Source of the DNA: Acinetobacter rongchengensis
GTDB lineage: Bacteria; Pseudomonadota; Gammaproteobacteria; Pseudomonadales; Moraxellaceae
DNA length: 64,000 nt
Reading direction: 5' to 3'
NCBI RefSeq assembly: GCF_003611475.1
Contig: NZ_RAXT01000001.1
Span: 62,001-126,000, forward strand
In this document: positions 1 to 64,000 of the stretch, piece after piece
Position numbering within the stretch: position 1 is the stretch's first letter
Layout: every line of letters starts with the position of its first letter
The notes under the pieces: model-generated
Databases searched by the model: none
The model's input: the letters and a program-made list of their open reading frames with translations, nothing else
What the model was told of the DNA's origin: nothing
Translations under genes and position numbers: made by a program

Positions 1-457
1 CTGTGAGCAATGAATTTCTGAGAATAATTTTTTCAGCAGCAACCACTTGTAATTGATCTTTTTTAAGTACAAAACTACGCCATTCTGTACCATTTTGAAT
101 CCATGTACTAAAACCCTCAGCTCGATTAGCCAAACCATCGGGTGCACCTTTGGTACGTGCCACAACTTGATGATTGATGATCACATCCGAACCAAAATAC
201 GTGACTTCACAAGCAATTAGATTTTGTTGACTCAACTCTGAAACCATCGGTTTTGCAGACTGAGCCAATTGCTCAGCAGGAATTTGACTGAGTAAACGAG
301 CCACCATATGCGCAGAAGCAGACAGACGCTCATCAAGTGTTTCTGTCATTTTTTTTTCTAAATTAAAATATAGCCAAGCAAACGCGACCGCCCATACCAA
401 AATAAAAGCACAGGTAATGCTCAGAACCAATCGCCATTTTAAACTATAATTTTTCAT
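1..457 (-). CDS. Sensor histidine kinase, N-terminal part (cut by window edge)
   Basis: Partial gene: 152 codons are visible and the catalytic half lies beyond position 1. The start ATG is at 455-457, ten bases after the stop of the response regulator gene, so the two form one operon. The visible part has a short cytoplasmic N-terminus, a hydrophobic membrane segment (about residues 9-31) and the start of a periplasmic sensor region with a single Cys near residue 85. This is the layout of QseC/PmrB-type kinases. No HAMP, His box or ATPase domain is in the window, so the kinase call rests on this architecture and the partner gene. The neighbouring dsb operon makes an envelope thiol signal conceivable, but that is inference. 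Confidence 0.8.
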   Translation of the reverse strand, partial: MKNYSLKWRLVLSITCAFILVWAVAFAWLYFNLEKKMTETLDERLSASAHMVARLLSQIPAEQLAQSAKPMVSELSQQNLIACEVTYFGSDVIINHQVVARTKGAPDGLANRAEGFSTWIQNGTEWRSFVLKKDQLQVVAAEKIILRNSLLT

Positions 458-467
458 GATTTAAACA

Positions 468-1136
468 TCACACATCTAACGCTACATGAAACAGATATCC
501 AACACCTCGAACCGTTTGAATATACTGTGCTCCAATTTTTTGTCTTAAATGAAAAATATGAACATTCAATGCATTACTTTCAATATTGTCTTGAAAACCA
601 TAAACCTTATCGATCAGTGTTTCATTCTTTAATACTTGATTTGGGTACATCATAAAAATTTCGAGTAAAGTGTATTCACGTCTAGACAAATTCAGCACTT
701 GATCTTGCAAGTACACCTGCTGAGTTGCTGTGTCTATTTTCAAATGACCTTGCTGAATCTGATTTGATGCAAAACCACGATGGCGTCTTGCCAAGGCGTG
801 GATTCTGGCAATAAGTTCTGATAATTCAAAAGGTTTAGTCAGATAATCATCTGCACCATAATTTAATGCATCGACACACTGTTGGGTTTTATTGCGTGCA
901 GTTAAAACTAAAACGGGTACAGAAATGTGTTGATCACGCCAATTTTTCAATAACAGCAAACCATCTTGATCAGGCAAACCCAAGTCCAAAAGACATAAAT
1001 CCACCGCAGTATTTTTAACAAAATAATCTGCATCCTTGGCTGTGGTCACATGCTCAACTGAAAAATTCAGATGCTGTAGAGACAGACAAATACTTTTTGC
1101 AATATACGGATCATCTTCTACCAGTAAAATAAACAT
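468..1136 (-). CDS. OmpR-family response regulator (QseB/PmrA type)
   Basis: Response regulator of 222 aa. The receiver domain (about 1-115) has the acidic pair Glu7-Asp8-Asp9, phosphoacceptor Asp51 in LLDLGLPD, and Lys in the YLTKPF motif. The C-terminal winged helix (about 125-220) has the REYTLLE and VRGVGY motifs of the OmpR/PhoB class. I chose ATG 1134-1136 over an upstream GTG because GGGGAG sits five bases before it. It is followed by its kinase and diverges from dsbD. The shared upstream region carries 11-bp spaced TTAAT repeats that look like an OmpR-type box. Family resemblance is closest to QseB/PmrA/BasR; the actual regulon is unknown. Confidence 0.92.
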   Translation of the reverse strand: MFILLVEDDPYIAKSICLSLQHLNFSVEHVTTAKDADYFVKNTAVDLCLLDLGLPDQDGLLLLKNWRDQHISVPVLVLTARNKTQQCVDALNYGADDYLTKPFELSELIARIHALARRHRGFASNQIQQGHLKIDTATQQVYLQDQVLNLSRREYTLLEIFMMYPNQVLKNETLIDKVYGFQDNIESNALNVHIFHLRQKIGAQYIQTVRGVGYLFHVALDV

Positions 1137-1184
1137 GCACACTCCCCAAACACTCAGTACACTATTCTACAAAGAAAAACCTAG

Positions 1185-1212
1185 ATTAATGTTCTCTTAA
1201 TCTGAAATTATG
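1185..1212. promoter_or_regulatory. Candidate OmpR/PmrA-type direct-repeat operator
   Basis: ATTAAT (1185-1190), five bases, CTTAAT (1196-1201), five bases, ATTATG (1207-1212). Hexamers on an 11-bp pitch are the usual binding arrangement for OmpR-family dimers, and the first two resemble the PmrA/QseB consensus CTTAAK-N5-CTTAAK. The site lies between the divergent regulator and dsbD, 35 bases before the dsbD start. Binding is inferred from sequence only. Confidence 0.45.
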
Positions 1213-1247
1213 GATAATGACTTTAAATGGAACCAAGATTGGGAATT

Positions 1248-3266
1248 ATGAAGCTGCAAAAATTGTTCAATGCGTTGTGCATTTCTGTTTTGGTATTCAA
1301 TACAGTGAATACCGTTGCTTTAGCGAATGCCGATTTTTTACCTCCAGATCAAGCCTTTCAGCTGTCTGCCGAATCAATTTCAGCCAATAAAGCACAACTT
1401 AAATGGACGATTGCACCTCATTATTACCTATACCATGATCAATTTAAAGTCAGTGTAAATAACAAAAATATTGCGCTTAGCTTACCCAAAGGTCATATAA
1501 AAGATGATCCTACTTTCGGTAAAACTGAAGTTCATTATGATCAGGTCACTAGCCAAATTCAGGTCAAACCCAATTCAAACTATTTAGTCATGTATCAAGG
1601 CTGTTCAGCTGATGGTTTATGCTATCCCTTACAGCGTAAAACCATCCGTACCGATGCAGATGGGCTCTTTCCACAAAACAATACTACAACTAAAAATATA
1701 CTCGCCAATAACGGCGCAGACTCAATACTTAAACCATCTACAGAAACACTTCCACAAAACACGTTGAATAAACAAAATTCCGATAGCGCAGCGGATTTAG
1801 CCACTACCACTACTCAACAGAAGAAAATTTTAACTGGAAATAACGTCGAAAGTTTAGAAAGTCCTGCAACAAGTGCAAGCAGCGAAGCCATTGTAAATCA
1901 GTCTACGGATTCAAGCACTGTCATTACAAATACAGTTAAAACTGATGCTAAAACTGCTAAAGACAATAATACTAGCAGCACAACGTCATTACAATGGAAT
2001 GATGATCAATCTTTTTTTAAGTTATTATCAAAAGATTCATTAATTTTAAATTTATTGATCTTTTTCGGCTTAGGCATTTTACTGGCCTTTTTGCCCTGTT
2101 CATTGCCTCTAATTCCCATTCTTTCGGGCATCATTATTCAGCGTGCTAAAGGTTATAAAGCGGTTGCAATCGCACTAAGTTTTGTTGTGAGTATGGCTGT
2201 TGTCTATGCGATTATGGGAATTGTGGTTGCTGAAATTGGTTATAGTTTTCAACGCTGGTTTCAAAGCCCTTGGATCGTTTCACTATTTGCTATTCTTTTT
2301 GTAGTTTTAGCCTTCAACCTATTTGGTTTATACCAACTTAATCTACCTCAAGCACTGAGCCAAAAGCTGAGCAATCTACAAAATAATCAAAAAGCAGGTA
2401 CGATTTTCGGTGCAATTGCAATGGGCGCATTGTCTGCACTGATCGTCGGCCCATGCATGAGTGCGCCATTGGCAGGTGCATTACTGTTTGTTTCACAATC
2501 ACAAAGTGCTTTTCTAGGCGGTTTATATTTATTTATCCTCGGTTTAGGTATTGGTTTACCACTGTTTATAGCCAGTGTTTTCGGTTCAAAGTTACTGCCG
2601 AAACCAGGTAAATGGATGGATCGAATTAAAGTGAGTTTTGGCTTTGTCATGCTCATGGTTGCTTTATATTTTATCCGACCAATGCTGGCTTCTACATTGT
2701 ATTACGCTATCTTCGCAATCTTATGCATTGCCCTCGCAATCTACCTGTTCTATGCATTACGTGACAGTGAGAAAGCGATTAATAAGGGAATTTTAATCAT
2801 CATTGCATTGCTTAGCCTCACTGCCAGTATTTGGAATATCCAGCAAAGCTATTCTGCATATCAAATTCAGCATAGCCAAACAAAGCACCTTGCATGGCAA
2901 AAAGTCACCACTGCAAATGAGCTTGAAAATGCTTTAAATTCAGCAAAACAATTAGCTAAACCTATCATTATCGATGTTTATGCAGATTGGTGTGTGGCTT
3001 GCCAACCGATCGAAAAAGAAGTCTTTCCTCGTGTAGATGTACAAGATGCGTTAAAGAATTTCACTTTAATTCAGTTAGATTTAACCACTTATAATGAATC
3101 ACAAGACCTCATTCTCAAACAACATGAAATTTTAGGCCCGCCTACCATGCTGTTTTTAAATGAAAATGGCCAAGAAATTCGTGAATTACGCTTTACAGGA
3201 ACATTCACTGCCACGCAATTGATTCAACAAGTGGCGAAACTCCATCAAAAAACAACTCCGCCATGA
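1248..3266 (+). CDS. dsbD: Thiol:disulfide interchange protein DsbD
   Basis: Inner-membrane protein that passes electrons from cytoplasmic thioredoxin to periplasmic isomerases and reductases. A signal peptide (about 1-27) precedes the N-terminal domain, whose reactive pair is Cys119/Cys125 in GCSADGLC. The membrane domain follows from about 260, with its two conserved cysteines in LPCSLPLIP (Cys284) and GPCMSAPL (Cys403). The C-terminal thioredoxin domain has CVAC at 582-585. All three cysteine pairs are present, so it should be active. Residues about 143-250 form an unusual Asn/Thr/Ser-rich low-complexity linker. I use the internal ATG at 1248 because it starts the signal peptide directly. 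The stop overlaps the next start (ATGA). Confidence 0.93.
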   Translation: MKLQKLFNALCISVLVFNTVNTVALANADFLPPDQAFQLSAESISANKAQLKWTIAPHYYLYHDQFKVSVNNKNIALSLPKGHIKDDPTFGKTEVHYDQVTSQIQVKPNSNYLVMYQGCSADGLCYPLQRKTIRTDADGLFPQNNTTTKNILANNGADSILKPSTETLPQNTLNKQNSDSAADLATTTTQQKKILTGNNVESLESPATSASSEAIVNQSTDSSTVITNTVKTDAKTAKDNNTSSTTSLQWNDDQSFFKLLSKDSLILNLLIFFGLGILLAFLPCSLPLIPILSGIIIQRAKGYKAVAIALSFVVSMAVVYAIMGIVVAEIGYSFQRWFQSPWIVSLFAILFVVLAFNLFGLYQLNLPQALSQKLSNLQNNQKAGTIFGAIAMGALSALIVGPCMSAPLAGALLFVSQSQSAFLGGLYLFILGLGIGLPLFIASVFGSKLLPKPGKWMDRIKVSFGFVMLMVALYFIRPMLASTLYYAIFAILCIALAIYLFYALRDSEKAINKGILIIIALLSLTASIWNIQQSYSAYQIQHSQTKHLAWQKVTTANELENALNSAKQLAKPIIIDVYADWCVACQPIEKEVFPRVDVQDALKNFTLIQLDLTTYNESQDLILKQHEILGPPTMLFLNENGQEIRELRFTGTFTATQLIQQVAKLHQKTTPP

Positions 3267-3610
3267 TTAGTACACAAGCCATCCATTTAGGCCCAATCAT
3301 GCTGCCGTGGGGATTCATTATCCTCACCGTTGCAATTGGGACAGCCTTACTGCTTGGAAAATATTTTTGTCATCGCTTTACAGTCAGCAAAGTGCAATGG
3401 GTAATCTTTAAAGACAGTATCTGGACTGCAGTTTTGATTGGCTTGGTCTGTGCACGCATTGGATTTGTTGTTTTAAATTGGGATATTTATCTACAGCATC
3501 CGATTGAAATAATCAAAATACAAGACAAAGGCTTTGATCTTTTTTCGGGAATAATCAGTGCTTTTGTATGGATATTTTGGAAAAATCGCCAACTTAAACA
3601 ATCATTCTAG
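3263..3610 (+). CDS. N-terminal piece: Lgt-like membrane domain ending at the amber codon
   Basis: 115 aa membrane protein as read to the first stop. It has hydrophobic segments around residues 13-32 and 50-70 and a region resembling the Lgt (prolipoprotein diacylglyceryl transferase) fold. It starts inside the dsbD stop (4-bp overlap), so it is translationally coupled. It is too short to be an active Lgt and probably serves only as the membrane part of the full-length fusion. Confidence 0.5.
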   Translation: MISTQAIHLGPIMLPWGFIILTVAIGTALLLGKYFCHRFTVSKVQWVIFKDSIWTAVLIGLVCARIGFVVLNWDIYLQHPIEIIKIQDKGFDLFSGIISAFVWIFWKNRQLKQSF

Positions 3611-3676
3611 ATATTTTTATTAAGTATTTTTACGACGCTTTTACTTTTAGGTACTTATATTCATAAGCAAATAATT

Positions 3677-4093
3677 TTGCAATATCAACAATTCCCAAAG
3701 GTCAGTCTTCGTAATTTACAACAACAAAAAGTTGAACTGGTTCAGTTCATCGGTAAACCTACCGTGATTAACCTATGGGCAAGCTGGTGCCCACCATGTC
3801 GCCGTGAAATGCCTGTATTTCATCAAGCTCAAAAAAACTATCCCAATGTTCAATTTGTTTTTATTAATCAATCAGAAGATGCAGCGACAGTTGATACTTA
3901 CTTACGACAACATACGTTAGATCTTAATTGGGTTTTACTGGATGCCAATGGCATCACAGGACAAAAAACTGGAATGTATGGATTACCCAGTACGTTATTT
4001 TTCAATGCTCAAGGACAACTCGTCGAATCACATATGGGAGAAATTACCCATGCAGCATTGGATCATTATGTTCAAAAAATGATATCTCACTAG
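3677..4093 (+). CDS. C-terminal piece: TlpA-like thioredoxin domain
   Basis: 138 aa if translation restarts at TTG 3677, for which no convincing ribosome binding site is visible. It is a complete TlpA/ResA-type thioredoxin domain with redox motif CPPC at residues 38-41 and the GLPST cis-proline loop near residue 98. Without the upstream helix it would stay in the cytoplasm, so an independent start seems less likely than readthrough or gene inactivation. dsbG begins 10 bases downstream. Confidence 0.45.
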   Translation: MQYQQFPKVSLRNLQQQKVELVQFIGKPTVINLWASWCPPCRREMPVFHQAQKNYPNVQFVFINQSEDAATVDTYLRQHTLDLNWVLLDANGITGQKTGMYGLPSTLFFNAQGQLVESHMGEITHAALDHYVQKMISH

Positions 4094-4103
4094 GAATAAT
4101 CAT

Positions 4104-4856
4104 ATGAAGCCATTGAAAACATTAGGTCTTTTTACCATCGGAGTACTGACAAATCAAATTGCTTTTGCAGCAGAAGCAGATCTTATAAAAACCAAACTTG
4201 AAAAAGAAGGCTACACTTTTGTTAAGCAAATTGAAGCACCTGAAGGCTTAATCGGTTGGACAGGTTATAAAGATGAATATCCTTCAACTGTTTTTATTGC
4301 TAAAGACCAAAAATACTACTTGGTTGGTGACTTGTTTGATCAAACGGGTAAGAATTTAACTGAGCAAGCGATTCATACCCATGTCAAAGGTGCTGTACTT
4401 GATGAAATCTGGAAGAGCCTCGAAAAATCAACGTGGATCCAAGATGGAAAAGCTGATGCTGAGAAAATCATCTATGTTTTCAATGATCCTAATTGTGGTT
4501 ACTGTCATACTTTTTGGAAACAAGCGCGTCCTTTCGTAAACTCAGGGAAAGTTCAATTACGTCATATTATGGTTGGAGTAATTCGTCCGAGTAGTAAAGG
4601 TCAAGCTGCAAGTATTTTGAATAGTAGCAATCCTGTTGAGGTTTTTACTGAATATAATTTAGCCAATGGTAAATCTAAGTTAAAAGAAATGCAGTCTATT
4701 CCTCAAGATTTATCTGAAAAAATAGATTTCAATACCAAATTAATGGATAAATATGGTTTCTATGCGACACCTGCGCTGATTTGGAAAGACAGCAAAGGTG
4801 AGATTCAAAGCCAGCAAGGTGTACCAAAAGATCTAACAAAACTGCTAACGGAATAA
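4104..4856 (+). CDS. dsbG: Periplasmic disulfide isomerase/chaperone DsbG
   Basis: 250 aa DsbC/DsbG family protein, with a signal peptide cleaved near AFA-AEA (residue 22-23). The N-terminal dimerisation region runs to about 95 and the thioredoxin domain has CGYC at 131-134. It resembles DsbG more than DsbC around the active site (NDPNCGYCHTFWKQARP and GVIRPSSKGQAAS), although E. coli DsbG has CPYC. The cis-Pro lies in YATPAL. As the last gene of the dsbD operon it is the expected acceptor of electrons from DsbD. A strong hairpin terminator follows. Confidence 0.88.
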   Translation: MKPLKTLGLFTIGVLTNQIAFAAEADLIKTKLEKEGYTFVKQIEAPEGLIGWTGYKDEYPSTVFIAKDQKYYLVGDLFDQTGKNLTEQAIHTHVKGAVLDEIWKSLEKSTWIQDGKADAEKIIYVFNDPNCGYCHTFWKQARPFVNSGKVQLRHIMVGVIRPSSKGQAASILNSSNPVEVFTEYNLANGKSKLKEMQSIPQDLSEKIDFNTKLMDKYGFYATPALIWKDSKGEIQSQQGVPKDLTKLLTE

Positions 4857-4873
4857 GATATTGAAAATGTTTG

Positions 4874-4900
4874 GAAGATAGATTCGTCTATCTTCTTTAT
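4874..4900 (+). terminator. Rho-independent terminator of the dsbD-dsbG operon
   Basis: Perfect 9-bp stem (4874-4882 with 4887-4895) closed by a TTCG tetraloop and followed by TTTAT. Confidence 0.8.
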
Positions 4901-4932
4901 ACAGCCAATAGCGCTCAATTTAAATACAAAAT

Positions 4933-5289
4933 TTAGCCTTTCTTTTCATTACGATAAACACCAAATCCAAAATGATACGTCCATTGCGGGATATCATCCG
5001 CATATATAGCTAAAAATAATTTACAAGCATCTTCCACAGAAACCCCTTGTTCATCACACAATTCAGTAAGTTGTTTAGGATGTAAACTAAGCCAGGCATT
5101 TTCTGGTGTGACTTCACAATCAAATAAAACCTGTTTTTTTGCTTGCTCATAATTGCCTGTTTTCGGGTTAAACAGCATTGTATTCTCTGGATAATAATAA
5201 ATGTTCAACTCATCCTGATAATCAAACGAGTACACCGTATGAAATTGATGTTCACGTAAGCAAGTATCTTTATAAATTTGCTCTGTCAT
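4933..5289 (-). CDS. Hypothetical protein, probably the C-terminal part of a frameshifted gene
   Basis: 118 aa from ATG 5287-5289; soluble and acidic, no recognised family. The start overlaps the stop of the upstream frame (TGATG). Adding one base to the A7 run at 5340-5346 (T7 on the coding strand) fuses this frame smoothly to the upstream one, giving about 223 aa. The bridging residues in this frame (SSSGEQLFSDHQ...) read like ordinary protein. So this is more likely the second half of a broken gene than a separate one. Confidence 0.55.
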   Translation of the reverse strand: MTEQIYKDTCLREHQFHTVYSFDYQDELNIYYYPENTMLFNPKTGNYEQAKKQVLFDCEVTPENAWLSLHPKQLTELCDEQGVSVEDACKLFLAIYADDIPQWTYHFGFGVYRNEKKG

Positions 5290-5600
5290 CAAACATGCAT
5301 TGACTTGATGATCAGAAAATAATTGCTCTCCAGAAGATGAAAAAAATCACTGTTAAATTGTTTAATCTGTTCATCATCGAAACTTGCAAATAAACAGTAC
5401 TCAGGATCAAATCTAAGTCTTGCATCTATTACAAGTTCAACCTGTTCTGACCACGGTAATAATTTTGCTAAATCATGTGTTTTATAACGATTATTTTGAG
5501 AAGAATAACCTTCATAACCTGGTTGAGTAAAAACAGAAACTTTCTTTGATTGTGATCGATCCTGATTTTCACAATAACGGTAATTAAATTGTGGAATCAC
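5289..5600 (-). CDS. Hypothetical protein, probably the N-terminal part of a frameshifted gene
   Basis: 103 aa, no recognised family. The only in-frame start is GTG 5598-5600, without a visible ribosome binding site. The frame is open upstream to about 5694 but has no ATG, GTG or TTG there. The last residues after the T7 homopolymer (HLLESNYFLIIKSMHV) look like out-of-frame translation. With one extra base in that run the product continues into the downstream frame. The 5' end may also be damaged. Confidence 0.5.
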   Translation of the reverse strand: MIPQFNYRYCENQDRSQSKKVSVFTQPGYEGYSSQNNRYKTHDLAKLLPWSEQVELVIDARLRFDPEYCLFASFDDEQIKQFNSDFFHLLESNYFLIIKSMHV

Positions 5601-5922
5601 GATATTTGGATGTAGATGGTTTAGAAGATTGGCCCGCTGGATTGATCCAATACATTCAGGTTCACCATCGTGTAAATGGTTTAGACTGCAATCTTTTTAT
5701 AAATCATATCGATGATAATAAATTAAAAAACCCGCTAAAAAGCGGGCTTTGGTATGACCAAATTAGCATTGATCATTAAAACAAACCACATATTTAGACC
5801 AGGGAAATCAAATAATACAGTATTGCTTTATCTACCTATTATTTATAGTTATTTCATTTTAATCTTGTCATTCTACGCCAGTTTTATGTCATTTCACGAC
5901 ACTAAGCGTGAAGTATATCACG
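5601..5922. other. Intergenic region without a convincing gene
   Basis: Holds a minus-strand terminator at 5722-5746 and, next to the end of the 5923 gene, a 7-bp hairpin (5905-5911/5918-5924) without a U-tract. A 62-codon plus-strand frame from GTG 5591 reads through the terminator and has no ribosome binding site, so I do not call it. No other structure seen. Confidence 0.5.
5722..5746 (-). terminator. Rho-independent terminator
   Basis: CCCGCT (5731-5736) pairs with AGCGGG (5741-5746) over a four-base loop. Six A (5725-5730) on the plus strand give a U-tract on the minus strand, so it ends leftward transcripts from the 5923-6677 genes. Confidence 0.75.
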
Positions 5923-6291
5923 CTATTTTGCGTTAAATGAACAAAATACCTCTTTGGTCATTCCAGATGCTTTAAGACTTTGCTTTTGACGCTCTAAAAA
6001 GTTATTTGCTATCACAAACATCATATTCGCTGTATCAAGTTGAATATTTTCTTTTGAAATCATGGATATTTTCTGATAAGCCTCTAAACGTGAACAAAAA
6101 GCTTGTTTCTGTTGCTTAGAGTCAGTTGTTGTATTTGGTTCATCTAATATCAATTTAGTTGCATTAACTTGGTCTGTATATTCTTGGATTTTTCTATTAT
6201 ATTCATCTTGCGTCAATTTCTGTGTCATTTGCTCTGCAAAACTCTGTGCAGATAGCAATATCACCAATATTCCCAACAACATTTTTTTCAT
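5923..6291 (-). CDS. Small exported hypothetical protein
   Basis: 122 aa with a clear signal peptide (Lys-Lys, hydrophobic core, SFA-EQ cleavage near residue 19-20). The mature part is Gln/Lys-rich, mostly helical in character, with two cysteines (FCSRLE and VFCSF) that could form a disulfide. No family recognised. It lies 47 bases downstream of the possible immunity gene and a terminator follows further left. Confidence 0.75.
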   Translation of the reverse strand: MKKMLLGILVILLSAQSFAEQMTQKLTQDEYNRKIQEYTDQVNATKLILDEPNTTTDSKQQKQAFCSRLEAYQKISMISKENIQLDTANMMFVIANNFLERQKQSLKASGMTKEVFCSFNAK

Positions 6292-6338
6292 ATTGATTTC
6301 ACATCACAAGTTGAATATTTGTGTTAACACGCCAATGC

Positions 6339-6677
6339 TTATAGAGCATCAGCTTTCCAAACATCCTCATAATCATCAGCATCGATCATAAATCTAAAGC
6401 CTTCTTCCAAAGATAAATATGGAATTGCATCTGGAAAAACCTCTTCAAGTTCTTTTACTGTAATCACTTCAAAGAAATCATGACCTTCTTCCAATTCTCC
6501 ACCATAAATAAACCACGATACATTGTCAGCATCAGGTTTTTTACGTAAACCGACGATAGGTTCTTTGTTTAAAGTATGTTTTGCGATTGCAACTAAATCA
6601 GTTTCATTGACTTTAATATATTTAGAATCAAACTCTTCACAGACCAATTTCTGCTCTTCGACAAAATCTTGCAACAT
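6339..6677 (-). CDS. Imm33/DUF2185-like protein (possible orphan immunity protein)
   Basis: 112 aa, soluble and acidic. I start at ATG 6675-6677 (MLQDFVEEQ); the longer open frame adds 25 residues of non-protein-like sequence. The core WFIYGGELEEGHDFFEV followed by Pro-rich YLSLEEGFRF resembles the Imm33 (DUF2185) group of immunity proteins, where a Trp-containing strand is followed by a conserved late Gly-Phe-Arg. The match is from memory and weak. No polymorphic toxin, VgrG or effector gene is next to it, so if correct it is an orphan immunity gene. Otherwise it is a conserved hypothetical. Confidence 0.6.
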   Translation of the reverse strand: MLQDFVEEQKLVCEEFDSKYIKVNETDLVAIAKHTLNKEPIVGLRKKPDADNVSWFIYGGELEEGHDFFEVITVKELEEVFPDAIPYLSLEEGFRFMIDADDYEDVWKADAL

Positions 6678-7052
6678 ACATATTCTCAATCTATTGGATT
6701 TTCTGCGATTGTAAGCTGACACCTTTAGAATCACAATCAATTCAATCAACAATCTTTCAATAATCCATTTATTTTATTCAACTTGATTTTGTTTCAAATT
6801 CAAAATAAGATTAACTACTGTTCCTTTATTTTCATAATCTGAGCAAAATTATTTTGTATTCAAAATATTATGAAAATGAGCGCTTATTTTTATCCGCATT
6901 TAATTCATATACTACTTTTTTGTTACAACAACAATTAGGTGTTTCAATAGGATAAATCATTGTACATTTTTAATGGAATATTCAATTCAAATCCTAGCCA
7001 AATGGATTGTTTCCAAATGATTAAATAATATTAATTTTTCAATGAGTTATAT
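6678..7052. other. AT-rich divergent intergenic region
   Basis: Lies between the minus-strand Imm33-like gene and the plus-strand glycosylase gene, so both promoters should be here. Very AT-rich; I see no strong dyad, riboswitch or small gene. Confidence 0.4.
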
Positions 7053-8219
7053 ATGATTGAATTACTCAGACGTTTAGCTTTACACCATCAAGGTTTAATG
7101 ACATCCCCCTCTTTTGGAAATGGTTTGTCCGCAACTTTGCAATGCATAGAACATCTAGGTTATGTACAAGTCGATACAATCTCTGTGGTTGAACGTGCGC
7201 ATCATCATATTTTATGGAGTCGTGTTGTAGATTATGAGCAAAATCATCTTAACTTATTAATACAACAAAAGAAAATTTTTGAATATTGGTATCATGCAGC
7301 TTCTTATTTGCCTATACAGGATTATCGATATGCCCTTCCACGCATGGCTAAAGTACGGGATGGTCAACATCAATATTTTAGCAGTGGTGACCAGCGCCTT
7401 ATGAATGAAATCCTTGTTCAAGCGAAGGCTGAAGGAAAAATTCGCCTTCGTGATATAGGTAATGAAAATAAAACAAATACAGGCGGTTGGTGGAATAGTA
7501 GCCTTGCACGTCGTTCTATTGAACAACTGTTTATGCAGGGTGATTTGATGATCAGCGAACGCATAGGCATGGAAAAAATTTACAGTCCTACGGAGTCTTG
7601 CTTGCCTAATGGTCTAGATTTAAGCATGCCTACACTAGATGAATATGCTTTGTACTTATTCAATACTACGCTTAGAGCGCATGGCGTATTTACATTAAAA
7701 CAGCTATTACACTTAAAAACTGGCAAAGATATTCGGGATGCGATGCATCGTGTTTTAAATCATCACCTTGAAGAAGGTGTGATTACAAGTTTAAAGGATA
7801 TAGATGGACAAAATTATTATGTGAATAGTCACTCGTTAAACCAAATTTTAACACCTGAATCTAAAGTGAAAATCTTGTCGCCTTTCGATAACTTAGTCAT
7901 TCATCGTGACCGTTTAAACGCTCTTTTTAAATTTGATTATCGCATTGAATGCTACGTCCCAGCGACTAAACGTATTTATGGATACTTTTGCCTTCCCATT
8001 TTATACGCTGATCAACTGGTCGGACGTATCGATTGTAAAGCGCATCGCTCTAAAAAGGTCTTTGAGATTTTAAGCCTTCATTTAGAAAATAACATTGTGG
8101 ATCAAGCACATTTTTTTGATCAATTAAAAATTGAAATACACAAATTTGCTAAATTTAATCAATGTCCAAAACTGCATGAGAATACACTCACTATCTTAAA
8201 TAACGTCAGTTTGGGATAA
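7053..8219 (+). CDS. Winged-helix DNA glycosylase, YcaQ/AlkX family
   Basis: 388 aa protein of the HTH_42 superfamily that includes AlkZ, AlkX and E. coli YcaQ, which unhook alkylation damage and interstrand crosslinks in DNA. Tandem winged helices fill the N-terminal two thirds. The catalytic Gln-x-Asp signature of the AlkX/YcaQ branch is visible as QVD at residues 39-41, within GYVQVDTISVVERAHHH. Further family marks are EYWYHAASYLP and, later, ILSPFDNLVIHRDR. The length matches YcaQ (about 400 aa). It is a single gene with its own upstream region. The glycosylase activity is inferred from the family. Confidence 0.87.
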   Translation: MIELLRRLALHHQGLMTSPSFGNGLSATLQCIEHLGYVQVDTISVVERAHHHILWSRVVDYEQNHLNLLIQQKKIFEYWYHAASYLPIQDYRYALPRMAKVRDGQHQYFSSGDQRLMNEILVQAKAEGKIRLRDIGNENKTNTGGWWNSSLARRSIEQLFMQGDLMISERIGMEKIYSPTESCLPNGLDLSMPTLDEYALYLFNTTLRAHGVFTLKQLLHLKTGKDIRDAMHRVLNHHLEEGVITSLKDIDGQNYYVNSHSLNQILTPESKVKILSPFDNLVIHRDRLNALFKFDYRIECYVPATKRIYGYFCLPILYADQLVGRIDCKAHRSKKVFEILSLHLENNIVDQAHFFDQLKIEIHKFAKFNQCPKLHENTLTILNNVSLG

Positions 8220-8303
8220 GCTTTGATGTAAGTTATTGAAAAATAGATCAGGCACAACGGAGTCTTAGCATTTACAATCAGATGCAAGGATTAACCCACT
8301 TCG

Positions 8304-8635
8304 TCTTGCACTTCGATTGAAATATATTTCAATCTTGTTCAGGTTTGACCTGAGAGGTACTACCTCGCAAGGCTTTCGGGATGAGTGGCTCTGCCACCCA
8401 AGTGCAAAACCTGAGCTGTGATTAAAGCAGCGCAAGAGTCGCCAACTCGACAGATACTATCAAGTACCTAATATATCGCAAAAACAGTATATTACAGCTC
8501 TTGCGGAATATATTCCTCATGCCTCGAACAATGCGACTGACGTTACCGCGTATCATATAGTTGGGAACAGTTTTATCTCGAACTCTAGTTAAATAAGTCA
8601 TAAAAAAACCGACTGCTTTCAGTCGGTTTTAATAT
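8304..8635 (+). ncRNA. Candidate structured RNA in a hairpin-rich gap
   Basis: An 8-bp closing stem (8306-8313 with 8400-8407) encloses four hairpins: 8315-8334 (perfect 20-nt palindrome), 8339-8353, 8354-8366 and 8385-8397. A second module follows: 8413-8422 can pair with 8491-8500 (10 bp, one G-U), or 8431-8438 with 8498-8505 (8 bp), but not both. TCAGGTTT (8339-8346) could instead pair with AAACCTGA (8407-8414). The stretch ends at the terminator at 8602-8632. Strand is uncertain. It matches none of 6S, tmRNA, RNase P or TPP that I know. It could also be a decayed extragenic repeat. Confidence 0.3.
8602..8632. terminator. Bidirectional terminator between the glycosylase gene and lpxA
   Basis: CCGACTG (8609-8615) and CAGTCGG (8620-8626) form a stem over a CTTT loop. 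It is flanked by A7 on the left and T4 on the right, so it works best for the leftward lpx transcript and may also serve the rightward one. Confidence 0.75.
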
Positions 8636-8692
8636 TAAATACAAAAGACCCAGTATTTGAGCGTAATCTACAAACTTGTACAGCTTGCATTT

Positions 8693-8720
8693 TCATAAAT
8701 TACTTTACTAGAATTTATGA
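8693..8720. repeat. Inverted repeat downstream of lpxA
   Basis: Perfect 9-bp arms TCATAAATT (8693-8701) and AATTTATGA (8712-8720) over a 10-base loop, without a U-tract. Possibly a secondary 3'-end hairpin of the lpxA transcript. Confidence 0.4.
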
Positions 8721-8753
8721 TCAATATCTGAGCTAGCTTATTCAATCATAGAA

Positions 8754-9542
8754 TTAACGAACAATGCCACGTTTCGATTCTAGTATCGAATCAATCAACA
8801 ATTGTGCTTCTTCAACTTCTGGCAGAATCTCCTGACGGATTTTTTCAATTGCTTGTTCTGTCGTTAAACTCTCTTTATAGATCAATTTAAACGATTCTCT
8901 TAAGCCCTGAATCACTTTCTTAGACCAGCCTTTACGACGCATGCCTTCAACATTCATACCATAGGCATGTGCTGGGTTTCCAGACACCATCACATAGGCA
9001 GGAACGTCCTTAAGGATCAATGAAGCACCACCAATCATACTATATGAGTCAATTTTACAGAATTGGTGAATCCCAGAGTTACCACCAACAATGACAAAAT
9101 CACCAATATGTACATGACCTGCAATTCCAACATTATTTGCAAAAATGTTGTTATCACCAATCACACAATCGTGTGCGATGTGTGTGTTTACCATAAGTAG
9201 ATTATTACTGCCTACTTTGGTCAATCCTTGATCTTGAACTGTGCCACGATGCAAACTGCAATGTTCACGAATTTTATTATTGTCACCGACTTCTAACCAA
9301 GTTTCTTCACCTTGATATTTCAAGTCCTGACAAACTTCACCCACACTGGCGAATTGAAAAATTTCGTTATTTTGTCCAATACGTGTAAATCCACCAATCA
9401 CAACATGAGAATGAAGCTTGGTACCTGCTCCAATAGTCACTTGCGGCCCGATAACTGAATAAGGACCAATTTGAACATCTGGTGCTATCACTGCAGATGA
9501 GTCAATAATAGCGGTTGGGTGTATTAGATGGTTATTGCTCAT
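8754..9542 (-). CDS. lpxA: UDP-N-acetylglucosamine acyltransferase LpxA
   Basis: First enzyme of lipid A synthesis: transfers a 3-hydroxyacyl chain from ACP to UDP-GlcNAc in the cytoplasm. At 262 aa it matches the family. Left-handed beta-helix hexapeptide repeats occupy residues about 8-185, and the catalytic His is His124 in NTHIAHDCVIG. The C-terminal helical domain begins with GMNVEGMRRKG. Its ATG overlaps the stop of fabZ by 4 bases, so translation is coupled. Unlike in E. coli, lpxB does not follow; it lies about 53 kb away near the right edge. Confidence 0.97.
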   Translation of the reverse strand: MSNNHLIHPTAIIDSSAVIAPDVQIGPYSVIGPQVTIGAGTKLHSHVVIGGFTRIGQNNEIFQFASVGEVCQDLKYQGEETWLEVGDNNKIREHCSLHRGTVQDQGLTKVGSNNLLMVNTHIAHDCVIGDNNIFANNVGIAGHVHIGDFVIVGGNSGIHQFCKIDSYSMIGGASLILKDVPAYVMVSGNPAHAYGMNVEGMRRKGWSKKVIQGLRESFKLIYKESLTTEQAIEKIRQEILPEVEEAQLLIDSILESKRGIVR

Positions 9543-10024
9543 GCCTGCTCTAATTTCTGATGAGAAATGATAATTTCAGCGGTTGCTGCCACCATGCCGT
9601 CAACACTAGCAGTACATAAATACTTGTAAATGCCACGTTTTTGCATGAGTAATTCAGATTTTAGCACGAGTTGATCACCAGGCACGACTTGTTTTTTAAA
9701 ACGTACCTTTTCAGCACCAGCAAATAAAAACAAAGAACCTGGTCTAGGCTTTTCATTGTTCATAATAAAGCCTAACACACCTGAAACTTGTGCCATCGCT
9801 TCAACGATTAAAACACCAGGCATAATAGGATAACCAGGGAAATGACCCTGCATAAACTCTTCATTAATTGAAACGTTTTTGTACCCGACAATTCCGTTCT
9901 CTGTAACTTCTGTTACACGATCCACAAGCAAAAACGGATAACGATGTGGTAAATACTCACGAATCGTTTGAGTTTGCATAGGTAATTCAGGAACCGTAAA
10001 AGGTAGAGATGTAGACTCAGTCAT
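9539..10024 (-). CDS. fabZ: 3-hydroxyacyl-ACP dehydratase FabZ
   Basis: 161 aa hot-dog fold dehydratase of fatty acid elongation. The catalytic pair is His61 (in QGHFPGYPIMPG) and Glu75 (in VEAMAQ). HRYPFLLVDRV near residue 27 is the usual family start of the core, so about 20 extra N-terminal residues are present. It competes with LpxA and LpxD for hydroxyacyl-ACP, which explains the clustering. Two bases separate it from lpxD and it overlaps lpxA by 4. Confidence 0.97.
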   Translation of the reverse strand: MTESTSLPFTVPELPMQTQTIREYLPHRYPFLLVDRVTEVTENGIVGYKNVSINEEFMQGHFPGYPIMPGVLIVEAMAQVSGVLGFIMNNEKPRPGSLFLFAGAEKVRFKKQVVPGDQLVLKSELLMQKRGIYKYLCTASVDGMVAATAEIIISHQKLEQA

Positions 10025-10026
10025 AA

Positions 10027-11097
10027 TTATTTACGCGATTTTAAAGTTGATTCAATGGACTCAATTTGAGTCTGCATATGATCCATTTGTTTGACCAACT
10101 TGGTCAATGGCACATCTGCTAATTGTCTTAAACGAACAACCGTTCTTTTCCAATGGTTTGTTTCAAATTGTCCCGTACCTGAAGAATACGAACCTGCTTC
10201 AGAAATATTTTTTGTGACTATTGACATTCCTGTAATCGTCACATTATCTGTAATTTTTATGTGACCTACAATACCTACAGCACCTGCAAGAATACAGTTT
10301 TTGCCAATAATCGTGCTTCCCGCAATCCCGCACTTGGCAGCTATAGCTGTATTTTCACCAATCTGTACGTTATGTGCGATTTGCACAAGGTTATCAATAA
10401 TGACACCATCTGAAATAATTGTATCATCCAAAGCGCCACGATCGACACTACAATTCGACCCAATACGTGCATCATTTCCAATGCGCACAGAACCCAATTG
10501 AGCGATCCGATTCCATTTGCCTTGATATGGTGCAAAGCCAAAACCTTCACCACCAATCACCGTATTGGCATGAATACGAACTCGATCACCAATCTTGCTC
10601 TGACCTGTCAATGTAACATGCGAATCAATAAAACAATCTTTACCAATTTCCACATCATCATCAATTTTAACATGTGACTGGATCACCGTATTTGCACCGA
10701 CTACACAGTCTTCACCAATAACCACATAATGGCCGATATAAGCATCATCAGCGATAATTGCAGACGATGAAATTTGCGCAGTACTTTCGATACCACGTTT
10801 GTTCATTTTAATTTCAAACTTATGCGTTAAAATGGCAAATGCAAGATATGGATTGGCAACAACAATAAAGTTTTGATGATTATTTAGTTGTGCTTTGATT
10901 TCAGCTGTAACAATCAAAGCCCCTGCTTGAGAATTTTGAGCCGCATTCAAATGTTTATCGCCATTTACAAAAGCGATTTGATTTGCCTGAGCACGTTCTA
11001 AACTTGCAAGACCATTGAGGGCTAAATCGGGTTGACCAATTAGCTCACCTTGAACAAGTTGAGCTAATTCATCGAGATGGTAATAATTTGATCTCAT
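10027..11097 (-). CDS. lpxD: UDP-3-O-acylglucosamine N-acyltransferase LpxD
   Basis: 356 aa; third step of lipid A synthesis, N-acylating UDP-3-O-acyl-GlcN from hydroxyacyl-ACP. An N-terminal uridine-binding domain (about 1-100) is followed by a long hexapeptide-repeat beta-helix. The catalytic His region is [14 protein letters not shown] (near residue 245). The C-terminal helix ([14 protein letters not shown]) is the ACP-recognition helix typical of LpxD. Three bases separate it from the skp stop. Confidence 0.97.
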
Positions 11098-11100
11098 TGA

Positions 11101-11586
11101 TTATTTAATTGCATTAACCTTTTGGATCATTTTAGCAGTTAAATCGTTCTTTGCGTCATAAGCAAGTGCTGAATTTTTATTCAAAATATAATCTAAACCA
11201 TTTTCTTGGCGCAATTGTTCAGCAGCTTGTTTCACACGAGTCTCAAAAGCCGCATTGGTACTTTGAATTGTACTTTGAACTTTGGCTTGAACGCCTTGTT
11301 GAATGGTTTGAAATTCATTCACTTTGGCTTGATACTGTGCATTGATTTGTTGCACATTTGCGCCCTGAGCTTGAGCTTTCTGTTTCAAAGCTTCGATGTC
11401 TTTAGTGATTTGTTCAAGCTTTGAAGTCTGCGGTTTAACTGACTGTTCAAGACTTGCATTTTGTTGTTTTAAATACGTGCTACTTTCAACAACCTTTTCT
11501 AAATCAACAACACCAAAACCAGCTGCTTGAGTTAATCCAGCAATACCAAGACCTAAGCCCAATACAACCATCTTCATTGTTTTCAT
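11101..11586 (-). CDS. skp: Periplasmic chaperone Skp/OmpH family
   Basis: 161 aa, signal peptide ending near LTQA-AGF (residue 22-23). The mature protein opens with GVVDLEKVV, typical of OmpH, and continues as a Gln/Lys-rich coiled coil (about 35-140), the tentacles that hold unfolded outer-membrane proteins. It ends ALAYDAKNDLTAKMIQKVN, a family-type tail. It sits between bamA and lpxD as in most gammaproteobacteria, so it hands barrels to BamA. Confidence 0.93.
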   Translation of the reverse strand: MKTMKMVVLGLGLGIAGLTQAAGFGVVDLEKVVESSTYLKQQNASLEQSVKPQTSKLEQITKDIEALKQKAQAQGANVQQINAQYQAKVNEFQTIQQGVQAKVQSTIQSTNAAFETRVKQAAEQLRQENGLDYILNKNSALAYDAKNDLTAKMIQKVNAIK

Positions 11587-11631
11587 ACTTGTTCCTTATT
11601 TATCTGTTATTAAACCCAAGAAGGATCGTAC

Positions 11632-14208
11632 TTAGAAAGTACGACCGATCTCAAATTGAATCTCTTTGGTTTGATCACCTGGTTTATCATTCAATGGGAA
11701 TGCATAGCTTAATGAAAGTGGACCAATCATGGTAATCCATGTAAAGCCAACACCCACGCTATAACGTATATTGCTCATATCAAAATCGTAATTATCTTTA
11801 CAGTATTGCTTCGCATCTACAGGAGTGGTTGAACCATCTAAGTAAAGCTCACCTGTTGCTGTACCACAATCCGTATCAAAGACTTGAGCACCTTCAGCAA
11901 AAATCACTGGACGGATTTGACGTGCCCAATCCCCTTTAAATGGAACAGGTAGCGCCAATTCTGTACCAAATTGGATTAAAGCATTACCACCGACTTCTTC
12001 AGGATCATAATCTTTGGTCTGTGTTGCATTATATGTCACACCTGGATATTTTGGTCCGAGTGTACTGTTGTCATAACCACGTACCGATCCAAAACCACCT
12101 GCATAAAAGTTCTTATAGAATGGTAGATCATTACCATAACCCAACTTACCATAGCCTCTTAATACAAAATCACGACCTAATGGGAAATAAGTTTGTGCAT
12201 CATAAGTCACTTTTTGGTATTCAACATCACTGCCTGGCAATGCAATTTCTGCATTGACACGATGTGAAGTACCATTGGTTGGGAAAATTGGACGGTTTAA
12301 AGTATTGTAAGACCAACCTAAATTTAAGTTATACGTTAAGAACTTACCTTCAAATGCATTTTCATAAGTAACCAATGGAATGTTGGTATTGTTAGCTTCG
12401 TCCACACATTTATTCGCTAATGCATAATCATCAGGCAATATTGAAGGAGGAGTTTTTCCTAATGCTTTATCAATTGTTTCCTGTGACTTATAAACACCTG
12501 AGCAATAATCGGCAGTAGATTTTGCTTTACCACCATGCGCTAATAAATAATCACGTACATAAGTCGAAACATAAGCACCCGTAGTCACTTTAGTTTGGTC
12601 AATATTAAAACCTGCACTAATGTTTTGGTTCTCGTCAATTGGATAACCAAAAGTTAAACCACCACCAATACTGTCTGTTACATAGTTATTAACGTTATAG
12701 TCATCATTTAACTTTGTTTTACGATAGTACAAGTTATAACCACGACTTACACCATCAATGGTGAAGTAAGGGTCAGTCACACTCAGGTTATAATAATCTT
12801 GTGTTTCAGAACGTGATAAATCGATTGCTACACGGTTACCTGTACCCAAGAAGTTAGTTTGACTTAAACCTGCTTGGAATGTGATACCGCCATTCTGCGA
12901 ATAACCGACTGCCAAAGTACTGGTACCTGAATGCTGCTCTTCAACTTCAACATTTAAATCCATTTGGTCAGGTGCATTAGGCACACGAACAGGTTTAACA
13001 TCGACTTTACTGAAGAAACCAGTACGCTCTAAACGCACTTTCGATAAATCAATTTTTTCATTACTCGCTAAAGCACCTTCCATTTGGCGCATTTCACGAC
13101 GTAATACTTCGTCTGCTGTCTTGGTATTTCCAGTAAAGTTAATTCGACGAACCGTAACTTGTTGTCCTGGATTGATATAATAATTTAAATCAACAGTACG
13201 TGTTTCATTATTGATTTCAGGAACCACGTTCACTTCGGTATAGTAATATCCAGCATTACCATATTTACGCAGTAAAAGTTGCTTAACTGCATTCACTTTT
13301 TCTTGTGAATAAGTTGTACCATCTTTATAAATTTGCAGTGCTTTTAGTTCATCAGGTTTATAAAGCGCATCACCTAAAAACTTAGATTCACCAAATTTAA
13401 ACTGATCACCTTCTTTGATCGAAACTTCAATAAAGATATGTTTTTTATCTTCACTGATATTCAAATTTGAACTGTTTACATCAAAATTGATATAACCTTT
13501 GTTCAAATATAAAGCACGTAATGACTCTAAACTTGCTGCCATTTTTTCACGTGCATAACGATCATTACGGGAAATAACCGACAACCAACCACTTTCTTTT
13601 ACTGCAAAAGCTTGTTTGATATCTGCATCTTCAAAGACAGTATTACCAATCACATTGATATCAAAAACTTTAGCAGGTTTACCTTCATTGAATTGAATAT
13701 CTAAATCTACACGGTTATTTGGTCGTGCAACTTGTTCAACACTAATATCGGCATCATAACGACCTTGTTGAGCATATTGTTGCTCTAACTCTGTCTCTAA
13801 CGTTTGTAATGCAGATTTCTTTAGAACTTCGCCTTCGGCCAAGCCCATTTTCTTTAAGCCTTCTTCCAAAGCTTCCTTCGGAATAAGCTTATTGCCTTTA
13901 AAATTAATTTTAGAAATAACTGGGCGTTCAACTACTTTAAAAACAAGGACATCATCCTGTTTAGATGCTTGGATATCATCAAATGAGTTTGAAGCATACA
14001 AAGCGCGGATTGAGTCAGCAATCGCAGCATCATTGACACGTTGACCACTGGTTATGGGTAAAAGTGCAACAACATTATTTTGTGTTAAACGAACCAAGCC
14101 ATCTACACGGATATCTCGTGCAATAAACTCATCTGCAGCTTGTACTTGTTGTACAGCCGCCATAGCACTAACCAGTGCCAATGGCATAAATAAATGTGAT
14201 TGCTGCAT
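11632..14208 (-). CDS. bamA: Outer-membrane protein assembly factor BamA
   Basis: 858 aa Omp85 protein, the core of the BAM machine that inserts beta-barrels into the outer membrane. A signal peptide (to about VQA-ADE, residue 24) precedes five POTRA domains (about 25-420) and a 16-strand barrel. The FYAGGFGSVRGYDN motif of loop 6 contains the conserved Arg-Gly-Tyr, and the last residue is Phe, as the C-terminal signal requires. Loop insertions, including a cysteine pair, make it slightly longer than E. coli BamA (810 aa). Confidence 0.96.
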   Translation of the reverse strand: MQQSHLFMPLALVSAMAAVQQVQAADEFIARDIRVDGLVRLTQNNVVALLPITSGQRVNDAAIADSIRALYASNSFDDIQASKQDDVLVFKVVERPVISKINFKGNKLIPKEALEEGLKKMGLAEGEVLKKSALQTLETELEQQYAQQGRYDADISVEQVARPNNRVDLDIQFNEGKPAKVFDINVIGNTVFEDADIKQAFAVKESGWLSVISRNDRYAREKMAASLESLRALYLNKGYINFDVNSSNLNISEDKKHIFIEVSIKEGDQFKFGESKFLGDALYKPDELKALQIYKDGTTYSQEKVNAVKQLLLRKYGNAGYYYTEVNVVPEINNETRTVDLNYYINPGQQVTVRRINFTGNTKTADEVLRREMRQMEGALASNEKIDLSKVRLERTGFFSKVDVKPVRVPNAPDQMDLNVEVEEQHSGTSTLAVGYSQNGGITFQAGLSQTNFLGTGNRVAIDLSRSETQDYYNLSVTDPYFTIDGVSRGYNLYYRKTKLNDDYNVNNYVTDSIGGGLTFGYPIDENQNISAGFNIDQTKVTTGAYVSTYVRDYLLAHGGKAKSTADYCSGVYKSQETIDKALGKTPPSILPDDYALANKCVDEANNTNIPLVTYENAFEGKFLTYNLNLGWSYNTLNRPIFPTNGTSHRVNAEIALPGSDVEYQKVTYDAQTYFPLGRDFVLRGYGKLGYGNDLPFYKNFYAGGFGSVRGYDNSTLGPKYPGVTYNATQTKDYDPEEVGGNALIQFGTELALPVPFKGDWARQIRPVIFAEGAQVFDTDCGTATGELYLDGSTTPVDAKQYCKDNYDFDMSNIRYSVGVGFTWITMIGPLSLSYAFPLNDKPGDQTKEIQFEIGRTF

Positions 14209-14244
14209 GCCTATTATTTTCCAGTAAGTTAATCCACTATTACG

Positions 14245-15600
14245 TTATAAACGCATAAAATCATTAAATATTGCCAGAAGCATCATGCTCCCGAGCAGTA
14301 CCATACCAATTTTTAGCCCAACCAATTGTATTTGTTCAGAAACAGGTTTACCACGAATTGCTTCAATTATGTAATAAACCAAATGACCGCCATCCAACAT
14401 CGGTATCGGCAATAAATTCAATATCCCTAAGCTCACACTCATCAGTGCCATGAATGAGATAAATGATTGCCAACCCATTTCAGCAGTTTTACCTGCGACT
14501 TTAGCAATCGTAATCGGCCCTGATAAATTATCCAAACCAATTAAACCACGAACCATTTTCACCATAGAATTCAAAATCATTGCTGAAATTTGACCTGTTT
14601 TTTCAACAGCAACACCAAATGCTTCAGCAGGATTATATTGAATCGTTTGCTTATATTCAGCAGGAATGGTTAGTTTGTCAGTCTGCGCTTGCACACCTAA
14701 CATACCCGTCACATTCCCCATATTGTCTTGTTTACCTTGTGGCATGACTTGTAAATGTACAATTTGACCACTACGTAGCACATCAACATTGAGTAACTTT
14801 TCAGGTGATTTTTGTACCACATCTACCACATCAAACCAATCTTTCATTTTGACTTGATTGATTGCTAAGATTTGATCACCTTCTTTCATCCCTTGGCGGA
14901 TAGCTGCACCATCACTCGTCAACTTATAAACCGTTGCAGGAATATGTGGACGATAAGGGGTAAACCCAAGCACATCAAATGGAGATTGACTTTGATCTTT
15001 TAAAAAGCTTTGTATCGGTAGCTCAAATGTTTTTAAATGACCATTTCGTTCAGCCTGAACCATGATTGAGCCCGTTTCACCAACTCGATCAACCAATGCA
15101 TAATTCAGCTTCTCCCATGTATTGATTTGAGTCCCGTCCACTGCAACAATTTTATCGCCTTTCTGCATTTGCACCTGAGCTGCAGGAGAGTTCGGCAAAA
15201 TGCTTCCTACACGTGTATTCAATTGCTCTTGTGAAGGTAAGAATAAAATCCAGAACAAGAAAACAGCAAAAATCAAATTAATCAAAGGCCCCGCAGCAAC
15301 AATGGCGATGCGCTTCCAAGGTGGCTGACGATTAAAAGCATAAGTAACATCTTCTGCACTCACATTGCCTTCACGCTCATCCAACATTTTGACATAACCA
15401 CCCAGTGGCAATGCCGAAAGCTGATATTGGATTCCTGATTTTTTTGAAGTCCATTTCAATAACGTTGGCCCAAAACCAATCGAATAAACAAGAACTTTTA
15501 CACCAAGTTTGCGGGCAACCCAATAATGTCCAAACTCATGAATTGCAATCAAAGGACCAAGCAAGAATATGGCTGCAACGATGATAAATAAAACACTCAT
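14245..15600 (-). CDS. rseP: Site-2 metalloprotease RseP
   Basis: 451 aa inner-membrane zinc protease that cleaves anti-sigma factors and leftover signal peptides. The HEFGH zinc motif is at residues 21-25 in the first membrane helix. Two tandem PDZ domains occupy about 120-310. The third zinc ligand lies in LLPIPMLDGGH near residue 405, followed by the final membrane helix. Length and order match E. coli RseP (450 aa). It lies directly upstream of bamA, linking envelope stress control to outer-membrane assembly. Confidence 0.96.
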   Translation of the reverse strand: MSVLFIIVAAIFLLGPLIAIHEFGHYWVARKLGVKVLVYSIGFGPTLLKWTSKKSGIQYQLSALPLGGYVKMLDEREGNVSAEDVTYAFNRQPPWKRIAIVAAGPLINLIFAVFLFWILFLPSQEQLNTRVGSILPNSPAAQVQMQKGDKIVAVDGTQINTWEKLNYALVDRVGETGSIMVQAERNGHLKTFELPIQSFLKDQSQSPFDVLGFTPYRPHIPATVYKLTSDGAAIRQGMKEGDQILAINQVKMKDWFDVVDVVQKSPEKLLNVDVLRSGQIVHLQVMPQGKQDNMGNVTGMLGVQAQTDKLTIPAEYKQTIQYNPAEAFGVAVEKTGQISAMILNSMVKMVRGLIGLDNLSGPITIAKVAGKTAEMGWQSFISFMALMSVSLGILNLLPIPMLDGGHLVYYIIEAIRGKPVSEQIQLVGLKIGMVLLGSMMLLAIFNDFMRL

Positions 15601-15602
15601 GA

Positions 15603-16799
15603 TCAGCTTTCCAATTCGGTGATACGTTTAGATGCAACTTGACGTGCAAGTTGATCGATGTGCAAAATCTTTTCAATCGAATCTGCTGAACCATTTTGAA
15701 CGTGATTAAGCGTATGTTCAACCACCTGTGGAATTTCGAGAAACGCAATCTGTTGTTGCAAGAAAGATGCCACAGCGATTTCGTTTGCAGCATTCAGAAT
15801 AGTTGGCGCTAAACCACCAGCTTGCATTGCTTGCCTTGCGAGTTTCAAAGCTGGAAAACGAACCATATCTGGCGCTTGAAAATCAAGCTGTGAATGCACA
15901 AATAAATCTAAAGGAGGAACATGTGTTTCAATTCGCTCAGGCCACGCAAGTGCATGTGCAATTGGTGTACACATATCAGGATTACCCATTTGAGCCAAAG
16001 TTGAACCATCCACATATTGAACCATTGAATGAATAATACTTTGTGGATGCACAACCACTGTAACAAATTGTTCTTGAATTGAAAATAAATGACACGCTTC
16101 GATTAATTCTAAGCCTTTATTCATCAAAGTAGCTGAATCTACAGAAATTTTCTGTCCCATAGACCAGTTTGGATGCTTACAAGCCTGTGCTGGGGTAACC
16201 GCTTTTAATTGTTCTAAACTATGATTTAAAAATGGCCCACCCGATGCTGTTAACAGCACTTGTTTAACACCCTGTTTCGGTTGACCATTACTTTCAGTTT
16301 GCAGATAGTTTTGAGGAAGACATTGAAAAATAGCATTATGCTCTGAATCAACAGGAAGCAATAATGCATCATGCGCTTTCGCGGCTTGAAGCATGATGTC
16401 ACCAGACATGACCAAAGCTTCTTTATTGGCAAGTAAAACCCGTTTACCGGCTTTCACTGCCGCCAAGGTTGGCAATAAACCTGCCGCACCAACAATGGCA
16501 GCCATAACCACATCCACTTCAGGATGTTCTGAAACCGCAATCAACCCTGCTTCATCAGTCAAAATTTCAATATCTGAAATATTTTGGGCTTTTAAAAGCT
16601 GTTGTAATTCATCAACTTTATCTGAAGGTACCACAACACATTTTGGCTGATACTGTTTGCATATTTCACTCAGTTCTTGAATCCTACTGTGTCCAGAGAT
16701 TGCAAAAACTGAATATTGCTCAGGATGCTGTTCTAAAACTTTTAAAGTACTGCGTCCGATCGAACCTGTAACACCCAATATACAAACAGATTGTGACAT
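15603..16799 (-). CDS. dxr: 1-deoxy-D-xylulose 5-phosphate reductoisomerase
   Basis: 398 aa enzyme (IspC) converting DXP to MEP with NADPH, the first committed step of the non-mevalonate isoprenoid pathway. GVTGSIGRSTL near residue 9 binds NADPH. VDSEHNAIFQ (about 150) and the SVDSATLMNKGLE region (about 220) contain the metal and substrate residues. Its product feeds undecaprenyl synthesis by uppS two genes upstream. Two bases separate it from rseP and it abuts cdsA. Confidence 0.97.
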   Translation of the reverse strand: MSQSVCILGVTGSIGRSTLKVLEQHPEQYSVFAISGHSRIQELSEICKQYQPKCVVVPSDKVDELQQLLKAQNISDIEILTDEAGLIAVSEHPEVDVVMAAIVGAAGLLPTLAAVKAGKRVLLANKEALVMSGDIMLQAAKAHDALLLPVDSEHNAIFQCLPQNYLQTESNGQPKQGVKQVLLTASGGPFLNHSLEQLKAVTPAQACKHPNWSMGQKISVDSATLMNKGLELIEACHLFSIQEQFVTVVVHPQSIIHSMVQYVDGSTLAQMGNPDMCTPIAHALAWPERIETHVPPLDLFVHSQLDFQAPDMVRFPALKLARQAMQAGGLAPTILNAANEIAVASFLQQQIAFLEIPQVVEHTLNHVQNGSADSIEKILHIDQLARQVASKRITELES

Positions 16800-17624
16800 C
16801 TATAAATCTACACCAATAAGTTTTAAAACGTACATTCCCGCTGCAAAAATTGGAGCTGCAGCAAGTAATGAATCAATGCGGTCAAGCACTCCACCATGTC
16901 CTGGTAAAATACGACCTGAGTCTTTAATCCCTGCACGACGTTTAATCATAGATTCAAACAAATCGCCAAGTACCGAGCTGAACACTGTTACAATAGACAG
17001 TACAAGGAAAAGAATATGTTGTGAAAGCGTTAAATGTAAATAAATGGATTGCACGATGATAATAACGATTGCAACCGTAATAATTCCACCGATTAAACCT
17101 TCAATCGATTTATTTGGACTGACATCAGGGGCTAATTTATGTTTACCAAATTTTCGCCCAACAAAATAAGCACCACTATCTGCACCCCAAACCAATAGGA
17201 ACAGGTACATTAACCACCATGGATCTTGTTTCCATACATAGAGTATTGCAGTAATTGCAGCCCCAATAAGGACTAAGCCCACCACATTTAAAGTAACGTT
17301 ATACCAACCATCATATTCAGGGTAGTTTTTAACCCAATAGATGCTGCAACCCCAAGTCAGAATTGAAGCACTCCAAAGAATGAGTGCCAAATCATTAAAA
17401 TATAATGCTAAGCTAGAAAATAATGCGGTTAATACACCAAAACCTGCTGCTTTAATTTTATTCACATGGTCAGATTCTTTTGGCATGAGTTTAAACCACT
17501 CATAACCTGCTGCCCCAGCTGCGATAATCATTAACACTAACATTGGATATTGTGAATGCGTTGCAAACATACAAATCAAAACAACAGCAACCAATATCAA
17601 TGCGGTTATAATCCGCTCTAACAT
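16800..17624 (-). CDS. cdsA: Phosphatidate cytidylyltransferase CdsA
   Basis: 274 aa integral membrane enzyme making CDP-diacylglycerol from phosphatidic acid and CTP, the branch point for all phospholipids. About seven to eight hydrophobic segments are visible. The C-terminal CDP-alcohol signature is complete: SMIKRRAGIKDSG followed by LPGHGGVLDRID (about 225-255). Its start and the uppS stop share a base, indicating coupled translation. Confidence 0.96.
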   Translation of the reverse strand: MLERIITALILVAVVLICMFATHSQYPMLVLMIIAAGAAGYEWFKLMPKESDHVNKIKAAGFGVLTALFSSLALYFNDLALILWSASILTWGCSIYWVKNYPEYDGWYNVTLNVVGLVLIGAAITAILYVWKQDPWWLMYLFLLVWGADSGAYFVGRKFGKHKLAPDVSPNKSIEGLIGGIITVAIVIIIVQSIYLHLTLSQHILFLVLSIVTVFSSVLGDLFESMIKRRAGIKDSGRILPGHGGVLDRIDSLLAAAPIFAAGMYVLKLIGVDL

Positions 17625-18376
17625 TATAAATTCTCTATATACGCTTGTTGAATTTGTTCAGTGGTTTTCCCAAAACGTCGCTCACGCCCAGAAAAAATAT
17701 TGAACGCATATTCTAATTCTTTGACTGTAAATTCTGGCCATAAAGTCTCAGTAAAATACAGTTCTGCATATGCTGCTTGCCACAGCAAGAAATTAGAAAG
17801 TCGATAATCCCCAGCTGTACGAATCAACAAATCTACAGGCGGTAAATCACCCAAACTTATTTGACGTGCAAACAATTCAGTATCAATTTGATTCACATCA
17901 ATTTGTTCATCTTTAACTTGTTGCGCAATTTTACGAGCAGTATCTGCAATATCCCACATACCGCCATAACTGATTGCAATTGTTAAAGTCATGTTACTGA
18001 AATTAGCAGTCCTTTGTTCAGCATGCAACATTAATTCACGCAGTTCGGAAGAAAGCCGACTACGGTCCCCAATAAACCTTAAAGAGATTTCAAACTTTTC
18101 CATACGTGGAATTTGTTCGTGAATTGTCTCTTCTAACAATTTCATTAACAAATCAACCTCAAATTGAGGTCTATTCCAGTTTTCACTTGAAAAAGCAAAT
18201 ACGGTTAAAGCTTGAACGCCCACTTTTCGGCAATATTCTACAATTGGATCTAAGACATTTTTACCTTCACGGTGTCCATCACCTTTCTGTAGTTGCTTTT
18301 TTTTGGCAAAACGGTTGTTGCCATCCATAATGATGGCAACATGTTTTGGAAGATTTTTGTCTTCAGATGTGGTCAT
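17624..18376 (-). CDS. uppS: Undecaprenyl diphosphate synthase
   Basis: 250 aa cis-prenyltransferase producing the C55 lipid carrier for peptidoglycan and surface glycans. The catalytic Asp is Asp18 in IIMDGNNRFAKK, where E. coli has MDGNGRWAKK. TVFAFSSENWNRP and DLLIRTAGDYRLSNFLLWQ are the other two signatures; GDYRLSN replaces the usual GE-RISN. It is likely active despite these conservative changes. It precedes cdsA and follows frr by 8 bases. Confidence 0.96.
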   Translation of the reverse strand: MTTSEDKNLPKHVAIIMDGNNRFAKKKQLQKGDGHREGKNVLDPIVEYCRKVGVQALTVFAFSSENWNRPQFEVDLLMKLLEETIHEQIPRMEKFEISLRFIGDRSRLSSELRELMLHAEQRTANFSNMTLTIAISYGGMWDIADTARKIAQQVKDEQIDVNQIDTELFARQISLGDLPPVDLLIRTAGDYRLSNFLLWQAAYAELYFTETLWPEFTVKELEYAFNIFSGRERRFGKTTEQIQQAYIENL

Positions 18377-18384
18377 TGGAAATC

Positions 18385-18939
18385 TTAGACCTTCATCAAT
18401 TCAGCTTCTTTTGCAGCAAGACGTTTTTCAACTTCAGCAACATATTTATCGGTGATTTTTTGGATTTCATCACCTGCACGGCGCTCATCATCTTCAGAAA
18501 TTTCTTTTTCTTTCAACAATGCTTTGATGTCACCCAAAACATCACGGCGAATATTACGAATCGCAACTTTGGCATTTTCTGCTTCATTACGCGCAACTTT
18601 CTGCATATCACGACGTGTTTCTTCTGTTAATGCTGCCATCGGTACACGAATAGCGTCAGCAGTCACTGGGTTTAAACCCAAATCAGACTCACGAATCGCT
18701 TTATCAATTGCACCCACCATTGAGCGTTCAAATGGCTGTACCAACAATGTACGTGAGTCCTCAACACCAACGTTTGCCACTTGGTTCAACGGAACGTCAG
18801 AACCATAGTAAGGAACCATAACACCGTTTAGGATGGATGGATGCGCACGACCTGTACGAACCTTTGCAAAACCATGTTCCAACGAGTCAAGTGACTTGTT
18901 CATACGGTCTTCAGCATCTTTTTTAAGATCGTTAATCAT
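18385..18939 (-). CDS. frr: Ribosome recycling factor
   Basis: 184 aa, the standard RRF length. It dissociates post-termination ribosomes together with EF-G. The sequence opens with [17 protein letters not shown] and contains the conserved [11 protein letters not shown] region, followed by the long three-helix bundle segments ([19 protein letters not shown]). AGGAAG lies shortly before the ATG. A 123-base gap separates it from pyrH, enough for its own promoter. Confidence 0.97.
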
Positions 18940-19062
18940 ATGATCTTCCTTACTTATTTATCTAAATGTATTGGGGTTTATACGTATTCCATAAATCAAT
19001 GAAGTACCAATAAACCCGATCTAAAATTGCAGTAGTATAGAGAGCTTTGTGAGTCACGTACA

Positions 19063-19791
19063 TTAGTTTGTAACGTGAGTTCCTTCTTTTTCGCCCATAA
19101 CCACAGAAAGCAATGCGCCAGACTTATTCATATCGAATACTTGTAATGGAACATTGTGATCACGGCATAAGCAAATTGCTGTTAAATCCATTACGCCAAG
19201 CTTCTCATCTAACACTTCATCAAAGCTTAAGAAATCATATTTTACAGCATCATCATATTTACTTGGATCTTTATTATAAACACCATCTACTTTGGTTGCT
19301 TTTAAAATCAAATCCGCTTCAATTTCGATACCACGTAAACATGCTGCAGTATCTGTTGTAAAGAATGGGTTCCCTGTTCCTGCAACAAATACGCATACTT
19401 CACCTTGAGTTAAATGACGAATCGCATCACGGCTAGAATACGACTCAACCACAGCACCAATTGGAAGCGCAGACATCAAACGAGTTTTAATATTACGACG
19501 TACCAATGCATCACGTAATGCCAAACCATTCATCACTGTAGCAAGCATACCCATTTGGTCGCCAGTTACACGGCCAACCAAACCATCTTTTTGCAATTGG
19601 CTACCACGATATAAATTACCACCACCGACAACAATACCCACTTGCACACCCAATCCTACCAAATGCGCAATTGATAACGACATTTGATCTAAGACTTGAG
19701 CATCAATACCCATGTCTTTATTACCAGCAAGCGCTTCACCCGAAAGTTTCAGCAAAATACGTTCATAACGTGGTTTTTTAGAATCTAACAT
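19063..19791 (-). CDS. pyrH: UMP kinase
   Basis: 242 aa hexameric amino-acid-kinase-fold enzyme phosphorylating UMP to [14 protein letters not shown] near the N-terminus, [12 protein letters not shown]-type glycine loop (here [11 protein letters not shown]) and [13 protein letters not shown] (about 140) are all present. I start at ATG 19789-19791 because GGAG lies seven bases upstream; the GTG just before it is less likely. The usual rpsB-tsf partners are absent here; rimO lies upstream instead. Confidence 0.97.
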
Positions 19792-19855
19792 CACAAAACT
19801 CCAATACTTATATCTACAATTTTATTCGTATAAACCTAACTATAATCTGAAATAC

Positions 19856-21199
19856 TTAAACTGATTTGATTTGAATCAATTTTGCATACAGATCGTATTC
19901 ATCTGCATCGGTAATTTCAACTTCTAGTAAATCACCTGCTTTGATCAGTGATTTATCAATATCTTCAACAAAAACATTGCCATCAATTTCAGGCGCATCT
20001 GCATAAGAACGTGCAACCGCTACTGGGAACTCTTCTACAATATCATCCACCAGTACAGTCATGGTTTGACCAATACGTTTTTGCAATTTAGCCGCTGAAA
20101 TCGCCTGCTGCACTTCCATAAAACGTTCATAACGTTGTTGTTTAATATCTTCAGGTACATGATCTGGCAAATTGTTTGCTGTCGCGCCTTCAACTGGTGA
20201 ATAGGTAAAACATCCTACACGATCAAGTTGCGCTTCTTGCAACCAATCTAACAACATTTGAAAATCTTGTTCAGTTTCACCAGGGAAACCTACAACAAAA
20301 GTTGAACGAATGACCAAATCTGGACATTTTTCACGCCACAATTTCAAACGTTCTAAAGTATTTTCACTATGCGCTGGTCGCTTCATCAATTTTAAGATAC
20401 GCGGACTGGCGTGTTGAAAAGGAATATCTAAATATGGCAGGATTTTACCTTGTGCCATAAGATCAATCACGGCATCGACATGCGGATAAGGATAGACATA
20501 ATGTAGACGAACCCAAATACCGAGCTGACCGAGTGCTTCACACATGTCATAAAACTTGGTTTTAACGGGCTGTCCATTCCAAAAATCTAACTTATACTTG
20601 GTATCTAAACCATAAGCTGAAGTATCTTGAGAAATAACCAATACTTCTTTTACACCTGCTTTTTTCAAAGCTTGTGCTTCATTTAAAACCGAACCTACAG
20701 GACGTGAAACCAAATCACCACGCATACTTGGAATGATGCAGAATGTACAACGATGGTTGCAACCTTCTGATATTTTCAAATAAGCATAATGTTTCGGGGT
20801 CAAGCGAATACCCTGTTCAGGAACAAGGTCGATAAAAGGATTGTGCTTTGGTGGTTCTGGAACGTACTGATGTACTGCTTCCATCACTTCTTGATATGCT
20901 GCTGCACCTGTCACTTTTAAGACATTTGGGTGCATTTGACGAATTTTGTCTTCGTCTTTACCCAAACAGCCTGTGACAATCACACGACCATTTGCACTCA
21001 TGGCCTCGCCAATCGCATCTAAAGACTCTTGCACTGCAGATTCAATAAAACCACAGGTATTCACAACAACTAAATCAGCACCATCATAATCTGATGCCAC
21101 ATCATAACCCTCAGTTTTTAACTGAGTTAAAATTCGTTCAGAATCTACCAATGCCTTAGGACAACCTAAAGAAACAAAACCGACTTTGGGGGACTTCAT
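19856..21199 (-). CDS. rimO: Ribosomal protein S12 methylthiotransferase RimO
   Basis: 447 aa radical-SAM enzyme that adds a methylthio group to Asp of ribosomal protein S12. The N-terminal MTTase domain has its three cluster cysteines (GCPKA, VNTCGF, TGCLG). The radical-SAM motif CNHRCTFC is near residue 150, and a TRAM domain covers about 375-445. The ATG at 21197-21199 has GGAG nine bases upstream; the longer GTG start overlaps that site. [11 protein letters not shown] favours RimO over MiaB. Confidence 0.95.
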
Positions 21200-21562
21200 G
21201 AATCTGCGCTCCACTAGAATGCGCGTATTGTATGTCTTTTCTAAGGATAAAAACAGGTTAAAACGATACTCTTTGCACTACGCACCAAAATAATACAAAA
21301 AATTTATCAAATTATTTATATGCACCATTTTAAAACATCAATATGCTAACGTAATCGTTGTAATTCGTTTTAATGACCGATAAAGGGCGATTTCTGCGCA
21401 ATTTTTATCATTCGTGTAAGAAAACTGAGCAAATAACAAAAGTTGGCGTGTATTTTGCTATATATCAACATTATTTATATCTATGAAATTTCCTTGGTAA
21501 GTTGGAAATATTCAGTGAGGTCAGATGCCATTGCGCTATTTTAAGACAGGAACGCTTTGCTA
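21200..21562. other. Divergent promoter region rimO / ntrB
   Basis: About 360 AT-rich bases between the minus-strand rimO and the plus-strand ntrB. Promoters for both must lie here. I see no clear NtrC or sigma-54 site, riboswitch or small gene. Confidence 0.4.
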
Positions 21563-22669
21563 ATGGATCAATACCCAACCATTGATTATAGACTACTTGT
21601 GGATAATTTAACCACAGCAATCCTTTTGGTCGATTGCAATTTAAATGTTTTTTATCTGAATTCATCTTGTGAAGCGCTATTTGATATCAGTTTATTACGT
21701 GCTGCAGGTCAGCCAGTCATGAATTTACTGCATGCACCAAATGACAGCTTTAATACTTTTGAAGCAATGAATAACACGCTTAAAACAGGTCAGGCTTACA
21801 CGCGCCGTGAAGCGATCATTAATGTTAATTTTAAAGACAGCCATGTCGATTACTCTGTCTCTCAACTCAATACGGGCAAGCCTTATCACCCGCTACTTTT
21901 AATTGAGCTTAATCCAATTGATCGCATGTTGAAAATTTCCAAAGAAGAAAATCTAATTCAACAACACCAAGTCGCTCGCCAACTCATTCGTGGTGTAGCA
22001 CATGAAATTAAAAATCCGCTCGGTGGTATCCGTGGAGCAACTCAACTGCTTGCTCGAAGCTTGAATGATCCTCAATATTCTGAATTTACTGACATTATCA
22101 TCAGTGAAGTAGATCGTCTTCGTACTTTAGCAGATACCATGCTCGGCTCTCGCCAGCTACCAAGTTATGAACCTGTAAATGTCCACGAACCTTTGGAACG
22201 TGTACGCTCGCTCATTGTCAATCAAACCAAAAAGAAAATTAAGATTACTCGTGATTATGATCTGTCTTTACCCGACGTAAAAGCTGATCGTGATCAATTG
22301 ATTCAAGTGATGTTGAATATTAGTGTCAATGCCATTCAAGCCATGACAGAAAATAAAGATTTTTTTGTAGAACATCAGCCTGAACTGATTTTGCGTACAC
22401 GTATTCAACGACTTGTAACGATTAATGGCGTACTGAATAAATCTGCCATCCGAATTGATATTGAGGACAATGGTCCTGGTGTTCCAGAAGAAATTTTAGA
22501 ATCTGTCTTCTACCCACTGGTTACTGGTCGTGCAAAAGGCACAGGTTTAGGGCTAAGTATTGCCCAAAATATCATGCATCAACATAACGGAATGATTGAA
22601 TGCCAATCCGTTCCAGAAAAAACAATATTTAGCTTATATTTACCTTGGGAGTCTAACCATGTCGCATAA
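21563..22669 (+). CDS. ntrB: Nitrogen regulation sensor histidine kinase NtrB
   Basis: 368 aa cytoplasmic kinase/phosphatase of NtrC, controlled by PII. An N-terminal PAS domain (about 10-115) is followed by the His box RGVAHEIKNPLGGIRG (His near 150). ATPase motifs are NISVNAIQAM (N box), DIEDNGPGVP (G1) and GRAKGTGLGLSIA (G2). No membrane segment, as expected for NtrB. I use ATG 21563; TTG 21557 is closer to the AGGA site and cannot be excluded. It overlaps ntrC by 11 bases. Confidence 0.95.
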   Translation: MDQYPTIDYRLLVDNLTTAILLVDCNLNVFYLNSSCEALFDISLLRAAGQPVMNLLHAPNDSFNTFEAMNNTLKTGQAYTRREAIINVNFKDSHVDYSVSQLNTGKPYHPLLLIELNPIDRMLKISKEENLIQQHQVARQLIRGVAHEIKNPLGGIRGATQLLARSLNDPQYSEFTDIIISEVDRLRTLADTMLGSRQLPSYEPVNVHEPLERVRSLIVNQTKKKIKITRDYDLSLPDVKADRDQLIQVMLNISVNAIQAMTENKDFFVEHQPELILRTRIQRLVTINGVLNKSAIRIDIEDNGPGVPEEILESVFYPLVTGRAKGTGLGLSIAQNIMHQHNGMIECQSVPEKTIFSLYLPWESNHVA

Positions 22670-24140
22670 TAAAATCTGGGTTATTGATGACGATCGTGCA
22701 ATGCGTTGGGTCTTGGAAAAGACTTTCAAAGAAGAAGGCTTTGATGTGACCAGTTTTGAGGAGGCTCAGTCTGCACTTGATCAGCTTCCAAGCAATGCGC
22801 CTGATGTGATCCTAACCGACATTCGCATGCCAGGGATTGATGGTCTAACCTTCCTAAGTAAGGTAAAAACCAATTATCCAGACTTACCTGTCATCATTAT
22901 GACCGCACATTCAGATTTAGAGTCTGCAGTTTCAAGTTATCAAACGGGTGCTTTTGAATATTTACCCAAACCTTTTGATATTGATGAAGCTTTGGCGCTG
23001 GTGAATCGTGCAATTTTGCATATTAATAAATTACAACAACAAGAATCAGCGAAAGCAGCGCCAATTCAATCAACTGAAATTATTGGTGAATCACCTGCAA
23101 TGCAGGAAGTATTCCGAGCTATTGGTCGTTTATCACAATCTCATATTACTGTGCTGATTAATGGTGAATCTGGTACAGGTAAAGAGCTGGTTGCGCATGC
23201 CTTGCATCGCCACTCACCACGTAGCAGTAAACCTTTTATTGCATTGAATATGGCTGCGATTCCCAAAGACTTAATTGAAACAGAATTGTTCGGCCATGAG
23301 AAAGGTGCGTTTACAGGTGCAAATACGCAACGCCAAGGTCGCTTTGAGCAAGCCAATGGTGGCACACTATTCTTAGATGAAATTGGTGATATGCCATTTG
23401 AAACTCAAACACGTTTACTACGTGTCTTGGCAGATGGTGAGTTCTATCGTGTAGGTGGTCATATTCCTGTACGTGTAGATGTGCGTATTGTAGCAGCTAC
23501 CCATCAAGATTTAGAAAAACTTGTGAATGATGGTCGCTTCCGTGAAGACTTATATCATCGATTGAACGTCATTCGCATCCATATTCCAAAACTGGCACAT
23601 CGCTCTGAAGATATTCCGATGCTCGCACAACATTTCTTGGCACGTGCTGGCAAGGAACTGGGGGTAAGTCCGAAAATTTTACGCCCTGAAACACAAGAAT
23701 ATATTCAGCAACTGCCTTGGCCAGGAAATGTACGCCAACTCGAAAATACTTGTCGTTGGTTAACGGTCATGATCACAGGTCGTGATGTGTATCCTGAAGA
23801 CTTACCTGCTGAGTTGAAGCAAATCCCAATTCAAAAACCAGATGATTTGACACAAATTCAATCAGGTGTTGATCGTATTGCCTTACATCATTGGGATGAA
23901 TTATTAGGTCAATGGGCAATTCAAAAGCTTAAAAATGGCGAAATGAAAATTTTAGACATTGCAACACCAATGTTTGAACGTACATTAATTGTGGCCGCAC
24001 TACAACAAACGCGTGGTCGAAAACGTCATGCTGCTGAATTGTTAGGTTGGGGACGAAATACCCTAACGCGCAAGCTTAAAGAATTAGGTATGGACTCTTC
24101 TGAAGATGATGAAGAGGACGATAAGTCCTTGGTAAGCTAA
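22659..24140 (+). CDS. ntrC: Nitrogen regulation response regulator NtrC
   Basis: 493 aa sigma-54 activator. The receiver domain (1-120) has Asp in ILTDIRMPG. The AAA+ domain has Walker A GESGTGKE, the sigma-54 contact loop GAFTGA, Walker B FLDEIGD and an Arg finger region. The C-terminal Fis-type helix-turn-helix (RKRHAAELLGWGRNTLTRKLKELG) binds enhancers. The tail SEDDEEDDKS is acidic. The start MSHNKIWVIDDDR aligns with NtrC; the longer frame only runs over ntrB. A hairpin terminator follows. Confidence 0.96.
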   Translation: MSHNKIWVIDDDRAMRWVLEKTFKEEGFDVTSFEEAQSALDQLPSNAPDVILTDIRMPGIDGLTFLSKVKTNYPDLPVIIMTAHSDLESAVSSYQTGAFEYLPKPFDIDEALALVNRAILHINKLQQQESAKAAPIQSTEIIGESPAMQEVFRAIGRLSQSHITVLINGESGTGKELVAHALHRHSPRSSKPFIALNMAAIPKDLIETELFGHEKGAFTGANTQRQGRFEQANGGTLFLDEIGDMPFETQTRLLRVLADGEFYRVGGHIPVRVDVRIVAATHQDLEKLVNDGRFREDLYHRLNVIRIHIPKLAHRSEDIPMLAQHFLARAGKELGVSPKILRPETQEYIQQLPWPGNVRQLENTCRWLTVMITGRDVYPEDLPAELKQIPIQKPDDLTQIQSGVDRIALHHWDELLGQWAIQKLKNGEMKILDIATPMFERTLIVAALQQTRGRKRHAAELLGWGRNTLTRKLKELGMDSSEDDEEDDKSLVS

Positions 24141-24663
24141 TACAACTCAGTTAAGTTTAGTATGATTTAATAAGCCATACATTGCGTCTTGCTCTGTATG
24201 GCTTTTGATGATGAATAACTATTTGATAAGCTTATAATCATTCAATCAACATCAAATGGCAATTAGCGCACTCGATTGATCACTTTAGCCACACCATAAA
24301 TTGAGTAATCATTCACATTTTAAACATTAAAATGCACTTTCGACCGTCCACTAATAAAAATTTAAAACATGAATAAATTTCATCTTTGATGCATTACGCC
24401 ACAGCTCAACAAGATTGAGTAAAACTTCATCCATTCCAAACCAATCATTCACTAAATTGTTGTGTTTTTACGCGCTTAAAATTAACTTTGAATTCTCAAA
24501 CAAGCCCCTAGTTTTAATCTTTATCATTTTTACTGATGTATATATGAGTAAAAATCCCAAATAAATGAAAGAAATTCACTCTTTTTGGTCAGGTTTCGCT
24601 AGTCCAAAAGCCCAAGTCGATGTAACATATTGCGTCTTTATAAATTACTGCGATAGGACTTTC
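24141..24663. other. Intergenic region between ntrC and metK
   Basis: Contains the ntrC terminator, then about 450 AT-rich bases with the metK promoter. The metK frame is open back to ATG 24565, but those 33 codons do not resemble MetK. I see no SAM riboswitch, Met box or other named leader. Confidence 0.4.
24172..24208 (+). terminator. Hairpin terminator after ntrC
   Basis: AAGCCATAC (24172-24180) pairs perfectly with GTATGGCTT (24196-24204), followed by a short T-run. The 15-base loop and weak U-tract make it moderate. Confidence 0.6.
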
Positions 24664-25830
24664 ATGCGCGAGTATGCTGTTTTTACTTCGGAATCTGTAA
24701 GCGAAGGTCATCCTGATAAAATGGCGGACCAAATCAGTGACGCTATTTTGGATGCAATCTTAAAAGAAGACCCTTATGCACGGGTTGCTTGTGAAACATT
24801 AGTAAAAACTGGTGCGGTAGTCCTTGCAGGTGAAATCACAACAACAGCCAACATTGACTTTGAAAATGTTGTTCGTCAAACCGTAAATGGTATTGGCTAT
24901 CATCATACTGACCTAGGTTTTGATGGTTCGACGTGTGCTGTAATCAACATGATTGGCAAACAATCTCCTGAAATTGCACAAGGGGTTGATCGTCAAAAGC
25001 CAGAAGATCAAGGTGCAGGTGACCAAGGTTTAATGTTTGGTTATGCAAGCCGTGAAACAGATGTGCTGATGCCAGCACCTATTTCATACGCTCACCGCTT
25101 AATGGAAAAGCAAGCTGAATTACGCCGTAACGGAAGCCTTCCATGGTTACGTCCTGATGCAAAAAGCCAAGTGACTTTTGCTTATGAAAATGGCAAACCT
25201 GTTCGTTTAGATGCTGTCGTGCTTTCAACTCAACATGATTCTGAAATTTCTCAAAACAACTTAAAAGAAGCTGTGATTGAAGAAATCGTTAAAAAGATTA
25301 TTCCTGCTGAAATGTTCCATGCTGGTACAAAGTTTCACATCAACCCAACAGGTTTGTTTGTGATTGGCGGTCCAGTAGGTGATTGTGGTTTAACGGGTCG
25401 TAAAATTATTGTAGATACATACGGTGGTATGGCACGTCATGGCGGTGGTGCTTTCTCTGGTAAAGACCCATCTAAAGTTGACCGTTCTGCTGCTTATGCA
25501 GGTCGTTATGTTGCAAAAAACATTGTAGCGGCTGGCCTTGCCGATAAATGTGAAATCCAAGTGTCTTATGCAATTGGTGTAGCTGAACCAACGTCTATTT
25601 CGATCAATACATTTAATACAGGTAAAGTATCTGATGAATTGATTATTCAATTGGTTCGTGAACACTTTGACCTACGTCCATATGGTATTACCCGTATGCT
25701 CGACCTTATTCAACCGATGTATAAGCAAACTGCTGCTTATGGACATTTTGGTCGTGAAGGTTCTGATCATGCATTTACTTGGGAAAAAACAGATAAAGTT
25801 GAAGCGCTTAAGGCTTCTGCTAATTTGTAA
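24664..25830 (+). CDS. metK: S-adenosylmethionine synthase
   Basis: 388 aa enzyme making SAM from methionine and ATP. The N-terminus [20 protein letters not shown] carries the catalytic His and metal Asp. [12 protein letters not shown] (about 118) and [22 protein letters not shown] (about 260) are the two MetK signatures. The start at 24664 gives the usual length; upstream in-frame codons are not conserved-looking. It is monocistronic, with a strong terminator 25 bases after the stop. Confidence 0.97.
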
Positions 25831-25851
25831 TTTTTACAAGTGCTTAGATAT

Positions 25852-25880
25852 AAAAAAACTCGCTTCAGCGAGTTTTTTTA
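25852..25880 (+). terminator. Rho-independent terminator of metK
   Basis: CTCGC/GCGAG stem extended by flanking A-T pairs, with A7 on the left and T7 on the right. Probably bidirectional, also ending the minus-strand gene at 25951. Confidence 0.85.
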
Positions 25881-25950
25881 TGTCTTATTGGGATTGAATT
25901 TAAATGAACCCATCAACGGTATATTTTTTAAACTTTTTCTTTTAAATGGA

Positions 25951-26199
25951 TCAATGGTCGGATTTAGAATCCTGCTGCAACACCTCTAACAATGAAATCT
26001 GAGCTGGTGTTTCAATATGATGATTTTTAATAAAAATGTGCCCCACTTTAAAACTGATCGCAACAACTAAACATGCAAGAATACAGAAAATCCATGCTGC
26101 ATAAGGACTGCGAATATGTTGCGAGCCACATTTTGGGCAGACCTTATCCGTAGAAGCAACAACCTCATCGCAACAAGCGCAGTGATATTGTAAGATCAT
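25951..26199 (-). CDS. Small zinc-ribbon membrane protein
   Basis: 82 aa. The N-terminus has two Cys pairs, CACC (7-10) and CPKC (21-24), spaced like a rubredoxin-type zinc ribbon. A hydrophobic segment (about 34-53) and a short polar tail follow. The likely topology is a cytoplasmic zinc knuckle anchored in the inner membrane. No function is known to me. A good ribosome binding site (AGGAG) precedes the ATG. The upstream region holds an 11-bp inverted repeat that may be an operator. Confidence 0.7.
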   Translation of the reverse strand: MILQYHCACCDEVVASTDKVCPKCGSQHIRSPYAAWIFCILACLVVAISFKVGHIFIKNHHIETPAQISLLEVLQQDSKSDH

Positions 26200-26239
26200 A
26201 TAAATTCTCCTTTCTATAACGCTATTATTGTTTTTCTTT

Positions 26240-26275
26240 GTTACATTATGATTATATCCATTTACATAATGTAAC
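26240..26275. promoter_or_regulatory. Inverted repeat, possible operator
   Basis: GTTACATTATG (26240-26250) and CATAATGTAAC (26265-26275) are perfect 11-bp arms around 14 bases. The right arm also forms a self-contained 13-bp palindrome, TTACATAATGTAA (26262-26274). It lies 40 bases upstream of the zinc-ribbon gene in a divergent region. The binding protein is unknown. Confidence 0.4.
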
Positions 26276-26487
26276 TTTTAAACTCTTTTATTAGTTTACA
26301 TCATCAAAGTATTTAAACAAGCCTTATTTTGAAATGTAACATTAAATCAGAAAAAACGGATATTTAACATAAAGTTAAATTAATCAAAACTTGATCACAG
26401 AAAAATTGATAGATTTCCTATAAATATTTTTTTAAACAAAAATTCACGTTATAATTTATAAAATGTTGAATTGTTGTGGAGTTTGTT

Positions 26488-26700
26488 TTGGTACAGCTTA
26501 TCAAAAAAGGTGGCTTGCGAGAACGCGCTAATCGTAGTCGAAAATACTCTCACTCTGAAAATAATATGACGACTTTAGCCCCACATAAGTATGTAGTCAC
26601 TGATCAGTCTCAGGCTGAGCATTCTCAACTTCAGGAAAAGCCTACTGCTCAAATCAGTTCAGACCGCTTAATGAGTCAAGAAAAGATTAAAACATTTTAA
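26488..26700 (+). CDS. Small hypothetical protein
   Basis: 70 aa from TTG 26488. GGAG at 26478-26481 lies six bases before it, and a TATAAT sits at 26450-26455. The basic N-terminus (LIKKGGLRERANRSRKY) and a Gln/Ser-rich remainder suggest a soluble, perhaps nucleic-acid-binding or disordered protein. No family recognised. A GTG at 26476 would overlap the ribosome binding site. Its last 14 bases overlap the end of the convergent LysE gene. It could be spurious, but signals and codon use look genuine. Confidence 0.5.
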   Translation: MVQLIKKGGLRERANRSRKYSHSENNMTTLAPHKYVVTDQSQAEHSQLQEKPTAQISSDRLMSQEKIKTF

Positions 26701-27316
26701 AAACATCAACCCATAAAAACACAGCAAATGCTAAGAAAAAAGTACCTGAAACAATATCAATATAACTTCCAGATTTTTGATAGAGCCTTTTAATCTTTGG
26801 AATAGACATAATCATCATTAACAAGCTAAACACCAAAAAAGTTTGAATTGGAATAATCACTGCCAATTGTGGTTTTATATTCATGCCCTGCGTAGAACTC
26901 AATGCCAAAGAAAACACACTACTAAAATAAATCACAATTTTAGGGTTAGCGAGATTGGTGAATAATCCCAATAAAAAATAATGCTTAGGCTGTTGTTCAA
27001 TTATGCCATCTAAATTTGTAGTTTGTTTTAAATGCACTATTCCACCTTTCAACATGGCATAGCCCATTTTCGCGAGGAAAAATCCACCGATTAGCATCAA
27101 TAGTTGTTGAATCCATGGCCATTGTTCCAGTAAAACTGTAAAACCCAGCAATGTCAGTGCAACCCATACCACAACACCTACAGAGATCCCTAAAATGATC
27201 TTTAAGGTATTGCTTCGTGTGGTTGAGGCAGCACTTTTTGCGACAAGTAATACGTCTGGTCCAGGGCTGAGTTGAGCAACAAAATGCAGTGCACAGATTG
27301 TCAGTAGCATCGACAT
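26687..27316 (-). CDS. LysE/RhtB-family amino acid exporter
   Basis: 209 aa inner-membrane protein with about six hydrophobic segments. The N-terminal QLSPGPDVLLVAKSAAS is the LysE/RhtB signature, and GGFFLAKMGYAMLKGG follows at the expected position. Members export lysine, threonine, homoserine or related compounds; the substrate cannot be told from sequence. Single gene, convergent with a small plus-strand gene. A downstream ATG (Met3) is an alternative start. Confidence 0.85.
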   Translation of the reverse strand: MSMLLTICALHFVAQLSPGPDVLLVAKSAASTTRSNTLKIILGISVGVVVWVALTLLGFTVLLEQWPWIQQLLMLIGGFFLAKMGYAMLKGGIVHLKQTTNLDGIIEQQPKHYFLLGLFTNLANPKIVIYFSSVFSLALSSTQGMNIKPQLAVIIPIQTFLVFSLLMMIMSIPKIKRLYQKSGSYIDIVSGTFFLAFAVFLWVDVFKMF

Positions 27317-27410
27317 AACTATAACTTACTTATTTCTAGAGACTTGATTATACCTATTGATCAATAACTCAGTGAATCACACAGCAAATTCTTCCAATTT
27401 TATCCAATAA

Positions 27411-27439
27411 AAAAAGCTGAATCTTCTGACTCAGCTTTT
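27411..27439 (-). terminator. Rho-independent terminator of fxsA
   Basis: AAAAGCTGA (27412-27420) and TCAGCTTTT (27431-27439) form a 9-bp stem. The plus-strand A-run on the left gives the U-tract for leftward transcription. Confidence 0.8.
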
Positions 27440-27463
27440 CCATATACATGATTTGATGCGTAA

Positions 27464-28045
27464 TTATTTTTGATTTACATCTTTAAGTTCAATTTGCTTA
27501 CGCTCAGGTTCAACCTCGTGGGCTTCTCCATCAATAATGGTTGAGTTTCGACCGTGACCACCCGCTTGTTGGTTCTGCATCTCTTGCATTTGGCGCATTA
27601 AATCTGCAAATGGGTTCTGTCCTTGAGCTCCGCCCATATCTCCCATATTGCCCATCATGCCACCCATCATATTATTCATCATGGCTTGTTGTTTTTTCGC
27701 CATGAATTTCATACCTGCGTTTTGAATCATTTTTTGCACAGGAGGTAAAAGAACCAACAATGCCAAAACATCTGTAATTAAACCCGGAATCATCAAAAGA
27801 ATTCCAGCAAAAGCCAGTGCCATTTTTTTAGTCACAGAAGCATCTGCACCCATTTGCCCTGTCATTTGCATTTGTTGCAATTGCGGCATAATAGTTGCTG
27901 TACTTGAACGTACAATGCTCATACCAATCACAAAAGCAATGATGAACCAAAAGAATACATACCAACCACTGATAAATTGAGCAACCCCAATCCAAACAAC
28001 GATTTCTAATATGATACCGATTAAAATAACGGGAAATAGTTTCAT
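27464..28045 (-). CDS. fxsA: FxsA-family membrane protein
   Basis: 193 aa. E. coli FxsA is an inner-membrane protein whose overproduction relieves phage T7 exclusion by F plasmids; its normal role is unknown. Hydrophobic helices cover about 1-45 and 75-105, with the family segment LLMIPGLITDVLALLVLLPPVQ. The C-terminus is unusual: a Met-rich run (about 120-150, repeated NMMGGMM) and a Gln/Met-rich tail, cytoplasmic by prediction. I use ATG 28045 rather than a TTG three codons upstream. Confidence 0.85.
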   Translation of the reverse strand: MKLFPVILIGIILEIVVWIGVAQFISGWYVFFWFIIAFVIGMSIVRSSTATIMPQLQQMQMTGQMGADASVTKKMALAFAGILLMIPGLITDVLALLVLLPPVQKMIQNAGMKFMAKKQQAMMNNMMGGMMGNMGDMGGAQGQNPFADLMRQMQEMQNQQAGGHGRNSTIIDGEAHEVEPERKQIELKDVNQK

Positions 28046-28185
28046 TAAAAACAATTCATCTCTAAGATAAAAATAATTTTCACTAAAAGTTTTATCAAGT
28101 GTACATAAAATTTTTAGCTTTCACTATTTATAAGGGCATTTAAAAAAATTTAAAGGGTAAACTTGAAGTTAAACTGGATTTATCC

Positions 28186-28503
28186 TCATTTTTGCCACTT
28201 AAGATCGGAAGTTTTATAAAAAAGATAAAGAGCAATCACAGTTCCAATTGGAAACAAAAACAAGAAAATAAGCGCAATGAATCGAGACGTATTCCGCCCC
28301 TTACGTGTACCCTGTGCTGACTGATCTGCTGCAACATAATGTAAATACAGCATCCAACCAAATATCGCAATGAGGATAAGATAAGCTGATAATGCCTCAA
28401 AATCGAATTTACTGAGCATTCCAATGCCTAACAACATTAGCCCCAACACATAAAGCATGAAAATCAAACGATGAATCCAGTAAACTTGCTTATTTTTAAT
28501 CAT
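28186..28503 (-). CDS. Small membrane hypothetical protein
   Basis: 105 aa with three hydrophobic segments (about 10-29, 38-56, 75-94) and a positively charged loop (QGTRKGRNTSR) before the last. No recognised family. Separate from fxsA by 140 bases, and it diverges from ruvC. Confidence 0.65.
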   Translation of the reverse strand: MIKNKQVYWIHRLIFMLYVLGLMLLGIGMLSKFDFEALSAYLILIAIFGWMLYLHYVAADQSAQGTRKGRNTSRFIALIFLFLFPIGTVIALYLFYKTSDLKWQK

Positions 28504-28671
28504 GCGCTTTTGATTAAATCCCTCAAACTTAACTTTTTAAATGTCACGCTTTCCTCTAAATACCTTAATTCATTCATATTTATTAAGTCATCATACAACA
28601 GCCTGAAAATTATACTTACATTTCTTTTGTAGAATCATATAATTGAAATACTCTTGATGATAAGCAGCACT

Positions 28672-29217
28672 ATGTCTTTAATTATTGGAATTGACCCCGG
28701 CTCACGTTTAACGGGTTATGGCATCATTAAAAAAGAAGGTCAAAAACTATCTTTTGTCGATGCAGGAACCATTCGAACTGAAACAACAGAAATGCCTGAA
28801 CGCCTAAAACGGATTTTTGCTGGTGTGGATCGTATTGTCAAATTTCATGGCCCAACAGAAGCAGCTGTTGAACAAGTTTTTATGGCACAAAACCCTGATT
28901 CTGCGTTAAAACTTGGCCAAGCTCGTGGTGCTGCGATTGCTGCTTTGGTCAATTTAGATTTACAAGTTGCTGAATACACTGCTCGTCAAATCAAACAATC
29001 TGTTGTCGGTTATGGTGCTGCAGATAAAGAACAAGTACAAATGATGGTGATGAAATTACTCAATCTTTCAATCAAACCGCAATCAGATGCAGCCGATGCC
29101 TTGGCTGCAGCAATTTGTCATGCACATGCTTCAGGGAGTATGAGTAAACTTGCTGTACTCAACGCCTTGGGCGGTATGGCACGTGGACGTAGTCGCAATA
29201 GCAGTAGAAGACGTTGA
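28672..29217 (+). CDS. ruvC: Holliday junction endonuclease RuvC
   Basis: 181 aa resolvase that cuts four-way junctions with RuvAB. The RNase H-like fold has its acidic residues in IIGIDPGSR (Asp8), the VEQVFMAQN region (Glu) and [14 protein letters not shown] (two Asp). I start at ATG 28672, giving the usual [10 protein letters not shown] opening; the six extra upstream codons are unlikely. ruvA and ruvB are not adjacent. The C-terminus is Arg/Ser-rich ([12 protein letters not shown]). Confidence 0.96.
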
Positions 29218-29298
29218 TTAATCATACATAATTCTGTAGATAAATTTACAATCAAACCATTAACATCTATTTTAATCCAAAATGTTAGGCTATAAAAA

Positions 29299-29637
29299 TT
29301 AAAGATAATGAACAGTATCTTTACGAATCTCACGAATGCTCGGTTGTTTTGAATAAGTCGCGATAAGCATTTTACCTGAATTACGTAAATTCTTGTTTTG
29401 TTCAGGGTCTATTCGGATTAAAACCAATTCTTCTGGAATACGTGGATTATGACCTTCTCGGCAAATGATCAAATTTTGATTACGCTCAACAATGGTATAA
29501 TTTGGAAATTCCTTTTGTAATTTTTCTTTGAAAGAAAGTGTTTTATCTTCCTTTTTACTGTCGCCTAACTGCGTATAAATAATCAGCAAAATACATGCTG
29601 CAAAAACAATAGCTACAACTAAATACTTATCAATCAT
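29299..29637 (-). CDS. Membrane-anchored hypothetical protein
   Basis: 112 aa with one N-terminal hydrophobic helix (about 6-22), then a charged soluble domain that starts with a Lys-rich stretch. One Cys (IICREGHNPR). No family recognised. It follows the exported 307 aa protein after one base, so the two are cotranscribed and probably work together in the envelope. Confidence 0.65.
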   Translation of the reverse strand: MIDKYLVVAIVFAACILLIIYTQLGDSKKEDKTLSFKEKLQKEFPNYTIVERNQNLIICREGHNPRIPEELVLIRIDPEQNKNLRNSGKMLIATYSKQPSIREIRKDTVHYL

Positions 29638-29638
29638 T

Positions 29639-30562
29639 TTATTTCACTCGAATATACTTTTGCTGTTGTTCATTGTAATGATAAACACGCGTTTGATTTA
29701 TGGGGATAATTTTAGCAGTATCTCCGATATAGATTTGCTGCGTACCCCAATAATGGATTTCAATATCATACAAACCATGATGTTCAGTGCTTAAAAATCG
29801 ATAATCCGCATGTGTATTATAAATTTTATCACTTCCTGTAACTTCATTGTCATGAGCAATTTGTGCAACATCCAATTTTATCATCACAGGTTTTTCATCA
29901 AAAGGAACGATATAAAGCTGCTTACTAGAATACCCTTGTCGACTATAGGCTTGTTCTTCTACATAGCCTTTTACATTTGGGCCAATTTTTCGAATATTTT
30001 TAATAATCTTTTCAGTTGAATACGGTGAAAAATCAAAATCACCATTCATCCAACTTGTTTGATCTTGGCTTTGGCTAATTAACTCAAATTTCCCAACAGT
30101 ATTTTTCTTAAATAGATAAATTTGAGTAAACGTTGCACATACACCACAGAAGTTAAGTACTTCATTGTTTTTATCTATTGAAACCTCTGTGGTGCTGATC
30201 AGGTAGCGTAATTCATTTTGAGCATTTCGATATATTTTGGCTGGACTAAACACAATAACAGCATCATTGTTTTCTGAAATTGCGGTACGTTCAGCATTTT
30301 TAATTCCCACATAATCCACATTATTATTATCTAATTGTTGAATTTTTACATATTGAATATCTTTTTGATATAAAGCCATCATGACCGTTTTAAATTCTAA
30401 ATCTTGTAATATGATTTTTTCTTTGGATTTTTCGGCTGATTTTACTGCAATATTTTGTGTAGATACCGGATTACCAAAACTCGGCTGAACACTATTTAAA
30501 CCAAGCAATAAACTAAACAGAATAACATTTGCGTTATATTTTTCTAGACTGTTTTTTATCAT
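29639..30562 (-). CDS. Exported hypothetical protein with a CxxC motif
   Basis: 307 aa. A long N-terminal signal sequence (hydrophobic about 13-24) probably ends near PSFG (residue 30). The mature domain is beta-rich in character and has one CGVC motif near residue 142, the only cysteines, so a disulfide or metal site is likely. Late residues IEIHYWGTQQIYIGD and the C-terminal YNEQQQKYIRVK suggest a repeat-strand fold. No family recognised. It lies 24 bases after acyP and may be in the same transcript. Confidence 0.65.
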   Translation of the reverse strand: MIKNSLEKYNANVILFSLLLGLNSVQPSFGNPVSTQNIAVKSAEKSKEKIILQDLEFKTVMMALYQKDIQYVKIQQLDNNNVDYVGIKNAERTAISENNDAVIVFSPAKIYRNAQNELRYLISTTEVSIDKNNEVLNFCGVCATFTQIYLFKKNTVGKFELISQSQDQTSWMNGDFDFSPYSTEKIIKNIRKIGPNVKGYVEEQAYSRQGYSSKQLYIVPFDEKPVMIKLDVAQIAHDNEVTGSDKIYNTHADYRFLSTEHHGLYDIEIHYWGTQQIYIGDTAKIIPINQTRVYHYNEQQQKYIRVK

Positions 30563-30586
30563 TTTATATTAATTCTCTTTATGATT

Positions 30587-30868
30587 TTAAAACGTATCAC
30601 GAATCATTCTAAAATCATTAAAACTCGAGTCAGCTTCAATTTCAATCTGCTGAATGTATTCAACTTGTGCATGTAAAGGGCCAACATAGCTATGTTGTGT
30701 CATTGATACAATGGCTTGCTGTTCACCAATAATAACCGCTTCAACCTCTCCTGTTGTTAGATTTTTCACATAACCTTTTAGATCAAGTTGAATCGCCTCT
30801 TTTTCAAACCAACGACGATAGCCTACACCTTGCACTTTACCTTGAATGATCAGTTTGACAGCTTTCAT
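30587..30868 (-). CDS. acyP: Acylphosphatase
   Basis: 93 aa, the normal size. It hydrolyses acyl phosphates such as carbamoyl and acetyl phosphate. The phosphate loop GKVQGVGYRRW holds catalytic Arg18, and KNLTTGEVE holds catalytic Asn36. The ATG overlaps the nnr stop by 4 bases, so the two are coupled. Confidence 0.95.
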   Translation of the reverse strand: MKAVKLIIQGKVQGVGYRRWFEKEAIQLDLKGYVKNLTTGEVEAVIIGEQQAIVSMTQHSYVGPLHAQVEYIQQIEIEADSSFNDFRMIRDTF

Positions 30869-32403
30869 ATTATGCTACCTGTTAAATTCTTAGGTATTTG
30901 ATGATTAACTACATAATATACTGCCTCAGACATATGCTGCGCCTGCAGACCTCTTTGCCCTTGTTGTGCAAGATAATCTCCTGCAAGAGCATGTAAAGTC
31001 ACAATTTCATGCAAAGCAATTTTCTCTGCGAATTGTGCTTTTAAACTGGCGATCATTCCTGCGAGAACATCCCCCATACCACCCGTCCCCATTCCTGCAT
31101 TCCCCGCAGTACAAATCCACAATTGATCATCCAGTATTAAACTACCCGCACCTTTAAGCACCCATTGTCCTGAATATTTGTTTTGCAATGCGTAAATGGA
31201 TTGAATTCGATCACTCTCAATATCTTTAACACTGCAATTCAATAATTTAGCCGCCTCACCTGGATGCGGTGTTAAATAAGTATTCGCCATAAATGGCGTC
31301 GATTGCTCTGCTAAAAACCACAGTGCGTCAGCATCTAAAATCACGTGTAAGTGTGTGGCTGAATTGATCTGAGGAAACCATTTTAAAAACTGCTGTTCCG
31401 CCCAATCATCACGCCCCAGCCCCATACCAAAACTTACAGCATCGACTTGTTGCAGCAAAGTTTGAATATCTTGCTGAGTGAATACATTGATATCACGCAA
31501 CATAATATTCGGAGAACGTGCCAAAATTGCAGTATGATGCTTTGCATGACAAACAATGGTCACTTTACCTGCGCCTGCACTAAAAGCAGATTCTGCTGCC
31601 ATCATCACTGCACCGCCCATTTCCGCATGTCCTCCAATCATCAAGACATGTCCATAACTCCCTTTATGCCCAAAGGCTTGGCGCTGTGGTAATTCAATTT
31701 GATTCGATGACAATTGTGCAATTGGCTTTAATTCTGCATCCGTTGGAATAACTGAGATTACTTCAACCTGCCCTGAATATTCCTTCGCTTGTCCTGTAAA
31801 CAACCCCGCTTTTAAGCCTAAAACTGTATAGGTTCGGTCTGCTTTGATTGCAATCGGTAAAGCTTGCCCTGTATTGGCATTTAAACCACTTGGAATATCG
31901 ATGGCGATTTTAAGACCTGATTGTGCATTAAATGTTTCAATGATTTCTTGCCAAAACTGATCTAAATCTCGATTCAGGCCAATCCCGAATAAAGCATCAA
32001 TATGACAATCAAATTGCGCCATAATCGGATGATTGGATGCAAATTTATGTTGAATATTTTGATTGAAAATTTGATGAATCGACAATTGATACTGTTTTGC
32101 CATTTCAACAGCTAAGTTTAAATCTCTGGACTCGCCCAACGGAGTTGCAAAAATTTCAACATGATAGCCGAATTGTTGTAAATACAGCGCTATGCAATAA
32201 CCATCACCCGCATTATTTCCCGCACCACACCATACCGCTATTTTTCTAATTTTAGATTCAGAACGCTTAAATACATGATCGAGACGTTGTGCAATTGACC
32301 ATGCTACCTGCTGCATCAAACCAAAAGCGCTATTTTGCTGAGCAAACCAACGACGTTCCCATGCTTGTATTTCGTGGCTGTGATAAACTTGTTGATACAT
32401 CAT
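30865..32403 (-). CDS. nnr: Bifunctional NAD(P)H-hydrate epimerase / ADP-dependent dehydratase
   Basis: 512 aa fusion that repairs damaged NAD(P)H hydrates. The N-terminal YjeF-N epimerase domain (about 1-210) has WCGAGNNAGDGYCIA. The C-terminal YjeF-C dehydratase domain (about 225-500) has GHKGSYGHVLMIGG, LTPHPGEAAKLL and the ADP-binding GNAGMGTGGMGDVLAG. This is the E. coli Nnr layout. It diverges from queG; E. coli also places these two genes side by side and divergent. Confidence 0.95.
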   Translation of the reverse strand: MMYQQVYHSHEIQAWERRWFAQQNSAFGLMQQVAWSIAQRLDHVFKRSESKIRKIAVWCGAGNNAGDGYCIALYLQQFGYHVEIFATPLGESRDLNLAVEMAKQYQLSIHQIFNQNIQHKFASNHPIMAQFDCHIDALFGIGLNRDLDQFWQEIIETFNAQSGLKIAIDIPSGLNANTGQALPIAIKADRTYTVLGLKAGLFTGQAKEYSGQVEVISVIPTDAELKPIAQLSSNQIELPQRQAFGHKGSYGHVLMIGGHAEMGGAVMMAAESAFSAGAGKVTIVCHAKHHTAILARSPNIMLRDINVFTQQDIQTLLQQVDAVSFGMGLGRDDWAEQQFLKWFPQINSATHLHVILDADALWFLAEQSTPFMANTYLTPHPGEAAKLLNCSVKDIESDRIQSIYALQNKYSGQWVLKGAGSLILDDQLWICTAGNAGMGTGGMGDVLAGMIASLKAQFAEKIALHEIVTLHALAGDYLAQQGQRGLQAQHMSEAVYYVVNHQIPKNLTGSII

Positions 32404-32443
32404 CGTGCCCTCTTTTACTGTTTTTTAGCTCATTGATTTTACT

Positions 32444-33544
32444 ATGCCAGCAACGTCATCTTCACCACATATCCCCTTGCAACAGATTGATTCACAGGAA
32501 TTAAAGCTTTGGATCAAGCAACAAGCTTTGCAATTAGGTTTTGCTGATTGTGTCATTGCTCGCCCTGATGCTCAAGCTGAATTAGTGCGATTTAAAGAAT
32601 ATTTAAAACGTGGCTATCATGGTGATATGAAGTTTCTTGAAGAAAATTTAGAAAAAAGAGCCGATCCAACACTTTTAGTTCCAGGTACTAAAAGCATTAT
32701 TTGTGTACGAATGAATTATTTAGTCGAAACACCCAAACCACGTTATGTACCCGATGAACCTAATTCGGCAATCATTGCACGGTACGCACGTGGGCGTGAC
32801 TATCACAAAGTCATGCGTGGTCGTTTAAAAACCTTAGCCAGCAAGATTAAAGAAAAAGTAGGAGAATTTGAGTCACGTCCTTTTGCAGATTCAGCACCTA
32901 TTTTCGAAAAGTCTTTGGCTGAAAATGCAGGCATGGGCTGGACAGGAAAACACACCTTACTCATTCACAAAAAATCAGGTTCTTTTTTTGTACTTGGTGA
33001 ATTATTCACTTCGCTAGAATTGCCTTTTGATGAACCTACAACATCACATTGCGGATCGTGTACAGCCTGTATTGATATTTGCCCGACGCAAGCGATTATT
33101 GAACCCTATATGCTTGATGCTCGCAAATGTATCGCCTATTTAACCATTGAATATAAAGGCATCATCCCTGAAGAACTACGCCGTGGTATTGGCAATCGAG
33201 TCTTTGGCTGCGATGACTGCCAGTTGATTTGCCCTTGGAACAGTTTCGCTAAAAAAGCCACGATTGAAGATTTCAATCCTAGACATAATCTAGACCAAAT
33301 GACGTTATTGGACTTATGGCACTGGGATGAAGCAACTTTTTTAACGTGTACCGAAGGTAGCCCAATACGGCGCACAGGTTACCAAAGTTTTATGCGAAAT
33401 ATTGCAATTGGGCTAGGAAATGCACCTTTTTCGCCTCAAATAATGCAAGCATTGCAACAAAATAAATCACGACATGATGAAGTTGTGCAAGTCCATATTG
33501 ACTGGGCTATCGCAGAACAATACTGTAAACAACTGGAAAATTAA
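32444..33544 (+). CDS. queG: Epoxyqueuosine reductase QueG
   Basis: 366 aa. Last step of queuosine tRNA modification: reduces epoxyqueuosine using cobalamin and two 4Fe-4S clusters. The cluster motifs are CGSCTACIDICPTQAI and GCDDCQLICPW. The middle region has FADSAPIFEKSLAENAGMGWTGKHTL, a family hallmark. Only 40 bases separate it from the divergent nnr gene. Length agrees with E. coli QueG (379 aa). Confidence 0.95.
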   Translation: MPATSSSPHIPLQQIDSQELKLWIKQQALQLGFADCVIARPDAQAELVRFKEYLKRGYHGDMKFLEENLEKRADPTLLVPGTKSIICVRMNYLVETPKPRYVPDEPNSAIIARYARGRDYHKVMRGRLKTLASKIKEKVGEFESRPFADSAPIFEKSLAENAGMGWTGKHTLLIHKKSGSFFVLGELFTSLELPFDEPTTSHCGSCTACIDICPTQAIIEPYMLDARKCIAYLTIEYKGIIPEELRRGIGNRVFGCDDCQLICPWNSFAKKATIEDFNPRHNLDQMTLLDLWHWDEATFLTCTEGSPIRRTGYQSFMRNIAIGLGNAPFSPQIMQALQQNKSRHDEVVQVHIDWAIAEQYCKQLEN

Positions 33545-33785
33545 GCTTATTATTTTAATTTTCTTAATGAAGACTTGAATTTTCAGATATTTACAAAATT
33601 CTTATTTTTTCCGCTTTTTAATCGCAAATACAAAGAAGTTTCTAATTCAATGAATCATAATTTTGTAAGTAATTCACAGGAAAACTGTTCAATATTGCAA
33701 CTATATCTATAATTTCTGTTTTCTATTTTATTGATCTTTTTAATCGTAAGATACCATCATATTTGGACTTTTTTGCCCTTTGGAA

Positions 33786-33803
33786 TTGGCACGAATTATG
33801 TAT
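33786..33803 (+). promoter_or_regulatory. Weak sigma-54-like promoter match upstream of bioB
   Basis: TTGGCACG (33786-33793) matches the -24 element exactly. Ten bases after GG comes GT (33800-33801) where the consensus has GC. The spacing is right but the -12 element is imperfect, so this may be chance. Confidence 0.2.
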
Positions 33804-33816
33804 TATAAACACCATT

Positions 33817-33831
33817 AGATAATGATTATCA
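33817..33831. promoter_or_regulatory. Fur-box-like palindrome before bioB
   Basis: AGATAATGATTATCA matches the 7-1-7 Fur consensus TGATAATNATTATCA at all but the first base. It ends 12 bases before the bioB ATG, where binding would block transcription or initiation. BioB consumes iron-sulfur clusters, so iron control is plausible. Inference from sequence only. Confidence 0.5.
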
Positions 33832-33843
33832 CGGATTAGACCA

Positions 33844-34833
33844 ATGACTGTACGTAATGACTGGACTCGTGAAGAAATTCAGGTTTTATACAATCAACCC
33901 TTTCTTGATTTGGTATTTAAAGCGCAACAAACGCATCGTGAACATTTCGATGCCAATACGATTCAAGTCAGCACTTTACTTTCAATTAAAACAGGTAAAT
34001 GCCCTGAAGATTGCAAATACTGTTCTCAGTCTGCACGTTATGACTCAAAACTTGAAGCTGAAAAACGTATTGCCGTTGAAAAAGTGATTAGTGAAGCAAA
34101 AGAAGCGCTTGCTTCAGGCTCTTCACGTTTTTGCATGGGTGCAGCATGGCGTAATCCACATGAAAGAGATATGCCTTATGTGATTGAAATGGTTCGTGAA
34201 GTCAAAGCATTAGGTTTAGAAACCTGTATGACTTTGGGTATGCTCAACCAGTCTCAAGCTGAACGTTTACATGAAGCAGGTTTAGATTATTACAATCATA
34301 ACTTAGACACTTCTCGTGAATATTATTCACATATTATTAGCACACGTACTTTTGATGATCGCTTAAATACCTTGGATCATGTGCGTAATGCAGGTATGAA
34401 AGTGTGTAGTGGTGGTATTGTTGGTTTAGGTGAAAGCCGTAAAGACCGTATTGGTCTGCTGCATGAATTGGCCACTTTAGCCATTCATCCTGAGTCAGTG
34501 CCAATCAATATGCTGGTTCCTATTGAAGGTACGCCATTGGCCGATGTTGAAAAACTTGATGTTACCGAATGGATTCGCACCATTGCTGTAGCTCGCATTA
34601 TCATGCCAAAAAGCTATATTCGCCTTTCAGCTGGACGTGAATCACTGTCAGATGCGGACCAAGCATTGGCATTTATGGCTGGTGCAAACTCCCTGTTTAG
34701 TGGTGAAAAACTGCTCACCACACCGAACGCAGGTGAAGGCAAAGATAAACAATTATTCAATAAACTGGGTTTAAAAGTTGAAAAAGCAAAACCTACGGTT
34801 GCTGAATTATCTATTGATGCAATGGCAAGCTAA
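33844..34833 (+). CDS. bioB: Biotin synthase
   Basis: 329 aa radical-SAM enzyme that inserts sulfur into dethiobiotin. The 4Fe-4S cysteines Cys53, Cys57 and Cys60 are in CPEDCKYC. The [2Fe-2S] cysteines are in [16 protein letters not shown] and KVCSGGIVG, and the ligand Arg lies in YIRLSAGRE. It stands alone; no other bio genes are in the window. A Fur-like palindrome lies just upstream and a strong terminator follows. Confidence 0.97.
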
Positions 34834-34843
34834 AACACACAAT

Positions 34844-34872
34844 AAATCCCTCTGATAAAAGAGGGATTTATA
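34844..34872 (+). terminator. Rho-independent terminator of bioB
   Basis: AAATCCCTCT (34844-34853) pairs perfectly with AGAGGGATTT (34860-34869) over a six-base loop. Confidence 0.8.
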
Positions 34873-34983
34873 TATAAATTTCTGATCCGTAAAATAGGTC
34901 TTTTACTTCGCTTGTTGACCGTTATCTTTAAAAATAAAAGACATAATTTCAACATATTTCTTTTCAATAAAATCAATAAGCAA

Positions 34984-35196
34984 CTATAAAGAAGTCACTA
35001 AGATTCCATACTTTGAAGTCAAATACATTCCCTGACGAATAATATCCGTGCCATTGACATGATGTACTTTTAATTCTTGAGTAATAGCATCATATTGAAA
35101 AGCATCAAAACAGTCCTGATGCTGACAAAGCCAATTTAAAGTATCAGCAATATGCTCATCGACAATATAAGTTTCTGCAAGAAAATTTTTAGCCAT
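34984..35196 (-). CDS. Small hypothetical protein
   Basis: 70 aa, soluble, opening MAKNFLAETYIVDEHIADTL. No signal, membrane segment or recognised family; two Cys (LCQHQDCF). A hairpin resembling a terminator (about 35329-35360, stem with one mismatch) lies upstream. Codon use is normal for the window. It may be coding, but I cannot assign a role. Confidence 0.55.
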   Translation of the reverse strand: MAKNFLAETYIVDEHIADTLNWLCQHQDCFDAFQYDAITQELKVHHVNGTDIIRQGMYLTSKYGILVTSL

Positions 35197-35402
35197 GATA
35201 ATAAAATTGAGAATAACAATCTCGTAATTGTATCTGAAATCAATTTCTGATCAAAAGCGAAGACATAAAAAATCAAAACAATGAAACGATTGAAATATTG
35301 AATCTCAAATTTTCAAACAAAAAACCACCATATTTTGTTGAATATGATGGCATTTTTATTTAATTACATCTGTCACATGATTAATTTAATGTATAGAATA
35401 AA

Positions 35403-35507
35403 TTAATGATGCGCTCCACATTTACGGCATTCTTTAACCACGAAGTTATGCCCGATTTCATACTCATAACTATGAATACATAGTAGTTTTCTGATTTTGC
35501 TTAACAT
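35403..35507 (-). CDS. 34-aa Cys/His-rich small protein
   Basis: Short gene starting at ATG 35505-35507 with AGGGAG seven bases upstream, an excellent ribosome binding site. The product has a basic N-terminus, then Cys-x-His (LLCIHSY) and a C-terminal CRKCGAHH, a pattern suited to binding one zinc ion. The spacing recalls small DUF1660-like proteins, but I am not sure of the family. It is isolated, between the 70-aa gene and the acyl-CoA synthetase gene. Confidence 0.6.
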   Translation of the reverse strand: MLSKIRKLLCIHSYEYEIGHNFVVKECRKCGAHH

Positions 35508-35884
35508 TCCTTAACTCCCTTAACATTCCTACTTGTTTTATTTCTTCCTGAAAAACGATAAAGAAAGCCTAATTAGACTTTTAAATATAATTATCACAAT
35601 TTTTCATAAGATGAAATATATTTTCTTACATCTTTAGTCGTAGACAGATAAAGGCTTTTATAACAGATTTTTAGAGACTGATTTTCAAATCGTGATAATT
35701 CATTAAATTATTGGTTTTATTGCTTAAATTCAGTTTTTTGTATTAAAAAATGTTGCTTTTTAATCTTGATTTAATCTAACTTTTATATAGGATGAAATGA
35801 TAGCTTTTTTTATTAACACACTTTTTAACTAGAAAGCTCTAATACACAATTTAACGTATCCATAAGATTATAAAGGGATTTAAT
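35508..35884. other. AT-rich divergent intergenic region
   Basis: Upstream of the 34-aa gene (minus) and the acyl-CoA synthetase gene (plus). TTAACATTCC occurs twice (35501-35510 and 35520-35529). No other structure recognised. Confidence 0.35.
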
Positions 35885-37513
35885 ATGCAAGGAAGAATGA
35901 TGCAACACCCCCTCCTGATCAGTAGCATGATTGAACATGCTGCACGTTATCATGGAGATACTGCGATTATTTCAAAAAATACAGACGGTACGATTACTCA
36001 AACAGATTGGACACATATCACTGAAAACTCTAAACGTTTTGCCAATGCTTTACAGTCTCTTGGACTGGTTCAAGGCGATCGTATTGCAACAATCGCATGG
36101 AACAACCATCGACACCTTGAATCATGGTATGCCATCTCAGGAAGTGGGTTAATTTGCCACACCATTAACCCTCGCCTATTTCCAGAGCAACTAGTTTTTA
36201 TTATTAATGATGCACAAGATCGTGTTGTATTATTTGATAAAACCTTCCTTCCTTTAATTCGTGCTGTGAAAGCCCATACACCAACTGTTGAACATTTTGT
36301 TTACCTTGGCGCTTTCGACCAAGACGTCGCAGATGCTGTACCAGATGTGAAATTCTATGATGCACTGATTGCCGAACATTCTGCGCAATACCAATGGCCT
36401 GCACTAGACGAAAACACTGCAAGTTCACTGTGTTATACCTCGGGTACAACAGGTAATCCTAAGGGTGCTTTATACAGCCACCGTTCAACAGTACTTCACA
36501 CTTATGCCATTTGCTTACCAGACTCATTAAATTTATCTGCCAATGACATCATGTTACCTGTCGTCCCGATGTTCCATGTTAATGCATGGGGTACACCGTA
36601 TGCAGCTGCAATGGTCGGTTGTACCTTTGTACTTCCTGGCCCTGGCTTAGACGGTGCAAGCTTGGTGCAAATGATTGATGATTATAAAGTCAGTATTGCA
36701 CTTGGCGTACCAACCATTTGGCAAGGTTTGCTTGCAGCAGCCAAGCAAACGGGTAGTCCATTAAACAGTTTAAAACGCAATGTCGTCGGTGGTTCTGCTT
36801 GTCCACCTGCGATGATGAAAGCCTTTAGAGATGTTTATGATTGTGAAACAATTCATGCTTGGGGGATGACTGAAATGAGTCCTTTAGGTACAGGCAATCA
36901 ACTCAAAGCAAAACATCAACAACTTTCAGCGGAAGAACAATTTAAAGTACGTTTATCTCAAGGTCGTCCACCTTTTGGTGTCGATCTACGTATTACCGAT
37001 GAAGAAAATGGAACCAATGAAGTTTGTCGTGATGGGCATAGCACTGGTAATCTTCAAGTCAGAGGTCACTGGATTATCGAATCTTATTATGGAAAGTCAG
37101 ATCACGCCTTAACTACAGATGGCTGGTTCGATACAGGTGATATTGCTTCAATAAATGAAGATGGATATTTATTATTAAGTGACCGTGCTAAAGATTTAAT
37201 TAAATCAGGTGGTGAATGGATATCTTCTGTAGAATTGGAAAATATTGCCATGAATCACCCTGAAATTGCGATGGCTGCCGTGATTGCTGCAGATCACCCT
37301 AAATGGGATGAACGTCCAGTTGTGATCGCGATTAAACAACAAGGTTCAACAATTACAGAACAAGATTTATTAGACTACTATGCGGACAAAATCGCCAAAT
37401 GGCAGATTCCAGATAAAGTTGTTTTTGTAGAGTCAATTCCTTTAACGGGTACAGGCAAAATGCTGAAGCGTGACCTACGTGAACAATATGGAAAAATATT
37501 GTTAACTGAATAA
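35885..37513 (+). CDS. Medium/long-chain fatty acyl-CoA synthetase (AMP-binding family)
   Basis: 542 aa adenylate-forming enzyme activating a fatty acid to acyl-CoA. Motifs in order: [18 protein letters not shown] (P-loop, about 187-204), [12 protein letters not shown] (about 325), [10 protein letters not shown] (about 415), [13 protein letters not shown] (about 435) and catalytic Lys in TGTGKMLKR near the C-terminus. It resembles AlkK-type medium-chain synthetases in length and in the GMTEMSP motif. Substrate length is not decidable from sequence. Monocistronic, with AAGGGAT before the ATG and a strong terminator. Confidence 0.9.
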
Positions 37514-37533
37514 ATAAACCATTTAATACTTAC

Positions 37534-37570
37534 AAAAAAGCCTTTTAATGCTGAATTAAAAGGCTTTTTT
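37534..37570. terminator. Bidirectional terminator
   Basis: GCCTTTTAAT (37540-37549) pairs with ATTAAAAGGC (37555-37564), flanked by A6 and T6. It serves both the acyl-CoA synthetase gene and the convergent tamB. Confidence 0.9.
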
Positions 37571-37600
37571 ATTTTCCCATAAAGCCAAGTGTTTAGCGTT

Positions 37601-40600
37601 TTAGAATCTCCAATGATAGAACAAATCGATTGCTTTCTCTAAAGACTGGCTCGCTTCCAAATATAAGCGTTTATTCATTTGATAACGTAAAGTGAGTTTA
37701 TTGACTGGTGTAAAGACACCAACACCATAACGAATATATAAGTCTGGGGTAATATAACCCGTCAAGCTGACTTGAGTATCATCACCTGTGCCCTGTGCAT
37801 CAAAAGACAAACCACTTAAACCAAAAGTACGTCCAATTTGATTGGTAAATGCACGTGTACCGCCCAATCCTAAACTAATTCCCGCTGCTGCAATGGTGTT
37901 ATTCACATCAGATTTGAAGCCTTGTTCATTACTTAAGCCACTTGAACCTTCATTAATACGTCCTGTAATTAACGCATTCATTGCCTCTTGATCAGATAAT
38001 CCAGCATCATTATACACTTGAATATTTGGACTCGATGCCGTACCAGTAATACGAACACCGACGATACTGCCTGAAATACTCTTGTTGGTGTCAATGTCTA
38101 ATGTTGGATTGGCTAATGGACCATTAAAACGCGCAATTGCACGATTCAAATCTAAACGCTGACCATACGCTTCGATCGTTACTTTTTGACTCACACCAAT
38201 CGCACCATTGGCACGCATGGCTGTTTCTAAACCACGTTGCGTGAGGTATAAACGACCAACCAATGGAATACGACTATTAAAGCCTTCAAAAATCACTTTA
38301 TCACCAAGATTGACGGTAACATCTGCGCGTATATCCCACGGTTTAGCTGCACGTAGAATGGCGAGTTGGTTCTCTCCTTCTTTTACAATACGTACATCTG
38401 GTGAAACATTGACGACTGTTGCACTTGCTTCAGGCATTGAAATCAACGCACGAGGCACATCGACTTTACCTTTCACAGCAACACGCTTACTCATTGGCAA
38501 TGCGTCTACTTCAATATCAGTATCAACCACTGCTGTGATCAAAGGGGCTTGACGAATCAATAATTTTTCACCATTTAACTTTAATTGCACACGTAGATCA
38601 TTTTTCCAATCAATACTGCCATTGATTTTACCGACACCACGCCCACTGTTAAATGCACCATTAATCATCACAACATCTTGGCGAATTGAAGAATAAATTT
38701 GCACATTTGTTAAATTAACAGGCAGTGAAATCATACTGATTTCACCATTTTTCAACCGCATCTCACCATCAAATAAGGGCTGAGATAAGGTTCCATTAAT
38801 CTTACCTGCAAGTGACAATGTCCCATCTAACTTACGTATATCTGCAATAAATGGTTTTAAAATCTGTAATTGAACTTCGTTAAAGGCAACTTCACCACGT
38901 ATTGGTTTTGAGTCAACATAGGGGTTTACAATAACACTCGCATATCCTGTACCAATATTTGGTGCTTTTAAATCAACACGTAGTAGTAATCCATCTGCAA
39001 TGCTTTTAGCAATAATACTGGCTTCATCATAGTTCATCGATGTCGAAACATCTTCAGGATTCTCTGCAGCAATCCCAATTTCACCGTTACGTGTGATTAA
39101 CTTAGCATCCAGTTTAGGCTTTGCGCCTTGCGCCCATGATGCTTTTGCATAACCATTTAATTTACCAGTTAATGCTAAGCCTGCTGGCATAAATGCAGCA
39201 AAATCATTTAAATCTAGATTTTGAGTGAGGAATGAAACATTACCACTTTTCTTACTCACACGTATCGGCTGATCAAAACACAACTGACTTTGCTGACTCT
39301 GCCAACAATGCTGTCCCACATATAGCTCAGCTTTAGCAGAGGAATAAATAATCGGGGCATTCTTTTGTTGAAGTAAATGTGCACGAACCGAATCAAATTC
39401 ACCTTTTTGAACTTGCCCTAACCAATCATTCTGAGCATTAAAGCCACCTGCCAATTGCATATAGAATTTTGAATAATAATTCCAACCCTGTAATTGCAAT
39501 AAATGTGCTTTGCGCGTACCCGACAAAGTAATCGCCGCATGCTGAATTTCACGATCACCGCTACGCAATGTCTCCATCTGCGCAACCATTTTTGAAGGCA
39601 CTGTTTCAGAGGTTGGCAATTCACCTTTCAAACTCAGTTTTTTAATACTAATATCATTAAAACTAAAACGATCAACCACTAAGTTTGCCGTCGCACTTAA
39701 ACGTGGTTCTATTTGTAAATTTAAATAACCATATGCTTTACCACGCAATCCTGAATAAATCTCATATAAAGCAGGGGCATTGACCTTTAGGCGTAGGTTT
39801 TGCGCATTTCCTGCGGCTTGAACTTGATTATTGGCATAGGACAGGAATAAGTTATTTGCCTCAAATTGCTGAGGAACAAAGCCTTTTTGATCTGAATTTA
39901 GCATGATTGCCAAATTACCACGACCACGTAAAGGCTTATTATTAATCATTCCTGCAATATTAAGTTGTTGAATGTTAATTCTTTTCTGCTGATCAGACCA
40001 ACGACCTTGAGTTTTAACATTTCCAGAAACTTCACCACGCACCGAAGATACAAAGTATTGTGGTTTAAAGCGAACCAATGAAGTGCTAATGTCCCAACTC
40101 AGGCCATTAGCCACATGCACTAGACCACTTGCAAATACTTTTCCAGCAACACCATCATGCCGTAACTCGGATATTTTGATCAATTCAGGTGTACCAGACA
40201 CCCGTAGTTTTAATAAACCACTGCCTTGTTTCAATTGTGCCGCATTGAGTGTACCATCATAATTCACAGCAAAGCCTTTAAAGTCTCCACCTGCTTTTTG
40301 ATCTGCAAAAATAACCGCAGCAGTACTTTTACCTGTCAATCGGATTGTCTCAGGATTGGCTTGATTGGCAATTCGTCCAGTTAAATCGATACGATCAAAA
40401 GAAATGAGCTGTTGATTTGGTTTTGCAAAACCATTTGCTTTAACTTGACCATTTAACAAATTTACTGGAGCACTCGCAAGCACAGATTGCGGATTAAAAT
40501 CTTTCGCATTCAATAATGCTGTCCACTTCAATTGGCGTTTATCTGTCGGTAATTCAATTACTGCATGACCCGAAAGGTTGCCTCGATCTGCCAAATAATT

Positions 40601-42136
40601 AAAAGCTGGAATATGTAAGTCGTTGCCTTTTAAGTCTAGTTGCGCATTATATTTACCTGCTGGCAAACTCCCTTTTTCATGTTGCCGCACTACGGTTGCA
40701 ACATGAATATTTTGTTGACCTTCAAGCAATGCTAAATTGACTTGACCTTGCTCACTACTTAACCACCCCACATATGGAACGGCTCGATCAATATTCTTCC
40801 AATTTACACCCAGTTGCATAGGTTCAGGCTTTTGATTTTTTTGTTGTGCCTGATCCAGTTTTACATTCCAAGTTTCATACTTATCAAAAGCAACATTTGC
40901 GGTTAAATGCATTCCTTGTTTAAGTGCGCCAACCGAGGAAATATTGGCATCTAATGACGGTGGTAAAAAGTCTTGAACAACTTGTGGAATAATTTTGTCT
41001 TTTGGATTAATCCGATCTAAACGACCTTTAATATCCCAATGCACATGATCTTGCCAACTCACCAGTCCCGCAGCATTTACTGCCCCACCCATCAATTGAC
41101 CATTTACATTACTGATGTTCAGTTGGTTTACCAAGTCTGTATGTGCAAGACCTGTATATTGACCTTGTGGAATATTTTTCCCACTTATATCTGTATTGAT
41201 TTCTAAGTTTAAACCTTTAATATCACCTTGGAATTTTGCGATACCATTCTTTGATAAAAGCGCTTGTTCTACTAACAAAGGCCAATGGTAATCTTTAAAA
41301 TTTAAAGCACCATTCATAGGCACATTGGGACGCATTGGATGCAATACAGCCCAACCTGTTAATAAATCAGGGGTTCTAGTCGCTACACCTGCTTTAATCG
41401 TGTCTAAAGAACCACGTGCTTGCACATAGATATCTTGAATATTTAAACTTTTAAGAGATGGTAAACGAACGACCGCTTGTGCATTTAAAGGATATTTCCC
41501 TTTAAAATCCATATTGCCTTTCGCATTTTTAACAGACAAATAGCCCATATCCATGCTTGAATTTTCAAATTTTAATTCAGTACCAGACCACAATCCTTCT
41601 TCTAAATGCACATCATTAAAATTTACCTTGGCTGAATAGGTTTGAATTTGTAAATGATCTATATCTGCCTGATCTACCCGCAGAATAAAAGGCAATTTGA
41701 TTTCACTAAATTTAAACGGTTCGTTACTTGGTGGGGTCTTTGTGATAATTCTTAAATTATTAACATCGGCATGACTTAAATGAATTTCTTTATCAAAAAT
41801 AGCTCGCCAACCTAAAGAAACATCTGCTCGATCTATTTTAATATCTACAGGTTTTAGGGTGACTAGAATATTTTTGAGAATAATCCCTTGTAAAAGATTG
41901 CCACCTTCATATTGATAATGAATAATTTTTTGACTTGCAGCAACACGATCAAGTAAAAATTTACTGCCCTTGTCCGTGCTAAACATCACAGCTAATGCCG
42001 TCACCAATAAAACAACGATCAAAAACACTGACAGCAGAATATTGCGTAATAAATTACGTTTCTTTGGGCTCTGTTCAGGCTCTAATGAATTACTTTGTTG
42101 TTCATTCTGAACATCTTGATGTTCTGCATCAGTCAT
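37601..42136 (-). CDS. tamB: Translocation and assembly module protein TamB
   Basis: 1511 aa, larger than E. coli TamB (1259 aa). An N-terminal membrane anchor (about 31-48) precedes a very long repetitive beta-strand region that bridges the periplasm. The C-terminal DUF490 domain carries ITGTASSPNIQVYND and ends in a hydrophobic strand (LFYHWRF). With TamA it supports outer-membrane protein insertion and, in current models, phospholipid movement to the outer membrane. It lies 59 bases downstream of tamA. Confidence 0.94.
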   Translation of the reverse strand: MTDAEHQDVQNEQQSNSLEPEQSPKKRNLLRNILLSVFLIVVLLVTALAVMFSTDKGSKFLLDRVAASQKIIHYQYEGGNLLQGIILKNILVTLKPVDIKIDRADVSLGWRAIFDKEIHLSHADVNNLRIITKTPPSNEPFKFSEIKLPFILRVDQADIDHLQIQTYSAKVNFNDVHLEEGLWSGTELKFENSSMDMGYLSVKNAKGNMDFKGKYPLNAQAVVRLPSLKSLNIQDIYVQARGSLDTIKAGVATRTPDLLTGWAVLHPMRPNVPMNGALNFKDYHWPLLVEQALLSKNGIAKFQGDIKGLNLEINTDISGKNIPQGQYTGLAHTDLVNQLNISNVNGQLMGGAVNAAGLVSWQDHVHWDIKGRLDRINPKDKIIPQVVQDFLPPSLDANISSVGALKQGMHLTANVAFDKYETWNVKLDQAQQKNQKPEPMQLGVNWKNIDRAVPYVGWLSSEQGQVNLALLEGQQNIHVATVVRQHEKGSLPAGKYNAQLDLKGNDLHIPAFNYLADRGNLSGHAVIELPTDKRQLKWTALLNAKDFNPQSVLASAPVNLLNGQVKANGFAKPNQQLISFDRIDLTGRIANQANPETIRLTGKSTAAVIFADQKAGGDFKGFAVNYDGTLNAAQLKQGSGLLKLRVSGTPELIKISELRHDGVAGKVFASGLVHVANGLSWDISTSLVRFKPQYFVSSVRGEVSGNVKTQGRWSDQQKRINIQQLNIAGMINNKPLRGRGNLAIMLNSDQKGFVPQQFEANNLFLSYANNQVQAAGNAQNLRLKVNAPALYEIYSGLRGKAYGYLNLQIEPRLSATANLVVDRFSFNDISIKKLSLKGELPTSETVPSKMVAQMETLRSGDREIQHAAITLSGTRKAHLLQLQGWNYYSKFYMQLAGGFNAQNDWLGQVQKGEFDSVRAHLLQQKNAPIIYSSAKAELYVGQHCWQSQQSQLCFDQPIRVSKKSGNVSFLTQNLDLNDFAAFMPAGLALTGKLNGYAKASWAQGAKPKLDAKLITRNGEIGIAAENPEDVSTSMNYDEASIIAKSIADGLLLRVDLKAPNIGTGYASVIVNPYVDSKPIRGEVAFNEVQLQILKPFIADIRKLDGTLSLAGKINGTLSQPLFDGEMRLKNGEISMISLPVNLTNVQIYSSIRQDVVMINGAFNSGRGVGKINGSIDWKNDLRVQLKLNGEKLLIRQAPLITAVVDTDIEVDALPMSKRVAVKGKVDVPRALISMPEASATVVNVSPDVRIVKEGENQLAILRAAKPWDIRADVTVNLGDKVIFEGFNSRIPLVGRLYLTQRGLETAMRANGAIGVSQKVTIEAYGQRLDLNRAIARFNGPLANPTLDIDTNKSISGSIVGVRITGTASSPNIQVYNDAGLSDQEAMNALITGRINEGSSGLSNEQGFKSDVNNTIAAAGISLGLGGTRAFTNQIGRTFGLSGLSFDAQGTGDDTQVSLTGYITPDLYIRYGVGVFTPVNKLTLRYQMNKRLYLEASQSLEKAIDLFYHWRF

Positions 42137-42195
42137 ATTATTTCCAAAGTTCTCACTGATTTTAAATCATTCATTTATTCTATGGGGTACGGATA

Positions 42196-44919
42196 TTAAA
42201 GTTGCGATCCAATATAGAAATGTAATCGAATCGGACGATCTGGATCTGATATTCCAGAAGCCAAGTCTAATCGAATTGGGCCAATCGGTGATTTCCAGCG
42301 TATACCTAGACCGATACTATATTCTGTATTATTACTAAAGTTTTTATTGTAGGCATTACCAACATCACTAAAAATAGCGGCACGCCAACCTTCTTTAAAC
42401 TGATAGTTATATTCTACTGAGCCAACAGCTAAAGCTTGTCCTCCAACGTCATAACCATACTCCACTGGTGAAAGACTCTTATAATCAAAACCTCTCAGGC
42501 TTTGGTCACCACCTGCAAAGAATCTTAAATTATAAGGCACTTGTTGAAAATCTTTAGCGAAAATATACCCCACATCCAAACCACCAACAAATTGATGATT
42601 ATCATTTTTCCCCAATGAATATAGCGCCTTCCATGTTGTATTGACGATCGCCATGTCTGTATCAGTCAATAATGATTCACTACCCATTTGAATTTTATAC
42701 GATTGCTTAAAACCGCGGGTTGGATTCACTCGATTATCACTGGTGGTTTTGGTTGCTTCATATCCAAATAATAAGGATTCTTGCTCTTCGTTCGAACCTG
42801 GTATTAAAAAAGCATCGGGAATGTCATCCACATCCACCACACCATTTTGCGTAATTCGGTCTAAACGATAACGTACGCCAAAAATATGCTGCCATTCTTT
42901 ACGAGATCCTTTGATCACACGGTCTACACCTGCAACAGCAGACTCAATGATCAAATCCAAATCATTACCAATTCCTCCACGATCTTCACGCTCATAACCA
43001 GCAACGAGGCTTATATAATCATTCAGTGGATGTTTATAAGGAATATTATATCGAGCATCAAAAGACTGACGAATTTGCGATAACTCGAAGTTTGCATCAA
43101 AAGAATGCCCTAAATGGTTGACGATGGCACGGCGATACTGACTCCGTAAACGAACACCTGTATCTGTTCCAAAACCAATACCTGTTTCTAAACTATTTAG
43201 ACGATCTGCATTTAAAGTTACAATGACAGGAATTTTCTTTTCTTCACGTGCTTTATCTTTGAGTAAATCTTCTTCAGATTCTTTTTCTTTTTGCTGAGTT
43301 TGTAATTGTCTTAAATTCGGGTCTGTATCTGCTTGTTGAGTACCCGCAAACTGATTTTCATCGACAACTGTCTGCGTTACTTCTTTATCAGAATGTTTGG
43401 CATTTTCAACTTGTGTCTGCTCTGCAAATGAAGCAGCAGCGATACGCTCCTGATCAACCAATAATTGTAAATCCTCAGGTAACTCTAAAGGCTTTACAAT
43501 TGGATCAGGTTTTACAGCATCCACTAAAGTATAGTTAAAATAACGTGAGTTGGTTAAGTTATTCGCCAAACCATTGACACGCCATGCGGTATAATCCGCA
43601 TCATCTTTCCAAGGAACCATCGATTCAAGAACTTTCAGATCGATCGGAAGTGGTTTAGAAGGATCACTCATTCTAAATTCAACATGACCTAGCTTATAAC
43701 GCTCACCCGTTTCATATTTTAAATTAATTTTAGCTTTATTCTGTGGTTGTTCAACTTTAACATCGTGTAAACGCCAGTGGCTGTCAAAAAAACCATTATC
43801 AACTGCAGCATCGGTAATACGTGATTTTGTGGTTTCATATAAACCGTGGTTAAAAATATCACCTATCTCCAAATCTGGTAAGACACGTATCACTTGGAAT
43901 TGAGCGAGATTTGCTCCCGCACCACTGCCTTCTATATTTTGCTCTGCCACGATTACAGGTTCATTCGCAACAACACTTACTTTTAAGTGATTATCATCTA
44001 GTTTTGAAAATTTAAATTGTGCATTGTAATAGCCAACAGCTTGAGCAGCTTGTACAGTAAGTGTTCTCAATTGTGAAACAGAACCATTAAAATCTAAAAA
44101 AGCCTCTTGAGTAAAAGAAGATAATTTCGCTTTAATATTGTCAGTAAGGACTTTAGGCCCACCCTCAACTGTCACCATAATTTTGGGAATGGTCGCAACA
44201 TTACTTTGCGGTTGAATGACTTTGTTCATCAGCCCTTTAAAGAAACCAACTTTAACCTCTTCAGACTTTGCTTCATTCAAGGTTGGATCTGTTAATGTCT
44301 TCGCTGTGTCATTTCTTTCTACTGAAATATCACGCTCTGAATGAATCGTTTGAATGAGTTGATCCACGTTGACAGGTGCTTGCGTAATTTCGGAGACTTC
44401 TTGTTGTGTAGCATCATGCACAACCACTTCGGGGGCTTGTGTTACACCATTCCTAAAATCAAGCGCTTCTTTCTTTGCTTCTTCTGCGACTCGGAAAATT
44501 TCATTTGCTAAAGATGGGTCAACGGGTGCAATCGGTAAATCTTCCAAATCATCAAATTGAATCGGTTTAAAGTCATCCTGAACCCCCAAGTTTTGCTCTT
44601 GCTGTTGAAGCATGGATAAACTATCGACCGATGTTGCCGCTTGGCTTTGTTCTATTTTTTCATCAATTTGGTCGATTTTTTCATTCGACAAACCTTGTTG
44701 CTTTGCTGCGGTTTCTAATTGCTCTTGCGTATTGGTAATTTCAGTGGTTTGATTTTCTTGTTTTATACTGCCCTGCGCTGGTTCAGCGTAACTTACAGGT
44801 ACAGCAAAAACACTTAAAAAAACACTTGCGCATAAGAGTTTATTGATATGATAACTATCAAAGTGAAGATGCATACAATGTGCAAGTACAGATTTTTTAA
44901 ATTTAATTTTTGCTGGCAT
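42196..44919 (-). CDS. tamA: Translocation and assembly module protein TamA
   Basis: 907 aa Omp85 protein, against 577 aa in E. coli. A signal sequence ends near SYA-EPA (about 45). Residues about 46-245 are Gln/Glu-rich and probably disordered. POTRA domains cover about 247-480, a second charged insert about 485-565, and the barrel 565-907. Loop 6 has FFAGGDQSLRGFDY and the last strand ends HFYIGSQL. Met16 is an alternative start giving a cleaner signal peptide. The gene precedes tamB in one operon. Confidence 0.92.
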   Translation of the reverse strand: MPAKIKFKKSVLAHCMHLHFDSYHINKLLCASVFLSVFAVPVSYAEPAQGSIKQENQTTEITNTQEQLETAAKQQGLSNEKIDQIDEKIEQSQAATSVDSLSMLQQQEQNLGVQDDFKPIQFDDLEDLPIAPVDPSLANEIFRVAEEAKKEALDFRNGVTQAPEVVVHDATQQEVSEITQAPVNVDQLIQTIHSERDISVERNDTAKTLTDPTLNEAKSEEVKVGFFKGLMNKVIQPQSNVATIPKIMVTVEGGPKVLTDNIKAKLSSFTQEAFLDFNGSVSQLRTLTVQAAQAVGYYNAQFKFSKLDDNHLKVSVVANEPVIVAEQNIEGSGAGANLAQFQVIRVLPDLEIGDIFNHGLYETTKSRITDAAVDNGFFDSHWRLHDVKVEQPQNKAKINLKYETGERYKLGHVEFRMSDPSKPLPIDLKVLESMVPWKDDADYTAWRVNGLANNLTNSRYFNYTLVDAVKPDPIVKPLELPEDLQLLVDQERIAAASFAEQTQVENAKHSDKEVTQTVVDENQFAGTQQADTDPNLRQLQTQQKEKESEEDLLKDKAREEKKIPVIVTLNADRLNSLETGIGFGTDTGVRLRSQYRRAIVNHLGHSFDANFELSQIRQSFDARYNIPYKHPLNDYISLVAGYEREDRGGIGNDLDLIIESAVAGVDRVIKGSRKEWQHIFGVRYRLDRITQNGVVDVDDIPDAFLIPGSNEEQESLLFGYEATKTTSDNRVNPTRGFKQSYKIQMGSESLLTDTDMAIVNTTWKALYSLGKNDNHQFVGGLDVGYIFAKDFQQVPYNLRFFAGGDQSLRGFDYKSLSPVEYGYDVGGQALAVGSVEYNYQFKEGWRAAIFSDVGNAYNKNFSNNTEYSIGLGIRWKSPIGPIRLDLASGISDPDRPIRLHFYIGSQL

Positions 44920-45081
44920 ACCAAGCTCTAATTATCTAAATATATTAAATGAAATTTACACTGAACAATGTATATTTCTAACACCCAAAACAATTGGTTT
45001 TAAACATGATTTAAGGTTAAAACATGATACATGATTTTGTATGATAGTTACTATTTCACCACATTTTTCATAAATAACTAA

Positions 45082-46416
45082 ATGAAGTCATCTACAATGG
45101 AAAAAAATGAACACATTTTAGCTACACGGCGTTTTCTGCCGATGTTTCTTACTCAGTTCTTTGGTGCATTAAACGATAATGTGTATAAACAATCACTTTT
45201 ACTCGTCATCACCTATGGATGGATTCAACAGCAAGCTGCAAGTATAAGTACACTCAACAACCTTGCTGCATTGTTATTTATTCTACCTTATTTCATCTTT
45301 TCTGCGACAGCAGGACAAATTGCAGATAAGTACGAACGTTCATTTTTAGTCCGAAGTATTAAAATACTCGAAATTATCATCATGCTGATTGCTTCGGCTG
45401 GTTTTTTATTGGGTAATTTATGGATTTTACTTTTTGCCTTATTTTTAATGGGAACCCACAGTACTTTCTTTGGCCCAATCAAATATGCAATTTTACCTGA
45501 TATTTTAAAACCCAATGAATTGATGTCTGGAAATGCGCTATTTCAATCTGGAACATCCATTGCAATTTTAATTGGTATGATTTTAGGTGGCGCGGTGATT
45601 TCACTGTCACAAGGCAATATGGTCTGGATTTGCTTAACCATTACAGCAATTGCGGTGATTGGTTATCTATGTAGTCGCTTTGTCCTTAAACAACCCACGA
45701 CCAATACTGATTTAGAAATTGACTGGAATTTTTTCCGTACCAGTTTTCAAACAATTCGCTATGCGAAAAGCTTACCTTTAATTTTTATCGTTCTTTTGGG
45801 TAACTCATGGTATTGGTTTTATGGCGCAACTTATCTCACGCAAATTCCTCAATTAACTCAGCAGAACTTACATGCCAATGAAAATGTAGTCAGCCTGCTT
45901 TTAACATTTTTTTCAGTCGGTATCGGTGTTGGTTCTTTACTGTGCCGTAAGATTGGTGGAACTGAAGTCAATATTAAGATGGTGCCGATTGGTGCAATCG
46001 GATTAACTGTATTTGCACTTTATTTAGCAGCAAGCTTGGCATTCGTTCCTGAACGTACAGGCGACTTAATTACAATTTCCGATATGTTTAGCTCAGGGGC
46101 TGTTTATTATCATGTCATGATTGCAGTCACTTTACTGGGAATTAGCGGTGGATTTTATATCGTCCCTTTGTACGCCATGATGCAAGCCTATGCACCTAAA
46201 TCACATCGTGCACGTGTGGTTGCTGCCAATAATATCTTTAATGCAATATTCATGGTTTCCTCTGCGATTTTCTCTATAATCATCTTAAGTATTTTAAAAA
46301 TAGATATTAAAATTCTATTTTGTATTACCGCTATACTCAGTGCGATTTTTAGTACGTGGTTATTACTTCGCTTAAAACCGCTGATTGCCACAACTCAAGC
46401 TTCTTTGGAGGACTAA
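45082..46416 (+). CDS. MFS transporter, LplT-like (lysophospholipid flippase)
   Basis: 444 aa with about 12 hydrophobic segments. RRFLPMFLTQFFGALNDNVYKQS near the N-terminus and GTHSTFFGPIKYAILPD match LplT and the MFS half of MFS-acyltransferase fusions, which flip lysophospholipids inward for re-acylation. No acyltransferase domain is fused, and no aas gene is adjacent; a stand-alone acyltransferase lies at 52612. ATG 45097 is an alternative start. Followed by coq7 after one base. Confidence 0.8.
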   Translation: MKSSTMEKNEHILATRRFLPMFLTQFFGALNDNVYKQSLLLVITYGWIQQQAASISTLNNLAALLFILPYFIFSATAGQIADKYERSFLVRSIKILEIIIMLIASAGFLLGNLWILLFALFLMGTHSTFFGPIKYAILPDILKPNELMSGNALFQSGTSIAILIGMILGGAVISLSQGNMVWICLTITAIAVIGYLCSRFVLKQPTTNTDLEIDWNFFRTSFQTIRYAKSLPLIFIVLLGNSWYWFYGATYLTQIPQLTQQNLHANENVVSLLLTFFSVGIGVGSLLCRKIGGTEVNIKMVPIGAIGLTVFALYLAASLAFVPERTGDLITISDMFSSGAVYYHVMIAVTLLGISGGFYIVPLYAMMQAYAPKSHRARVVAANNIFNAIFMVSSAIFSIIILSILKIDIKILFCITAILSAIFSTWLLLRLKPLIATTQASLED

Positions 46417-46417
46417 T

Positions 46418-47053
46418 ATGCGTCAATATACTGGCATTGATAAACTGATCAATTCATTCGATCAAGCTTTAAGAAGTTTAGTACCAGGCGCGACGTCTGC
46501 ACAAAGAATGAATCCTTCAAATGACACAGAAACCCAATTAGCCGTCAGTGAAGCGCGTCATGTTGCAGGTCTAATGCGGGTGAATCATAGTGGTGAAGTA
46601 TGTGCGCAAGCGCTTTATCATGGGCAGGCTTTGACTGCAAAGCTGCCGAATGTACGCCGTGAAATGGAGTTTGCTGCGATTGAAGAGCAAGACCATTTGG
46701 CATGGTGTGAAGATCGCTTAAAAGAATTGGATAGTCATACCAGTTTATTAAACCCAGTTTGGTACGGGCTTTCTTTTGGTATGGGCGCACTGGCAGGTAT
46801 TGCCGGTGATAAATACAGCTTAGGTTTTGTTGCAGAAACTGAACGTCAGGTAAGCCTGCATTTACAACATCATATTAGCCAACTGCCTGCACAAGATGAA
46901 CGTTCTCGTAAAATACTGGTACAAATGAATGAAGATGAATTGCACCACCGTGATACAGCTTTAGAAGCAGGTGGCGTTGATTTACCGATTCCAGTCAAAA
47001 TCACCATGACAGCTATTTCAAAATTGATGACCAAGACCAGTTATTATATTTAA
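46418..47053 (+). CDS. coq7: 3-demethoxyubiquinol 3-hydroxylase Coq7
   Basis: 211 aa di-iron hydroxylase of ubiquinone synthesis. The carboxylate-bridged iron ligands appear in RVNHSGEVCAQALYHGQ, AAIEEQDHLAWCE and LVQMNEDELHHRDTA. ATG 46418 has a perfect GGAGG upstream, so I reject the longer frame. It follows the LplT-like gene with one base between and may share its promoter. Confidence 0.95.
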   Translation: MRQYTGIDKLINSFDQALRSLVPGATSAQRMNPSNDTETQLAVSEARHVAGLMRVNHSGEVCAQALYHGQALTAKLPNVRREMEFAAIEEQDHLAWCEDRLKELDSHTSLLNPVWYGLSFGMGALAGIAGDKYSLGFVAETERQVSLHLQHHISQLPAQDERSRKILVQMNEDELHHRDTALEAGGVDLPIPVKITMTAISKLMTKTSYYI

Positions 47054-47070
47054 AAGGCTTTTTCTCTCGC

Positions 47071-47098
47071 TACTTCTCACTTTTTGAAGTGAGAAGTA
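47071..47098 (+). terminator. Hairpin after coq7
   Basis: TACTTCTCAC (47071-47080) pairs perfectly with GTGAGAAGTA (47089-47098) over an eight-base loop. There is no U-tract, so it may be an RNA-stabilising stem rather than an intrinsic terminator. Confidence 0.45.
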
Positions 47099-47269
47099 TG
47101 CTCTGTAGGGAGAGAATTCAAACATTCTAGAATACGCAAGATTGCAGTCCATTCAGCTTTTATAGCAGTACAACTGTTTTTAAAACAATCTCTACTTTAC
47201 TCATTTAATGTCTTTGAATATTATCAAGTCGATAAGTACTTGAATAAATAAATGATTGAATCAATAGCG

Positions 47270-47812
47270 CTACTCACTCAACCCAAACAATAATTTAGCA
47301 TTGTGTGGTGCTGACTTTGTCGCCTCTACAGGCAATAAAGAGGGATTGAATGGATAAGCTGCACCATCAAACCTTAACATTACTTGTCCATGCTTTCGGC
47401 TATAAACCAACAACTGTTTCCAACCATTACTGACATAAGTTGTTGAATAAACTGGGCTATCAACCAAAGTTGTTTTACTCAAAAATTCAAATGTTTGATT
47501 GGGTTTTCCTTTAAAGATGAGCATCGTACAACCACCTGAACCACACCAATCCAGACCATTTAAAAGTACTAAAGCCTCTTGTTGTCCATCACCATTCAGG
47601 TCATCAAAAGCCACCTCATAAGTAGATGAATCTTTTGTATAAGCGTGAACACTTTGTTTTAAATTGCTATCACGTTGTTGCGAAGATTGATTGTTAACTT
47701 CAGTGTTTGATATAACTTCTGTGTTTAATAGTTGAATTGATTGTTCAGGCAACTGTGTACACGCATTCAATAAAAGCGCAGTGCTCAACAATACCCATGA
47801 TTTCAAATACAT
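47270..47812 (-). CDS. Putative lipoprotein
   Basis: 180 aa with a lipoprotein signal: hydrophobic core, then LLNAC with the lipid Cys at 18. The mature part contains DDLNGDGQQEALVLL, a calcium-loop-like VCBS/FG-GAP motif, followed by a cysteine pair in DWCGSGGCTMLIF. The residue after Cys is Thr, not Asp, favouring outer-membrane sorting. No named family. ATG 47810-47812 has AGG seven bases upstream. Confidence 0.75.
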   Translation of the reverse strand: MYLKSWVLLSTALLLNACTQLPEQSIQLLNTEVISNTEVNNQSSQQRDSNLKQSVHAYTKDSSTYEVAFDDLNGDGQQEALVLLNGLDWCGSGGCTMLIFKGKPNQTFEFLSKTTLVDSPVYSTTYVSNGWKQLLVYSRKHGQVMLRFDGAAYPFNPSLLPVEATKSAPHNAKLLFGLSE

Positions 47813-47839
47813 CACTATACCTTTCTAATTTTCAAATTC

Positions 47840-48271
47840 TTATAAAACGATAACAGGAAATTGATGCTCAGGATGATTAAATAACATATCTTGCCAAATA
47901 TCATACATTGGAATCTTAACATCCAAAGCCAATGGTAATTTTTTAGGATTAAATTGCATTTGCGTTAAATCACGCCCCCAAGCTATCAAATCAACGTCTA
48001 AAGAGATATTGTGTGAAGGACGGACACGACCAGAATCTGCTTCCATCTTTTTTAATAAAGTGATGATTTCATCAACAGAGAATTGGCTTTTAAGCAAACA
48101 CGCTGCATTCCAGTAATCTGCCCCTATGCCATCACGACATGGAATAATATAAATTTTTGAAAAAGTCGCTTCACCCAAACTCAAAATTTGAGCAAATGTT
48201 TTTTGAAAATTATATTGAGGAGCGCTATTACTCGCCAGAGCTAGGGCGAATATCGTTTCGGTGGCGTTCAA
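47840..48271 (-). CDS. FolK-like protein (divergent HPPK)
   Basis: 143 aa, related to 6-hydroxymethyl-dihydropterin pyrophosphokinase. It has the family opening (LALASNSAPQYNFQKT) and the metal-binding Asp92/Asp94 in SLDVDLIAWG. The canonical W-G-P-R before the first Asp, including the catalytic Arg, is replaced by H-N-I-S, and the C-terminus is short. Similar short FolK paralogues follow folB in Pseudomonas. It may be a weak enzyme or have another role. It overlaps folB by 44 bases. Confidence 0.75.
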   Translation of the reverse strand: MNATETIFALALASNSAPQYNFQKTFAQILSLGEATFSKIYIIPCRDGIGADYWNAACLLKSQFSVDEIITLLKKMEADSGRVRPSHNISLDVDLIAWGRDLTQMQFNPKKLPLALDVKIPMYDIWQDMLFNHPEHQFPVIVL

Positions 48272-48608
48272 GGCGAATTCCTACAGAATTTGCTTGCGGG
48301 ATAATGGCAGGCTTACGGATAGTAATCATAATCGATTCAACTGATGGATAGGTAGCGAAAAGCGCATTTAAAACCAGTTTAGCCGCATGTTCGATCAATT
48401 TCGGGGCAGCATCTTGAATGACTTTACTCGAAATCTCACAAATTTCCGCATAATTCAAAGTATCTTCAAGCTCATCTGAATTAGATGCCTTTTCTAAACA
48501 GGTCTGAATCGTCAAATCAAGCATTAAAGGCTGAATAATTTGGCGTTCCCAATTGAAACAGCCCACCACTGTATCCACTTTTAAACCTTCAATGATAATT
48601 GCGTCCAT
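48228..48608 (-). CDS. folB: Dihydroneopterin aldolase
   Basis: 126 aa enzyme of folate synthesis releasing 6-hydroxymethyl-dihydropterin. The N-terminus DAIIIEGLKVDTVVGCFNWER carries the conserved Glu-Arg, and LNYAEICEISSKVI and LIEHAAKLV hold the Tyr and catalytic-site residues. The C-terminus IPQANSVGIRLER fits FolB. The downstream folK-like gene starts inside this gene, indicating coupling. Confidence 0.93.
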   Translation of the reverse strand: MDAIIIEGLKVDTVVGCFNWERQIIQPLMLDLTIQTCLEKASNSDELEDTLNYAEICEISSKVIQDAAPKLIEHAAKLVLNALFATYPSVESIMITIRKPAIIPQANSVGIRLERHRNDIRPSSGE

Positions 48609-48621
48609 AATGATTTCCTAT

Positions 48622-48718
48622 AAATCCCCCTAAATCCCCCTTTGGAAAAGGGGGACTCACCCATCTGTAATATTTTTAGGAATACTCCTCCCTTTTAAAA
48701 GGGAGGTTGGGAGGGATT
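48622..48718. repeat. Dispersed extragenic repeat (CCCCC/GGGGG hairpins)
   Basis: Two back-to-back hairpins: AAATCCCCCTTT...AAAGGGGGA, and CTCCCTTTTAAAAGGGAG near 48687-48705. The outer ends form an imperfect terminal inverted repeat (TAAATCCCCC and GAGGGATTAA). I recognise this sequence type as a common intergenic repeat in Acinetobacter genomes; only one copy is visible here. Confidence 0.6.
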
Positions 48719-48771
48719 AATTAACAAATAAATTTAAGCTTCCTTCTTGTATCAAAGAAAGGAAACCCATA

Positions 48772-50070
48772 TCAGTGCTTCAATAACGAAGCTGGATCTA
48801 AATTTTGTACCATTTGCAAACGTTGATCTGCATAAATATCGGTATATGGCGCAAGTACACGCATGAAACGGTCAAAATACAACATTTGCTTAAATAACAA
48901 TGCAAAATCACGTGGGAATCGGATACCGTGACGCTCACCCACTGCAACCATATCCATCATAATATCGTTTAAATCAGCAGGATTTGAGGTCATGATTTTT
49001 TGTGGATCTGCCAATAAAACACCACTAAATAGGCGCTCCAAATCATCCGCTAATACTTGCGTATCAATCTGTTTACTGGTCATGCCCATACCCAACATAT
49101 TTTGAGCCATGAGCCCGTAATCCGTCTTTTGAAGTGCATCCATAAATGCCATACATGATTGCCATACTTCAGGTTTAAGCTGCCCTACGATACCAAAATC
49201 GATAAAACCAATTCGCCCATCTTCAAGCAACATCAGGTTGCCTGCATGCAAATCTGCATGAAATGATTTACACAGCATTAAGCTACCAAACCATGTATTC
49301 ATTGCGGTAATTAAAACTTGTGATGGATCTTTTGCAACTTTACGAACCACATCAAAATCGGTTAATGGCACACCATACAAGCGTTGCATGGTCAATACAC
49401 GGCGAGTTGAGTACTGGTGATAAACCTTTGGCGCAGTCGCAGCATGATTTTGAGAAACATTAAGATAATTCACAAAATCATCAAGGTTTTGTGCTTCTTC
49501 AATAAAATCAACTTCACGAACCATACGTGTTTTAATTTCTTCAACAATATCTGCCAAGGAAGCAAATTTAACTTTTGGAACCGCTTTTTCTAAAAGCTTA
49601 GTTGCCCAATGCAAAACATTTAAATCCGTATAGAGAATGGTTTCTACACCTGGTTTTTGCACTTTAATTACAACGTCTTCGCCCGACACCAATTTCGCAG
49701 CATGAACTTGTGCAATAGAAGCTGAAGCAAGTGGTTTCTCATCAATCGATGCAAAAATTTCACTTAAATCTCGCCCTGCAAACTCTTGCGCTAAGACACC
49801 TTGTACATAACTGAATGGCAATGACGGTGTTTGATCTAGACAACCTTGAAATTCTTCAACATATTCACGAGGAAATAAAGAAGGCGTACTGGCAATAAAT
49901 TGCCCTAACTTAATATAAGTTGAACCCAAAGATTCAAACGTTTCACGCATGAGTTTTGCGTTACTTGGTTTTTCGGTGGCATATTTAATGCCTGCTTTCG
50001 CTGCGATGACAGCAGTTTCCCCAACTCGGGCAACTGAGCGCAGTCCATCTAACCAGATATTGTTTTTCAT
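48772..50070 (-). CDS. ABC1/AarF-family atypical kinase (UbiB-like)
   Basis: 432 aa. KxGQ motif in IKLGQFIAS (about 52), Ala-rich loop in PLASASIAQVHAA (about 113), ATP-site Lys in VVIKVQKPG, catalytic segment FHADLHAGNL and metal motif IDFG. These define ABC1/ADCK/UbiB ATPases, which act on quinone synthesis or other membrane lipids. There are no obvious C-terminal membrane helices, unlike UbiB, so it may be a paralogue. The pair with coq7 nearby is suggestive but they are on different strands. Confidence 0.85.
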   Translation of the reverse strand: MKNNIWLDGLRSVARVGETAVIAAKAGIKYATEKPSNAKLMRETFESLGSTYIKLGQFIASTPSLFPREYVEEFQGCLDQTPSLPFSYVQGVLAQEFAGRDLSEIFASIDEKPLASASIAQVHAAKLVSGEDVVIKVQKPGVETILYTDLNVLHWATKLLEKAVPKVKFASLADIVEEIKTRMVREVDFIEEAQNLDDFVNYLNVSQNHAATAPKVYHQYSTRRVLTMQRLYGVPLTDFDVVRKVAKDPSQVLITAMNTWFGSLMLCKSFHADLHAGNLMLLEDGRIGFIDFGIVGQLKPEVWQSCMAFMDALQKTDYGLMAQNMLGMGMTSKQIDTQVLADDLERLFSGVLLADPQKIMTSNPADLNDIMMDMVAVGERHGIRFPRDFALLFKQMLYFDRFMRVLAPYTDIYADQRLQMVQNLDPASLLKH

Positions 50071-50109
50071 AATGTCTAAGTAGAAATAAATTGAGACAAG
50101 TGTAGCAAA

Positions 50110-50892
50110 TTAATCAGCCTTTGCAGTAGAGCTTGCCTGACAGTTTGCGCAATCTATCTCTTTTTCAAAGGCTAAAATTCGTTGTTTCATTGTTAACCCA
50201 TCCCATAGCAGCAATTTTTGCTTGAGTGGTGTCTGTGCTAAACCTAAATATAAAAGTGCATGATGTGCTTGCAAACTGGCCATCACATTTGGTGTTGTTG
50301 CTAAAACGCCTGAATCAGCACAACGAAAGCTTTCATTGATGTGTTGCTCTTTGGGAAATAAACATTCATAACAGGCTGAATTTCCTTCGACCATAAACAA
50401 CTGACCTTGAAAACCAATTGCAGATGCACTAATCAACGGTACATTGAACTGGGTACACACCTGATTGACCAAATAACGTGTGGTGAAATTATCACAACCG
50501 TCAAGGACTAAATCTTGTTGAGCAATCAATGATTGCGCATTTAACTCATCCAGTTGATGAATATGACTTTCTACTTGGATAAATGGATTGATCTGTTGTA
50601 AACGCTTTGCGAGCATTTCAGATTTATAAAAGCCAACATCTTGTTGTGTATAGGCAATTTGGCGTTGTAGATTACTGATTTCAATGGTATCTGCATCTAT
50701 AAGCGTGATTTTCCCAACACCTGCACGTGCCAATAACTCAGCCGTAGTACAGCCTATCCCACCACAACCTACAATCAAAATATTGGCGAGTTTCAGCTTT
50801 TCCTGCGCATCAATGTCCCAACCATCCAATAGAATTTGACGTGAATAAAGATGCATTTCAGATTCGGTGAGTTCTAGATCATTTTCGAGCAT
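50110..50892 (-). CDS. moeB: Molybdopterin-synthase adenylyltransferase MoeB (ThiF/HesA family)
   Basis: 260 aa E1-like enzyme that adenylates the C-terminus of a sulfur-carrier protein. The ATP loop GCGGIGC is near residue 43, followed by LIDADTIEISNLQRQ and the DGCDNFTTRYLVN region. Zinc is bound by CYEC and CANC. MoeB is favoured over ThiF by the YSRQILLDGWD opening and length, but no moa genes are adjacent. Separated from the ABC1 gene by 39 bases. Confidence 0.85.
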   Translation of the reverse strand: MLENDLELTESEMHLYSRQILLDGWDIDAQEKLKLANILIVGCGGIGCTTAELLARAGVGKITLIDADTIEISNLQRQIAYTQQDVGFYKSEMLAKRLQQINPFIQVESHIHQLDELNAQSLIAQQDLVLDGCDNFTTRYLVNQVCTQFNVPLISASAIGFQGQLFMVEGNSACYECLFPKEQHINESFRCADSGVLATTPNVMASLQAHHALLYLGLAQTPLKQKLLLWDGLTMKQRILAFEKEIDCANCQASSTAKAD

Positions 50893-51148
50893 GAGAGAAG
50901 AGATTTTTCAATTTTGATCAGTATAATGTAAAACACTCAAATTGAATGTTTACATGATTATATTTTGAGTATTTAACCGAGTATGAGCAGTTAAAATTGA
51001 ATGATAAAATAACCAGCTTGATCATTTCTGTATAATTCCCACAAAAATCTGCATTGTCGATATTTTTCCCACAATTTGATCAAATGTTGAAATTTTTAAC
51101 AAACCATTCTACATTAAATCAGAAAACTTTTTCAGATTGGATTTAAAC

Positions 51149-51622
51149 ATGGAACTTGATCGTTACGACAAACAAATTCTTGAGATTTTAACGCATGAAG
51201 ATATCAACCTAAATGAACTGTCGGAACGTATTAACCTTTCTGTAAGCTCGGTACACCGTAGAATCAAGCACTTGATTGAAACCAATATCATGACCAATTT
51301 AAAACGTGATATTAATTTTGAGAAGCTAGGATTTAAACTTCACGTTATCTTGCAAGTTTCGTTAAGTAAACACGACACTGATACTTTTGCTAAATTTTTA
51401 GAAGAGCTTGAAAGTATTCCAGAAGTGATTAATGCCTTCTTAGTGACTGGGCAAACAGCTGATTTTTTAGTTGAAGTGGTTGCAAAAGATATGGAAAACT
51501 ACAGTGAAATTTTGCTGAAACGTATTGGTAAAATTGACCATGTCGTCGCACTGCATTCCAGCTTTGTGATTAAAGAATACAATCATGTTTTTAATTGTAC
51601 TGGACTGCTTAATCGCGTTTAG
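51149..51622 (+). CDS. Lrp/AsnC-family transcriptional regulator
   Basis: 157 aa. The N-terminal helix-turn-helix is MELDRYDKQILEIL followed by NLNELSERINLSVSSVHRRIKHL, and the C-terminal RAM/AsnC ligand domain covers about 65-150. ATG 51149 is preferred over TTG 51137. It diverges from moeB across 256 bases. Family members respond to amino acids; the effector is unknown. Confidence 0.9.
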   Translation: MELDRYDKQILEILTHEDINLNELSERINLSVSSVHRRIKHLIETNIMTNLKRDINFEKLGFKLHVILQVSLSKHDTDTFAKFLEELESIPEVINAFLVTGQTADFLVEVVAKDMENYSEILLKRIGKIDHVVALHSSFVIKEYNHVFNCTGLLNRV

Positions 51623-51712
51623 TTTTATGTCCACTGTATTTATTATCCAATGAATAGTGAATACGCTTTTTAAAGCCGTTTAATCTACTGAATATCCAAG
51701 TTATGCATAAAA

Positions 51713-51742
51713 TAAAAAACGCACCCATTGGTGCGTTTTTTA
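51713..51742. terminator. Bidirectional terminator
   Basis: AACGCACC (51718-51725) pairs with GGTGCGTT (51730-51737), flanked by A6 and T6. It serves the Lrp-type gene and the convergent yebC. Confidence 0.88.
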
Positions 51743-51755
51743 ACTCAAAGATGAA

Positions 51756-52505
51756 TTAAGCATCTAACTCGGCAAGAACTTCATCCGTAAATTCAACATT
51801 GGTATAAACGTTTTGAACATCGTCCAAATCTTCAAACATATCAATCATTTTTAAGATAAGTTTAGCTTGATCAGGATCTGCAATTAACGCTTTGGTTGAT
51901 GGGCTCATTACAACTTCAGCATTGTCAGATTTTAAACCTGCCGCAGTTAAAGCATCTTGAACTTCACCAAAAGATTCTGGTGTAGTGATCACTAAAATTT
52001 CGTCTTCACCCACTTCAATATCTTCTGCACCTGCTTCTAAAGCAACGTCCATGATTTTATCTTCTAAAGAAACATCTTCAAAAGTAATTTCACCACGTTT
52101 AGTAAATAGGTATGCAACAGAACCAGCTGTACCCAAGTTACCATTGGTTTTTGAGAAACAATGACGTACATCAGGCACAGTACGGTTTAAATTATCAGTC
52201 ATTGTTTCTACAAGAACTGCAACACCACCTACACCATAACCTTCATAAGTGACTTCTTTTAAATCATCGTTATCTTCACCGCCAGCACCACGCTGAATAG
52301 CACGGTTAATGGTGTCACGTGTCATATTTACTGAAAGTGCTTTTTCAACAACTGCACGTAAACGAGGGTTACTTGCAACATCTGGACCGCCAAGTTTGGC
52401 AGCAGTAACAAGCTCACGAATATATTTAGTAAAAACCTTACCACGACTCGCATCTTGTTTTGCTTTACGATGCTTAATATTGGCCCACTTGGAATGACCC
52501 GCCAT
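51756..52505 (-). CDS. yebC: YebC/PmpR-family protein
   Basis: 249 aa. The opening [19 protein letters not shown] is the family signature, and ERGAGGED-type loop appears as [15 protein letters not shown]. YebC proteins were described as transcriptional regulators; recent work ties them to translation of proline-rich stretches. Single gene. Confidence 0.95.
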
Positions 52506-52611
52506 GCGAAATATGCTCCTGTAGATTGGCCTTATGCCATATCAAATTGTGGCAATTCTATCATAAGCACTTTTTTATGAGAAAGTGCTTATTTTTTAGA
52601 TTTTATCTAAA

Positions 52612-53175
52612 TTACGCTTTTTTTGGTTCAGGAATGACGATATCCAGCCCTGTATGCTCTTTATATAATCGTTTAATTTCAGCTAAATCTTGATCTAGAT
52701 CTGACGGATAGATTTTACCGAAAATCCCCCCCTGCTTGGTTTTTGAATTTGCATACATCAAAATGATCGGTACATTGGCTGCTTTAGCAATATGCCAAAA
52801 TCCTGTACGAATCGGTTTACGAGCTTCGCCACGTTCAGCACGTGTTGCCTCTGGTGCAATGACTAAATTAAATTCATCATTACTTTGAAACAACTCAACC
52901 ATTTGCGTCACGATATCTTGATTGGATTTACGATCAACTGCAATCCCACCAACTTTCTCAAGAATTGGCTTCATGGGCCCTTTGAATAATTCTTTTTTGA
53001 TCAATGTATGAATTTTTAAATCAAAAATTTGGAAAATCGCAAGGGACAGCACCGCATCCATCATTGACGTATGTTCAAAACCGATAATCACTTGTTTTTT
53101 TTCTAATACATTGGGTTTTACTTCATATGTCCAACCTGACAATTTAAAAGCCAATTCCCCCAATAACTTTTTCAT
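52612..53175 (-). CDS. Lysophospholipid/1-acylglycerol-3-phosphate acyltransferase family protein
   Basis: 187 aa PlsC-like enzyme. Catalytic HX4D motif is HTSMMD (about 34-39). The substrate motif IAPEATRAERG (about 106) stands where PlsC has FPEGTRS. VPIILMY is the fourth block. It is shorter than PlsC (245 aa) and lacks a clear N-terminal membrane helix. The substrate is unknown. Confidence 0.8.
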   Translation of the reverse strand: MKKLLGELAFKLSGWTYEVKPNVLEKKQVIIGFEHTSMMDAVLSLAIFQIFDLKIHTLIKKELFKGPMKPILEKVGGIAVDRKSNQDIVTQMVELFQSNDEFNLVIAPEATRAERGEARKPIRTGFWHIAKAANVPIILMYANSKTKQGGIFGKIYPSDLDQDLAEIKRLYKEHTGLDIVIPEPKKA

Positions 53176-53527
53176 ATTCTACCTAGTGTCATAAAAATAA
53201 TTTGCGAATTGTCCGAGCATCTGCAAAAAAATACAATTGCTATTCAGTTCTTTTTTTACATTTGTATATTTATTTTACCAAAACAGGACTTGGTCTAAGC
53301 CATAATAATTCTAAAACAGCAAAAACTGGCATTTTATCCTTTTTTACAAAAAAGTAAGACCTCTTCATTTTGGCTGAAAATTATCTCAAAGCCAATATTT
53401 ACCGTGATTTTTCATTTTATATTCAACCAATATGACACAAAAATAATCTTAGACACAAAAATAATCATTTGAATTTTACTCAATCAAGTTTTAGAATTTT
53501 GAATATGTAACAAATTCGAGTTAAGCG
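53176..53527. other. Promoter region of umuDAb
   Basis: About 350 very AT-rich bases. Holds the 15-bp direct repeat at 53434-53466. TTGAATTTTACTCAATCAA (53469-53487) is a partial dyad and a possible UmuDAb site. No ddrR-like frame is visible here. Confidence 0.4.
53434..53466 (+). repeat. Tandem 15-bp direct repeat upstream of umuDAb
   Basis: GACACAAAAATAATC occurs at 53434-53448 and again at 53452-53466, an 18-bp pitch, about 60 bases before the umuDAb start. Function unknown. Confidence 0.7.
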
Positions 53528-54127
53528 ATGAATGAGCCTAAATATCAGCATGATGACCATGGGGAAAAAAGGATACTCAGGCCACATGATGCCTATCAAA
53601 TACTAAAAATAAACCTCACTAATAAAGAACAGGCTAAGTCTTCTCATACATTTCAATCTTGCTCATTCACAATCAAAAATTCCTCCAATAAAACACAGGT
53701 TGACATTGACCATATTCAACAGATTAATCCTGTGACCTTTCTACAAATTCCTCTTGTAACTGAACGTGTCCAAGCAGGCTTCCCCTCTCCCGCTCAAGAC
53801 TATATCGATAAAACCCTCGATTTAAATGAACACCTGATTAAAAACCCAGATGCTACTTTTATTGTTCGAGTAAATTCCCTATCCATGCTTGATATCGGTC
53901 TCGATATTAATGATGAGTTAGTTGTTGACCGTAGCCTTGAAGCTAAGCATCGAGACATTGTCATTGCCATGATCGACAATCATTTCACAGTCAAACGTTT
54001 GATGATTGAAAATGGTCTGCATTGGTTAAAAGCCGAAAACTCTGAATATAGCGATATTTATCTTGATGAAAGTCAAGAACTTATTATCTGGGGTGTCGTC
54101 ACTTATGCATTAAAGAGCTTCAAATGA
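53528..54127 (+). CDS. umuDAb: UmuDAb, LexA-like SOS repressor of Acinetobacter
   Basis: 199 aa, much longer than E. coli UmuD (139 aa). In Acinetobacter, which lacks LexA, UmuDAb represses DNA-damage genes and self-cleaves on RecA activation. Here the cleavage pair is Ala83-Gly84 (VQAGFPSP), the nucleophile is Ser119 (NSLSML) and the base Lys156 (FTVKRL), matching published UmuDAb numbering. The N-terminal 70 residues hold the DNA-binding region. It overlaps umuC by 4 bases. Confidence 0.92.
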   Translation: MNEPKYQHDDHGEKRILRPHDAYQILKINLTNKEQAKSSHTFQSCSFTIKNSSNKTQVDIDHIQQINPVTFLQIPLVTERVQAGFPSPAQDYIDKTLDLNEHLIKNPDATFIVRVNSLSMLDIGLDINDELVVDRSLEAKHRDIVIAMIDNHFTVKRLMIENGLHWLKAENSEYSDIYLDESQELIIWGVVTYALKSFK

Positions 54128-55422
54128 ATAGTCAAAATAAAATCTTTGCACTGGTCGATATTAATAATTGCTATGTCAGTTGTGAGCGTGTTTTTGATCC
54201 ATCTTTAAACAATAAACCTGTTATTGTACTGTCAAATAACGATGGTTGTGCTGTGGCGAGAAGTCAAGAAGCCAAAGATTTAGGCATAAAGATGGCTGTA
54301 CCATACTTTCAGATCGAAGAGATTGTACAGAAGCACGATGTACAAGTTCTTTCCAGCAACTATGCTTTATATACTGAAATGTCACGTCGTTTTCACGCTA
54401 TACTGGGAGACTTCGTGACAGCTTCGGAACAAGAAATTTATTCTATTGATGAATGTTTCTTAGAACTGACTGCTTATGCAAAAACCTATGATCTCACTGA
54501 ATATGCTCAAGAAATGCGTAAGCGTGTTGGGAAATGGCTCGGTTTACCTGTATGTATTGGCATTGGTCGAAGTAAAACAGAAGCTAAAATGGCCAATCAC
54601 ATGGCGAAAAAAGCCAAACGTTTTAATGGTATATGTAATTTAGCATCAATGGAGCCCAAACATCGTGATTATTTTTTCAGCCTAATTGATGTCAGTGAGG
54701 TTTGGAATGTTGGTCGTAAGCTTTCTAAAAAATTACATGCGATGAATGTTCATACAGTATTGGATCTCGCTTCTTCAAACCCTGTTGAAATGAAAAAACA
54801 CTTTTCAATTGTTATGGCAAAAACGGTTGCAGAATTACAAGGTACATCTTGCATCGAGTTTGAACATACCCCACCAAGTAAAAAACAAATCATCGCCAGT
54901 CGTTCATTCGGTTCACGTGTGACTGAACTCAATGACCTTAAAGAAGCCATGAGTGCTTATACTCAAGATGCTTGCGCACGGTTACGTGAAGGTCAATTGC
55001 TGTGTGGCTGTATTATCATTTTTGTGCAATCTAATCCTTTTGATGAGAATATTCCTTTTTATAATCAATCTATTCCTTTTGCATTTCCTGAGCCTACTGA
55101 CTGTGTAACAGATTTAACCAAGGCTGCGACCGGAATGCTCAAACATATTTATAAAAAAGGCATTCAGTATAAGAAATGTGGAGTGATTCTGACCGCATTA
55201 GAGTCGAAAAATAGCTATGCTTTTGACTTACTTTCTGATAGATCAAACATTGAAAAAAAAGATAAATTAATGTCTGCGATTGAAGACGTACATGAACGTT
55301 TTGGGAAGAAAAAATTAGGAATTGGTGCTTGTTATATTCCCAATCGCAGTTGGTCAATGAATCGTAATAAGCTCAGTAAAAATCCTTTTCATTGGGATGA
55401 GCTATTAACAATAGATCATTAA
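54124..55422 (+). CDS. umuC: DNA polymerase V catalytic subunit UmuC
   Basis: 432 aa Y-family translesion polymerase. FALVDINNCYVSCERVFDP holds the first catalytic Asp; YSIDECFLEL holds the Asp-Glu pair. The helix-hairpin-helix region and the C-terminal little finger are present, so it looks full length (E. coli 422 aa). Cotranscribed with umuDAb through an ATGA overlap. Confidence 0.95.
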   Translation: MNSQNKIFALVDINNCYVSCERVFDPSLNNKPVIVLSNNDGCAVARSQEAKDLGIKMAVPYFQIEEIVQKHDVQVLSSNYALYTEMSRRFHAILGDFVTASEQEIYSIDECFLELTAYAKTYDLTEYAQEMRKRVGKWLGLPVCIGIGRSKTEAKMANHMAKKAKRFNGICNLASMEPKHRDYFFSLIDVSEVWNVGRKLSKKLHAMNVHTVLDLASSNPVEMKKHFSIVMAKTVAELQGTSCIEFEHTPPSKKQIIASRSFGSRVTELNDLKEAMSAYTQDACARLREGQLLCGCIIIFVQSNPFDENIPFYNQSIPFAFPEPTDCVTDLTKAATGMLKHIYKKGIQYKKCGVILTALESKNSYAFDLLSDRSNIEKKDKLMSAIEDVHERFGKKKLGIGACYIPNRSWSMNRNKLSKNPFHWDELLTIDH

Positions 55423-55574
55423 AAAGCATCAGAAATAAAGTGCTAAATAATTCTAATCTATAAAAATAACTATATAGTTTTAAAGCAATCAAAGCCTAAG
55501 ACAATGATCTTACTTCTTTTTTTTACGAATATATCTCAAAAAAAAAGCAATTAAACATGCTAATTTAGAGAAAA

Positions 55575-56114
55575 TTATTTATCGTCTTTAAAATAATCAT
55601 CTTTTAGAAGAGCCATTTTGATTTCATCAATCTGTTCACCTTTATAAATCAATCCATTTTTTAAAATATCTACAGTTTTAAATCCAAGTTTTTTATAGAC
55701 ATGTAACCCACGCTTATTATGACTATACACTTCTAGTCCTAGCTGTTCCAAGTTCAAAACATTAAAAACAAAATCCAACGCTAAATTCATCGCTTGAGTC
55801 CCATAACCTTGACCTGTCAATTCGATATTGCACATGGAAATTCTGAAACCCGCACTTTTATGGACTTGATCTATATCCATAATGACAAGTTCGCCAATCA
55901 TTTGATGATTACTATTCAAACATATCGCGAAGTCATAACGACTTGTATTATTTTGACAATTCAAGATATGTTGTTGTATTTGTTCCAATGTAAAATCAAC
56001 TGTCGTTCCAGTCATATAGCGAATTTCTTCAATCTGCGTGCTCGCCAAAATAAGTGGTGCATCTTCTATACGGATTGGTCTTAAATAAAGTTTTTGATTG
56101 GTAAGTTTGTGCAT
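55575..56114 (-). CDS. GNAT-family N-acetyltransferase (RimJ/RimL type)
   Basis: 179 aa. LYLRPIRIEDA at the start and the acetyl-CoA loop ELTGQGYGTQAMNLALDF, then GLEVYSHNKRGLHVYKKLGFKTV, define a RimJ/RimL-like GNAT. The substrate could be a ribosomal protein, another N-terminus or a small amine. Single gene. Confidence 0.85.
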   Translation of the reverse strand: MHKLTNQKLYLRPIRIEDAPLILASTQIEEIRYMTGTTVDFTLEQIQQHILNCQNNTSRYDFAICLNSNHQMIGELVIMDIDQVHKSAGFRISMCNIELTGQGYGTQAMNLALDFVFNVLNLEQLGLEVYSHNKRGLHVYKKLGFKTVDILKNGLIYKGEQIDEIKMALLKDDYFKDDK

Positions 56115-56312
56115 ATATTTGCGATAAATTGATTATGATGAATAAAAGATAAATTAACATTTTTTTATTTAAAACCAATAGCTTCATTTATATTTTATTA
56201 AAATAAACTTTGATATTTTAATGTCTTATAATTCATTAAATATGAATTTTATCACTTTTATTGGATTTTCTTTTTTAATAAAAATAATCACGTGTACTCT
56301 ACTGATAAACAA

Positions 56313-56350
56313 TAAAAAAACTTGCACCAGAGTATCTCGTGCAAGTTTTT
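56313..56350 (-). terminator. Rho-independent terminator of the YceI gene
   Basis: ACTTGCAC (56320-56327) pairs with GTGCAAGT (56339-56346), with an A7 run on the left that is a U-tract for leftward transcription and T5 on the right. Confidence 0.85.
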
Positions 56351-56365
56351 CATTTTATTCGTTGA

Positions 56366-56950
56366 TTACTTAGCAGCAGGAACAGAAGCTTCAGTGGTAA
56401 TATTTACAGTGATCTTATCGCCGACATTTGGCACATATGCACCCACACCAAATGCAGAACGATCAAACGAAGTGGTTGCATTAAAACCAATTGACTGTGC
56501 TTTGGTCATCGGATGTACGCCTTGTTTGTTTAAAACTGCATCTAAAACAACAGGCTTAGTCACATCTTTAACCGTTAAGTTACCCGTAATTTTATATTTG
56601 TTTTTACCAACCGCTTGTACTTTAGTACTTTTAAACGTGATATTTGGGTATTTTTCAGCGTTAAAGAAATCAGCATTTTTTAAATGCTCATCAAGCGCTT
56701 TTACATTGGTATTTAAGCTTGATAAAGGAATAGTTACATTCACTGAAGAGTTTGCAGGTTTTGCATTATCTACAGAGATTGTACCTTGAATATCACTGAA
56801 ATTAGCAGATGGTGTAGAAAAACCAAAATGGTTCCAACTAAATACTGTAGCAGTATGTGTAGGGTCAATCGTGTAATCCACTGGTTTTGCAATCGTGAAC
56901 GTTGTTACTGACGCCACGGCCAAACCTAATGTTAATACTTTAAAGTTCAT
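56366..56950 (-). CDS. YceI-family periplasmic protein
   Basis: 194 aa with a signal peptide ending near TIA-KPV (about 21). The lipocalin-like YceI domain follows: YTIDPTHTATVFSWNHFGFS, then NVTIPLSSLNTNVKALDEHLK and ITGNLTVKDVTKPVVLDAVL. Family members bind polyisoprenoids such as ubiquinone precursors. Abundant and often stress-linked; regulation here is not visible. Confidence 0.92.
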   Translation of the reverse strand: MNFKVLTLGLAVASVTTFTIAKPVDYTIDPTHTATVFSWNHFGFSTPSANFSDIQGTISVDNAKPANSSVNVTIPLSSLNTNVKALDEHLKNADFFNAEKYPNITFKSTKVQAVGKNKYKITGNLTVKDVTKPVVLDAVLNKQGVHPMTKAQSIGFNATTSFDRSAFGVGAYVPNVGDKITVNITTEASVPAAK

Positions 56951-57254
56951 ATTCTTAATCTCGCTCTTGAATGTTTGTTATTTTATACCGCTCAGATTTT
57001 AATGCACTGTTATAGATAAGACGATATGTTTCAAAATTAGAACGCAGTATCAAGACTCATGCATTCCATAAACACTTAAATAGATATATCCAATTGAATT
57101 AGATGCACTTTATTTAAAATAATATTATTATCTTTTGAATTTCTGTTCTATTTTAAAATATCATTTAAAAAATATTCGATACAAAACAACTACAGTCAAA
57201 ATTGTCGTTAAGGCGTTGTATAAGCTTACGAATTCATTCCGAGAATCATTAGAA
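56951..57254. other. AT-rich intergenic region yceI / osmC-like
   Basis: Divergent promoters lie here. The OsmC frame is open back to 57135, but those 40 codons do not resemble the family. Nothing else recognised. Confidence 0.4.
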
Positions 57255-57668
57255 ATGAGCCATAATAGTAGCGTAGCACACAGTACAAAAACGCCTTATC
57301 GTGTCACCCTCACAGATCAACAAGGACATACATGGTATGCCGACGAACCCATTGAAAAAGGTGGAAAAGATACAGCCCCAAATCCAATCCAGTTACTATT
57401 GTCTGCTTTAGGTGCTTGTACAACCATTACGTTAGAAATGTATGCCAATCACAAAGGGATTAAACTTGACCATGTTCAAGTTGATTTAGCACTGAATCCA
57501 AATAGTGAACCAGAAGCTGGGCAAAATAATATTGTCCGAAAAATTATTTTAACAGGTGATTTTACTGAGGACCAGCATAAACGGTTACTCAAAGTAGCGG
57601 AGAGCTGTCCTGTACATAAGCTGTTGACGTCAAATATTCAGATTCAAACAACATTAGAAATTGATTAA
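57255..57668 (+). CDS. OsmC-family protein
   Basis: 138 aa. The two redox cysteines of the OsmC/Ohr fold are in LLSALGACTTIT and ESCPVHKLL. The pattern favours the YhfA/OsmC-like branch rather than a proven Ohr peroxidase. ATG 57255 gives the usual length. A hairpin terminator follows. Confidence 0.85.
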   Translation: MSHNSSVAHSTKTPYRVTLTDQQGHTWYADEPIEKGGKDTAPNPIQLLLSALGACTTITLEMYANHKGIKLDHVQVDLALNPNSEPEAGQNNIVRKIILTGDFTEDQHKRLLKVAESCPVHKLLTSNIQIQTTLEID

Positions 57669-57702
57669 AAATATATGTAAAAATTATGATTTTACTCAAA
57701 GC

Positions 57703-57725
57703 AAAGCCCCTTACAGGGCTTTCAT
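57703..57725 (+). terminator. Terminator after the OsmC-family gene
   Basis: AAAGCCC (57703-57709) pairs with GGGCTTT (57716-57722) over a six-base loop. Confidence 0.65.
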
Positions 57726-57733
57726 TTTCAAAC

Positions 57734-57949
57734 TTACAACTTTTCAACCAAGATTCGATCAATCAGCTTCATACCTGTCTGCTTTTCATGGTTTTTGCGA
57801 CGGATTTTAATTTGCTTATCTTCTGCTAAATCTTGCAATAGCAACTCAACGGCGACCATAGATTCAATAGGCAAATCCTGTCCAATCCACTTTTGCTCGC
57901 CTGCATCCATCAAAACAATTTCATCACTAATCTGATCATAAAGGCTCAT
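57734..57949 (-). CDS. Small hypothetical protein
   Basis: 71 aa, opening MSLYDQISDEIVLMDAGEQ, soluble and acidic then basic (IKIRRKNHEKQTG). No family recognised. Reasonable start and codon use, so probably genuine. Confidence 0.65.
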   Translation of the reverse strand: MSLYDQISDEIVLMDAGEQKWIGQDLPIESMVAVELLLQDLAEDKQIKIRRKNHEKQTGMKLIDRILVEKL

Positions 57950-58073
57950 ACTTTCCTCACTTATGGTCTATGTTTGACTATAACGCTTAAATACTGAAAA
58001 ACGGGTCAACTATAAACCTATTACTAAAAACGACTCGTAAAATTTGACCTAGTTACAAAACATCGCTCAAAAT

Positions 58074-58102
58074 AAAAAACGCTCCAATTAAGTTGGAGCG
58101 TT
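58074..58102 (-). terminator. Rho-independent terminator of tkt
   Basis: AACGCTCCAA (58078-58087) pairs perfectly with TTGGAGCGTT (58093-58102); plus-strand A6 on the left gives the U-tract. Confidence 0.88.
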
Positions 58103-58126
58103 TGGAAACTTTAAAAGAATTTAATA

Positions 58127-60115
58127 CTAAGCTGTTAACTCTTTTACCGCTTCAACTACAGCTTCAGTGGTGATACCAAAGAATTGGAATAAGTCCTTCG
58201 CAGGTGCAGATTCACCATAAGTCGTCATACCAATCACTTTGCCGTCTAAACCAACAAATTTCCACCAGTAGTCTACATGAGCTGCTTCAACTGCAACACG
58301 TGCACGAATGTGTGCCGGAAGTACAGCTTCACGATAAGCAGCATCTTGTTTTACAAATTCTTCAGCACATGGCATAGATACAACACGTACACCCTCAAGT
58401 TGAGCATGTGCTTCCATTGCCAATGAAACTTCTGAACCTGTTGCAATGATGATTGCTTTTAATTCACCTTTTTCTTCAGCCAAGACATAACCACCTTTTG
58501 CAACATTCTCAATTTGAGCTTGAGTACGTGTTTGGAATGGTAGGTTTTGACGAGAGAAAATAAGTGCTGTCGGGCCTTCACTGCGTAACAATGCAGATTT
58601 CCAAGAAATAGAAGCTTCAACAGTGTCACATGGACGCCATGTATTTAAGTTTGGCGTACCACGTAAAGAAGCAATTTGTTCTACAGGTTGATGTGTAGGG
58701 CCATCTTCACCAAGACCAATCGAGTCATGTGTATAAACATGGATCACACGTTGTTTCATCAACGCAGACATACGTACCGCGTTACGTGCATATTCCATAA
58801 ACATTAAGAATGTTGCAACGTAAGGGATAAAGCCACCATGCAATGCAACACCATTGGCAATAGCTGTCATACCAAACTCACGTACACCATAATGTACATA
58901 ATTACCTGCTGGGTTTGACTCTACGCTTTCAGCACCTTTCCAAAGTGTGAGGTTTGAGCCTGCTAAATCAGCAGAACCACCTAAGATTTCAGGAAGTAGC
59001 GGAGCAAATGCTTGAATAGCATTTTGACTGGCTTTACGTGTTGCAATCGTTTCAGCTTTTGCATTTACTTCTGCAATATAAGCATCTGCTTTAGCAACGA
59101 AATCAGCAGGTAAATCACCAGTTAAACGGCGTTTAAGTTCAGCAGCTTCTGTAGGGTATTTTGCAGCATACGTTGCAAATACATCGTTCCAAGCAGCTTC
59201 AGAAGCAGCACCTTTGGCTTTTGCATCCCAAGCAGCATAAACGTCAGCAGGAATAACAAATGGCTCTTCTTTCCACCCCAAAGCTTCACGTGTTAACGCG
59301 ATTTCATCATTGCCCAATGGCGCACCGTGGCAATCTTCTTTACCTTGTTTGTTTGGTGAACCTAAACCAATAATTGTTTTACAAATAATCAATGTCGGTT
59401 TTGCGGTTTCAGCTTTAGCTTCAACAGTCGCAGCACGGATTGCATCACTGTCATGACCATCGACTTTAAGTACTTGCCAACCATAAGCTTTGAAACGTTG
59501 CTCTGTATCGTCAGAGAACCAACCTTCAACCTCACCGTCAATCGAGATACCATTGTCATCATAATAAACAACAAGTTTACCTAAACTTAAGGTCCCTGCA
59601 AGAGAACATGCTTCATGAGAAACACCTTCCATTAAACAACCATCACCCAAGAAACAGTAAGTGAAATGATCTACGACTTTAATATCTTCTTTGTTAAATT
59701 GAGCAGCTAAAGTTTTTTCAGCCAAAGCAAAACCAACCGCATTGGCAACACCTTGACCTAATGGACCAGTGGTTGTTTCAATACCTGGTGCGTAACCTAA
59801 TTCAGGATGCCCTGGTGTTTTTGAATGTAATTGACGGAATGCTTTTACATCTTCAATAGAAAGATCATAGCCTGTTAAATGAAGTAACGCATATTGAAGC
59901 ATTGAGCCATGACCATTCGATAAAACAAAACGGTCACGGTTCGCCCATTGTGGATTGGTCGGGTTATGATTTAAAAACTCACGCCATACCACATCAGCGA
60001 TATCTGCCATCCCCATTGGAGCACCTGGATGTCCAGAGTTTGCTTTTTGCACAGCATCCATTGCTAATACACGAATTGCATTGGCAATACGACGTTCATT
60101 CAGCGGGGTTGTCAT
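58127..60115 (-). CDS. tkt: Transketolase
   Basis: 662 aa thiamine-diphosphate enzyme of the non-oxidative pentose phosphate pathway. SGHPGAPMG at the N-terminus, [14 protein letters not shown] (ThDP/Mg site, about 155), and the central [17 protein letters not shown] (about 465) are full transketolase signatures. Monocistronic, with a long upstream region. Confidence 0.96.
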
Positions 60116-60615
60116 AGATCAAAGTCCAATAAATATGAAAAAAATAAGAAGATGAATTAAATTCAAAACTGCTGCATATTGTCTTAAAAAAAGCGCAAGG
60201 CGTAAAGCCCGTTAAGCTATAAATATCCAATCAAAATGCAATAGAACAAAAAATAAACATATTTAAAATAAAAGATCAAATTCAGATGAATATTATTCAC
60301 TCTTATTCAGCTCATTTGCTTGAAAAATTAAAATACAAAAGAATGAATAACAATATTTGTATGCTCGGGCTACATGTTGCAGCATGTCTTAATTTTTAGA
60401 TCACTTTAAAGTGTTTCTATAAAGCCCCCACCGATATGATGAGTCATCAATCAAAATCAGCTTATACATTTTTATACTTAATTTATAGAATGTTGATGAT
60501 ATTGGAATGAAGTATTATTTAAAAATGATTGATGCTATGACTTAAAAAAGCAAAGCCAATTTTAAATCAGCTTTGCCAAAAATATAAAAACCAATAAATA
60601 ACTGAGTTTAATCAA
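60116..60615. other. Long intergenic region upstream of tkt
   Basis: 500 bases, AT-rich, containing the tkt promoter and, at its left part in minus orientation, nothing coding that I can support. Near-palindrome ACATGTTGCAGCATGT lies at 60372-60387. The terminator of the YidB-like gene is at 60545-60577. Confidence 0.4.
60545..60577 (-). terminator. Terminator of the YidB-like gene
   Basis: GCAAAGC (60550-60556) pairs with GCTTTGC (60570-60576), with a plus-strand A6 run on the left as U-tract for leftward transcription. Confidence 0.7.
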
Positions 60616-61227
60616 TTATTTTAAGAAACCTGAAACCATGTTCATTACATCTTGAATATCATTATTCGCTTCATTTTGATCTGTCGCATCACCTTGAGGT
60701 GTTAAAGAGTCAATGATTTGTGGTAATACAGTTGAAATCGCACCATAAACTTCGTTGGTTGGAACTTGAGCTTGTTGCGCAACTTGTTCAACTTGCTGAC
60801 CACCAAACAAGCTTTGGATTTGCTGTGCATCTACAGCATTATTGCCTTGAGATGGATCGACCCAACTTTGTACTTGACCACCCAAACCAGCACCTTGCAA
60901 TTTTGCCAAAGCACCTTGTAAACCACCATTTTGTTGAATCCAACCTAAGATTAAAGGTACAACGGCAATCAATAAAGAAGAACCATTAAAACCGCTCGAT
61001 TGTGATTGCGGTGCTTGTTGTTGCTGCCCGCCTGTCAATCCCCCAAGCACAGAGCCAAGCATGCCACCTAAACCACCTTGTTGTGATTGTTGTTGACCAC
61101 TTGTTAAGCCACCCAATACTGAACCTAACACGCCCCCCAATCCCCCACCTAAACCGCCTTGTGATTGTTGTTGTCCGCCAAGCGCTTGTTTCGCCAAAAT
61201 TTCCACAATATTTGATAAATCTGTCAT
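60616..61227 (-). CDS. YidB-like DUF937 protein with Gly/Gln repeats
   Basis: 203 aa. Residues about 16-75 are Gly/Gln-rich, with a 23-residue near-duplication (GGVLGSVLGGLTSGQQQ at 31-47 and GGMLGSVLGGLTGGQQQ at 54-70). The C-terminal half (about 85-203) is the YidB/DUF937-like helical domain, with VQSWVDPSQGNNAV and IIDSLTPQGD, the usual family signature. Function unknown. Confidence 0.85.
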   Translation of the reverse strand: MTDLSNIVEILAKQALGGQQQSQGGLGGGLGGVLGSVLGGLTSGQQQSQQGGLGGMLGSVLGGLTGGQQQQAPQSQSSGFNGSSLLIAVVPLILGWIQQNGGLQGALAKLQGAGLGGQVQSWVDPSQGNNAVDAQQIQSLFGGQQVEQVAQQAQVPTNEVYGAISTVLPQIIDSLTPQGDATDQNEANNDIQDVMNMVSGFLK

Positions 61228-61352
61228 GAGTTTCTCCTTTTTAAGTTTTTATGACACTCGCACAGCATACGTGGCTTTGTTGTTTTCGACAAAATTGAAA
61301 TTGTTAAATTTTGCAATAAGTTAAAACTCAGTTTTTAACTCGTACAAACAGC

Positions 61353-61823
61353 TTACCAACGGAATTTATCCCAATTTTCAGGATTTGCCCAAAACTTGGA
61401 ATTAAACCAATCAGGCACATGTTTATACGTCAGAATATTAAATTGCCACAGCGCGAAATCATTCTCATGTGACGTTTTATCGATCAACTGGGTAAAACCA
61501 AGTGATCTTAATAGTTGTTCATCACTTAATTTACAGACCACAACAATTCGTTTCGCCAATAAATCACGTAGTTTGACTAAAAGTTGTGTTTTATGCTGAT
61601 CTGAAACAGCTAAAGTTTCATCTGTATCAAATAACACAAAACCTAAATCATAACGTTGAGTAAAAGGCAGATTTAAAAACTCAGATACGTTAAAATAAGA
61701 CCATTGAATTGAATGATGAACATTGTATTGCGCCAAATTTTGCCCAATACACAATGCAGTTTGAATTGGCTGTTCTAACGATAAATCGTCTAGCATTGAA
61801 GTGATGACATTTTGCTCAGCCAT
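61353..61823 (-). CDS. Conserved hypothetical protein, possibly DUF6231
   Basis: 156 aa, soluble. Core DLGFVLFDTDETL and LLAKRIVVVCKLS look like a Rossmann-type core, and it ends WANPENWDKFRW. I believe this is the DUF6231 group often found beside DUF2797 genes in Pseudomonas relatives, but the call is from memory. It diverges from the DUF2797 gene with 32 bases between. Confidence 0.7.
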   Translation of the reverse strand: MAEQNVITSMLDDLSLEQPIQTALCIGQNLAQYNVHHSIQWSYFNVSEFLNLPFTQRYDLGFVLFDTDETLAVSDQHKTQLLVKLRDLLAKRIVVVCKLSDEQLLRSLGFTQLIDKTSHENDFALWQFNILTYKHVPDWFNSKFWANPENWDKFRW

Positions 61824-61855
61824 AACTGCACCTTTATTGAAGTGAGTAATTAAAC

Positions 61856-62728
61856 ATGGAACTACAAGGCATTTGCCATAAAATGCATGCAGGCCTTAAA
61901 GACCTAAGTGTAACTGATCAGCAAACACATAAGGCAAATGTTGAATATAAATTCATATTAGATCGTTCAGAAATTGACCTTCCGTTTAGTTTAGGTCAAG
62001 AAATTGAAATTGAAGCGACTGGAAATATTTACTGCGTATCATGCGGGTCAAAAACCCCGAAGTCATATTCACAAGGTCATTGTTTTAAATGCATGAAAAC
62101 CAAAGCAGCTTGTGACATGTGTATCATGAAGCCTGAAACCTGCCATTATCATTTGGGAACGTGCCGTGAAAATGATTTTGCGCATAACGTTTGCTTCCAG
62201 CCACATATCGTTTATTTAGCCAATTCCAGTGCTTTAAAAGTTGGAATTACCCGTATAGGTCAAATGCCAACCCGTTGGTTAGATCAGGGTGCAACACAAG
62301 CCCTGCCGATTATGAAAGTCGGTTCACGTCGCCTGTCTGGTCAGCTAGAAGTTATGTTTGGAACCCAAGTTGCAGATAAAACAGATTGGCGTAAATTACT
62401 CAAAGGCGAAGCAGAACCTGTCGATTTAATTGAAATTCGCAATGACTTGGTTAAAGAATTCGCACCTAAAATTCAGACCATTCGTGATGAATTTGCCCAA
62501 AATCTTGAGTTTAACGAAACCGTTGAATTGCTTGAAAATGAATTGCCACGTGAATTTGTTTATCCTGTTGATCTTTATCCTGAAAAGATTAAATCGCATA
62601 ACTTGGATAAAACCCCGATTATTCGTGGCAAATTACAAGGCATCAAAGGTCAATACTTAATTATGGATACAGGTGTGATCAATATCCGTAAATATACTGG
62701 ATATGAGCTTAAAGTTCGGGCTGAATAA
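61856..62728 (+). CDS. DUF2797 protein with zinc-binding cysteines
   Basis: 290 aa. A cysteine-rich middle region (CVSCGSK, CFKCMKTKAACDMC and CHYHLGTCRE, about 59-103) suggests two zinc sites. Then VYLANSSALKVGITR and RWLDQGATQALPI, the DUF2797 core, which resembles a GIY-YIG-like arrangement. Function unknown. Diverges from the DUF6231-like gene. Confidence 0.85.
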   Translation: MELQGICHKMHAGLKDLSVTDQQTHKANVEYKFILDRSEIDLPFSLGQEIEIEATGNIYCVSCGSKTPKSYSQGHCFKCMKTKAACDMCIMKPETCHYHLGTCRENDFAHNVCFQPHIVYLANSSALKVGITRIGQMPTRWLDQGATQALPIMKVGSRRLSGQLEVMFGTQVADKTDWRKLLKGEAEPVDLIEIRNDLVKEFAPKIQTIRDEFAQNLEFNETVELLENELPREFVYPVDLYPEKIKSHNLDKTPIIRGKLQGIKGQYLIMDTGVINIRKYTGYELKVRAE

Positions 62729-62795
62729 TCAGTTAATCAATCCATATTGAACAATCTCTCCTTTTTTAAAGGATGAGCGTTATTACGCGCAAGAG

Positions 62796-62822
62796 GAAGA
62801 GGATTTAAATAACCTCTTCTTA
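62796..62822 (+). terminator. Hairpin after the DUF2797 gene
   Basis: GAAGAGG (62796-62802) pairs with CCTCTTC (62813-62819) over ten bases, followed by TTAACTCTTT. U-tract is weak. Confidence 0.45.
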
Positions 62823-62906
62823 ACTCTTTATCACAATCACATCAAAAAATATAATTTAAAATCAAATACATAAATCTTAAAAATTAACAATATTAAAATG
62901 CTTAGG

Positions 62907-64000
62907 CTATTTTAAAATCGCTAAAATTGCTTGTACAGGATCTTCGCTATTGCCTGACAATAATTGCTTATGCATGGTAATCAATTGCATCACTTGAATT
63001 TGAGCCGTTTCAATATTCATTAATTTTTCAATCTCATCTGCAAGTTTTTCAGCGGTTGCATCTTGTTGAATAAGTTCCTGAATCACTTTTTTACCTGCAA
63101 TAATATTGGGTAAAGAATAATAAGGAATCTTCACCAATAGTTTTGCAATGATATAAGTCAACCAATTCAGTTTATAAAAAGTCACCATTGGACGATGCAA
63201 TAATAGTGCTTCTAAAGTCGCCGTTCCTGACGCTAAAGCCACAATATTTGCAGCATTCATGACTTGACGACCAATTTTTGATTCTTTATCTGTATTTTCA
63301 AGTAAATGAATTTGATCTGTTAATGATTTCGGATAGTTTTTTAATAGTTCTTCAATTTGCTGTTTTCGTAAATCATTAATCGCAGGAATTAAAAATTGAT
63401 ACTCAGGGTGCTTTTGGTGAATGATTTTTGCTGCATCTAACACCAATGGCCCAAGTCGTTCAATTTCACCACGGCGACTCCCCGGCAATAATGCAATATG
63501 TTTTTGGCTAATGTCTAAACCCAGCTCTTGTTTGGCATCTAAAATCGGGTTTTGTAATGACAATTGACTGGCAAGAGGATGACCAACAAAGGCCGCGGGT
63601 ACAGCAAACTTTTCAAAAAATGCTTTTTCAAACGGAAATAAACACAACACTAAATCAATACTGGCTTTAATGCCATGTACTCGCCCTTGACGCCATGCCC
63701 AAACTGAAGGACTCACGTATTGAACTGTTTTAATCGCTAAATTTTTCTGTTTTAAACTTTTAGAAAGACGTAAATTAAAATCTGGCGCATCAATACCAAT
63801 AAAAATATCGACAGGATTTTCTGTCCATCGCTCAACTAGGCCATCACGAACAGCAAATAGTTTTTTCAAATCTTTAAGTACTTCAACGATTCCCATAACC
63901 GATAAAATATCCATCGGGTAAAAACTATTAAAGCCTTCTGCGATCATTTGAGGACCACCAATCCCCTCAAACTCAACATCTATACCTTGTTCACGAAAAC
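62907..64000 (-). CDS. lpxB: Lipid-A-disaccharide synthase LpxB (5' end beyond window)
   Basis: 364 codons visible; the frame runs off the right edge (reads FREQGIDVEFEGIGGPQM at the boundary). GT19 glycosyltransferase that joins lipid X and UDP-diacyl-GlcN. IGIDAPDFNLRL, YVSPSVWAWRQGR, LPGSRRGEIERL and ASGTATLEALL are LpxB signatures. The ATG at 63947 is internal. Its separation from lpxA is unusual compared with E. coli. Confidence 0.96.
   Translation of the reverse strand, partial: FREQGIDVEFEGIGGPQMIAEGFNSFYPMDILSVMGIVEVLKDLKKLFAVRDGLVERWTENPVDIFIGIDAPDFNLRLSKSLKQKNLAIKTVQYVSPSVWAWRQGRVHGIKASIDLVLCLFPFEKAFFEKFAVPAAFVGHPLASQLSLQNPILDAKQELGLDISQKHIALLPGSRRGEIERLGPLVLDAAKIIHQKHPEYQFLIPAINDLRKQQIEELLKNYPKSLTDQIHLLENTDKESKIGRQVMNAANIVALASGTATLEALLLHRPMVTFYKLNWLTYIIAKLLVKIPYYSLPNIIAGKKVIQELIQQDATAEKLADEIEKLMNIETAQIQVMQLITMHKQLLSGNSEDPVQAILAILK

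Follow-up and report, generated by a model that had tools for sequence, protein, structure and literature searches.

An in-frame amber codon in dsbE of an Acinetobacter dsbRS-dsbDEG cassette, most likely a recent nonsense mutation

Why does the middle gene of a dsbD-dsbE-dsbG operon carry an in-frame TAG, with the reading frame conserved on both sides of it? The initial annotation had described the plus-strand frame at 3263-4093 of the window (the whole 64,000-nucleotide stretch of Acinetobacter DNA analysed here) as open except for a TAG at 3608-3610, and our translation agrees: this TAG, codon 116, is the sole internal stop, and the terminal stop lies at 4091-4093. We suggest that a recent nonsense mutation in dsbE, in an operon of a known kind, is the likeliest account and probably the correct one, followed by a base-call error, with readthrough unlikely. 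On this account dsbE is a pseudogene of the usual sort, in a system already known.

The stop separates two recognizable parts of dsbE (3263-4093, plus strand, assigned by translation, homologue comparison and Pfam). The shortened ORF in the ORF list (3263-3610, plus strand, 115 amino acids) holds the Lgt-like membrane part alone, matching Pfam LGT at 48.8 bits (cut-off 24.9) over profile positions 3-102 of 240 only. The rest of the frame (3611-4093, plus strand) encodes a final hydrophobic segment, detected by hydropathy at residues 115-133, which starts at the TAG and precedes a thioredoxin domain matching Pfam Redoxin at 63.2 bits (cut-off 26.6), with CPPC at residues 176-179 and the cysteines at 176 and 179. 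A hydrophobic helix followed by a CPPC thioredoxin domain in the frame past the TAG, as proposed initially, is therefore present. The description as an Lgt-like/thioredoxin fusion holds in that both matches exceed the Pfam cut-offs; it goes too far for the first half, as the Lgt resemblance spans less than half of the Lgt profile, and "DsbE/TlpA-type reductase" with an Lgt-like membrane part describes the gene better.

The redoxin domain with its WCxxC site (WASWCPPC in the translation and the alignment) assigns the product to the TlpA/DsbE proteins, and the CPPC redoxin domain is common to the TlpA/ResA/DsbE (CcmG) periplasmic reductases. Among solved structures, the A. piscicola homologue is closest to ResA 4nmu (E 1.9e-15), CycY 1kng and other ResA/DsbE entries, e.g., 2b1k. 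The Acinetobacter product differs from these reductases by its additional Lgt-like multi-helix membrane part. It scores under every NCBIfam cut-off among the matches listed, including those of the dsbE or TlpA models TIGR00385 (57.1 versus 123.15 bits) and NF047696 (52.7 versus 230 bits). The N-terminal membrane part resembles Lgt (prolipoprotein diacylglyceryl transferase) by its Pfam LGT match, but a full-length Lgt is not recognized (TIGR00544, 35 versus 118.9 bits), and the rest of the enzyme beyond profile positions 3-102 is absent from the upstream half, so transferase activity would not be expected. A structure predicted for the A. piscicola homologue from a four-row alignment had a mean pLDDT of 54.8, too low for a fold search. 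Literature searches found no paper on an Lgt/thioredoxin fusion and none on PA2477 with dsbG.

The neighbouring genes are intact, as the initial annotation had stated. The protein-disulfide reductase gene dsbD (1227-3266, plus strand; NCBIfam NF001419, 525.7 bits, cut-off 330) and dsbG, encoding a thiol:disulfide interchange protein (4104-4856, plus strand; NF008657, 275.7 bits, cut-off 124), have no internal stop, and the dsbD and dsbE frames overlap by ATGA at 3263-3266. Position 1227 is the mechanical start of dsbD, and its true start is likely ATG 1248. The proposed dsb operon can be defined further as a dsbDEG cassette accompanied by a dedicated two-component pair, dsbS-dsbR, which is divergent from dsbD-dsbE-dsbG in the window, in A. 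piscicola and in the plasmid annotation. The dsbR-type gene (468-1142, minus strand) encodes an OmpR-family response regulator (Pfam Response_reg 89.8 bits, Trans_reg_C 77.6 bits; 96% identity to A. piscicola). The dsbS-type sensor histidine kinase gene occupies 1-457 (minus strand) with its 3' end outside the window; the full gene encodes 461 amino acids (G000:C1:61072-62457) and is an open frame at the window genome's own locus, 96% identical to A. piscicola and stop-free.

We compared the layout at 16 loci, one of them from the window's own genome (ending within dsbE). The five-gene layout is complete in 11 of the 15 others, including A. piscicola and plasmids of A. junii and A. pseudolwoffii; two of the loci (L181 and L061) look like one place, with the same identities in the same order. 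The remaining four (the second copy of G068, and G092, G078 and G047) have dsbD-dsbE-dsbG without the regulator pair within the stretch examined, and three of the four rank directly behind A. piscicola in relatedness. Among Acinetobacter genomes dsbG has 62 matches in 55, and 54 of these genomes also carry dsbE, suggesting that the genes travel together in about one third of the species sampled. The plasmid-borne five-gene cassettes lie near IS3 elements in A. junii and near thiosulfate transport and rhodanese genes in A. pseudolwoffii, and both plasmids (L119 and L120) are typed mobilizable.

The comparison with relatives shows that homologues do not end at the position of the TAG; they continue. 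Among the relatives found to carry dsbE, A. piscicola LW15 is the closest (amino-acid identity 86%); most of the window is collinear with it, and the protein similarity is continuous across the TAG. We detected 62 near full-length dsbE copies in 55 of 175 Acinetobacter genomes, of which 60 are stop-free and two have one stop. The second broken copy, in genome G081, has TAG at codon 54, not 116. Of the 62 copies the alignment comprised 51, namely 49 without a stop and the two broken ones (the 11 copies found later are outside it), and every one of the other 50 sequences carries a sense codon in the column of codon 116. This column is variable, with a basic residue in 26, Leu, Ile or Val in 22 and Ala or Ser in two. 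Outside the genus, 36 of 36 near full-length copies, counted by eye among 244 genomes of the order, are stop-free; two partial matches covering residues 91-262 only (G277 and the second match of G417) have one TGA each and were left uncounted. An intact second dsbE was not found in the window genome by the DNA search, which gives one copy, or by the protein search at E 1e-30, which gives one match; at E 0.001 there are three protein matches, including a short match on contig C190 that is thioredoxin-like. A stop absent from relatives in a frame that is otherwise conserved is the pattern of a pseudogene formed by nonsense mutation.

The frame beyond the TAG has no sign of relaxed constraint. 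Relative to A. piscicola, dN/dS is 0.187 in dsbE before the stop, 0.14 after it and 0.125 in the thioredoxin part, compared with 0.123 in dsbD and 0.133 in dsbG. With five outgroups, the amino-acid changes after the stop were assigned as seven on the window branch, eight on the piscicola branch and five ambiguous, and those before the stop as six, eight and five, respectively; these counts are small enough that a brief relaxation would escape notice. The downstream half is thus undamaged, as was claimed initially, and the lesion is either young or not real. A recent loss, one of the three options offered by the initial annotation (recent loss, sequencing error or readthrough), fits this result. 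In the same comparison dS is higher in dsbG (0.806) than in dsbE (0.438) and dsbD (0.309), perhaps from recombination.

A lesion that is not real would be a sequencing or assembly error, with a sense codon at 3608-3610 and an intact dsbE. We consider this the main competitor of the nonsense mutation, though rather improbable. A single wrong base could suffice, the assembly is a draft (4.10 Mb in 248 contigs, listed as 100% complete), and in one assembled sequence of the species an error would give the same picture, including the absence of relaxation past the stop. Against it, we compared 59 mechanical A. piscicola ORFs (at least 90 amino acids) with the window, and among the 54 that were matched (five were unmatched) we judged no stop other than TAG 3608 to interrupt a conserved gene. 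Nine of the ORFs were flagged: five with a stop, one with a frame change, two with partial stop-free matches and one running past the window end. Besides dsbE, these include TAA 6776, TAG 28630, TAG 57970, TAA 61898 and the frame change near 61245, all of which we judged from the alignments to precede the likely true ATG, suggesting that the assembly is not generally error-prone in the window. Conversely, A. piscicola gave a match for 56 of the 58 window ORFs; the ORFs at 30587-30868 and 57135-57668 meet stops in A. piscicola, and that at 29639-30562 has a partial match.

The conserved frame past the TAG could also reflect readthrough, with a fraction of translation passing the TAG to yield full-length DsbE. 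An A directly after TAG is a comparatively leaky context, and the base following TAG 3608 is A. Folding of the 120 nt that begin at the stop is better than in most shuffled sequences (z -2.76, with 3 of 200 as good; z -2.44 on repeat). This fold is unconserved: z is 0.41 in A. piscicola and, among seven further relatives, lies between -0.42 and 1.12 in six and at -2.45 in one that is stop-free. The stop itself is missing from 60 of the 62 copies and falls at a different codon in the sole other broken one, and the in-frame TAGs at 28630 and 57970 precede likely true starts. The suppressor tRNA for which the initial annotation proposed a search was not detected: the genome has 63 tRNA matches, each place read with ARAGORN as at least one tRNA per stretch, and among their 32 anticodons there is none for UAG, UAA or UGA, although a tRNA in an assembly gap between the 248 contigs would be missed. 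Likewise, G081 has 66 tRNA matches with 31 anticodons and none for UAG, UAA or UGA. With neither a conserved stop position or context nor a tRNA reading UAG, the RNA fold is weak support for decoding of the TAG, and we regard readthrough as very unlikely. A search for amber readthrough with Acinetobacter gave nothing to the point, judged by titles and the starts of abstracts. General recoding of TAG was rejected, as we found neither another conserved gene in the window with an internal TAG nor a matching tRNA.

A variant is that the amber codon is tolerated, some reading of UAG supplying a low level of DsbE, so that reductase output would be tuned down and not lost. We give it slightly less credence than readthrough in general; if it were true, the independent dsbE TAG of G081 would be a parallel case. 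The least probable reading, for which we see hardly any room, is a split gene with the halves acting as separate proteins, the second made from TTG 3677 or another weak start. TTG 3677 is the next start listed in the frame beyond the TAG and opens a 138-amino-acid ORF. This product lacks the hydrophobic segment 115-133, so its CPPC domain would presumably remain cytoplasmic, and the protein is one continuous chain in 60 of 62 copies of the genus. The case matters chiefly for annotation, in which the locus is best treated as a genuine operon member, neither two genes nor a recoded gene.

Returning to the nonsense mutation, a sense codon at position 116 of dsbE in the dsbRS-dsbDEG cassette would have changed recently to TAG. 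Translation would then yield only 115 residues, an Lgt-like membrane piece in which the last helix and the CPPC thioredoxin domain are missing, and a restart at TTG 3677 would give the 138-residue thioredoxin domain with no membrane segment. With the catalytic domain cut off and the restart product lacking its membrane segment, DsbE is very probably lost. DsbD and DsbG are still encoded, and dsbG expression may perhaps be lowered by polarity. The window dsbD is the sole DsbD match of the genome at E<=1e-60, and the operon dsbD may be its only DsbD. At the same threshold at least two DsbD were found in 33 of the 55 dsbE-carrying genomes, in some through two cassettes.

The putative cellular role of the gene follows from the likeness of the cassette to the Pseudomonas DsbRS-DsbDEG system. 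In P. fluorescens the DsbRS pair is likewise divergent from dsbD-dsbE-dsbG (PMC13101516). In Pseudomonas, copper is described as acting on DsbS, with a copper-sensitive dsbRS mutant (PMC10141476), and copper-induced expression via DsbS and DsbR is described in both papers (PMC10141476, PMC13101516). The window carries an Acinetobacter version of this cassette, differing in its TAG-interrupted dsbE; the presumed orthology is based on gene order and family names rather than protein alignment, and a copper response of the Acinetobacter cassette is putative. Small-colony variants from P. fluorescens biofilm evolution are reported to have changes in dsbS, upstream of dsbD and as a dsbE-dsbG fusion (PMC13101516), which makes recurrent loss under some conditions a modest, testable idea.

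The broken dsbE of the window provides a natural example of a disrupted dsbDEG gene, beside three other single-gene stops found in the genus. These are TAG in dsbE of G081 (L176 4985-5818), TAG in dsbD of G042 (L175 2250-4115) and TAA in the second-copy dsbG of G068 (L177 4777-5505). The tally for the cassette genes is two of 62 for dsbE, one of 62 for dsbG and at least one for dsbD, the cassette dsbD copies being not counted apart. The dsbD genes of G092, G127, G125 and G101 were first listed with one stop; on re-examination three show none, and that of G101 has a stop at codon index 4, which probably precedes its true start. Among the matches listed, a less closely related DsbD in G044 contains one TAG.

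The only two window ORFs unmatched in A. piscicola lie on the minus strand at 4933-5292 and 5289-5600, adjoining in different frames. The ORF at 4933-5292 is similar to a portion of open frames, 1063-1095 residues long, from 18 other Acinetobacter genomes (173 searched), suggesting that 4933-5600 is the remnant of a larger gene.
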